Source: a virus. From it: a stretch of DNA of 33,743 bases. The notes beneath the pieces are model-generated. The model saw only the letters and a program-made list of their open reading frames with translations, did no database searches and was not told the origin of the DNA. Position 1 is the stretch's first letter, and every line of letters begins with the position of its first letter. Positions 1 through 33,743 of the stretch are shown here, piece after piece. A program made the position numbers and the translations under genes. The stretch is taken from positions 1 through 33,743 of the IMG/VR virus record IMGVR_UViG_3300046331_000333. One strand, written 5' to 3'.

Positions 1-1
1 C

Positions 2-568
2 GTTTACAATGAAGCAGAATTAGACTATCAAACTATTAAATGGTATAAAGAAAACATTATAAAATTCTATGATGGAATAAAAATAATGATTAAGCGAAAT
101 GATGAAAACGACATTGAGCCTATTAAATGCCTTTTTTCATTAGATGCTAAATCGGAATGGATTAGGATTTTTAATAAAATTACTGAATTTCAAAATAATG
201 AAAATGAAAACGAGTATTTGAAAAGTATGTACCCAAAGCAGAAAAGTTATATTCCAAGGTTTGCACTACTTTTGAATTGTTTTCATAGCTTTTTTGATGA
301 CGAATATAAAAGTGATATTATACATAAAGATTCAGTATTAAGAGCAGAAAAATTAAGCGATTATTTTATTTTAAATGCTAAGAAAATTAAGATTGAAAGC
401 ACTGAAATACAAGATTTAAAGGTAAGTATGAAAAATGCAGACACTACCTACGATAAATTGAAACAAATATTTGAGAAAAATCCAGACTTTAACAGAACAA
501 AAGTAGCTGAATTGTTGGGTGTTTCAAGAGTTACAGTTATAAATTATGTTAAAAAATTACAAGAGTGA
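2..568 (+). CDS. DUF3987-like replication (primase/helicase-associated) protein, C-terminal part
   Basis: The frame is open from base 2, so the gene is cut by the window edge and its start lies outside; the internal ATG at 86 is not the start. The visible 188 residues include an alpha-helical stretch (FALLLNCFHSFF, then a DSVLRAEKLSDYF segment) like the C-terminal part of DUF3987/YfjI-type proteins, which often accompany phage and plasmid primase-helicases. The last ~45 residues form a probable helix-turn-helix (FNRTKVAELLGVSRVTVINY). Likely role: replication initiation or helicase-associated function in the cytoplasm. The P-loop part would be upstream, so the family call rests only on the tail. 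The stop overlaps the next gene (GTGA), suggesting translational coupling. Confidence 0.6.
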   Translation, partial: VYNEAELDYQTIKWYKENIIKFYDGIKIMIKRNDENDIEPIKCLFSLDAKSEWIRIFNKITEFQNNENENEYLKSMYPKQKSYIPRFALLLNCFHSFFDDEYKSDIIHKDSVLRAEKLSDYFILNAKKIKIESTEIQDLKVSMKNADTTYDKLKQIFEKNPDFNRTKVAELLGVSRVTVINYVKKLQE

Positions 569-885
569 ACAACCTTGAAACAGAAATGCTATCCATCAAA
601 GAAATGATGGTTAACATCGGATTAGACCCTGAGTTTATTCTGCACCTCGAGTATAAGAAAAGTGCTTACTATCTTAGCCAACTAATCCACAGAACGGAAA
701 AGACACTTATCGACATTCAAAAGCAGGAAGGAATGGAAGTGTTAAGCGAACGACAGAAAAGCGTACAAAAGACTTTAAACCAACTAATATTTGCACACAA
801 TAAGATTGTGGAAATGGAGGGGATTATTTACAAGTTAAAAAATGAGAATGAATTATTAAACGAACGATTAAAATTAAGAGGATGA
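565..885 (+). CDS. Hypothetical coiled-coil phage protein
   Basis: I do not recognise this 106-residue protein. It is highly charged and helical, and its last third (EMEGIIYKLKNENELLNERL) is a clear heptad-like coiled coil. It starts with GTG overlapping the upstream TGA; an ATG at 586 (residue 8) is an alternative. The end overlaps the next small gene through ATGA, so it sits in a tightly coupled operon with the replication protein before it and the nuclease after it. A structural or DNA-transaction accessory role is possible but only inferred from position. Confidence 0.6.
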   Translation: MNNLETEMLSIKEMMVNIGLDPEFILHLEYKKSAYYLSQLIHRTEKTLIDIQKQEGMEVLSERQKSVQKTLNQLIFAHNKIVEMEGIIYKLKNENELLNERLKLRG

Positions 886-1019
886 TTAAAATAGAATATC
901 AAATCAACGGCAAAACCATTGAAACGCATTATAAGCAAACGATGAGTATTGCTAAATGGTACGCGAAGTCGTTAAGGTTAACGCATAGAATAGGAACTTT
1001 TAAATTTAGTGAGGTATGA
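882..1019 (+). CDS. Small hypothetical protein (45 aa)
   Basis: A 45-residue frame beginning MIKIEYQINGKTIETHY and ending FKFSEV. It is joined to both neighbours by 4-base overlaps (ATGA at 882-885 and again at 1016-1019), the usual sign of a real coupled gene. No family recognised. The composition (beta-like start, basic middle) gives no function. Confidence 0.6.
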   Translation: MIKIEYQINGKTIETHYKQTMSIAKWYAKSLRLTHRIGTFKFSEV

Positions 1020-1516
1020 ACAAAGCAAATAGCAAACGATTAACAGAATTATACATTAATCAACAGTCATTGAAGTACCCTAACTTTCCAATAGATAAGC
1101 TAGGAGTTAAGAAGTACACGGATAAGACAGCCAACGGGCTAACAAACTGTATCAAAGATTTTCTTAACTTTCAAGGGCATCAAGCGGAACGGATTAGCAC
1201 AATGGGGAGGGTGTTAGATAATCGTAAAACCTTTGTTGATGTTATGGGTAGGAGTAGAACGATTGGAAGTACTCAATACATACCAGGCACAGGAACAAAA
1301 GGATCAGCGGATATTTCGTGTATTGTACTCGCTAGGAGTGTAAAAATTGAAGTGAAAATAAATAAGGATAGGCAGTCCGAAGTTCAGAAACAATACCAAA
1401 AGTCAGTTGAAAGTGCAGGCGGTTACTACTTTCTTGCTAAAGACTTTGATAGCTTTATTGAATGGTATGATGCTTTGATTGTGGAATTTAAAACGGGTAT
1501 GATTAACCACCCATAA
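1016..1516 (+). CDS. VRR-NUC-like PD-(D/E)XK nuclease
   Basis: A 166-residue protein with the layout of a VRR-NUC / Holliday-junction-resolvase-like nuclease core: GSAD (residues 96-99) supplies the metal-binding Asp, E-V-K at 112-114 gives the Glu-x-Lys of the PD-(D/E)XK motif, and Q124 in SEVQKQYQ fits the conserved Gln of the following helix. It ends with a GGYYFLAKDFDSFIEW segment typical of this family. The substrate would be branched or recombination-intermediate DNA during phage replication or packaging. It starts four bases inside the preceding gene. The N-terminal ~80 residues are not recognised. The class is fairly secure, the exact substrate is not. Confidence 0.75.
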   Translation: MNKANSKRLTELYINQQSLKYPNFPIDKLGVKKYTDKTANGLTNCIKDFLNFQGHQAERISTMGRVLDNRKTFVDVMGRSRTIGSTQYIPGTGTKGSADISCIVLARSVKIEVKINKDRQSEVQKQYQKSVESAGGYYFLAKDFDSFIEWYDALIVEFKTGMINHP

Positions 1517-1589
1517 ACCTATATACCCATTCATCACAATTTAATTCAAGTGATTGCATTATTTAGTAGATTTGATAAAAATTAATATT

Positions 1590-1856
1590 ATGAAAGAAGT
1601 TTTAGAAAATATCAATGGGGATAGAATAGAATTAGATTTGCTATTCCATTACTCCAAAGCAGGTCACGGAAGTTACAGAGTGTATTGTAATGTTGAAGTC
1701 AATGGTTATAAAAAAACAATTATAACTACAACGTGGGATATGCCATTCATTAAATCACTTGAAGAATTGAACTTTGAGCAGACACAAAAAGCATTTTACA
1801 ATAAGTTTGATCTCGAGGAAGATTATAAAGCAATTTATCACCAATCAATCCAATGA
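1590..1856 (+). CDS. Hypothetical protein (88 aa)
   Basis: No family recognised. I prefer the ATG at 1590 over an upstream frame opening at 1554, because an A-rich leader (AAAAATTAATATT) precedes it and the first residues of the longer version (HYLVDLIKINI) look like translated leader. The protein alternates beta-type stretches (SYRVYCNVEVNGYKKTIITTTW) with a helical acidic end. The stop overlaps the next start (ATGA). It lies just outside the first attC-like site, so it may be native phage DNA or the end of an older cassette. Confidence 0.55.
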   Translation: MKEVLENINGDRIELDLLFHYSKAGHGSYRVYCNVEVNGYKKTIITTTWDMPFIKSLEELNFEQTQKAFYNKFDLEEDYKAIYHQSIQ

Positions 1857-1972
1857 AAGAGTTAAGCGAGTATTACACTAAAAAGGCTTATAGGGATGAT
1901 TTGGTTAGGTTTATGGAGTGTTATAACGGTACTCATGTTGGCTTAGATTTTTTAACGATTAAAAATAGATAA
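1853..1972 (+). CDS. Small hypothetical protein (39 aa)
   Basis: Short frame MKELSEYYTKKAYRDDLVRF... coupled to the upstream gene by ATGA. Its last third is the left half of an attC-like site (TTATAAC box at 1921 and the arm after it), so its C-terminus is written in recombination-site DNA. Only coupling and an open frame support it. Confidence 0.4.
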   Translation: MKELSEYYTKKAYRDDLVRFMECYNGTHVGLDFLTIKNR

Positions 1973-2124
1973 AATGAATATAGAATATAAAGAAGAAACA
2001 GGGTACGATGTAGGTGTTTATTGTGAATATGCTGAAAATGTACAAAGTATTTGGTATTTTCATGAACATTATGTACATTGGTTGGAACAGAAGATTGAAG
2101 CATTGAGCCAACATGATGTTATGC
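1921..2124 (+). other. attC-like recombination site 1 (204 bp, with a coding loop)
   Basis: Left box TTATAAC (1921-1927) followed by an arm containing CATGTTGGCTTA; the right arm TTGAGCCAACATG (2103-2115) pairs with it (11 of 12) and leads through AT into GTTATGC (2118-2124). Box-arm-loop-arm-box is the attC plan (R''-L''-L'-R'). The loop is very long and holds the start of the gene at 1974. It is the least certain of the seven sites because its boxes are only partly complementary and the preceding cassette is not delimited. Confidence 0.5.
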
Positions 2125-2225
2125 GGAGTGCCTTTAAAGAGGCTTATGATAAGTGGCATGAAACAGAAAATGACGGAGAACTTGGAAATTGGTTGTTTGC
2201 AAAATCAAAAGGCATTACGACATAA
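1974..2225 (+). CDS. Hypothetical protein starting inside an attC loop (83 aa)
   Basis: Unrecognised 83-residue protein, acidic and aromatic-rich (YFHEHYVHWLEQKIEALSQHDV). Its start codon follows an A-rich leader that shares TTTTTTAACGATTAAA with the leader of the gene at 3481. The first ~48 codons lie in the loop and right arm of attC-like site 1. The rest lies in the short cassette that begins at the GTT of 2118 and ends in the attC at 2220, so the frame crosses an expected recombination point. The stop is within the next attC left box. Confidence 0.55.
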   Translation: MNIEYKEETGYDVGVYCEYAENVQSIWYFHEHYVHWLEQKIEALSQHDVMRSAFKEAYDKWHETENDGELGNWLFAKSKGITT

Positions 2226-2284
2226 CGTTTTGCAACTTGGCGAACCTAAACACAGTACGTTATTTCGCCAAATTGCTGTTATGT
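2220..2284 (+). other. attC-like recombination site 2 (65 bp)
   Basis: ACATAAC (2220-2226) and GTTATGT (2278-2284) are perfect reverse complements. Inside them GCAACTTGGCGAA pairs with TTCGCCAAATTGC with one mismatch, leaving a ~19-base loop. Size, box sequence and imperfect central stem all match integron attC sites. The inner part is nearly identical to the site at 5195. Confidence 0.8.
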
Positions 2285-2346
2285 ATCAGTATGGCGAGTT
2301 TAACGATAAACTAAAATAGAATATAAATTTAAAAAAGAAAAGAGCG

Positions 2347-2586
2347 ATGGAATTTTCAAAATTTACAGAATGTACAAAAGATTTACATTCAAAAACAATA
2401 TTGACAGCAAATGTTATACTTGACAAAGAAACAATATTAAATGCTTTAAAAGGTGATTCAATTTGTATTTTTGGAAAACTTTATAAAGTACCTGAACAAC
2501 AATTTTTATTATGTTTATTAAATAAGCATTTCGGATTACAAACAATAGAATTTGAAGAAATAAAAATAAATAAAGATGAATACTAA
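2347..2586 (+). CDS. Hypothetical cassette protein (79 aa)
   Basis: First gene of the cassette that starts at 2279. The 79-residue product begins MEFSKFTECTKDLHSK and has hydrophobic and acidic stretches but no motif I recognise. An A-rich leader (TTTAAAAAAGAAAAGAGCG) precedes the ATG. It overlaps the next gene by 11 bases, so the two form a two-gene cassette, which suggests cooperating products (for example an antitoxin/toxin or modifier pair; pure inference). Confidence 0.55.
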   Translation: MEFSKFTECTKDLHSKTILTANVILDKETILNALKGDSICIFGKLYKVPEQQFLLCLLNKHFGLQTIEFEEIKINKDEY

Positions 2587-2761
2587 AAGAATAAAATTAG
2601 AAGATTGTCCAACTTGTAAAGCTAAAAAATCTATTAAAATAACTTTCGGAAATGTTACAGAAAATGGATTTAATATTGAGTTTAAAAAATGTACTGAATG
2701 TAAAAATAATCATTCTTACAACTCAAAATATGAACTTGTAAAATATGAAGTAGTTGTGTAA
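2576..2761 (+). CDS. Small zinc-ribbon-like protein (61 aa)
   Basis: Two CxxC knuckles, CPTC near residue 11 and CTEC near residue 39, spaced about 25 residues apart with beta-type sequence between them, are what a zinc ribbon looks like. Such small ribbons bind nucleic acid or other proteins; the partner here is unknown. Second gene of its cassette, start overlapping the previous gene by 11 bases, with no gene between it and the attC at 2828. Confidence 0.6.
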   Translation: MNTKRIKLEDCPTCKAKKSIKITFGNVTENGFNIEFKKCTECKNNHSYNSKYELVKYEVVV

Positions 2762-2827
2762 AGTGCGATGGCTTTTCTTTTTCCTTACGATGAATATTAA
2801 TCGAAACGAGAATGTTAGCCATATTGT

Positions 2828-2953
2828 ACATAACGGTTCTCGGCTTGGCGAAGTTGCCGAACACAAAACTTCATTAGAATTACAAATGATCAAATTAAAA
2901 ACAAATGTTAAATAGTAGTACAGAACGGCAATTTTGCCAAACCGATGTTAGCA
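2828..2953 (+). other. attC-like recombination site 3 (126 bp, with a coding loop)
   Basis: The left box ACATAAC (2828-2834) is the exact complement of GTTATGT at 2278-2284, the start of the same cassette, as expected for an excisable cassette. The arm CGGCTTGGCGAAGTTGCCG pairs with CGGCAATTTTGCCAAACCG (16 of 19, with G-T wobbles). The right box is GTTAGCA (2947-2953). The ~65-base loop carries an A-rich leader and the ATG at 2905. Confidence 0.75.
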
Positions 2954-3423
2954 CCAGTACTTCCAAGTATCGTGATTGGGATATTTTGGAAGATTTGCCA
3001 GAAGGTTGGTTAATTGATAAAACGGCTGGTTCTCCTGCTCCAAATACCGTTTTTATTACAAATGGCAAAAGCGTTTTAAATGGTCAAAAAAGGGCTTTGT
3101 TAAAGGTAGAAGCAAAACGGGATATAAATATCTCAAAAAACGAGATAGTAAAACATCATATTGTTGAAGCCAACAAAATGATAGAAAAAACGGAAATTCC
3201 GATTTTCCCTGCAAAAACTGTAAATGATTTGGCACGTCTAAAATTCAAAGAGCAACTTTTGAAAGAAATTATGTTTGATTTAATGGTTTGCGAAATCGAA
3301 AAGTGGGACAAAAAAGAGTACATAAATGAAATAAAAAAATTATTGAATAGCATCGATACATCAAATAAAAAGAAAGTCCACACGGCAAGTCTTCCAGATT
3401 TGTTTAGTGCGGTAGGTCTTTAG
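2905..3423 (+). CDS. Hypothetical cassette protein (172 aa)
   Basis: Unrecognised 172-residue protein. The core from about residue 23 (YRDWDILEDLPEGWLIDKTAG) looks like a folded domain, followed by a helical, charged second half. The ATG at 2905 lies in the loop of attC site 3 after an AAATTAAAAACA leader, and the first 16 codons are the right half of that attC. There is no good start after the attC. The frame therefore enters the cassette from the neighbouring site, and the start is supplied by upstream DNA. A TTG at 2980 is an alternative internal start. The stop is seven bases before the next attC box. Confidence 0.6.
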   Translation: MLNSSTERQFCQTDVSTSTSKYRDWDILEDLPEGWLIDKTAGSPAPNTVFITNGKSVLNGQKRALLKVEAKRDINISKNEIVKHHIVEANKMIEKTEIPIFPAKTVNDLARLKFKEQLLKEIMFDLMVCEIEKWDKKEYINEIKKLLNSIDTSNKKKVHTASLPDLFSAVGL

Positions 3424-3429
3424 TATTGG

Positions 3430-3634
3430 TGCTAACGGTTACAGCTATACGAAGATTTTTTAACGATTAAATAAACAGAAATGGAATTACCAAAAGATTT
3501 AAGCTGGGAAGTAACAACCAACGAAAACGGTGTCGAAATGATTACAATGCCGAAATTCAAAATGAATGAAATAGTAGAATATTTGAAGTACGCAGATACC
3601 GAGTTAAAAAAATTGCGTGTAGCTGATGTTGTAG
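3430..3634 (+). other. attC-like recombination site 4 (205 bp, with a coding loop)
   Basis: The left box TGCTAAC (3430-3436) is the exact complement of GTTAGCA at 2947-2953. The left arm GGTTACAGCTATACG matches the left arm of the site at 4235. Its partner, TTGCGTGTAGCTGATGTT at 3613-3630, matches the right arm of that site (TTGCGTATAGCTGGTGTT). The right box is GTTGTAG (3628-3634). The gene at 3481 begins in the loop. Confidence 0.65.
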
Positions 3635-3738
3635 GGCAAAGCGAACAGTTTAATTGCTTAGGTGGGAATTATGCCAAAGGAATTAAACCTTGTTCAGAAT
3701 GGTGCGGTGAAGATATATGCCAAAAACCAAGCAATTAA
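3481..3738 (+). CDS. Hypothetical protein starting inside an attC loop (85 aa)
   Basis: Unrecognised 85-residue protein. The N-terminal half (LPKDLSWEVTTNENGVEMITMPKF begins it) is encoded in the loop and right arm of attC site 4. The C-terminal half, which has four cysteines (NCLGG, PCSEWCGEDIC), lies in the next short cassette. The start is an ATG after the leader TTTTTTAACGATTAAA also seen before the gene at 1974. The distance from ATG to the recombination box is 147 bases here and 144 there. The cysteine-rich end could bind metal. Confidence 0.5.
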   Translation: MELPKDLSWEVTTNENGVEMITMPKFKMNEIVEYLKYADTELKKLRVADVVGQSEQFNCLGGNYAKGIKPCSEWCGEDICQKPSN

Positions 3739-3743
3739 ATTGC

Positions 3744-3871
3744 CTACAACGTTTCTCGCCTAGGCTTTCGCCGCCTATTCGATTCACTTTGTAAATATAG
3801 CAAATTTTCCATTTCACGCACAAATCTTTTTAGATACACTTGAAGGCGTTGGAGCTTAGGCGATGTTATTG
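3744..3871 (+). other. attC-like recombination site 5 (128 bp)
   Basis: The left box CTACAAC (3744-3750) is the exact complement of GTTGTAG at 3628-3634 (8 of 8 with the next base). The arm TCGCCTAGGCTTTCGCCGCC pairs imperfectly with GGCGTTGGAGCTTAGGCGA. The right box is GTTATTG (3865-3871). The AT-rich ~70-base loop has no start codon that I would call. Confidence 0.65.
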
Positions 3872-4234
3872 TTCTGGTGGCTCACCATGTTTGAGGTTTT
3901 AAGCATTTAGTTTTTCTTACAAACTGCTTTTTTTTAAATACATTTTCGATGCTGGGCGATTATGGTTTTCGGAAGTTTTTACACATTTTTCAACTGTTTC
4001 GGGCTTGAAAATGTCATTCGCTTGTGATACACGTTCAGGAGCCGACATTTTTGTTTGTTAGTCCGAGTGTAATCGTTACGTACGATTTGACATTTTTCAA
4101 CTGTTTCGGCATTGATCCTGTGTTTCTCTTGCTCAAAACTTCCGAAAACCGACCGAATATTATTTTTTACACTTTAAAAACTGTTAAAAAAAGCAGAAAT
4201 TTTTCTTCAAAGTGATGAACGTTCAGCCACTGGA
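3872..4234 (+). repeat. ORF-less cassette with inverted and direct repeats
   Basis: This stretch between two attC-like sites has no convincing gene. It holds a perfect 16-bp inverted repeat, GGTTTTCGGAAGTTTT (3964-3979) and its complement (4135-4150). Outside this, CTGCTTTTTTTT (3924-3935) faces TTAAAAAAAGCAG near 4185. Between the arms, ACATTTTTCAACTGTTTCGG occurs twice (3983-4002, 4090-4109). The whole insert could fold as one large stem-loop or carry a structured RNA. A 63-codon frame at 4024 crosses the repeat and looks accidental. Confidence 0.6.
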
Positions 4235-4301
4235 CCATAACGGTTACAGCTATACGTCAGGTTTTGTTTTTCACAAAACTTGCGTATAGCTGGTGTTAGC
4301 A
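4235..4301 (+). other. attC-like recombination site 6 (67 bp)
   Basis: Left box CCATAAC (4235-4241), arm ACAGCTATACGTCAGGTTTTG, short loop, arm CAAAACTTGCGTATAGCTGG, right box GTTAGCA (4295-4301). The arms pair with one extrahelical base and small mismatches, the asymmetry typical of attC. The left box differs by one base from the complement of its cassette start (GTTATTG at 3865). Confidence 0.8.
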
Positions 4302-4393
4302 GTAGTACGGATTTAAACCACAAATGCTCATTCGGAGAACTGAACCTTTTTCTTTTCTTTTTTTGAGCGGTGGGGAAATATTAAAATAAAATT

Positions 4394-5188
4394 ATGACAA
4401 TAGATTTAAGATACGGAGATACAATAGAACAAATGAAATTGATACCTGATAAAAGTATTGATGCAATTATTTGTGATTTACCTTACGGAACAACCGCTTG
4501 TAAATGGGACACGATAATACCATTTGACAAACTTTGGGAACAATATGAAAGGATTATAAAAGATAATGGAGCAATAGTTTTAACAGCACAGCAACCATTT
4601 ACAAGTGCTTTGATAATGAGTAATACTAAAATTTATAAATATAATTGGCATTGGAACAAAGTAAAACCATCTTCATTTTTTAATGCTAAAAATGCACCTA
4701 TGAAAAAGATTGAGGATATTTGTGTTTTTAGTTTTGGTGCAATGGCAAACGGCTCTAAAAACTTAATGAAATACAACCCACAAGGATTGATTGAATGTGG
4801 GAAAATACGACCACCAAAAAATGATAGTGTACCAAATCAAAGCACAATAGGAAAAAGACCATCAAGGGCAAATGCTTACAAACAAGAGTTTACAAATTAC
4901 CCTACTGATTTAATTGAGTTTTCATTTGAGCAAAAACCAATACATCCAACACAAAAACCAATTTCTTTGATGGAATATTTGATATTGACATACTCAAATG
5001 AAAACGATACAATACTTGACAATACTTTTGGAAGTTGCACTACTGGAATTGCTTGTATAAACACAGATAGAAACTTTATCGGAATTGAGAATAATATGGA
5101 TTATTTTAATATTTCTTTAAAGAGGGTGGAAGAAAAAAGAAAAGAAAAAGAATTTAACGTAGTAACTTCATTCGGAGATGGAATGTAG
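4394..5188 (+). CDS. Orphan DNA adenine/cytosine-N4 methyltransferase (cassette gene)
   Basis: A 264-residue SAM-dependent N6-adenine or N4-cytosine DNA methyltransferase. The catalytic motif comes first, as DLPYGTT (residues 28-34, a DPPY variant). HPTQKP is at 184-189 and the SAM-binding motif DNTFGSCTTG at 209-218, followed by FIGIE at 228-232. This catalytic-before-SAM order is that of beta-type enzymes, and the length is normal. Motif I is unusual (FGSCTTG in place of FxGSGTT). No restriction gene is adjacent. It is the only gene of its cassette (4296 to the attC at 5195). Likely role: protecting phage DNA from host restriction or altering regulation. Confidence 0.88.
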   Translation: MTIDLRYGDTIEQMKLIPDKSIDAIICDLPYGTTACKWDTIIPFDKLWEQYERIIKDNGAIVLTAQQPFTSALIMSNTKIYKYNWHWNKVKPSSFFNAKNAPMKKIEDICVFSFGAMANGSKNLMKYNPQGLIECGKIRPPKNDSVPNQSTIGKRPSRANAYKQEFTNYPTDLIEFSFEQKPIHPTQKPISLMEYLILTYSNENDTILDNTFGSCTTGIACINTDRNFIGIENNMDYFNISLKRVEEKRKEKEFNVVTSFGDGM

Positions 5189-5194
5189 TATTAC

Positions 5195-5259
5195 TGCTAA
5201 CGTTTTGCAACTTGGCGAACCTAAACACAGTACGTGTTTTCGCCAAATTGCTGTTATGC
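5195..5259 (+). other. attC-like recombination site 7 (65 bp)
   Basis: The left box TGCTAAC (5195-5201) is the exact complement of GTTAGCA at 4295-4301, the start of the methyltransferase cassette. The arms GCAACTTGGCGAA and TTCGCCAAATTGC pair as at 2220. The right box is GTTATGC (5253-5259). The inner 51 bases differ from the site at 2220 at only two positions. This is the last recognisable site of the array. Confidence 0.8.
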
Positions 5260-5340
5260 TTTGTTGCGTATTTTAACATAAATCTACAATCGAAGCAATA
5301 ATTTGTTCTTTTTTTGTGCGTTGGAAACCAACTAATTAGA

Positions 5341-5384
5341 AAATAATTTAAAAATAATTTAAAAATAATTTAAAAATAATTGTT
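5341..5384 (+). repeat. Tandem 11-bp A-tract repeat upstream of promoter
   Basis: Three exact copies of AAATAATTTAA plus a partial fourth, period 11 (close to one helical turn), ending just before the promoter -33 box at 5391. Phased A-tracts bend DNA and can act as UP elements. A similar array precedes the promoter at 31261. Confidence 0.85.
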
Positions 5385-5390
5385 AAAAAG

Positions 5391-5422
5391 TTTGTGTATA
5401 TAATATATATAATGTATATTTG
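5391..5422 (+). promoter_or_regulatory. Bacteroidota-type promoter for the 5453 operon
   Basis: TTTG (5391-5394), 20-base spacer, TATATTTG (5415-5422): a close match to the TTTG / TAnnTTTG consensus of Bacteroidota sigma factors. The transcript would start near 5429, with a short A-rich leader before the ATG at 5453. Confidence 0.8.
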
Positions 5423-5452
5423 TATCAGTTAAGAATTAAAACAATATAAATT

Positions 5453-5644
5453 ATGACAACTCAAAATACAAACAGAAGCGAATTTAGATTAGTAGAACAA
5501 AAAGATAAATATGAAGTTGTTTCTTTTAATATTTACGAAACTGAAATTATAGACGGAAAAAGATGGAATAACGGAGTAATTTATTATTTTGATAATTTGG
5601 CACAAGCACAAAGTAAATTAAACTTTTTAAAAGCAATCAATTAA
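5453..5644 (+). CDS. Small hypothetical protein (63 aa), first gene of early-type operon
   Basis: Unrecognised 63-residue protein. It is directly downstream of a strong promoter and the leader AACAATATAAATTATG. The same leader pattern precedes the first gene of the operon at 31319, so this is probably a highly expressed early gene. The sequence (YETEIIDGKRWNNGVIYYFDNL, then AQAQSKLNFLKA) suggests a beta hairpin plus one helix. Confidence 0.65.
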   Translation: MTTQNTNRSEFRLVEQKDKYEVVSFNIYETEIIDGKRWNNGVIYYFDNLAQAQSKLNFLKAIN

Positions 5645-5646
5645 TT

Positions 5647-5889
5647 ATGAAAAAACTAATACAAGATTTAGAAAAATCATTAAATGAAGTTTCTAAAGAA
5701 AGAACAAGACTTGAAAGTAAACTAAATAAAATAGGTTTTACTGTTGGAGATAATGAAGCAAAAGAAACAATTTTAAAAAGTGAAATAAATTCAAAACTTT
5801 TTTGGCTTGGTGCTATTTCAGGTGAGTTGAAAAATAATATTGAAGAATACAAAGATTTATTAGAAAAATATAACTTAATTAAAATATAA
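5647..5889 (+). CDS. Small coiled-coil protein (80 aa)
   Basis: The N-terminal 30 residues (LIQDLEKSLNEVSKERTRLE and on) form a heptad-patterned helix, and the C-terminal half is also helical and acidic (NNIEEYKDLLEKYNL). No family recognised. It follows the previous gene by two bases and should be co-transcribed. Confidence 0.65.
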   Translation: MKKLIQDLEKSLNEVSKERTRLESKLNKIGFTVGDNEAKETILKSEINSKLFWLGAISGELKNNIEEYKDLLEKYNLIKI

Positions 5890-5893
5890 CAAA

Positions 5894-6094
5894 ATGGTAA
5901 TAACTACAATGAATAAGACTTATGTTCAAATGATTGAAAAAAATGTTTATCATTTAACTTTTGCAAATATTGAACACCCGAAACTACCACAATTAGTAAT
6001 TTCAATATCAGAAATTGAAGCTGGATTTATTAAATCAGTTTTTAATAATAGCAAAAAGACAGGTGTTTTTGAAGAAAACGAAGAATGGTTTTAA
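5894..6094 (+). CDS. Small hypothetical protein (66 aa)
   Basis: Unrecognised. It starts MVITTMNKTYVQM; the second ATG (5909) could be the true start. Mixed alpha/beta sequence with an acidic tail (FEENEEWF). It is the third gene of the operon behind the promoter at 5391, four bases after its neighbour. Confidence 0.55.
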   Translation: MVITTMNKTYVQMIEKNVYHLTFANIEHPKLPQLVISISEIEAGFIKSVFNNSKKTGVFEENEEWF

Positions 6095-6096
6095 AA

Positions 6097-6165
6097 ATGA
6101 AAAATTGGCAAAATCAAATATTACAAACAACAAATGGTATTAAATTGAAATATCCTTTTATTTAA
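6097..6165 (+). CDS. Possible 22-aa peptide
   Basis: A short frame MKNWQNQILQTTNGIKLKYPFI three bases after the previous stop, filling an otherwise empty 80-base gap. Only position supports it. Confidence 0.25.
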   Translation: MKNWQNQILQTTNGIKLKYPFI

Positions 6166-6174
6166 AAGAAAAAT

Positions 6175-6351
6175 ATGAAGAAACTAATTGATATTCCCGA
6201 AGAAATCGTACAAGATTTAAAAATACTTGCAATCAAACAAAACAAGGATTTAAAGAATTTCATTCAAGATGAATTATTTTCACTTGTGCGAGGGGAGAAA
6301 AAAGAACAAAACACGGTAAATGTTAACTCAAAGCTAAAATCTAAGCAATAG
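6175..6351 (+). CDS. Ribbon-helix-helix-like small protein (58 aa)
   Basis: Residues 1-38 have the pattern of an Arc/MetJ ribbon-helix-helix: a short strand (KKLIDIP), then helices EEIVQDLKILAIKQN and DLKNFIQDELFSLV joined by a short turn. The tail is basic. Such proteins bind operators as dimers or serve as antitoxins. With no toxin gene beside it, a small transcription regulator of the phage early region is the better guess. Confidence 0.65.
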   Translation: MKKLIDIPEEIVQDLKILAIKQNKDLKNFIQDELFSLVRGEKKEQNTVNVNSKLKSKQ

Positions 6352-6410
6352 AGCATAACTACTTAACATACGCTACAAATTGTCAAATCAATACTTAAAA
6401 CCAACACATT

Positions 6411-6653
6411 ATGATTGTACAAGAGATAAAAGCAACTGCAATATTTGAGTTTAAAGGATTGCCAGTAGTGATGTTAGATAGTAAGGAGATTTACCACACA
6501 CAAAAAAACAAAATAATTAGTGAAAAATTAAATTGTCGGTCTGTTGGTTATTGGATTGACAGACGATTTTACACTAAATCAAAACTAAATAAATTAGCGG
6601 TTAAAAATAAACAAGAAATAATTGTAAATAAATTTGTTGATTGTCCATTTTAA
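6411..6653 (+). CDS. Hypothetical phage protein (80 aa)
   Basis: Unrecognised 80-residue basic protein. It opens with a beta-type stretch (ATAIFEFKGLPVVML), and the middle carries GYWIDRRFYTKSKLNKLAV, which reads like a small nucleic-acid-binding fold. It ends DCPF. The gap before it (6352-6410) shows no gene. The next promoter begins in the last codons. Confidence 0.5.
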   Translation: MIVQEIKATAIFEFKGLPVVMLDSKEIYHTQKNKIISEKLNCRSVGYWIDRRFYTKSKLNKLAVKNKQEIIVNKFVDCPF

Positions 6654-6665
6654 TTTGTATATTTG
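6633..6665 (+). promoter_or_regulatory. Bacteroidota-type promoter for the SSB-like gene
   Basis: TTTG (6633-6636), 21-base spacer, TATATTTG (6658-6665). Transcription would start near 6671, right at the first arm of the folded leader at 6673. Confidence 0.7.
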
Positions 6666-6672
6666 CACAAAT

Positions 6673-6734
6673 CCTGCAAGATTTAAGAGTTTAATAAATC
6701 CCCTTATTCGTTTGCAGGTCGAGTTTGGGGATTT
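6673..6734 (+). promoter_or_regulatory. Leader with interlocked stems (H-type pseudoknot candidate)
   Basis: CCTGCAA (6673-6679) pairs with TTGCAGG (6712-6718). AAATCCCC (6696-6703) pairs with GGGGATTT (6727-6734). The order A-B-A'-B' makes the stems interleave, as in an H-type pseudoknot, and the structure ends 16 bases before the ATG of the SSB-like gene. The B stem alone followed by TT could also act as a weak terminator. Confidence 0.6.
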
Positions 6735-6750
6735 TTAATTTATAAGAAAA

Positions 6751-7092
6751 ATGGAAGTAAAAGGAAAATTAATCGTAAAAGGAGAAACGATTGTAGTATC
6801 AGAAAAGTTTAGTAAAAGACACTTTGTTGTTGAAACTCAGGACACCTACCCTCAAACAATAGAGTTGCAACTTAGCCAAGATAAATGCAACTTGTTAGAT
6901 GGTATCAACTTAGGGGATGAATTAGAAGTATCAATAAATTTAAGGGGTAGAATGTGGACAAATCCACAAGGCGAAGTAAAGTATTTCAATACTTTGGAAG
7001 CGTGGAAAATTGACCGATTGAGTGCGAGTACTCCAGTAGTGAATAATACTCCTATTGCTGATGCTGTTGGTGGTGATAATTTGCCATTTTAG
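6751..7092 (+). CDS. DUF3127-like OB-fold single-stranded DNA-binding protein
   Basis: The 113-residue protein reads as one OB fold (VKGKLIVKGETIVVS, then RHFVVETQ, then GDELEVSINLRGRMW, then KYFNTLEAWKI). A flexible low-complexity linker and the acidic-hydrophobic tip GGDNLPF follow. That tip mimics the C-terminal tail by which bacterial SSB recruits partner enzymes. DUF3127 proteins are the Bacteroidota relatives with this size. Role: coat ssDNA during phage replication, likely with the ERF annealing protein. It has its own promoter and a structured leader, suggesting autoregulation. Confidence 0.8.
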   Translation: MEVKGKLIVKGETIVVSEKFSKRHFVVETQDTYPQTIELQLSQDKCNLLDGINLGDELEVSINLRGRMWTNPQGEVKYFNTLEAWKIDRLSASTPVVNNTPIADAVGGDNLPF

Positions 7093-7120
7093 AATAGTAA
7101 CAATTAAAAATAAAATAAAG

Positions 7121-7546
7121 ATGAAAAAAGTAATTTATTTAGTAGCTGTAATTTTAACAGTGGGTTCATTAACATCTTGTAGAGATTATGACCGTCAACA
7201 AGACCGTTTGGATAAAGAAAGTGAGGGTAAAGGTGCTTTGTTAAAAGCTGAGTCAACAAAGAAAGTTAAGATTGAGGAAGCGAAAGCTAACTATGAAAGT
7301 GCAAAGCTTAACGCATTAACCAAAATGACAAAAGCGGAAGCAGACTCAAAGGCTAAATTAATTGAAGCCTAAGCAGATGCAAAAGTAAGAATTATGCACG
7401 CTGAAAGTCAATCAAAAGCTAATTTAATGATTAGTAATTCACTTAGTCCAAACCTTATTGAGTACAACAAAATCAATAGATGGAATGGAAAAATGCCAAC
7501 AACATCTGTTGGGAGTGGTTCACAATCAATCATTAGCATAAAGTAA
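7121..7546 (+). pseudogene. SPFH/prohibitin-like lipoprotein gene with an in-frame TAA
   Basis: Residues 1-20 are a lipoprotein signal (MKKVIYLVAV..., lipobox LTSC with Cys20). A long Ala/Lys/Glu-rich helix follows and stops at TAA 7370-7372, giving 83 residues. The same frame continues without another stop to 7546, through more of the helix (ADAKVRIMHAESQSKANLM) and an ending SPNLIEYNKINRWNGKMP that resembles the C-terminus of SPFH/prohibitin proteins. The full product would be 141 residues. Either the gene is broken by one nonsense change (for example from GAA or CAA), the base is an error, or the stop is read through. The position between the SSB gene and a membrane peptide suggests an envelope-associated accessory role. 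Confidence 0.7.
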
Positions 7547-7641
7547 TGAAATATTTTATAATTGTTACAGTTGCGGTTGCTGTTGCAATCGTTGTAGTTG
7601 CAGGAGCTATTAGATTAGTTCGTGAAATATTCAGAAAATAA
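7546..7641 (+). CDS. Single-span membrane peptide (31 aa)
   Basis: One hydrophobic helix (FIIVTVAVAVAIVVVAGAI) with a basic C-terminal end (RLVREIFRK). The ATG overlaps the final A of the upstream gene's stop codon, so it is coupled to the full-length lipoprotein frame, which supports that frame having been functional. Confidence 0.5.
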   Translation: MKYFIIVTVAVAVAIVVVAGAIRLVREIFRK

Positions 7642-7647
7642 TTAAAT

Positions 7648-7677
7648 AGGCTACCATTTAACCCTATTTGGCAGCCT
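7648..7677 (+). promoter_or_regulatory. Hairpin with an alternative pairing
   Basis: AGGCT-CC (7648-7655) pairs with GG-AGCCT (7670-7677) around one mismatch. AATAGG (7645-7650) can instead pair with CCTATT (7663-7668). It lies 15 bases before the ATG at 7692 and has no T-run, so it may affect translation of that gene. Confidence 0.35.
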
Positions 7678-7691
7678 TAATCTTTAAACTT

Positions 7692-7880
7692 ATGAAAGCA
7701 ATTGAAATTAAAATTACCATTCCTGAGTCGGTGTATTCTAAATGGTGGGGAGTAGAGAAGTATGGAGTTAAGGTAATTGCGGAACAGACTGCAACGGATA
7801 TTGAGAAAGTACTCCGAGAAACTGAAACTTTGAGAGGGTTTGAAATTGAATCTAATGTTGTTGATAATGAAGAAAATTAA
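7692..7880 (+). CDS. Small hypothetical protein (62 aa)
   Basis: Unrecognised. The ATG at 7692 is preferred to a TTG at 7668 because the upstream codons fall in the hairpin. It begins KAIEIKITIPESVYSKWWGV, followed by a helical VKVIAEQTATDIEKVLRET stretch and an acidic tail. The stop overlaps the next gene. Confidence 0.6.
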   Translation: MKAIEIKITIPESVYSKWWGVEKYGVKVIAEQTATDIEKVLRETETLRGFEIESNVVDNEEN

Positions 7881-8013
7881 TATCAAACTTTGGAAAGGAA
7901 AGGAAGTGATTGTAATTCAAGAAACCGAGCATTATAGTTTGGTTTCTTGGAATACTCCTAATCCTAAAAAATTATTTAGTGTTGTTAATAGTGAATTGAA
8001 AAAAGCGAAATAA
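7867..8013 (+). CDS. Small hypothetical protein (48 aa)
   Basis: Basic 48-residue protein (KKINIKLWKGKEVIVIQET...ELKKAK). It starts 14 bases inside the previous gene and its stop overlaps the next ATG, a sign of a real coupled gene. Function unknown. Confidence 0.55.
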   Translation: MKKINIKLWKGKEVIVIQETEHYSLVSWNTPNPKKLFSVVNSELKKAK

Positions 8014-8186
8014 TGGAGTATAGATATTTAATAATGTGTGATGGAAACTTACCATTTTTAACACATTGGTACGACTATGAAAACAATTATAATTCAGAGT
8101 TAAATATGGTTGTCTTTGATTTTCATAAAATGATGTTTACTAAAAATGGTATAGAATGGCATCAAATACAAAGAGATAATTTGTAG
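8013..8186 (+). CDS. Small hypothetical protein (57 aa)
   Basis: Aromatic-rich 57-residue product (YRYLIMCDGNLPFLTHWYDYE, then NMVVFDFHKMMFTKNG). Its ATG shares one base with the previous stop. The FTKNGIEWHQI ending resembles small phage accessory proteins in general, but no family is recognised. Confidence 0.55.
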   Translation: MEYRYLIMCDGNLPFLTHWYDYENNYNSELNMVVFDFHKMMFTKNGIEWHQIQRDNL

Positions 8187-8214
8187 TAATTTTATCAATA
8201 TTAGAAAAAAACCT

Positions 8215-8222
8215 TAAATTTG
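8215..8222 (+). promoter_or_regulatory. Possible -7 promoter element
   Basis: TAAATTTG fits TAnnTTTG, but no TTTG lies at the right distance upstream, and the start codon at 8228 follows so closely that the transcript would be leaderless. Confidence 0.3.
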
Positions 8223-8227
8223 TAACT

Positions 8228-8437
8228 ATGAGATACATTAAAGCGATATTCTATTACCTTTTAATCGTGTTTGAGCGTATATTGTTGATTCCGTTTAGCA
8301 ATGTAAGACCATGCACTATGTTAGGGGTTTATAAGAATGAATTTGAGAAAGAACGTCTATGTAGACGAGTATGGATAGGAGTGTTTATTTTATTAATTAT
8401 AATTTTATTGAAATGGTTATTGTCATTTGTTGTTTAA
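8228..8437 (+). CDS. Small membrane protein (69 aa)
   Basis: Two hydrophobic segments, IFYYLLIVFERILLIPF near the N-terminus and VWIGVFILLIIILLKWLLSFVV at the C-terminus, flank a short charged loop with two cysteines. Two-span inner-membrane proteins of this size in phages can be holin-like or superinfection-exclusion factors. No family recognised, and its distance from the endolysin argues against the main holin. Confidence 0.55.
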   Translation: MRYIKAIFYYLLIVFERILLIPFSNVRPCTMLGVYKNEFEKERLCRRVWIGVFILLIIILLKWLLSFVV

Positions 8438-8619
8438 CAATATTGCTTTGTTTAAGTTTTGGTTTTAATTTGTACCATTTTACAGAATTGAAATGTTACA
8501 ATAACTATCAAAAAATAATCAAAAAATACCTTGATTACGCTGGGTATAAGCACCTCGATATTAAGTGGACAAAGAAAGAAAAACAAATATTAAAAAATTT
8601 AGAAAATGGAAACGATTAA
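8413..8619 (+). CDS. Small membrane-anchored protein (68 aa)
   Basis: The N-terminal hydrophobic helix (MVIVICCLTILLCLSFGFNL) is followed by a basic soluble tail (YQKIIKKYLDYAGYKHLDI), a layout like a spanin or lysis accessory with an anchored tail. I take the ATG at 8413, a 25-base overlap, rather than one at 8371 that would overlap its neighbour by 67. Function unknown. Confidence 0.5.
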   Translation: MVIVICCLTILLCLSFGFNLYHFTELKCYNNYQKIIKKYLDYAGYKHLDIKWTKKEKQILKNLENGND

Positions 8620-8731
8620 AAATTTAATTATTCTGAGTACTGTGGTAGTAGTACTTACAATTACAGCAACAGTTGTGAAAGTTGTTGCAACTCACAATTT
8701 GAAAAAAGCTAAAACCGAAAAAACTAAGTAA
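8606..8731 (+). CDS. Single-span membrane peptide (41 aa)
   Basis: Hydrophobic helix (LIILSTVVVVLTITATVV) and a lysine-rich tail (NLKKAKTEKTK). Overlaps the previous gene by 14 bases. Similar in build to the peptide at 7546. Function unknown. Confidence 0.5.
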   Translation: METIKNLIILSTVVVVLTITATVVKVVATHNLKKAKTEKTK

Positions 8732-8737
8732 TAAAAT

Positions 8738-8822
8738 GTGCGTTTGACCGAGAGGCTTAAGGTTGTAAAAGTGGGTAGTTTTATACTATGACCATTCAAG
8801 CGTTCGAATCGCTTAGCGCACA
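8738..8822 (+). tRNA. Class II (Ser/Leu-type) tRNA-like gene with aberrant anticodon arm
   Basis: Seven-pair acceptor stem (GTGCGTT, 8738-8744, with AGCGCAC, 8815-8821), T8 and G9, a D arm ACC/GGT with an 11-base GAGAGGCTTAA loop as in tRNA-Ser, and a perfect five-pair T arm (AAGCG / CGCTT) around TTCGAAT. The 34 bases between D and T arms (8764-8797) match the length of E. coli tRNA-Ser, but no normal 5-pair/7-base anticodon arm forms. One fold has TGTAAAA pairing with TTTTATA around an 8-base loop. Another gives a long hairpin with TTTTATA as a 7-base loop (anticodon TTA). CCA is not encoded, as is usual in Bacteroidota. It lies directly before the terminase genes. Confidence 0.6.
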
Positions 8823-8835
8823 CAAAAATAATAAA

Positions 8836-9339
8836 ATGAGCAAAGAAGAACCATTTTGGAAAAGACGTTCAAAACACGGAAGGGATAAACTTTTTGCAAG
8901 TCCTGAACTGTTATGGGAATCTGCTTGCGAATACTTTCAATGGTGCGATGATAACCCATGGATTAAAACAAAAAAATCATCATTTGATAAAGGGGAATTT
9001 TCAGGTGAATCAATTGAAGAAACACCAACACAAAGACCATATTCAAAAATGGGTTGGTTTGTTTATATCGGTTGTTCTGATACATGGTTAGTGAATTTTA
9101 AGAAGACTGCAACAGATGATTTTTTAAGAGTCATAGAGCAAATTGAAACAATTATAGCTAAACAACAATGGGAAGGTGCTAGTGTTGGAGCGTTTAACGC
9201 TAATATTATTGCACGTACTTTAGGGCTAAAAGAACAGTCAGAAAACACTAACAATAACACCAACACAAACATTAATTCCAAAGAGTTAACACCCGAAGAA
9301 ATTAAAAGGATTTCCAACGAATTAGATGAAAAGTATTGA
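8836..9339 (+). CDS. terS: Terminase small subunit
   Basis: A 167-residue DNA-packaging initiator. It begins SKEEPFWKRRSKHGRDKLF and continues PELLWESACEYFQWCDDNPW, the opening of a widespread family of Bacteroidota phage small terminases. The centre holds a helical DNA-recognition region, and the end is an Asn/Thr-rich linker with an acidic helix (TPEEIKRISNELDEKY) likely to bind the large subunit. The ATG at 8836 is chosen over one at 8788 because the earlier one is inside the tRNA. It overlaps the large subunit gene by 14 bases. It should bind the packaging start site and load TerL. Confidence 0.82.
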   Translation: MSKEEPFWKRRSKHGRDKLFASPELLWESACEYFQWCDDNPWIKTKKSSFDKGEFSGESIEETPTQRPYSKMGWFVYIGCSDTWLVNFKKTATDDFLRVIEQIETIIAKQQWEGASVGAFNANIIARTLGLKEQSENTNNNTNTNINSKELTPEEIKRISNELDEKY

Positions 9340-10780
9340 AGAATGTCAAGTAATACAAGTCAAGGCTTTAAAGTCGCTTGAATTTTTCACACGTTATTTT
9401 TTCAAAGAAAAATTTAACACAAAATTCATTGTAGCACCTCATCATAAAATCATTATTGAAACACTCGAAAATATAGCACGTGGAGAATTGAAGCGTGTTA
9501 TCTTTAATATGCCACCAAGGTACGGGAAAACTGAATTAATAGTTAAAAATTTTATTGCATGGTGCTTAACCTTAAATGATTCTGCAAAATTTATTCATTT
9601 GTCGTATTCCGATAGTTTGGCACTCGATAATTCAGAGGAAATAAAAGACCTTTTGATTAGTGATTATTACCAAGAAATTTTCACAAAAACCAAAATCAAA
9701 AAAGATTCAAGGGCTAAAAATAAATGGTACACAGAGAGTAATGGCGGTGTTTTGGCGAGGTCGTCAAGTGGGCAAGTAACGGGTTTTGGAGCTGGTAAAG
9801 TCGATGAAGAAGATGAGCAGGAATTTATTAGTGAATTAGAACAATTACAATCATTTGGGGGTGCAATTATTATTGATGACCCAATTAAACCCGACGATGC
9901 TACAAGCGACGTAATAAGGGATAAAATAAATCTCAAATTTGAAACAACAATAAGAAACCGTACCAATTCCCGAAACACTCCCATTATTATTGTAATGCAA
10001 AGGCTTCATGAAGAGGATTTGAGCGGTTATTTAATGGAATTGGAGCGTGACGAATGGACTGTTTTATCAATGCCAGCAATAAATGAAGACGGCACCCCAT
10101 TATGGGAACACAAACACAATTTAATTGACTTAAACAAAATTAAGAAAGCGAATGAATTTGTATTTGAAACTCAATACATGCAAAATCCAACTCCAGCAGA
10201 AGGATTATTATTTGAAAAATCATCATTGAATTACTACAATGGTGCTGAATTAGACTTAAAGAAAGTTGATTTTGTTAGTTCCTTTGTTGATGTTGCAGAT
10301 GAGGGAGACGATAATCATTGTGTGCCTATTGGAATGAATATTGAAGAAAAAATATACATTCACGATGTTTTATTTACCAAAGAAGGAACGGATAAAAACG
10401 TACAGTTAACGGCGAATTTACTAAATAAATATAATCCTGAATGGACACGTGTTGAGAGTAATATGGGTGGGTCAATGTACAAGCAATTATTAGAACCTTT
10501 ATACGATGGCCAGCTACTACCAATCAGGGCAAAATCAAACAAAACAACACGTATTTTAACACTTAGTGGATTTATAAAAAAGTACTGTTACTTCCGTAAT
10601 GATTACGAGGTGAATAGTGATTACTATTTATTTATGCAAAACCTAACAAGGTATATGAAGAACGGAAAAAACAAACATGATGATGGTGCTGATGCTATGC
10701 ATGGAATTTGTAATATGATTAGAAAATTCTATCCACATTTGTACGATGACTTTGTAATAATTGGAGATAGGGAAGATTAA
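9326..10780 (+). CDS. terL: Terminase large subunit (packaging ATPase-nuclease)
   Basis: 484 residues with both expected domains. The ATPase has Walker A PPRYGKTE (63-70) and Walker B AIIIDDP (180-186), with acidic residues after it. The RNase H-like nuclease has D322 in FVDVADEGDD, E378 in ESN and the HDDGADAMHG aspartates (451-460). The motor pumps DNA into the prohead and cuts concatemers. It follows TerS with a 14-base overlap and is complete. A terminator-like hairpin follows at once, because the portal gene beyond it is inverted. Confidence 0.95.
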   Translation: MKSIEECQVIQVKALKSLEFFTRYFFKEKFNTKFIVAPHHKIIIETLENIARGELKRVIFNMPPRYGKTELIVKNFIAWCLTLNDSAKFIHLSYSDSLALDNSEEIKDLLISDYYQEIFTKTKIKKDSRAKNKWYTESNGGVLARSSSGQVTGFGAGKVDEEDEQEFISELEQLQSFGGAIIIDDPIKPDDATSDVIRDKINLKFETTIRNRTNSRNTPIIIVMQRLHEEDLSGYLMELERDEWTVLSMPAINEDGTPLWEHKHNLIDLNKIKKANEFVFETQYMQNPTPAEGLLFEKSSLNYYNGAELDLKKVDFVSSFVDVADEGDDNHCVPIGMNIEEKIYIHDVLFTKEGTDKNVQLTANLLNKYNPEWTRVESNMGGSMYKQLLEPLYDGQLLPIRAKSNKTTRILTLSGFIKKYCYFRNDYEVNSDYYLFMQNLTRYMKNGKNKHDDGADAMHGICNMIRKFYPHLYDDFVIIGDRED

Positions 10781-10782
10781 AA

Positions 10783-10814
10783 AAGGGTGCAAAGCTATCA
10801 ACTTCTACACCCTT
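10783..10814. terminator. Terminator between convergent terL and portal genes
   Basis: AAGGGTG (10783-10789) and CACCCTT (10808-10814) form a 7-bp stem with an 18-base loop. On the minus strand the stem runs into six T's, so it best terminates the portal transcript. On the plus strand the tail is AATTAT and it would be weak. Confidence 0.65.
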
Positions 10815-10861
10815 AATTATAACCTAAAAATTCAATATATGGAATTGCAAATATAATAAAA

Positions 10862-12082
10862 TTATATTAATCCAAGCATTTCTTTTAATTTATTTTTGTC
10901 AAAAGTTGGATCTTGTGAAAGTGTGTTATAAGCGTCTGCTTTCATTTTGATAACTTCCGCTTTTAGCTTTTCGTTGTCTTGCATAGCTTCAATGTGCGAA
11001 TAATCTAAACTAATCCACTCCCCTTTTAAGTCAAGTCCTAAGTACTGGGTTAATTTGTAGGTATAATCTTCTGCGTAAGGAATGATAGTATCTTGGTATG
11101 TCATTCGCTTAGCTTCAAGTAAATTACTGAATGTTGCGCTTTTATCCTCGCTAAACAATTCTTTTTTCATTCCGTAAACGTCGATTATCTTTTGAAAATC
11201 TGCGTTGATTTCCTCGAATAACATTAAGTCCTTAGTAGGATAAGTGAAAGGTGTCCAAGTCAAACTACTTGAAGTTAACATAACCTTTGATTTACCCGAT
11301 TGAGTTCCGTAATCCTTCAAATATTGATCTTCAATTCTTTTGCGCTCCTTATCGTTTAATGGAATACCTCCTTCGCCATCTTTCGCCTGATTGGACAACA
11401 TACCAATTGCACCTCGTTCATTTATTAAAACGTTACGATAACCATAAGCCCCTCGAATATTTGATATTGCCATTTGAAGCGAATGTAATGGCGATTGTCC
11501 TAAAATTGGATTTCGTGGGTCTGTAATGCGTGAATGAATAACGTCTTTTACCTCGTAGCTTTGGCGTGTTCCGTCGTAATTTCGTAAGATGTATTCTTTA
11601 ATTATTTCCTCAATTTTGTATTGATTGTATATTTTTCCCGTTGGTATGATTTCCATTCGGTCAGCTGGCAAGTTATACATAACCTTTGGTTCTGAGGTGC
11701 TGAATGGTCTAATTCCATACGTAAAAGAATTTCCAAATAATGAAGTGTGTATCAACTCTTCCATTAGCCACTCGTTACGGGATTGCAACGGATTAGGATT
11801 TTCAAGTAGTTTAACGATTGGACTATTTTCAACTTCTACTGCTTTGCTACCTTGCAATTTGTAATGTTTAAATACTCCATTGCTATACATTTGAGCCTTG
11901 CGAGATATTACAGCGTATAATTCAGCAGTAGTATTATATAAATGCGCTTCTTCATTTGTTATTGAAACGTATTGAGGGGATTTTCCGTTAAAAATCTGAT
12001 TAGCGTGCATGATTCTCGTTTGAGTATATGCGTCTTTTCCTCTAAAAAGACTACCCAAAAATTGGAGTGGTGTAAAATTCAT
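10862..12082 (-). CDS. Portal protein (HK97 type)
   Basis: 406 residues. The N-terminal part (QIFNGKSPQYVSITNEEAHL, then ELYAVISRKAQM, then PIVKLLENPNPLQSRNEW), a DVIHSRITDPRNPILGQSPL region and the EDKSATFSNLLEAKRMTYQD helix follow the HK97-family portal pattern. It forms the dodecameric ring at the unique head vertex and docks TerL. The gene lies in the right order between terL and the protease but on the opposite strand to every other gene here. It therefore needs its own promoter (RC of 12106-12113 gives TAACTTTG) and has its own terminator. Length and ends are normal, so it looks intact. Confidence 0.9.
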   Translation of the reverse strand: MNFTPLQFLGSLFRGKDAYTQTRIMHANQIFNGKSPQYVSITNEEAHLYNTTAELYAVISRKAQMYSNGVFKHYKLQGSKAVEVENSPIVKLLENPNPLQSRNEWLMEELIHTSLFGNSFTYGIRPFSTSEPKVMYNLPADRMEIIPTGKIYNQYKIEEIIKEYILRNYDGTRQSYEVKDVIHSRITDPRNPILGQSPLHSLQMAISNIRGAYGYRNVLINERGAIGMLSNQAKDGEGGIPLNDKERKRIEDQYLKDYGTQSGKSKVMLTSSSLTWTPFTYPTKDLMLFEEINADFQKIIDVYGMKKELFSEDKSATFSNLLEAKRMTYQDTIIPYAEDYTYKLTQYLGLDLKGEWISLDYSHIEAMQDNEKLKAEVIKMKADAYNTLSQDPTFDKNKLKEMLGLI

Positions 12083-12105
12083 TGTTAAAATTTAAACATT
12101 TAATG

Positions 12106-12135
12106 CAAAGTTATAACTATTTTTTAATAACTTTG
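12106..12135. promoter_or_regulatory. Symmetric divergent promoter pair
   Basis: CAAAGTTA (12106-12113) and TAACTTTG (12128-12135) are a perfect 8-bp inverted repeat. Each is a TAnnTTTG -7 element, one driving portal leftward and the other the head operon rightward. The 14-base AT-rich centre leaves the -33 regions overlapping, so the two promoters probably compete or share a regulator. Confidence 0.65.
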
Positions 12136-12151
12136 TGAATATTTTAACATT

Positions 12152-12241
12152 ATGAATGATAAATTAACTCCTGAACAAATTAAGAAACTTAAAAAAGATA
12201 AGTTAAAAACTGTTCAGACTAACCAAATTGTTAAGAAATGA
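12152..12241 (+). CDS. Small basic peptide (29 aa)
   Basis: MNDKLTPEQIKKLKKDKLKT followed by VQTNQIVKK. It is the first frame after the rightward promoter and is coupled to the next by ATGA. Lysine-rich helix, function unknown. Confidence 0.45.
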   Translation: MNDKLTPEQIKKLKKDKLKTVQTNQIVKK

Positions 12242-12384
12242 TTGATTCAAGAAAGCTATGTATAACACCAAATGACTATGAAGCGTTTTTTAAAGATATG
12301 CGAATTAAATCATTAGAGAAAGAATGTAACAGTCTTAGCGGTCAACAACGTAGGAGAATTAGACGTAAATTAGAAAAGAAATAA
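12238..12384 (+). CDS. Small basic protein (48 aa)
   Basis: 48 residues ending in an Arg/Lys-rich helix (GQQRRRIRRKLEKK). It starts inside the previous stop codon, and the endonuclease ATG follows its stop immediately. Possibly nucleic-acid binding; no family recognised. Confidence 0.5.
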   Translation: MIDSRKLCITPNDYEAFFKDMRIKSLEKECNSLSGQQRRRIRRKLEKK

Positions 12385-12987
12385 ATGAAACAAACGGGAA
12401 TATATAAAATAACAAATCCTAATGGTAGAGTTTACATAGGTCAAAGCGTTGATATAAAAAGACGTTTTAAAACTTATTTAAATAACGTACCAAACGTCAA
12501 GACGTCTATTAAACTATATCGTTCTCTTATTAAATATGGTAGCGAAAATCATAAGTTTGAAATTTTAGAACTTTGCGATATAAATGAATTAAATAATAGA
12601 GAAAGATATTACCAAGAATTATATGAAGCAACTAGTAGTTTAAATCTTAATTGCATTTTAACTGAATGCGATGGAAAAAAAAGAGTTGTAAGACCAATGA
12701 CAGAAAAACAAAAAAAACAAATTAGCTTAGTTCATAAAGGTAAAAAATATAGCGAAGAAACTAAAAATAAAATAAAATTAGCTAGGGCAAAACAAATAAT
12801 AACAGCAGAACATAAACAGAAAATATCTGATAATTCTGGGTCTGCTAGATTAGTTTTAAATCTTCAAAATGGAATATTTTATAATTCTGCAAAAGAAGCA
12901 TCAAATGCTCACAATATGAAAGCTAATGAGCTTGTTTGTAGGTTGATTGGAAGAATAAAAAATAATAGTAATTTAAAATACGTATAA
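12385..12987 (+). CDS. GIY-YIG homing endonuclease with NUMOD3 and NUMOD1 modules
   Basis: The catalytic GIY-YIG domain is in the first ~95 residues (GIY at 5-7, YIG at 17-19, Arg26/27, catalytic Glu73 in NRERYY). A NUMOD3-type DNA-binding repeat follows (TEKQKKQISLVHKGKKYSEE, residues 106-125, and on). The C-terminus is a NUMOD1-like helix-turn-helix (VLNLQNGIFYNSAKEASNAH at 157-176). No intron or intein surrounds it, so it is a free-standing homing endonuclease that would cut cognate DNA in competing phages and spread itself. It fits between neighbours without spare bases. Confidence 0.9.
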   Translation: MKQTGIYKITNPNGRVYIGQSVDIKRRFKTYLNNVPNVKTSIKLYRSLIKYGSENHKFEILELCDINELNNRERYYQELYEATSSLNLNCILTECDGKKRVVRPMTEKQKKQISLVHKGKKYSEETKNKIKLARAKQIITAEHKQKISDNSGSARLVLNLQNGIFYNSAKEASNAHNMKANELVCRLIGRIKNNSNLKYV

Positions 12988-13784
12988 TGAATATTGATAA
13001 AATATTACAAAATAAAGAATTAGCATATCATGATAAAAAAAATCAAATAGCTAAAACTGATTTTTCTAATGTTCTTTACGAGTCAGCAGAAAAAGCACTA
13101 AGTAATTCATTGAGTAAAATTGAAGTGTTGATTTATGAAACTACTATTTCAAAGAAAAGAAATGAGTTTATGTTTAATCAATATCTTAACGGATATGTAT
13201 TAAATCATAGTGTTTCAATGAGATACATTAAATTATTTTTATGTGCTAATTCAGATGAGCCACAACATTCTGCTGAAAAAGAATCATGGAATAAATATTT
13301 TCCATTAGTAATAAATAAAGATGTAGCAGAAATGCATGGTTATTTTTGGGCTATAACAGAGGCTAAAAATATCGAGGGTTCAGCAGTTGTAAAAGGGAGT
13401 AATTTTTTAACCCCAGTTTTATCTATGGAGGTTATTGATGAAGATACTATAAGAGTTAAATGCGCTATAAGTCCAAGTAACATTATAGATTCCCATACAG
13501 ATTGCCATATGCAAGGTATTTGGAAAAAGACAATAAGTGAAAATAATTATGATTTATTGTTACAAGAGCATGATATGGATTTCGATAAGGTAATTGCTGA
13601 TTCTATAAACGATAATTTAAAAGTTTATACAGAAATGATTAGCGTTAAAGACTTACTTTCAAAATTCACTAAAAAAAGCATTACAGAAAATAAACAAGAT
13701 ATTGAAGCCGACAAAGTCACTTCAACACCCGAGCCGACTAAAGTCACTCAAAGAAATAATTTAGATATTTATTCATTTAATTAA
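12987..13784 (+). CDS. Prohead maturation protease, apparently circularly permuted
   Basis: 265 residues. The segments of HK97-type prohead proteases are present but in swapped order. HSVSM (74-78, resembling the catalytic Ser segment LSIG) and EGSAVVKGSNFLTPVL (130-145, resembling the EvSlV..paN segment) come first. IDSHTDCHMQGIWKKTI (167-183) and LLQEHD (191-196, resembling the catalytic His segment qHd), which lead in canonical enzymes, come after. The tail is Lys/Thr/Pro-rich. Position directly before the capsid gene supports the role: cutting the capsid delta domain during head maturation. The assignment to protease is good; the permutation is my reading of motif order. Confidence 0.72.
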   Translation: MNIDKILQNKELAYHDKKNQIAKTDFSNVLYESAEKALSNSLSKIEVLIYETTISKKRNEFMFNQYLNGYVLNHSVSMRYIKLFLCANSDEPQHSAEKESWNKYFPLVINKDVAEMHGYFWAITEAKNIEGSAVVKGSNFLTPVLSMEVIDEDTIRVKCAISPSNIIDSHTDCHMQGIWKKTISENNYDLLLQEHDMDFDKVIADSINDNLKVYTEMISVKDLLSKFTKKSITENKQDIEADKVTSTPEPTKVTQRNNLDIYSFN

Positions 13785-13794
13785 AAAACAAAAG

Positions 13795-15096
13795 ATGAAA
13801 AAAACATTTTTAGAGTTTTTGACAGCTAAAGGAATGACGGATGAATCATTCAAAGCATTGTCAGCAGAAGAAAAAGCAGGATTGTACAATGAGTACAATA
13901 CCGAGTTGAAAGAGTACATCGATACATTAGAAAAAAATGTTGATGGGAAAGCAACAAAAGAAGACCTTAACAAGGCAATTGAGTCTTTAAATGCAAGCCA
14001 TTTAGAGCAAATGAAAGTTTTAAACGATGCAATGTCCGAAATGGGGCTATCAATTAAAGCGTTTACAGAAGGTTCACAAAAACGTTCATCAAACAAAACT
14101 TTGAAAGAATTTTTGAAAGAGAACATCGACAAATTGAAAGTTCAAAAGAACGGACAAAGAAGCGAAGTAGAATCAAATAGAGTATCTTTTGAGGTTAACA
14201 AGGCTGTTGGCGATATGACTTCTGCGAATATTTCAGGTGGTAATGTTCCAGTTGAACAAAGACTTGCAGGACTTGATGTAATTGCTTCAAGACGTATTCG
14301 TTTGATGGACTTGGTAACACGTGGAACAGCAACATCAAATATTATTTCTTGGGTATCCCAAGCTAATAAAGATGGTGCAGCAGGACAAACTGCGGAAGGT
14401 GCTACTAAAAATCAAATTGATTTTGATTTAGTTGTTGATCAAGAATCATTGAAAAAAACAACTGCATTCATTAAAATTTCAACTGAAATGTTAGACGATA
14501 TTGATTTTATCGAAAGTGAAATCAATAACGAGTTAGAGCGTGAAATGTTGAAAAAAATTGAAAGTGGTATTTATTCAGGTGATGGATTAGGTACAAACTT
14601 AAACGGTATTCGTACTGTTGCACCTGCGTTTGCTGCTGGAACATTTGCACTTACAGTTGATAACGCAAATGAAGTAGATGTGTTGACAGTTGCAATGAAT
14701 CAAATTGCTATTGCTGAACAGGACGAGCCTACTGCAATTTTAATGCACCCATCAGATGTTACAAAACTTTTGTTAATCAAAGTTAGTGCAACTGATAAGC
14801 GTTATGTTGACCGTTTGATTATGGTTGCTGGTAATTTAATGCTTGATGGCGTTCCAATTATCAAAACAACTTTAGTTACTGCGGGTCAATACTTGATTGG
14901 TAACTTTAGAGATGCTTTGGTATTTGATAAAGGTGGTGTTACTTATGATATTGGTTTAGATGGAAACGACTTTACTAAAAACATGAGAACAATCTTAGCT
15001 GAATGGAGAGGTCTTGTTATTGTGAAAACAAACAGAACTACATCATTTGTTAAGGGTGTTTTTGCTACTGACAAAGCTTCATTAGCAACTGCTTAA
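13795..15096 (+). CDS. Major capsid protein (HK97 fold)
   Basis: 433 residues. The N-terminal ~105 are a helical, charged delta-like domain (EYIDTLEKNVDGKATKEDLNK is typical of it) that serves as a built-in scaffold and is probably cut off by the protease upstream. The rest has HK97 capsid hallmarks: a VPVEQRLAGLDVIASRRIRL entry, the P-domain spine helix around DDIDFIESEINNELEREMLK, IYSGDGLGTNLNGI, and the A-domain near AILMHPSDVTKLLLIK. Builds the icosahedral shell. The ATG follows AAAACAAAAG, ten bases after the protease stop. Confidence 0.93.
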   Translation: MKKTFLEFLTAKGMTDESFKALSAEEKAGLYNEYNTELKEYIDTLEKNVDGKATKEDLNKAIESLNASHLEQMKVLNDAMSEMGLSIKAFTEGSQKRSSNKTLKEFLKENIDKLKVQKNGQRSEVESNRVSFEVNKAVGDMTSANISGGNVPVEQRLAGLDVIASRRIRLMDLVTRGTATSNIISWVSQANKDGAAGQTAEGATKNQIDFDLVVDQESLKKTTAFIKISTEMLDDIDFIESEINNELEREMLKKIESGIYSGDGLGTNLNGIRTVAPAFAAGTFALTVDNANEVDVLTVAMNQIAIAEQDEPTAILMHPSDVTKLLLIKVSATDKRYVDRLIMVAGNLMLDGVPIIKTTLVTAGQYLIGNFRDALVFDKGGVTYDIGLDGNDFTKNMRTILAEWRGLVIVKTNRTTSFVKGVFATDKASLATA

Positions 15097-15098
15097 TT

Positions 15099-15248
15099 AT
15101 GAGAAAGTTCATTTCAAACGGAAAATCTAAGCACCTTATAAAAGGTAAAGAATACGAAGTAACGGAAGAAATGTACGCTACTTTCGTAAAGGCTGGATAT
15201 GTAGAGGGCGAAACAGTAAAAAAAGAAACAGTAAAAAAAGGTAAATAA
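15099..15248 (+). CDS. Small hypothetical protein between capsid and connector (49 aa)
   Basis: Basic protein MRKFISNGKSKHLIKGKEYE, ending in a repeated ETVKK motif (positions 38-47; the DNA repeat ACAGTAAAAAAAG occurs twice). The Lys-Gly-Lys-x-Y beta-type start resembles small decoration or head-completion proteins, and the position right after the capsid gene fits, but this is only inferred. Coupled to the next gene by overlapping TAATG. Confidence 0.6.
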   Translation: MRKFISNGKSKHLIKGKEYEVTEEMYATFVKAGYVEGETVKKETVKKGK

Positions 15249-15739
15249 TGGCAATCGTTGAAAGAGCAGACTTTGTAAACAAGTTCGAAATCCATACAAT
15301 GGGATCGAACGACGCTAAATTACAGGCATATATTGACCGTTACGAGGTTGATTATTTGGTTGATTTATTTGGAGTCGAATTATACAATCTGTTTATTGAC
15401 AATATTGAAGATGTTATTTACGCTAAATTACTTGATCCTATTTTGTTTCAAACTAATTGCGGAAAAATTTATAACTCCAAAGGCATAAAAGATATGCTTT
15501 TGGGGTTTATTTACTTTGAGTATCAAAGAGATTCACGGGTGCAACAAACGATTAATTCAGCTGTAAAAATCAAATCAAACGTAAGCGATAGAGCGGACAT
15601 TTTGAGCATGAATTTATACGGTCGTTTTAATGAAAGTGTAGAAACTTTTAAGGCAATTCAAGAGTATTTACAAGAAAATTCTACGGACTATCCTGCATTT
15701 ATGGGAGTTGATAGAAATTATATTTACACGTCGTATTAA
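15248..15739 (+). CDS. Head-tail connector/adaptor (DUF6712-like)
   Basis: 163 mainly helical residues (NDAKLQAYIDRYEVDYLVDL, then GIKDMLLGFIYFEYQRDSRV). This is the size and position of the gp6/DUF6712-type adaptor that sits beneath the portal ring. Expected to extend the portal channel after DNA filling. Family assignment rests on pattern and gene order. Confidence 0.65.
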   Translation: MAIVERADFVNKFEIHTMGSNDAKLQAYIDRYEVDYLVDLFGVELYNLFIDNIEDVIYAKLLDPILFQTNCGKIYNSKGIKDMLLGFIYFEYQRDSRVQQTINSAVKIKSNVSDRADILSMNLYGRFNESVETFKAIQEYLQENSTDYPAFMGVDRNYIYTSY

Positions 15740-16431
15740 TGGAAAGTTTACTTAACATATTTGCAAACGAGATTGTATCGAAAATAGATAAAACTTTTCG
15801 TATTACAAAGATTGAGAGTGCTGATGTTATAACGACTAAATTATTCGTGTGTAGTACTAAGTGGCTAAAAATTGGAGATATTATTGTAGATGACCAATAT
15901 CGAGATGGTGCGATAACAGACGTAGGCAATGGATGGATAGTGGTAAGGAAATCAAATCCTTTTATTTGGACTTCAAAAACCTTTATATCTCTTAAAGATT
16001 TCGTTTTTGTTGCAGGCACTCCATTAGATATTAATGCTGAATGGCTTAAATATTCGATTATACAAACAAATAAATTGCCTTTGTTTTGGCTTGTTTTACC
16101 AACGAATGAAACGTTTAATTCAAACGGGCAAGGATTGGAAAGAGAAAGTGCAATAAGGATGTTTATTATTGAGCAATCGGAGTTAAAGTACACAGTTGAG
16201 GAGTATTACTTTTACGTAATGAAATATCTTCAATCTTACTTAGAAGCTTTTTTTAGTGCTATTAAGAAAAACAAATTGTTTGCTAACATTGAAAGTTTTG
16301 AAAAACGTGAATTTTATCGACTTGGCTCTGAAAGTTCAGATGGATTTGAAGCGGTTATTTTAGACAGTAATTTAAGTGCTATCGAGGTTAGGTTTACTCT
16401 TCCTATAAGAAAAAGAGGATGTGAATGTTAA
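15739..16431 (+). CDS. Probable head-closure or tail-terminator protein
   Basis: 230 residues, not recognised by motif. It mixes beta-rich N-terminal sequence (LFVCSTKWLKIGDIIVDDQY) with a central helix-rich part and a C-terminal strand (FEAVILDSNLSAIEVRFTLP). Genes in this slot, between the adaptor and the tube protein, normally encode the stopper or tail terminator. The start shares a base with the previous stop. The ending KRGCEC is cysteine-rich, and the next protein starts MSNDCC, but no link is implied. Confidence 0.5.
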   Translation: MESLLNIFANEIVSKIDKTFRITKIESADVITTKLFVCSTKWLKIGDIIVDDQYRDGAITDVGNGWIVVRKSNPFIWTSKTFISLKDFVFVAGTPLDINAEWLKYSIIQTNKLPLFWLVLPTNETFNSNGQGLERESAIRMFIIEQSELKYTVEEYYFYVMKYLQSYLEAFFSAIKKNKLFANIESFEKREFYRLGSESSDGFEAVILDSNLSAIEVRFTLPIRKRGCEC

Positions 16432-16450
16432 ATTTTAAAAATTAATAATT

Positions 16451-17407
16451 ATGAGCAACGATTGTTGTAATGAAAGACCTAACTTCGGACACCCTGCGTG
16501 CATCGAGGATTTAGGCGGGGTAAGTAGGTTTATTTTTGTTGGGATGCCTGCTACTTTTGATAAGTCTGATATTGATTTTTCTTTTATCCTTGGCAATTTA
16601 ACAGCTGGTCAAACGGGATGGGCGCCATTTCCAGAAGTTGAAAACTTTGTCTGGACACCAGCAGAAAGCCAATTTGAAGAAAGTTCAAACGGTAAAAAAT
16701 CGTTTATCAAAAACGGTAAAACTACTATCGCTTGCGAAACATGGGACGGAAACGCCACGGCTAAAATGGTGGCTAAAATGGAAGCGTTAAGATGCTCAAA
16801 TTGGGGTATTTTATTAGTAACTGATTCTAATAAAGTTATCTTTTCAGAAGTTGGTGGGTTGTTGAAGCCTATCGCAATCGATGAGCAATCAATCCAAGCA
16901 TTGTTTCAATTCAAAACGGATGCGACTACTCAAAAGATTATGTTTTCTTTTGACTTAGCACGTAATTTCGACGTAAGTACTTTGTACGCTATTGACGGGG
17001 ATTTGATTTGGAGTTCAACAGATGAAGCGGTTAGGCCTATCGATTTCAATAACAATTTACCAAACATGGTAGATTGTCAATTAGCTAAAGTTGGCGCATT
17101 TATCACAACAGGCGGTTCAATTTCTGTAAATGATGATTATCGTCAAGGTACAAGAATTGCCGCATCTGGCGATTCAGTTGGAAATGTTACGGGTTTGGTT
17201 ATTGGTAACTTCTTAGTTGAAAACTTAACCGATGCTACAACGGTAACTCCTACGAGTGTTGCTGAAAACGGAACGGGAGTTTACGAGTTTGTATTACCTC
17301 CTCAAACTTCGGGGGATATATTGAAAGTTAGTTTAGCTATTCCTACTCAAACTGAATTGAACGGTCAATACTTATACCAAGGTAACGTTACAATTACTAT
17401 TCCGTAA
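16451..17407 (+). CDS. Probable major tail (tube) protein
   Basis: 318 residues with a beta-rich composition and a loop-rich N-terminus (NERPNFGHPACIEDLGG). The C-terminal ~90 residues (ATTVTPTSVAENGTGVYEFVL then TSGDILKVSLAIP) read like an immunoglobulin-like add-on domain, common on tail tube proteins. Position between head completion genes and the tape measure supports tube identity. No sheath gene lies next to it, which favours a non-contractile tail. Its own leader (TTAATAATT) sits in a 19-base gap. Confidence 0.6.
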   Translation: MSNDCCNERPNFGHPACIEDLGGVSRFIFVGMPATFDKSDIDFSFILGNLTAGQTGWAPFPEVENFVWTPAESQFEESSNGKKSFIKNGKTTIACETWDGNATAKMVAKMEALRCSNWGILLVTDSNKVIFSEVGGLLKPIAIDEQSIQALFQFKTDATTQKIMFSFDLARNFDVSTLYAIDGDLIWSSTDEAVRPIDFNNNLPNMVDCQLAKVGAFITTGGSISVNDDYRQGTRIAASGDSVGNVTGLVIGNFLVENLTDATTVTPTSVAENGTGVYEFVLPPQTSGDILKVSLAIPTQTELNGQYLYQGNVTITIP

Positions 17408-17601
17408 TGAGTGCCGTGGAATATGTATCTTACGGAAAACTTAGAGGAATTCGTAAGGATAGTTTGGAAAATCTAACCTTTGAAGATGCTAAAAAAAAGC
17501 ACCCGACAATTAAAGAAAGTCTTTTGTTAGGTGCTTGGAAAATAGTAAATCCAAAGGGTAAAATGAAAAATGACCCACCAAAAAAGGTAGAGGAAAAATA
17601 A
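17407..17601 (+). CDS. Small hypothetical protein (64 aa)
   Basis: SAVEYVSYGKLRGIRKDSLE with a Lys/Pro-rich tail (NDPPKKVEEK). It overlaps the stop of the tube gene by one base and is followed by a strong terminator, so it closes the head transcript. No family recognised. Confidence 0.6.
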   Translation: MSAVEYVSYGKLRGIRKDSLENLTFEDAKKKHPTIKESLLLGAWKIVNPKGKMKNDPPKKVEEK

Positions 17602-17604
17602 AAC

Positions 17605-17638
17605 AAAAAGGAGTGGTTAAAAAATCACTCCTTTTTTT
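17605..17638 (+). terminator. Rho-independent terminator
   Basis: AAAAAGGAGTG (17605-17615) and CACTCCTTTTT (17626-17636) form a long stem with a 10-base loop and a run of seven T's (17632-17638), a textbook intrinsic terminator. Confidence 0.92.
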
Positions 17639-17639
17639 G

Positions 17640-17647
17640 TAACTTTG
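17640..17647 (+). promoter_or_regulatory. Promoter -7 element for the tail operon
   Basis: TAACTTTG starts two bases after the terminator T-run, and transcription would begin about ten bases before the TTG start at 17664. No clear TTTG lies 19-21 bases upstream, because that space is the terminator stem. The promoter is therefore weak or needs an activator. Confidence 0.5.
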
Positions 17648-17663
17648 TTAAAATTCTAACAAG

Positions 17664-18110
17664 TTGGCAATAGGTAACACAGCAATAGAGGTTCAAATTA
17701 GACGTGCTAAATCACTTAGCGAGGTCGAAGCGTGGCTAAAAACCTTTGATACTGTTACTAAAAACGAGATTTTAGACTTTATAAAAATAGACCAATTACA
17801 TAGTAAAGGAGTTGATAAAGATGGAGAAGTTATTGGATATTATTCGCTCGCTACTGAATATATATCAAAAGGTAGAAAAAAGTTCAACACACACTACACT
17901 CTTTTTGATACTGGGGATTTTTTCCGTAGTATGTATATTGCAGTATTTCAGCAGGAAATTATCATAAATGGAAATACTCAAAAGATGCAAGACCAAGAAT
18001 GGTTTAGTAATAAAATAATAGGCTTAACAGATGAAAATTTTAGAAAACTTAAAAACATTGTTCAAGCGTCGTATATCGACTACGCACGTCGAACGATATT
18101 CGGGAATTGA
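17664..18110 (+). CDS. Hypothetical tail protein upstream of the tape measure (148 aa)
   Basis: Unrecognised, helical, 148 residues (VQIRRAKSLSEVEAWLKTFD, then FDTGDFFRSMYIAVFQQEII). The TTG start is chosen because no ATG lies nearby and the frame opens only there. It occupies the slot of tail-assembly chaperones or minor tail proteins. It overlaps the next gene by 80 bases in another frame, an arrangement also used by chaperone pairs such as lambda G/GT, although no clear slippery heptamer was found. Confidence 0.55.
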   Translation: MAIGNTAIEVQIRRAKSLSEVEAWLKTFDTVTKNEILDFIKIDQLHSKGVDKDGEVIGYYSLATEYISKGRKKFNTHYTLFDTGDFFRSMYIAVFQQEIIINGNTQKMQDQEWFSNKIIGLTDENFRKLKNIVQASYIDYARRTIFGN

Positions 18111-18528
18111 TGATATGCCTTTATTTAATTGGCTTAGATGCCTTGAAGGTAAACTTAATTATACACGCAAAAATGCAACAGAACAAGACGAAATTACACA
18201 AGAGGATTTGGATTCGTGGAATAAAATCTATGATAATTATCTTGATATTTATGGGCTTAATGATTTGGCTAAAAGGCTAATGAAATTACAAGTCAAATTA
18301 GCTAAGGCAAAAAATGACTATATTATAAGGTCGAATAAATTTCAATTCAATGTGATCCGTATAATTGAAAGTGAAATTGAGAAAGTAAAGGGTTTAACAA
18401 ACAAGGGGATAACAACTGAAAGTGTTTTAGTTCATTTGAGCAAGTTCCAAGGATATCACATAAGCGTAAAAACACTAACAGTTAGAGAGTATTTTGATTT
18501 ATTAAAAGAATATGAGCGAGCAAATTAA
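18031..18528 (+). CDS. Hypothetical tail-assembly protein (165 aa)
   Basis: The N-terminus ISTTHVERYSGIDDMPLFNW looks like a conserved start, so I keep the ATG at 18031 despite the 80-base overlap; an ATG at 18115 is the short alternative. The rest is helical with a QVKLAKAKNDYIIRSNKFQF stretch. Directly precedes, and overlaps by 17 bases, the tape measure gene, where the second part of a tail chaperone pair is expected. Confidence 0.55.
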   Translation: MKILENLKTLFKRRISTTHVERYSGIDDMPLFNWLRCLEGKLNYTRKNATEQDEITQEDLDSWNKIYDNYLDIYGLNDLAKRLMKLQVKLAKAKNDYIIRSNKFQFNVIRIIESEIEKVKGLTNKGITTESVLVHLSKFQGYHISVKTLTVREYFDLLKEYERAN

Positions 18529-21500
18529 GAGGTCGGATATTTCCGAAAAAGATATTTACGAATTTGTTACAAGTTCCGCAAAAAACGCAGAACAACAGAT
18601 TGAAAAATTGAATAATTCTTTGCGTGAAAGTGCGAAATTAAGCAACGACACCCTAAAGAAAAACGGGAAAATGTCCAACGCTGCGGAAATCAAAGCAACG
18701 GAACAAGCAATTAAGCAGACCAATGATGAGTACAAAAGAAAATTAAAACTCGAAAACGACTTAATTAAGATTCAAGCCGACAAAATAAATGCTGAAACCA
18801 AGCTACGAAACGCAACGGATAAAAGCACTCAATCAATAAAGAATCAAGATAATGCTTATAAAAAACTCGTTGTTCAAACCCGTGATTTAAAAAATGAAAG
18901 TAAGCGTTTAGGTGCTGAATTATTGCACTTAGAACAAACGGGCAAAAAGAATACAAAAGAGTTCGCATTAATTGAACGTCAATACAGACAAACCACAGCC
19001 GAAGCGGTTGTACTTGATGGAAAACTTAAAAAATTAGATTCCACAGTAGGTGATAATTTCAGAAATGTAGGAAATTACGATAGTGCAGTAGGAAAATTAC
19101 GGGGTGGGTTGACTCGTTTAGCTGCTGGATTTGGAGTATTTGAAGCAGTCAAATTTGGAGGTCGTACAATAATGGACTTTGAAACTTCAATTGCGGATTT
19201 GTCAGCGGTTACAGGTCAAACGGGCAACGATTTAAAGTTCTTAGAAGATAAAGCGATTGAGTTTAGTAAGGCATACGGGACAAGCGCAAAAGATGTAAGT
19301 GAAGCGTTTAAATTAGCGGGTTCAGCAAGACCAGAACTACTTAAAAATGGGGATGCACTCGCTAAAATTACAGAGCAAGCGTTGATACTATCCAAGGCTT
19401 CGGGCGATGACGTGCCCACGTCGATAGCAAATTTAACAGGAACATTGAACGCATTTAATATGCCAGCAACAGAAGCTGGAAGTGTAATGGATATTTTAGC
19501 AAGCGCAGCACAACAAGGAGCGCAGGAAATACCATATTTGAATGAAGCGTTTACAAAGTTCGGAGGTGTTGCTGCTAATGCAGGAATTGGAATCGCTGAA
19601 AGTGCAGCCGCAGTGGAAATCTTGGGGGAAAAAATGCCAGAAGCGAGCGTAGCAGGAAATAACCTTAAAAACATAATGATTATATTGCAGACCAATGCTG
19701 CTAAACAAGGTCGTGAATTTAAGGGGCTTACTGAGGAGTTGGCAATGATGCAACCTAATTTAAAAAATGTTACTGAATTAGAGAAATTATTTGGAAAAGA
19801 GAATTTACTCGCTGCTCAAACATTAATTGGGCAAACCGACAGATTAAAGGAGTTTAGCGGTGCTTTGGGTGAAAGTGGCACAGCGCAAGAACAAGCAAAT
19901 ACAAAATCAAAAACACTTAGTGAAGCGTGGAACAGATTAAAGGCAAATACAGAAGCGTTATTTTTAGAATTTAGAGGGGGCGCAAGTTATTTTACAAAGT
20001 TCGTTGACTTCTTGGCTACAAATTTACCGACTATTATAAGCGTTGTGAAAGAGTTGGCTTTTGCTTTTGTCACTTTCAAGGGAGTTATGAAAGGTATGCA
20101 ATTAGTTGACCAATATAAAAATTGGAAAAATTTAAAGAGTGCAATAGCAGAAACAGGAACAGCCACAACTGAAGCAGGACAAAAAGCGCAAGGATTTGGA
20201 AATGCTTTAAAGGGTATTGGGTGGACAATTGCAATTAGTTTAGCCTTTGAGTTCGGTAAAGAGTTATGGAACATTGTGAGCGGTGCAAAACAAGCAGAAG
20301 AGAATTTGGCACGTATGAACAGACAAATGCAAGCAGGAAGTAAGCGAGCAAATGAACGTACAAATCAAAGACAAAAAGAATTACAACAATCTTTAGATTT
20401 GGCTAAGACTGAAAAGGAAAAAATAGCACTTACTAAAAATGCTCAAACACAAATCAAAGAGGATATTAAGTTAGTCAACGAGCGCAAGGAGAAAACAAAG
20501 CAGGAAATAGCAGAAATTGAAAAGTATATCCAAGTTAATAAGGGGAAATTAGATGTTATAAACCTAAATAAAGACCTTAATAATAGCATAAACGGAGCTT
20601 TTGGGATGTCCTCAAAAGACGATATTCGAGATGTTTTAGCGCAAAGAAAAGCCGATTTGTCAGCACAAAATGAAGCCCTAAAGATTTATTCTGAGGAGTT
20701 AGAAAACACGGGGCATTCTGTAAAAGTTTTGACAAAAGATGAATTGGAAAATACGGAACAATCTAAAAAAGGAACGCAAGCAACAAAGCAAAAAACAACA
20801 GAAGTCGAGGAGTTAAACAAGACTTATGAGGAATATATGAAAACTCGTAAAGAATTGACTATTGACGAATATAAAGCCCCTGAATTGCAATTTGCAGACA
20901 TAGAGTCAGCAGACGAAAGAATAAAAGCACGTCGTAAAAGTGTAGCAGAAATAAAAGTTGTCGAAGCGGAACTTTCCAAAGATGAGGAAAAAATTAGAAA
21001 AGCACGAATTGAGCAAATAAATGAAAACCTTGCTATTGAATTGGAAAACGTCGAACTTACTGAAATCGAAAAATTAGAGTTAAAAAAACGTGCTGAATTG
21101 GAAATCCAAAATTTAGAACAACAAGCAAATCAAAAAAAGTACGAAAACTTTAAACAATGGGCAGACTTGACAACGGATTATTTCATTAAAAAATCAGAAA
21201 AAAGAATTGAGCAAATTGACAAAGAGATTTCAGCAGCGGAAAAGCAATACGATTATTTTCAAGAGTTGGCAAAAAATGGAAATATCACGGCCGAGCAGTC
21301 TTTAGCGGAACAACAAAAAATTATCAATGATGCTAATTTGAAGAAACAAAAGGAGCAGCAACGAATTGAGCGATTGAAATTAATTCAAACGTCTTTAGAT
21401 ATTTACGGGGCAAAGGTGGCGAATGGGGATAAAAATCCATTGTTAAACACTATTAAAGACGTGCAATTACTTAAACAATTCATTGAAAGTTTGCCAGCAT

Positions 21501-21886
21501 TCGAAAGCGGAACAGAAAACACAGGCGCAAATGGTAAGGGATTAGATGGAAAAGGTGGCTTTTTATCGGTATTGCACCCTTATGAACGTGTAGTTGATGC
21601 GGAAAATAACGCAAGTATCGGCAACTTGTCAAATGATGAGTTGTCAAATATTGCCAAAAGATACAACACGGGTCAATTAGTGGAGATGCGCAATATAGAT
21701 ACAGCAGGAAATAGCTACGATTTAATGCCGTTGTTAAGCGAAATTAAAGACCTCAAACGAACGATTGAAAACAGACCAACGCATAACATAGCACTTGGAG
21801 AAATAACTCAATCAATCATGCAAATAGTTGAAAAAACCACAAAAGGGAATACTACGAATGTAACTAAATATAACATCAGAAAATGA
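18512..21886 (+). CDS. Tail tape measure protein
   Basis: 1,124 residues. Residues ~1-190 are coiled coil (EQQIEKLNNSLRESAKLSND). Residues ~220-440 are a TP901-type tape-measure core (FETSIADLSAVTGQTGNDLK, then EAFKLAGSARPELL, then FNMPATEAGSVMDILASAAQ). Hydrophobic segments follow around 500-580, then a long Glu/Lys coiled coil (~610-980) and a Gly-rich end. It sets tail length; at roughly 0.15 nm per residue the tail would be near 170 nm. It also forms the channel for DNA entry. The start follows an overlap with the chaperone-like gene, and the stop overlaps the next gene by four bases. Confidence 0.92.
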   Translation: MSEQIKRSDISEKDIYEFVTSSAKNAEQQIEKLNNSLRESAKLSNDTLKKNGKMSNAAEIKATEQAIKQTNDEYKRKLKLENDLIKIQADKINAETKLRNATDKSTQSIKNQDNAYKKLVVQTRDLKNESKRLGAELLHLEQTGKKNTKEFALIERQYRQTTAEAVVLDGKLKKLDSTVGDNFRNVGNYDSAVGKLRGGLTRLAAGFGVFEAVKFGGRTIMDFETSIADLSAVTGQTGNDLKFLEDKAIEFSKAYGTSAKDVSEAFKLAGSARPELLKNGDALAKITEQALILSKASGDDVPTSIANLTGTLNAFNMPATEAGSVMDILASAAQQGAQEIPYLNEAFTKFGGVAANAGIGIAESAAAVEILGEKMPEASVAGNNLKNIMIILQTNAAKQGREFKGLTEELAMMQPNLKNVTELEKLFGKENLLAAQTLIGQTDRLKEFSGALGESGTAQEQANTKSKTLSEAWNRLKANTEALFLEFRGGASYFTKFVDFLATNLPTIISVVKELAFAFVTFKGVMKGMQLVDQYKNWKNLKSAIAETGTATTEAGQKAQGFGNALKGIGWTIAISLAFEFGKELWNIVSGAKQAEENLARMNRQMQAGSKRANERTNQRQKELQQSLDLAKTEKEKIALTKNAQTQIKEDIKLVNERKEKTKQEIAEIEKYIQVNKGKLDVINLNKDLNNSINGAFGMSSKDDIRDVLAQRKADLSAQNEALKIYSEELENTGHSVKVLTKDELENTEQSKKGTQATKQKTTEVEELNKTYEEYMKTRKELTIDEYKAPELQFADIESADERIKARRKSVAEIKVVEAELSKDEEKIRKARIEQINENLAIELENVELTEIEKLELKKRAELEIQNLEQQANQKKYENFKQWADLTTDYFIKKSEKRIEQIDKEISAAEKQYDYFQELAKNGNITAEQSLAEQQKIINDANLKKQKEQQRIERLKLIQTSLDIYGAKVANGDKNPLLNTIKDVQLLKQFIESLPAFESGTENTGANGKGLDGKGGFLSVLHPYERVVDAENNASIGNLSNDELSNIAKRYNTGQLVEMRNIDTAGNSYDLMPLLSEIKDLKRTIENRPTHNIALGEITQSIMQIVEKTTKGNTTNVTKYNIRK

Positions 21887-23559
21887 TAAGTATCATAATT
21901 AACGGACAAAATGCCAACGTTGAAAATATTGAAACGATAGGCTTTAAAACAGATTTCACGGGTTTACTTAGTGAGCAGGAAGTTAATGTTGATAGCCTTG
22001 TTTTAGTCAATGAATCAAAACAACTTATTCATGATTGGATTTCGACAAACGGGGCATTTATCGGAATACCTACACAGATAGTTTACGGATCATTAACCTT
22101 TGATTATTACATCGATTTAACGGACAATCCTATTTTTTCAGATTATTCAGTGGAAGTCAAGATTAAAAAAAGAGGTGCGAACGATTCATTTTTTAATGTT
22201 GCAAATGCGTTAAGTTTTGAGTTGTTAAACGCTCGAGGGGTGCAATTTCCGAATATAAACGTGCCTTATGTTATCGTGAAAGATAATCAATTGGAGGTTG
22301 GAATTGTGTTAGCGTTGGCAGTATTCACAACATCGCAGGCTATTTATAAGGCGGTGCAGGAATTACTAAATATTGCAGCGGAGTTTGCAGGTGCTGTAGC
22401 CCTATCCCCTGGTCTTGCAATTGCAGCAGGAATAAAATTGACAGCTCAATTAGTTTACATTGCCTTACTTGTTACTCAATTAATTGACTTAGTTACAAAG
22501 TTACGTGAGTTAATATTCTCGAAAATACGATACTTTAAAGCGTGTAAGGTGGTTGATTTAATCCGTTTAGGGTGCGAAAATATAGGCTATACATTTAGTT
22601 CAAATGCTTTAAGTGCCTTGGATTTAACGATTTTGCCCGTTCCGTTGCAGAAAAATAATCAATCAATATTTAATTTCACACAAAACGAACTTAACAACTC
22701 TTTTACAAAAGGATATCCAACGGGCAACGATACAACGCCTACACTTGGGCAATTAATAAGTTCGATGCTTGATACGTTTGCGCTTAAATTTAAGGCGCGA
22801 AATAACCAAGTTCAGATTGAAACAAAGCAGTTTTTTAGCGACAATAGTACGTTTTCAGTAAGTCCAGCTTTGAACGTTCAAGACAGACGGGAAAATGAAT
22901 ACACACTAAATACAAGCGACGCTAATTTACGCACATATTTACACTATCAAACAGATTTTAACGACTTACACACATTAGATAATTTTGAGCCAACAGATGC
23001 AGAATATGGACTAAAAAACTTAGTTCAATCGGATGATGATTTGAAGCTATTAAAAGGATTTAAAGACGTAAATATTCCCTTTTCTTTGGGGGTGCGTAAA
23101 TCACAATTTAACAACATTGAACAACTATGTTTTAACTTATTTACCATTGTCGATGCTTATACGGGTCTTGAAACCGCTGCACTTATTGAGAATAGATTAG
23201 GGGTATTGCAAGTATCACAACAATTTTACGGAGTTACAAAGCTACTTAAATGCGATGTAAACGGAAAACAACCCGTAGATTATCTAAATACTTTGCGAGC
23301 TAGTGCGATTTATTACAACTATCACCAACAATTCGAGATCCAAACAAACGGATTCAAGCGATTTGAAAACGCACCCGTATTAATGAATTTTGCAGAATAT
23401 GAGCAGATATTAAATAGCAATTATGCAGACGTTGACGGGGTGCAATGTGAAATATTAGATTTACTACATATTCCGTATAGTTCTGAAGCTATTATAACTT
23501 ATTTGTTCCCTTTCAACTATGAAAACGTAAAAATTACTAACTTTGCAATAAACGAGTAA
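21883..23559 (+). CDS. Distal-tail/baseplate protein with hydrophobic centre
   Basis: 558 residues. A beta-rich N-terminal domain (SIIINGQNANVENIETIGFK) is followed by a striking hydrophobic stretch at ~138-205 (GIVLALAVFTT, AGAVALSPGLAIAAGIKL, LVYIALLVTQLIDLV) that could insert in a membrane or pack inside the tail tip. A long mixed domain follows. Position after the tape measure suggests the Dit/Tal region. The hydrophobic part may help DNA cross the host membrane. No family name recognised. Confidence 0.55.
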   Translation: MISIIINGQNANVENIETIGFKTDFTGLLSEQEVNVDSLVLVNESKQLIHDWISTNGAFIGIPTQIVYGSLTFDYYIDLTDNPIFSDYSVEVKIKKRGANDSFFNVANALSFELLNARGVQFPNINVPYVIVKDNQLEVGIVLALAVFTTSQAIYKAVQELLNIAAEFAGAVALSPGLAIAAGIKLTAQLVYIALLVTQLIDLVTKLRELIFSKIRYFKACKVVDLIRLGCENIGYTFSSNALSALDLTILPVPLQKNNQSIFNFTQNELNNSFTKGYPTGNDTTPTLGQLISSMLDTFALKFKARNNQVQIETKQFFSDNSTFSVSPALNVQDRRENEYTLNTSDANLRTYLHYQTDFNDLHTLDNFEPTDAEYGLKNLVQSDDDLKLLKGFKDVNIPFSLGVRKSQFNNIEQLCFNLFTIVDAYTGLETAALIENRLGVLQVSQQFYGVTKLLKCDVNGKQPVDYLNTLRASAIYYNYHQQFEIQTNGFKRFENAPVLMNFAEYEQILNSNYADVDGVQCEILDLLHIPYSSEAIITYLFPFNYENVKITNFAINE

Positions 23560-23560
23560 A

Positions 23561-23746
23561 ATGAATATTTTAAGCGAATTAGAAAAGGTGCAAAAACAAA
23601 TCAATGAAGCAATGGCAAACATACCAAAAGAAAAGCGCGCGGAGTTGTTGGAAATAGCACAAAATGTAAGTAAGGAAGTCAACGTAAATATTAACGAAAT
23701 AACAAAAATAATCAATGGCAATTCAACAGATAGTAGGCACGTTTAA
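23561..23746 (+). CDS. Small coiled-coil protein (61 aa)
   Basis: Helical (LSELEKVQKQINEAMANIPK, then RAELLEIAQNVSKEVNVN). It starts one base after the previous stop and overlaps the next gene by 32 bases. Unknown; a tail-fibre assembly or oligomerisation role is conceivable. Confidence 0.55.
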   Translation: MNILSELEKVQKQINEAMANIPKEKRAELLEIAQNVSKEVNVNINEITKIINGNSTDSRHV

Positions 23747-26700
23747 TTGCCTTGACAAGTTCGGAAATAATACAGCGTTTTACAAGGCTAATGCAGGGGA
23801 TATTACAACAGTTACTTTTGATATTGCGGAAAATATTTATTTTTCAACAAATAACCAAAACATAATCACTTGTAACTCAGTTTTAAGGACTGCAAATAAA
23901 TTGCAATTTCCAAGCTATGCAAGTATAAACGGGTTTGCAGTAGGTCAAACAGTAGTACTCACTAAAACAACAACAGCAGGAGCAACAACAACTGTTACAA
24001 CAACGATTGTGGCGATTGATTACACTTTATTACAAATTGAGTTTGCTGCACTATTAAGCCCTACAAATGCTAACTTATTTTTGTACGATGATAACAACGT
24101 AATGACAATTTATGCAACTTCATTAAGGGAAGATTTGTACTTAAATTTAGGCTTTACAAAGTCAAGTTCGGTAAATGAGTTTAATAAATTACAATCCGTT
24201 CAACAAGGAATATTTAACACGTTCACAAATAATAACAGACGTTCGTTAATTGACGGACAACAAACCCGTTTATTTGGTGCTGGTGCTGGAAGTGTTATCG
24301 TAGGGGCAACAACTACACTTATTCCCGTAGGTTTTCAAAGTGGTAATTTCGAGGTGTTGATTGCTACAATTGAAAGAAACGCAAATATTAACACTTACAC
24401 ACGTTCTTTTACGGTTACACTCGAAATCATACAACAAGGCGCATTAATTCAAAGCGCATTTAATAGCTCAGATTCTCAATTTTTGAAGCTATATTTTGAC
24501 TTTGAGTGGTATTCGATTTCTGAAATGGAAAACCCCACAGTAGTAAGTTGGAATTTTGGTAACTCAAAGACAGGATGGTTTAACTCCCCTTTTACAGAAT
24601 TTCCAATAGATAGCACTTATGTAAGTGGTACGGGTACTTTGTATTTTAGTGGAACATCACAAAGAACAGTTGTAATTGAATCAACGTCTAGTGTTATTGC
24701 ATTGGGTGCTATGTATTTTCCGCAAGATGATAGCTACTTTAAAAACAAAGTAAACAATCAATCGGAACTTTGTATGTTGATTGAACAAAATGGGGCTTTA
24801 GCGGTCGGAACATACACATCAAAAACAAATCCAACGGGCGCAAATTACGAAATTGAAATTATATCGCATACATACGTAGGTACAACACATACAATTGTTT
24901 ACGAATTTACCCCTAACAGCGCATTTACAACGTTTATAAATGGTCGTGGTGTGAATGATAGGGTAATGTATATTTGGTTTAAGGTGGGTAACGTTAACCA
25001 ATTGGATTGGCAAACTGAAATTCAAGAAGCCCCACTACCAACTGAGGACTTATTGACATACAAAAGTGAAGCGAGTAAATGGCTTTTAGATAAATCTAGC
25101 GACGTTTACACAGCGGATTCACTTTCTACGGGTGCAATCGTTTCAATTCAAGATAATTTACGCTATGAATTAAAGGCTTTATTACCTAATGCTTTTTTGT
25201 ATAGAAGTGTACAATTTCAAATGATAGTTGCGGAAATTGCGGATTTAGATAATAATTTCGTACTTGAAAATTACTTTTTTGATATTTCTAACGTAGGAAG
25301 TCAACCAAACGGGGCATTGAATCAATTTAATTTATTGCAACCCGTACAAAATAACACGTTGCCAACTACAAATACAAGTTCTTTAAATGTCCAAGTAGGC
25401 AGAAAAGGCGCATCACCTGACACTCTTACACATTTTGGAATGCTATTCCGTTATCCAACGTTTATCAATTGGAGGTTTTGGTTAGAACAACTTAACGCAT
25501 TTGCAATATTTGACGAGGGTAGAACTCAAAATTGGATAAATTACAACGATGGTACGTATCAAATCTTTTTAAAGGTTATTTTAGAGTGTGAAGATAGATT
25601 CTTAGTAACACACGCACCGATAAAAGAGATTTACGACTACGACGAAGCGCACACAGATACAAATGAAGAATGGAACGGAACGACTGCAATTGAATATTCA
25701 GTTGAAAGTACGGGAGAAGTTACTCCAGCTTTGGTAAACGGTCAAATAATGCGAGTTAAGGTAACAGTAAATAATATTTACGCTGCTACTTTATCAACTT
25801 GTTGGGGTCAATTATCAATCGAGAAAAAAGAAAGTTCACCACGTTTTACGTGTTCTACGAATTACAACCACGACAATAATATTAATAGTCCATTTGTATC
25901 AATTGAAGGAGAAACAAGGTTGTTACAAACGATTGTAAGTCCTACACAATCGACATACGAAATGTTAATCGATACCAATAGATTAGATTCTATTGATTAC
26001 ACAATTACGCTTAAATATTTCAACGATGTAACACCTATTGAGCAGGTGCGCACAGAGTTTGAAGTTAAATGTTTAGATAGTAGTTTATTTTCATTTGATG
26101 ACCAAGTGCAAGACGATGAAGAATGTTGTCAAAAAACATTTAATGTGTATGCAGAAACTACACTAACTAAGACTTATAAAAACGATATTACGGGCGCATG
26201 GAAGTTGCTTTTAGGTGATGACTCAGTATCATTTGAATTATACAAAAATGATGTTTTAGTAGAAACTATTTCAAATATTACTTTTCCTTCACAAACAAAC
26301 GCAAGATATTGCCAAGTAATTTGGCGAGATATTTTATTAGACCATGGAACGGGTTGTTATGAATTAAAAGTTAAATACACTTTTGATGGAAACGACATTT
26401 ACACAACCTGGGGAATTTACAACTTACAAGAATGGAGCATTGAAAATGTAACAGGCTTTGTCCGTTTACGTGCAATATTCAACACACAACAAGCAATCGA
26501 AGGAATAGACTTTACAAATGCAAATGTTGTTGATACAATAAATGTTGAGGGATTCTTTGGAAAACGAGATCCGAAAATGGAAGTGCGAAATAATGTGTAC
26601 TCAAATCGATTAACAACAAAAGTAACAAGGGAGTATTTGAACAGTTACGAATTTACAACAAATCCAGTTACCCGATCATTTTCCCGTAAATTATTAGATT

Positions 26701-26885
26701 TATTTTTTATATCGGAAAATGACATTTATATTACAGATTATAACACGTTTAATCATGAAATTTACATTGAAAAAAGGTTAATTGTAGAAGAAAGTCCAAC
26801 AGTCGAATATTACGATTTTAGCAATCTTATAAAAATTATTTGTAAATTTGGGGATAAAATTAAAAATAATAGAAGTTTTCATTAA
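23715..26885 (+). CDS. Large tail-tip structural protein (1,056 aa)
   Basis: 1,056 residues, beta-rich and Asn/Thr-rich throughout (KTTTAGATTTVTTTIVAI near the start, YVSGTGTLYFSGTSQRTVVI in the middle), with no motif I can name. The C-terminal third has cysteine pairs (DDEECCQKTF) and fibronectin-like spacing. Size, composition and position between the distal-tail gene and the fibre genes fit a tip or host-recognition protein. It starts MAIQQIVGTFNCLDKF within the end of the small coiled-coil gene. Confidence 0.55.
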   Translation: MAIQQIVGTFNCLDKFGNNTAFYKANAGDITTVTFDIAENIYFSTNNQNIITCNSVLRTANKLQFPSYASINGFAVGQTVVLTKTTTAGATTTVTTTIVAIDYTLLQIEFAALLSPTNANLFLYDDNNVMTIYATSLREDLYLNLGFTKSSSVNEFNKLQSVQQGIFNTFTNNNRRSLIDGQQTRLFGAGAGSVIVGATTTLIPVGFQSGNFEVLIATIERNANINTYTRSFTVTLEIIQQGALIQSAFNSSDSQFLKLYFDFEWYSISEMENPTVVSWNFGNSKTGWFNSPFTEFPIDSTYVSGTGTLYFSGTSQRTVVIESTSSVIALGAMYFPQDDSYFKNKVNNQSELCMLIEQNGALAVGTYTSKTNPTGANYEIEIISHTYVGTTHTIVYEFTPNSAFTTFINGRGVNDRVMYIWFKVGNVNQLDWQTEIQEAPLPTEDLLTYKSEASKWLLDKSSDVYTADSLSTGAIVSIQDNLRYELKALLPNAFLYRSVQFQMIVAEIADLDNNFVLENYFFDISNVGSQPNGALNQFNLLQPVQNNTLPTTNTSSLNVQVGRKGASPDTLTHFGMLFRYPTFINWRFWLEQLNAFAIFDEGRTQNWINYNDGTYQIFLKVILECEDRFLVTHAPIKEIYDYDEAHTDTNEEWNGTTAIEYSVESTGEVTPALVNGQIMRVKVTVNNIYAATLSTCWGQLSIEKKESSPRFTCSTNYNHDNNINSPFVSIEGETRLLQTIVSPTQSTYEMLIDTNRLDSIDYTITLKYFNDVTPIEQVRTEFEVKCLDSSLFSFDDQVQDDEECCQKTFNVYAETTLTKTYKNDITGAWKLLLGDDSVSFELYKNDVLVETISNITFPSQTNARYCQVIWRDILLDHGTGCYELKVKYTFDGNDIYTTWGIYNLQEWSIENVTGFVRLRAIFNTQQAIEGIDFTNANVVDTINVEGFFGKRDPKMEVRNNVYSNRLTTKVTREYLNSYEFTTNPVTRSFSRKLLDLFFISENDIYITDYNTFNHEIYIEKRLIVEESPTVEYYDFSNLIKIICKFGDKIKNNRSFH

Positions 26886-26890
26886 GAATT

Positions 26891-27376
26891 ATGAATTATA
26901 AAATTTACATAAAAGGAAAAATGTTACATCTTGTTGATGAAGATGGGCAGGATTTTGAAGCGTTGGCAAATGATGCCTATGTTACAAAGAGATTTGAAAC
27001 GGATAGCACTTTTTATTTTAAAAATTTTCCAACATTTAACGATAGGAATGTTTTAGAGTTGACCGAGTTAAGAGATGAAGAAAACAATACTTTTACCTTA
27101 GAGGAATTTAATTCTTTTATTTCAAATATTGGAGAAAAAAGCGGTGTTTTTGGTTACGCTTCAGGAGTATCAGGAACGGAAACGTTAACGGGTGGTAAAA
27201 AAGTTAAATCAATTTCAGCTTATTCATCAGCAGGCGGAACGCTTCAAATTAACGGTGGCGATTCTATTGCCATTCCTGCAAACGGAAGCGTTGATATTCC
27301 ATGCGATTATAGTTTAGTTGATCCAACTATTATTTTCACAACAACAACGACTTATTTAATTACTTATATTTCTTAG
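26891..27376 (+). CDS. Hypothetical tail-associated protein (161 aa)
   Basis: The start (NYKIYIKGKMLHLVDEDGQD) is followed by an acidic middle. The end (SAYSSAGGTLQINGGDSIAI and PANGSVDIPCDYSLVDPTII) is a Gly/Ser-rich beta sandwich typical of fibre tips or capsid-decoration domains. It sits with the fibre genes, six bases after the tip gene. No family recognised. Confidence 0.55.
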   Translation: MNYKIYIKGKMLHLVDEDGQDFEALANDAYVTKRFETDSTFYFKNFPTFNDRNVLELTELRDEENNTFTLEEFNSFISNIGEKSGVFGYASGVSGTETLTGGKKVKSISAYSSAGGTLQINGGDSIAIPANGSVDIPCDYSLVDPTIIFTTTTTYLITYIS

Positions 27377-27378
27377 TC

Positions 27379-27957
27379 ATGGGATTTAATGTAAGTAGTG
27401 GTGGCGGTGGTGCGAATTTGACATATCACGTTCAAAATAGTTTAAATTTAGCTTCGGCATTATACCCAAATACTAATGGAACGGGTACAACAAATATTGC
27501 AATTTTACAAAATGTTTGTTATTTAGCCCCGTTTGTTTTAGATAGTGATTATTTAGCTACTAAAATAGCTTTAAGAGTTGGAACAGCAAGTGCAGGAGCA
27601 TCAATGTATATTGGTATTTATGAACTTGATGAAGATTTAAGCCCGATTGGTGTGCCTTTGATTGTTAGTACAGCGTTGTCAGCAACAACAACAGGAGTAA
27701 AAACTTTTACACTTGGTTCTGCATATCAACTTTTAGCTAATAAAAAATACGGAATGGCACTCATTATGACGGGTGCAGTAAGCATTGGTGTTAGGGGTGT
27801 TTATGGGTTCAATTGGTACGGTGGTTCTGATAACGTTGTTTACACAATGGCAACACAATCAATAACACCACCCGTTACATCTTTGCCAACATCATTTATT
27901 CCAAGTGGATTAAGTATTGAGGTTGCGCACGTTAATTTAATTTTATTCAGGAACTAA
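27379..27957 (+). CDS. Probable tail-fibre or receptor-binding protein (192 aa)
   Basis: A Gly-rich start (SSGGGGANLTYHVQNSL) precedes a compact beta sandwich (KIALRVGTASAGASMYIGIYE, then SAYQLLANKKYGMALIMTG) of the kind used for carbohydrate binding. No motif gives the ligand. It starts two bases after its neighbour. Confidence 0.55.
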   Translation: MGFNVSSGGGGANLTYHVQNSLNLASALYPNTNGTGTTNIAILQNVCYLAPFVLDSDYLATKIALRVGTASAGASMYIGIYELDEDLSPIGVPLIVSTALSATTTGVKTFTLGSAYQLLANKKYGMALIMTGAVSIGVRGVYGFNWYGGSDNVVYTMATQSITPPVTSLPTSFIPSGLSIEVAHVNLILFRN

Positions 27958-28082
27958 TGAGAGTAGAAATTGAACATAACGAAACTTGGAATCATTTGGG
28001 AGAATTGATTTCAGTTGAAATTTTCGAGGTTACTTTTGACGAAAACGATAATGAAATTTCACGGATAAAGATTGAACAATAA
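27957..28082 (+). CDS. Small acidic protein (41 aa)
   Basis: MRVEIEHNETWNHLGELISV then EIFEVTFDENDNEISRIKIE. It overlaps the previous stop by one base, and the next gene starts at its stop, so it is coupled on both sides. Function unknown. Confidence 0.55.
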   Translation: MRVEIEHNETWNHLGELISVEIFEVTFDENDNEISRIKIEQ

Positions 28083-28508
28083 GTGTACAATTTTAGAGGT
28101 ATATTGACTTTTGACACGTTGTCAGACTTTCCCGAAAATGGGGATGAGAAATACTACTATGTAGATTTATCGACGGAAAAGATTTACACATACACATCTA
28201 CTGCTTACGTTGAACGTTTTACGGGTGCTGGTGGTGGTGTTGTGTTTGCTTATTCTGATATTAGCGTAAATACTGCCTTAGATGAAAACAACTTTACTGC
28301 TAATTGTACACAACCGATTACAATAACATTGCCTACTGCAATTGGTATTCAAGGAACTATTTACAATATAAAAAATAGTAGTAGCGGAGCAGTTAGTGTG
28401 CAATGTTTTGGAAGTCAAACAATAGACAAAGAAAATTTAATTAAATTGAAAAGAAAATACGAATCAATCACTATTCAAAGTAGTGGTGCAAATTGGATTA
28501 TTATATGA
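28083..28508 (+). CDS. Tail-fibre tip-like protein (141 aa)
   Basis: The C-terminal 80 residues follow a recurrent fibre pattern: ITITLPTAIGIQGTIYNIKN, a glycine-flanked strand SSGAVSVQCFGSQTID, and the ending SITIQSSGANWIII. The first 50 (FRGILTFDTLSDFPENGDEK) resemble a fibre neck. Likely a trimeric host-recognition tip. The start is GTG directly at the preceding TAA; no ATG fits. The stop overlaps the next gene (ATGA). Confidence 0.65.
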   Translation: MYNFRGILTFDTLSDFPENGDEKYYYVDLSTEKIYTYTSTAYVERFTGAGGGVVFAYSDISVNTALDENNFTANCTQPITITLPTAIGIQGTIYNIKNSSSGAVSVQCFGSQTIDKENLIKLKRKYESITIQSSGANWIII

Positions 28509-29668
28509 GTTACCAACCGAGTTTAGATACTATTTTTGGATATGACGCTGGAGGTCGTACGAGGGTATCACAAATAACTACTTTGTTAGCTGGTAAAATC
28601 TTAGGTGCAGACGATACGACATTGTTTGAAAACGTGGGAACAGGTACAGCTACTTATAGTAGTAATAAATTGAACTTATCAGTTACAAGCGGTCAATATG
28701 TCATTAGGCAATCAAAACGTTTTGCCCCGTATTTTGAGGGTAAATGTGAATTAGTTGAAGCTACTTTTGATAATTTACAAACCGAAGCAAATACCACAAA
28801 AAGAATTGGTTATTTTTCAAGTAATGCGGTCGCTCCTTACGATTCTAATTTTGATGGTTTCTTTATTGAGGATAACGGAACAATAAAAAGTTTAAAGGCG
28901 TACAGAAACGGAACATTAACAGTCGATGTTCCATTTACAACTATGAATAACTACGACGCTATTAGTTCGTATGATTGGAGTAATTTTACTGTAATTGCTT
29001 TTGATTTTTTATGGTTAGGTGGTGCGGTATTAAGGTTCTTTGTAAAAACTCAAAATGGTTTTGAATTAATTCATACAGTTAATTATTCAGGAACTGCAAC
29101 AGATACGTTTATTTTATCGCCTAATCAACCTGTAAGATACGAAGTAAGAAGTACAACGGGAACGGGGTCACTTAGGTATATTTGTTCACAAATAGCAACC
29201 GAGGGAAGCATTAACGAAGGAGGTAAGACACTTTCACTTTATAATGCAACATCACTTACAACAAACGCAGTAGGTACTATTTACGCTTTAAAAGGAGTTA
29301 AAAAACAAGTTGCGTTTAGAGATACAGCAGTTCAAATATTAGATGTTTCAGTAGGTATTACAGCAAGTACAGATGCAGGAATTTTGATGTTAATTGTTAA
29401 CCCTACTTTGTCAGCGCCTTTGACGTATGCAAACAACTCAAAAATTCAAGAAGGAACAGCAACAAACCAAACAATCACCATAGGAACGGGGCGGGTAGTT
29501 TGCGCGGTGCCTATAAATGTTGCAGGGAGTACCGATATTATTAGAGAAAACTTTTTATCATTCCTTAGCGGTTCGATTAATAATACTATGGATGAATATG
29601 TACTTGCTTATATGCCAACAACGAATAATCAAACAGTTAACGGAGTTCTAACAATTAAAGAATATTAA
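28505..29668 (+). CDS. Probable tail-fibre/adhesin protein (387 aa)
   Basis: Beta-rich 387-residue protein (SYQPSLDTIFGYDAGGRTRV start; a jelly-roll-like centre with GYFSSNAVAPYDSNFDGFFI and FVIAFDF-type strands). The ATG at 28505 overlaps the preceding stop and is preferred over a TTG at 28493. The middle resembles lectin-like or baseplate upper-protein domains in general shape only. Role in adsorption inferred from position. Confidence 0.55.
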   Translation: MSYQPSLDTIFGYDAGGRTRVSQITTLLAGKILGADDTTLFENVGTGTATYSSNKLNLSVTSGQYVIRQSKRFAPYFEGKCELVEATFDNLQTEANTTKRIGYFSSNAVAPYDSNFDGFFIEDNGTIKSLKAYRNGTLTVDVPFTTMNNYDAISSYDWSNFTVIAFDFLWLGGAVLRFFVKTQNGFELIHTVNYSGTATDTFILSPNQPVRYEVRSTTGTGSLRYICSQIATEGSINEGGKTLSLYNATSLTTNAVGTIYALKGVKKQVAFRDTAVQILDVSVGITASTDAGILMLIVNPTLSAPLTYANNSKIQEGTATNQTITIGTGRVVCAVPINVAGSTDIIRENFLSFLSGSINNTMDEYVLAYMPTTNNQTVNGVLTIKEY

Positions 29669-29669
29669 A

Positions 29670-29954
29670 ATGAGTGCAATTAATTTAACAAAACTCACAA
29701 ACGGAATTTTATTCGATTTGTCAGCAAGGGCAGGGGCAGGAACAACGACAGCTAAATTTATATTCAGACCTTTGCACTTTCATACAATTACCAAAATTGA
29801 AGCATGGGGAAATAGAATGAGTTATACAACCGTTGAAGGTAATGATTTTAATTTTTCATTTGATGGTACTTTATTTTCAGAATTGCAAGTAAATGGAGTT
29901 AGTTCGACAGACAATTATGATTTATTTGATACCTTTATAGCACAATTAGACTAA
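29670..29954 (+). CDS. Hypothetical fibre-associated protein (94 aa)
   Basis: Starts SAINLTKLTNGILFDLSARA and ends in a short beta part. Unrecognised; last gene of the fibre cluster, one base after its neighbour, followed by the promoter-like site at 29961. Confidence 0.55.
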   Translation: MSAINLTKLTNGILFDLSARAGAGTTTAKFIFRPLHFHTITKIEAWGNRMSYTTVEGNDFNFSFDGTLFSELQVNGVSSTDNYDLFDTFIAQLD

Positions 29955-29960
29955 AATTAA

Positions 29961-29968
29961 TATTTTTG
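29961..29968 (+). promoter_or_regulatory. -7 promoter element for lysis genes
   Basis: TATTTTTG fits TAnnTTTG. It lies five bases before the ATG at 29973, so the first transcript would be leaderless or nearly so. The best upstream box is an imperfect TTTA at 29934 (23-base spacing). Confidence 0.5.
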
Positions 29969-29972
29969 CAAT

Positions 29973-30209
29973 ATGGAAGATTTAACATTAAAAGAAAGAT
30001 TTAAGGCAAAAAGCCCGAAACTTTTTAGAAAAATTACGAACGCAAGTTTAACAATTGGCGCAATTGGTGGGGCAATTTTGACAATTGCAAGCGGTGGGGT
30101 TTTATTACCAGCTTATTTAATTACGATTAGTGGGTATATGGTAACAGTTGGTGCGGTTGGTGCTGCGGTTAGTAAATTAACAGTTAGTGATTCAGTAGAT
30201 GCTAAATAG
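29973..30209 (+). CDS. Small membrane protein of the lysis cluster (78 aa)
   Basis: A basic N-terminal helix (KERFKAKSPKLFRKI) is followed by two hydrophobic helices (TIGAIGGAILTIASGGVLL and AYLITISGYMVTVGAVGAAV). Glycine-rich two-span proteins beside a holin and endolysin are often a second holin or antiholin. It overlaps the holin gene by 11 bases. No named family recognised. Confidence 0.65.
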   Translation: MEDLTLKERFKAKSPKLFRKITNASLTIGAIGGAILTIASGGVLLPAYLITISGYMVTVGAVGAAVSKLTVSDSVDAK

Positions 30210-30609
30210 TTTATTGATTGTGAAAAAGACTTTGATTTACTTCGGTACTGCATTGTTTTCGTTTTTAGCACCTATTGAGGGTGCATTGTGGTTTGTTGTT
30301 ACATTGGTAATTTGCGACACAATTACTGGAATAATGAAAGCAGGTAGGTCAAAAATTGAAAATATACAATCAAAAAAAGCCTTTAATCTAGTTCCTAAGT
30401 TAATTTTTTATAGTGTGCTTATTATTGTAGCCCATTCATTAAATTTAACAATAGATAAACAGATACCATTTGTTAAACTTGCATTAGTTGGTATAGGGTG
30501 GATTGAAGTAAAAAGCATTGACGAGAATTTTAAGGTGTTATTTGGGTTTTCATTCTTAGATAAATGCTTAGAAGCTGGAAAGAAATTAACTAAATTTGAA
30601 AGGAAATGA
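30199..30609 (+). CDS. Holin (phage_holin_4-like)
   Basis: 136 residues with three hydrophobic segments (LIYFGTALFSFLAPIEGALW, FVVTLVICDTITGIM, LIFYSVLIIVAHSLNL). The ending GIGWIEVKSIDENFKVLFGF matches the pattern of toxin-secretion/lysis holins of family 4. Forms membrane holes that release the endolysin. It overlaps both neighbours (11 and 4 bases), as in a compact lysis cassette. Confidence 0.8.
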   Translation: MLNSLLIVKKTLIYFGTALFSFLAPIEGALWFVVTLVICDTITGIMKAGRSKIENIQSKKAFNLVPKLIFYSVLIIVAHSLNLTIDKQIPFVKLALVGIGWIEVKSIDENFKVLFGFSFLDKCLEAGKKLTKFERK

Positions 30610-31097
30610 GTAAAAAAATAGCAGACATAGCACGTTCATACATTGGACAACTAGAAACTAAAAATAATAGCGGTTTTGTTGATCCTGTTTTCGAGATGAA
30701 AATGAAGCAACAAGGATTTTACAAAGGTGCTCCGTGGTGTGCTTTCTTTACTCGCTTAGTTTGGCGAGAAGGTGGACAAGATGTTAGCCTTATGAATGGT
30801 AGTGCTTGGCGAACTGCTTTAAATCTACAAATGCAAGAGCATAGATGGGAAGCAAAACCAGTAGTAGGTGCGTTAGTTGTATGGCGGTCGTTTCGTTCAG
30901 GTAAGCCATTAAGCACGGGACACATTGGAATAGTAACAGATGTTGATGGGACTAATTACAGTACAGTTGAAGGTAACACAACGGACAAAGGAGGTCGCGA
31001 AGGTTTGATGGTGGCTATTCGTCACCGACATTTAACAAAAGATAAATTTGAAACTAGAGATGGATTGCGATTAATGGGGTTTGTTTATCCTAAATAG
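30606..31097 (+). CDS. Endolysin, CHAP-like cysteine amidase/peptidase
   Basis: 163 residues. The catalytic Cys45 in APWCAFFTRLVW, His106 in STGHIGIV and the acidic/amide residue in VEGNT (122-125) form the Cys-His-Asn/Glu set of CHAP/NlpC-like peptidoglycan hydrolases. No signal peptide, so it depends on the holin. The N-terminal IADIARSYIGQLETKNNSG matches the usual opening of such enzymes. Cell-wall amide bonds are the substrate. Confidence 0.82.
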   Translation: MSKKIADIARSYIGQLETKNNSGFVDPVFEMKMKQQGFYKGAPWCAFFTRLVWREGGQDVSLMNGSAWRTALNLQMQEHRWEAKPVVGALVVWRSFRSGKPLSTGHIGIVTDVDGTNYSTVEGNTTDKGGREGLMVAIRHRHLTKDKFETRDGLRLMGFVYPK

Positions 31098-31177
31098 TGC
31101 CTTTATAGACTTGATTTATAGGTGCACTTTAATGTACTTTATTTCATACCAATAGAACTGAAATATAGTCTTTTACT

Positions 31178-31208
31178 AGCCTTAGCATTAATTTGTTAAG
31201 GCTTTTTT
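31178..31208 (+). terminator. Terminator after the lysis cassette
   Basis: AGCCTTA (31178-31184) and TAAGGCT (31197-31203) form a 7-bp stem with a 12-base loop, and six T's follow. It closes the late transcript before the next promoter. Confidence 0.8.
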
Positions 31209-31229
31209 ATTTAGAATGATTATAAATTA

Positions 31230-31263
31230 GAAAAATAATTTGAAAAAAATTTGAAAAAAGTTT
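31230..31263 (+). repeat. Phased A-tract array upstream of promoter
   Basis: Units GAAAAATAATTT, GAAAAAAATTT and GAAAAAAGTTT (periods 12, 11, 11) run straight into the TTTG box at 31261. The design matches the 11-bp array at 5341. Confidence 0.8.
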
Positions 31264-31291
31264 GCAGTTTTCAAAATAGTGTGTATCTTTG
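31261..31291 (+). promoter_or_regulatory. Bacteroidota-type promoter for the ERF operon
   Basis: TTTG (31261-31264), 19-base spacer, TATCTTTG (31284-31291). A leader ending AACAAATATAAATTATG follows, like that of the operon at 5453. Confidence 0.85.
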
Positions 31292-31318
31292 TAAGGTAAT
31301 CAAAAACAAATATAAATT

Positions 31319-31468
31319 ATGAAAGCAAAAATTGAAACACTTTTACTAAAATGGGGAAACAATCCATCAGATGTAAACGAAATGTTAAACTTGTACTTTG
31401 AAAGATTTGAAAAAAGAACAGATTTAACAATAAAACAAATAGCATTAACAATAAGAACTATTTATTAA
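31319..31468 (+). CDS. Small hypothetical protein (49 aa), first gene of the ERF operon
   Basis: Helical 49-residue product (KAKIETLLLKWGNNPSDVNE, then MLNLYFERFEKR). The ATG sits on the shared promoter leader. No family recognised; the position as first gene suggests early expression. Confidence 0.6.
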   Translation: MKAKIETLLLKWGNNPSDVNEMLNLYFERFEKRTDLTIKQIALTIRTIY

Positions 31469-31627
31469 ATGAAAAAACAAGGAGGAAAAAGAGCCAACTC
31501 AGGCAGGAAAAAACAACCCGAAACAAAAACTATATCGTTTCGGGTTAAAAAGTCAGTTAGCGAAGAGCTAAAAGTAAAAATCAAACAATTAATAACAGAA
31601 GAGAATGAAAAAAGAAAACACGTATAA
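31469..31627 (+). CDS. Small basic, RHH-like protein (52 aa)
   Basis: Starts KKQGGKRANSGRKKQPETK, a recurrent GGkRpNaGRkp opening. A strand TISFRVKKSV and a helix SEELKVKIKQLITEEN follow, which is how short ribbon-helix-helix-type DNA binders look. Starts immediately after the previous stop. Could regulate the operon; not proven. Confidence 0.6.
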   Translation: MKKQGGKRANSGRKKQPETKTISFRVKKSVSEELKVKIKQLITEENEKRKHV

Positions 31628-31736
31628 CGACCACGAAATCTACATCAAAGCAAACAAAGCTGAACGTAAAGCAATAGCTAACGGAATGAGATTTAATAAG
31701 CAACTTTATATTAATTATTTAAAAGCGCAGTTATGA
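31605..31736 (+). CDS. Small hypothetical protein (43 aa)
   Basis: MKKENTYNDHEIYIKANKAE, then a basic helix. Overlaps the previous gene by 23 bases and the ERF gene by four (ATGA), so it is likely translated in a coupled series. Unknown function. Confidence 0.5.
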   Translation: MKKENTYNDHEIYIKANKAERKAIANGMRFNKQLYINYLKAQL

Positions 31737-32236
31737 AAATTTACGCCAAGATACACGAAGCAAAGCAAGAGATAGGAGTAGTTAAGAAAAATGCTAAGAA
31801 TCCACACTTTAAAAACACGTATGCGGATTTAAACGCTTTAATTGACGCAGTTGAGCCAATCCTACTTAGTAAAGGTTTAATCTTATTACAACCTATCGAC
31901 AACGCAAAAGTCAGCACTTTAATAATAGATATTGAAACGGGTGAACAGATTGCAAGTAGTATTGATTTACCAACAAGCGGAACACCTCAAGCAATGGGTA
32001 GTGCGATAACTTATTACAGACGTTACACATTACAAAGTTTATTATCATTGCAAGCAGACGACGACGATGGGCAAATGGCAAGCAAGCCACAACCTAAGCC
32101 AACTTTAGAATGGGGTTCAGATGTTTGCATTAAAGTGATTCAAGCAATTAAAGAAAAGCGTACAACAATTGAAGCACTACCTAATCACTACACTATTACA
32201 AGCGAAGTATTAACCAAAATAAAAGAACAATTATGA
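31733..32236 (+). CDS. erf: ERF-family single-strand annealing recombinase
   Basis: 167 residues with the ERF family sequence: FKNTYADLNALIDAVEPILL near residue 25, the IDLPTSGTPQAMGSAITYYRRYTLQSLLSL core (residues ~80-110), then the acidic ADDDDG. ERF proteins form rings that anneal complementary ssDNA and drive phage recombination and genome circularisation. The SSB-like protein at 6751 is a natural partner. The C-terminal 45 residues are a separate helical piece. It is the fourth gene of its operon. Confidence 0.9.
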   Translation: MKIYAKIHEAKQEIGVVKKNAKNPHFKNTYADLNALIDAVEPILLSKGLILLQPIDNAKVSTLIIDIETGEQIASSIDLPTSGTPQAMGSAITYYRRYTLQSLLSLQADDDDGQMASKPQPKPTLEWGSDVCIKVIQAIKEKRTTIEALPNHYTITSEVLTKIKEQL

Positions 32237-32688
32237 GTAATTTAGATTTAAAGTTCGACATCCAAGTGATGAAAGATTCAACTTTGCCAACACTACAAAA
32301 GTATTTAGACTTTATCGAGTGGGCAGTTATGGAAGGTAACGAGTTAGACCCTTTAGAAGCGTTTGCAACCATTAAAAAGATGGGCAAAATGTTTGATAAG
32401 ACAAAAGGAGTGATTGAATCAGAAGCAATTGCAGAAGCTGAAAAAGTAGGTACAAAGTCTTTTACAAAAGCTGGTATTAAGTTTGAAATGCGAGATGGTG
32501 CTAAAAGTTTTGATTTCTCAGGCATAGCAGAAATTGAGCAATTAGAAAACCAACTAAAACAAGCTAAGGAAAAATATAAACTAGCTTACTTTAATAATGA
32601 GCAGGGCATAATGTCAGTTAGTGAAGATGGCGAAGTGTTACAACTGCCAACAATTAAGTTTAATAAATCATCTTTAATCGTAAAATAA
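32233..32688 (+). CDS. Recombination-linked phage protein (151 aa)
   Basis: Acidic, helical 151-residue protein. EFYN-type motifs are absent; the GTKSFTKAGIKFEMRDGAKS stretch in the centre and the NQLKQAKEKYKLAYFNNEQG coiled coil resemble Gp157/ERF-neighbour accessory proteins. Overlaps erf by four bases, so a direct functional link with ERF is likely. The family is not certain. Confidence 0.6.
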   Translation: MSNLDLKFDIQVMKDSTLPTLQKYLDFIEWAVMEGNELDPLEAFATIKKMGKMFDKTKGVIESEAIAEAEKVGTKSFTKAGIKFEMRDGAKSFDFSGIAEIEQLENQLKQAKEKYKLAYFNNEQGIMSVSEDGEVLQLPTIKFNKSSLIVK

Positions 32689-32849
32689 TGAAAACAATAA
32701 CAGTAATCGAAAAGCACATAGCACGTAAAAAAGTAGGTGCTGCTAAGAAACACTTAAAAGAATATCCAAATGACAAATGGATTGTTAAGTATGAAAATCA
32801 CGACACACGTTATAAAATCGTTAAAAACAACGAAACAGATGAGTGCTAA
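32688..32849 (+). CDS. Small basic protein (53 aa)
   Basis: MKTITVIEKHIARKKVGAAK, then EYPNDKWIVKYENHDTRYKI. The ATG overlaps the preceding stop. A basic helix followed by a beta hairpin could bind nucleic acid. Not recognised. Confidence 0.55.
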   Translation: MKTITVIEKHIARKKVGAAKKHLKEYPNDKWIVKYENHDTRYKIVKNNETDEC

Positions 32850-32994
32850 ACAACTTTCAGTGATACTGCTACTTACAGCGGTATCACTTACCTTACTAAT
32901 ATTAGCGAATAGTAAGAAGGAAATCAAAGAAAAGGACTATAAATTTTGTCCTGAAAGTCAACAAATTGAATTAGAGAAAAAAGTAGAGTTATGA
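32839..32994 (+). CDS. Single-span membrane protein (51 aa)
   Basis: The hydrophobic helix LSVILLLTAVSLTLLILA is near the N-terminus, followed by a charged tail with one cysteine. The ATG at 32839 overlaps the previous gene by 11 bases and gives a better membrane start than the ATG at 32770. Function unknown. Confidence 0.5.
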   Translation: MSAKQLSVILLLTAVSLTLLILANSKKEIKEKDYKFCPESQQIELEKKVEL

Positions 32995-33248
32995 TAGCAC
33001 AAATAATAGAACAAGCGGTTGCAGAGTTCAACCATAGAAACAAGCCTATGAGTAGATATAGATATGTTTCTAATACTTTTCCTAAGTCAAAGCGTAAAAG
33101 TTCATTACTCAAAGCCTTAAAGCAACGTAATTACATTTTATCTAATGAGTTGTTTATTGAACTATCGCAAAAGTATAATGTAAGGATTGAGAAACTAAAC
33201 CAAGTTATTAACGGTAATTATTCACTTAAAATTAAAAACAATGATTAA
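32991..33248 (+). CDS. Small basic hypothetical protein (85 aa)
   Basis: Basic, helical (FNHRNKPMSRYRYVSNTFPK, then SLLKALKQRNYILSNELFIE), ending SLKIKNND. The last part (QKYNVRIEKLNQVINGNYSL) reads like a helix-turn-helix segment. Overlaps both neighbours slightly. No family recognised. Confidence 0.55.
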   Translation: MIAQIIEQAVAEFNHRNKPMSRYRYVSNTFPKSKRKSSLLKALKQRNYILSNELFIELSQKYNVRIEKLNQVINGNYSLKIKNND

Positions 33249-33477
33249 TTGGATTAAAGAACGGGATAAATATAAGATTCCTGTTAACGAAAAGGAAATT
33301 AGAAAAGGTAAATGGAGTAATGTTACAAGATCACAAATCGTTGAAGTACTCGAAGTAAGTCAATCACAAATGTTAGGTGTTCCAGTTGTAGAATACTATT
33401 GGAAAGAATGCCAAATAGGAAGATTTCACTACATTAAACCATTAACACAATTTTTAAGAAGTTACGTAAAACATTAA
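33241..33477 (+). CDS. Hypothetical protein (78 aa)
   Basis: 78 residues, with [20 protein letters not shown] resembling a helix-turn-helix and an aromatic second half ([20 protein letters not shown]). Starts eight bases inside the previous gene. Function unknown. Confidence 0.5.
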
Positions 33478-33481
33478 GATT

Positions 33482-33743
33482 ATGATTAAAATAGAAATTA
33501 AAAACAGATTTACAGGTAGTGTTATTTTTGAATATTTAAAAGAAAAAAACACAATCAAAGATACAGTTGAAGAAGCTGTAAAAGTGAGAGCAAACCTAGA
33601 GGGAGCAAACCTAGATGGAGCAAACCTAGATGGAGCAAACCTAGATGGAGCAAACCTAGTGAGAGCAAACCTAGTGAGAGCAAACCTAGAGGGAGCAAAC
33701 CTAGTGAGAGCAAACCTAGATGGAGCAAACCTATATGGAGCAA
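33482..33743 (+). CDS. Pentapeptide-repeat protein, 3'-truncated by the window
   Basis: After a ~33-residue N-terminal part ([20 protein letters not shown]) the protein becomes a run of A-N-L-x-x units ([15 protein letters not shown] and variants), the pentapeptide-repeat pattern that folds as a right-handed square beta helix. The frame is open to the window edge. Some such proteins mimic DNA and inhibit gyrase; in phages most are of unknown role. The ATG at 33482 is preceded by ATTAAGATT. Confidence 0.8.
33588..33743 (+). repeat. 15-bp tandem DNA repeat within the pentapeptide gene
   Basis: The unit (G)AGCAAACCTAG plus four variable bases recurs every 15 bases to the window edge. AGCAAACCTA is invariant in almost all copies, and only the two codons between units vary. 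Confidence 0.85.

Follow-up and report, generated by a model that had tools for sequence, protein, structure and literature searches.

The window analyzed here, the whole of IMG/VR record IMGVR_UViG_3300046331_000333 (33,743 nt, positions 1 to 33,743), harbors a predicted integron-type cassette array of the kind found in Bacteroidota phages, without an integrase of its own. Integrase-less cassette arrays in phages are of a published kind (Qi et al. 2023, PMC9892861). The original prediction had already described seven attC-like sites inside a phage genome without integrase; every site and every box quoted in it was found again, and no recombinase was found in the window, which is possibly incomplete. 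The array had been placed at 1921–5259. By our reading of the sequence it begins at 1921 and continues as far as 6353, where an attI-like anchor starts with the exact complement of the right box of the last site; a unit at 5195–6352 is thereby added, and seven units are predicted in total. Each unit consists of an attC hairpin followed by one or more genes, the start of which often lies within the hairpin loop.

All sites and array genes are located on the plus strand. The left box of site S1 (1921–2124; boxes TTATAAC and GTTATGC, arms TCATGTTGGCT and AGCCAACATGA) forms the left end of the array; its long loop contains the start of the 83-aa ORF of unit 1 (1974–2225), which extends to the left box of S2 (2220–2284; ACATAAC and GTTATGT). 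Unit 2 carries two overlapping small ORFs of 79 and 61 aa (2347–2761), the second with the Cys-pair look of a zinc ribbon and with sub-threshold Pfam matches only, one of them to the Lar restriction-alleviation family. The left part of S3 (2828–2953; ACATAAC and GTTAGCA), 31 nt long, occurs as an identical copy in 16 other viral contigs. Within S3 starts the 172-aa ORF of unit 3 (2905–3423), which ends just 5′ of the long-looped S4 (3430–3634; TGCTAAC and GTTGTAG), and within S4 starts the 85-aa ORF of unit 4 (3481–3738), which ends just 5′ of S5 (3744–3871; CTACAAC and GTTATTG). An ORF-less unit and an orphan methyltransferase had been predicted among the contents, and both were recovered: unit 5 (3744–4234) has no convincing ORF, and unit 6, opened by S6 (4235–4301; CCATAAC and GTTAGCA), encodes an N6/N4 DNA methyltransferase (4394–5188; PF01555, 1.3e-21) with no restriction partner in the array. 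S7 (5195–5259; TGCTAAC and GTTATGC) precedes small ORFs (5453–6350), three of 63, 80, and 66 aa and a further short one with its end at 6350; these had been left outside the array but belong inside. The right end is formed by the attI-like anchor at 6353–6373 on the minus strand, reading GCATAAC followed by TACTTAACATACGC on the plus strand. Its box is the exact complement of the right box of S7 and is followed by the viral anchor motif AACTAYNNNATAYACGC; with these two features, the anchor would represent the attI of a complete integron, and it resembles, in a looser form, the attI of recombinase-bearing phages.

Scanning for the attC signature (AACG[GT]T, complementary arms, NTGTTR, <230 bp) returned exactly S1 to S7 and no further match in the window. 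In shuffled sequence, the background was 0.03 matches per 33.7 kb; related phage DNA, 1.1 Mb in total, contained a single match. Additionally, a covariance model was built on 10 attC sites from other contigs, with the window and the sequence families of S2, S6, and S7 excluded. This model, a check proposed with the original prediction, matched the short sites exactly and on the plus strand with E values of about 1e-8 (S2, 44.9 bits; S6, 41.9 bits; S7, 41.1 bits). No other match in the window exceeded 17 bits, and a single match, of 23 bits, was obtained in 600 kb of control DNA; S1, S4, and S5 were not matched by this short-site model. Folding bore out the prediction in part: S2, S6, and S7 folded clearly, and the long sites S1, S4, and S5, with their long loops, folded weakly. 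Outer boxes AAC and GTT with variable flanking letters are present in 7/7 sites. The arms are imperfect inverted repeats conserved in structure rather than in sequence; in nine of 11 arm pairs, both sides vary, and 94% of cells are paired. We considered whether S1 and S4, both of about 200 bp, might be false sites because ORFs traverse them, and rejected this idea because ORF starts inside viral attC sites are common. That the hairpins serve to terminate transcription or act as RNA structures, rather than as recombination sites, has a practically negligible probability: several are indeed intergenic and form stems, but several genes start within a hairpin, no Rfam match was obtained in the window, both scanner and covariance model were specific, and neither the box chaining nor the exact cassette changes described below fit such a role.

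The boxes of neighboring sites had been claimed to be complementary, and this proved correct: complementarity between neighbors holds at 22 of the 24 variable box positions, far above chance, and only 4 of 720 rearrangements equaled this value. Within a site, variable box positions are complementary in only 11 of 28 cases. Among adjacent sites of viral contigs, boxes were exactly chained in 67 of 107 cases as compared to nine after shuffling; the frequency of exact chaining, 56–78%, is a lower bound because the pair counts include gaps left by sites that the strict scanner missed.

In textbook integron cassettes, the attC site closes the gene before it and is located at its 3′ end. Each attC had accordingly been assigned to the preceding gene in the original prediction, which had to be revised: in this phage group, exchange takes place at the left AAC box, so that the attC opens a unit and the gene follows. 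With the former boundaries, the ORFs at 1974–2225, 2905–3423, and 3481–3738 would each straddle a boundary; this oddity disappears with left-box boundaries because every array-assigned ORF is then contained within one unit. We propose that cleavage and joining of units take place at the left-box AAC, which reads GTT on the minus strand; every loss or gain by this mode of exchange would leave matched boxes.

Array variants were found in related phages, as had been suggested; cultured Flavobacterium phages, which the main text of Qi et al. (2023, PMC9892861) does not mention, differ by presence or absence of whole cassettes. The left end of their arrays is fixed (GTTTAAC in 10/10), the anchor is likewise fixed, its 4-nt box varying with the last cassette, and the crossovers are located at the left AAC box. 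Phage sniff9-2, for example, has a hybrid attC with GTTT from site 1 and AAC plus the remainder from site 2. It appears quite improbable that these changes arose simply by homologous recombination, with co-infecting phages exchanging DNA at similar hairpins. Some attC sites of the arrays are near copies and phages recombine freely; however, the interiors of the sites joined in sniff9-2/lillamy9-2 are different, with the switch falling within TAACGTT, and an invariant anchor flank acquires different 4-nt boxes. The nearest relatives of the window phage, examined for an empty site, contain neither an array nor a convincing anchor, and cassette gain and loss in the window are therefore inferred from other phages.

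The orientation of genes relative to the hairpin was opposite in phages and hosts, with ratios of 129:4 in viral sequences and 5:112 in Bacteroidota chromosomes. For 247 viral attC sites, we counted 129 ORF crossings of the right box, 10 of the left box, and 134 ORF starts inside the site. The attC is thus found at the 5′ end of its gene in phages and at the 3′ end in bacterial arrays. Relative to the attC, the genes of phage cassettes point opposite to those of Bacteroidota chromosomal cassettes, and this hints at two pools of cassettes that are separated by expression. This polarity also bears on the view that the array is an ordinary CALIN carried as cargo, i.e., a fragment of a host chromosomal integron that was captured once and is now inert. 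The window does lack a recombinase, CALINs are usually read as decayed integrons, and the same attC families are present in host genomes. Nevertheless, an inert fragment is very unlikely, as gene polarity is reversed relative to host arrays, 22/24 box positions are still matched, an attI-like anchor is present, and cultured relatives change cassettes. Furthermore, S6 precedes different genes, almost unaltered, in 14 other viral contigs, and an exact 19-mer of its arm is absent from all genomes of the bacterial collection.

Because the window carries no recombinase, one would be needed in trans. The most likely enzyme is probably an IntI/XerA-like tyrosine recombinase without the IntI-specific insert (the additional domain with the I2 helix), which is missing in 38/38 aligned recombinases. 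These proteins scored 199–204 bits against TIGR02249 (cut-off 265) and 214–217 bits against NF040815 (cut-off 220); in the phylogenetic tree, the Xer clade was set apart with 100/100 support, IntI being represented by a single long-branched row. In Bacteroidota genomes, attC sites occurred in 22 of 36 recombinase regions as compared to 0 of 20 control regions (42 sites in 593 kb vs. none in 395 kb). In a class sample, the recombinase was present in 13/13 genomes with attC sites and in 84/149 genomes overall. The attI of the chromosomal enzyme often follows the stop codon at a distance of about 100 nt, and at seven loci the box of this attI is an exact match; recombinase and cassettes of host arrays are read in the same direction. 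Seven attC-bearing viral contigs also carry the recombinase, here with attI directly 5′ of the start codon. Chromosomes and viral contigs thus both show the insert-less recombinase beside attI and attC, and we infer that it may perform attC recombination in this phage as well. That it is part of an IS element or cassette cargo is unlikely for the main clade, given the near-fixed attI distance and the adjoining cassettes; a second subclade lacks the attI motif and may still be of such a kind.

Host genomes had also been proposed as a place to find the same attC families together with an integron integrase. The families were found, but a classical IntI above the cut-off was absent from 47 of 48 attC-bearing genomes, the exception being one MAG (G047) with a true IntI; a search for IntI would be largely in vain, given that the recombinase accompanying these arrays is devoid of the IntI-specific insert. 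No classical IntI was detected in attC-bearing phage records. We therefore regard it as unlikely that the array is shuffled by an insert-bearing IntI of some host, with the insert-less enzyme as a mere neighbor, although IntI1 can use Polaribacter phage attC in E. coli and five of six tested phage attC sites recombined with attI1 via IntI1, folded single-strand recombination being published for one Polaribacter phage attC with IntI1 (Qi et al. 2023, PMC9892861). Such a role would leave unexplained that attI and array adjoin the insert-less recombinase.

Taken as a whole, we consider it quite probable that the window contains a phage cassette array with left-box exchange and reversed polarity, served in trans by an insert-less recombinase. 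This enzyme would be provided by the host or another phage and would act on folded single-stranded attC. Somewhat beyond this, Bacteroidota and their phages are likely to possess a second integron lineage, in which the recombinase handles folded attC without the I2 insert, a part regarded as essential in integron integrases, and phages share and shuffle, in trans and largely apart from host cassettes, a separate pool of mirror-image cassettes, in which the hairpin comes first and contains the gene start.

Phage CALINs such as that of Polaribacter phage P12002L are likewise integrase-less attC arrays in virulent phages with methyltransferase cassettes; the main text of that study (PMC9892861) describes no insert-less recombinase, no such phage attI, and no systematic difference in polarity, and mentions the divergently directed attC sites of P12002L as mosaicism only. 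Chromosomal IntI integrons, e.g., of Vibrio or the complete integron of Salinibacter ruber (PMC9024848), the only one reported for Bacteroidetes proper in the literature examined, share attI, attC, chained boxes, and tandem, mostly promoter-less small genes. In contrast, the recombinase described here has no IntI-specific insert, in host arrays it is read in the direction of the cassettes and its attI lies 3′ of the stop codon, and the phage genes are reversed relative to attC. Fold and sequence are shared with XerA/XerC-like and integron-like simple tyrosine recombinases (PMC8138268; NF040815), which, unlike the present enzyme, are not described beside attI and attC arrays in the text examined. 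In the open-access literature, we found no account of integron integrases that lack the insert and accompany attC arrays. Surveys demanding the IntI-specific domain would class such arrays as integrase-less CALINs and miss the recombinase. The I2 helix is viewed as the innovation that enabled single-strand recombination (PMC7790495); if the insert-less enzyme recombines attC, either this view needs revision or a form close to the state before the innovation survives.

The phage may benefit from exchanging methyltransferases and small genes, probably to counter host restriction. In Muminvirus and Lillamyvirus, differences in methyltransferases were linked to 1,000–10,000-fold plating differences (PMC7077304). 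These are the same Flavobacterium phages whose arrays were compared here; integrons are not mentioned in that study, and the placement of the methyltransferases in exchangeable cassettes is shown by the present comparison. Cassette-borne methyltransferases provide a possible mechanism for the plating differences measured. The methyltransferase gene of unit 6 shows about 90% DNA identity to mymlan6-1.

The window, an IMG/VR virus record (33,743 bp, about 33% G+C), is a tailed-phage genome or a fragment of one, with the structural and packaging genes located to the right of the array. All seven attC sites of the original prediction (S1 to S7: 1921-2124, 2220-2284, 2828-2953, 3430-3634, 3744-3871, 4235-4301 and 5195-5259) were found at the positions claimed. 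A scanner constructed from features common to S1-S7 matched exactly these seven in the window; 0.03 matches are expected per shuffled window, and DNA of related phages, 1.1 Mb in total, gave one. The predicted complementarity of boxes was also borne out, with 22 of 24 variable letters complementary between neighbouring sites as compared to 11 of 28 within sites. The short sites at 2220, 4235 and 5195, named beforehand as the refuting test, were matched with 41-45 bits (E about 1e-8) by a covariance model trained on ten attC of other contigs, from which the window and the S2, S6 and S7 families had been left out; its alignment revealed strong compensatory change in the attC stem. The ORFs at 1974, 2905 and 3481 start within S1, S3 and S4, and each stops at the next left box. 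At 6353 the array is closed by an attI-like anchor, GCATAAC followed by TACTTAACATACGC, which contains the single occurrence of GCATAACTA in the whole window. Unit 2 contains a Cys-rich 61-aa ORF (2576-2761) that scores 15.5 bits against the Lar restriction-alleviation family, below the cut-off of 28.6; a role as anti-restriction cargo would be consistent with this match.

Arrays of attC in phages have been published, including one in a Bacteroidota phage with methyltransferases (PMC9892861); the basic kind of element is known. Fourteen other viral contigs contain the S6 arm, for the most part within the same, nearly unchanged attC (67 bp with its boxes) followed by differing genes; the S3 arm was present in 16. 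A broader two-armed pattern matched at least 119 viral stretches; its bacterial matches numbered at least 120, with nearly all of the matches listed coming from Bacteroidota.

Flavobacterium phages of Muminvirus and Lillamyvirus, published without any mention of integrons (PMC7077304), carry about 9-15 attC per genome, for the most part chained box to box. All 10 cultured phages examined share the left end of the array, GTTTAAC, and the right end, AACTACAATATTACATG..., with the four letters preceding the right-end AAC (TTAT, GCAT, GTAT or TGGT) varying in agreement with the last cassette. One cassette of phage lillamy9-2 is absent from sniff9-2, where the remaining attC is a hybrid with its first four letters from site 1 and AAC onward from site 2, which places the point of exchange at the left box. 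Other large breakpoints among these genomes likewise lie at or adjoining left boxes. Sequence, joins and gene neighbourhood are direct observations. The annotated methyltransferases are located within the arrays. A specific methyltransferase is reported to be absent from phages with low plating on host strain LMO6 (PMC7077304).

No IntI exceeded the NCBIfam cut-off in 50 phage records with attC, and just one of 48 attC-bearing genomes had such a match. This one, a MAG labelled Chloroflexi OLB14, encodes a true IntI with insert (451 bits) besides attC of Bacteroidota type, a co-occurrence which may reflect a binning mixture. Nearly all of the 48 genomes encode a tyrosine recombinase, usually of about 350-390 aa, which is IntI-like in two stretches and lacks the intervening IntI-specific part; among solved structures, the best matches to it were XerA/XerC-like proteins and IntI4. 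The regions within about 10 kb of its genes, 36 in number and 593 kb in total, contained 42 attC, spread over 22 of them; for control, 395 kb of sequence surrounding xerC/D-like genes in this set of genomes contained none. In a class-wide sample, the gene was present in 13/13 genomes with the strict attC pattern, three of them pre-selected for attC, as compared to 84/149 overall. Four recombinase ORFs (L404, L406, L409, L418) are 468-627 aa long, with long N-terminal extensions resembling repeats of the common form's N-terminal module of about 70 aa. In L404 (Flavobacterium silvisoli), the first cassette after the recombinase, in an array of nine attC, is a 509-aa ORF (10645-12174) with a reverse-transcriptase-like motif, RYRDDY; it is possibly a defence gene.

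A site that usually resembles ATATATACTAGTTRNNN follows the recombinase stop codon at a distance of about 92-114 nt. In seven loci, its box is exactly complementary to that of the first attC detected; at L407, the box matches and the remaining motif does not. By position and logic, this site is the putative host attI. A second recombinase subclade (L397, L402, L403, L411, L412, L413, L416, L421, L422) is often found near attC; it shows no attI motif after the stop codon and may have a different role.

A recombinase of the insert-less group is also encoded in seven attC-bearing viral contigs, ordered as genes with attC, attI, recombinase. Each of the seven has a site resembling NNNNAAC followed by TAYTATATATA directly 5' of the recombinase start. 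This site mirrors the host attI, which follows the stop codon; its box is exactly complementary to the last detected attC in three. Judged from these sequences, phages can carry a complete system. The window and the cultured phages have no recombinase gene and retain the anchor, and a matched anchor was detected in 34 of 136 viral loci, as compared to 0-7 with permuted boxes.

The attC of this family are asymmetric: the spacer on the AACG side measures 5-6 nt, that on the TGTT side 1-2 nt. The AACG side stands in front of the genes in 129/133 viral loci and 10/10 cultured phages; gene direction is opposite in 112/117 bacterial loci. Given this polarity, exchange at the AACG/CGTT box places the gene before the attC in bacteria, the order known from textbook integrons, and after it in phages. 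ORF positions agree with this split: among 247 viral attC, ORFs cross the right box in 129 and the left box in 10, and an ORF starts within the attC in 134, as compared to 9 of 258 bacterial ones. In open-access main texts, no description was found of the insert-less recombinase beside attC, the phage attI or the mirror polarity.

We propose that a recombinase supplied by the host, or by a co-infecting phage, would join attC with attI, or attC with attC, at the AAC box. The anchor end would be the entry point of new units, and attC-attC exchange would remove units. Each unit would come with a leader of its own, the start codon often lying within the hairpin, and would therefore be expressible in the direction in which the phage genes run. 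Here we infer enzyme activity, a folded single-strand substrate, supply in trans, entry order and selective value.

Elsewhere in the window, a portal-like protein gene (10862-12082) lies on the minus strand, with nearly all its neighbours on the plus strand; adjoining it is an ORF (12385-12987) that by eye resembles a GIY-YIG homing endonuclease. A pentapeptide-repeat coding sequence (33480-33743) continues past the right end of the record.
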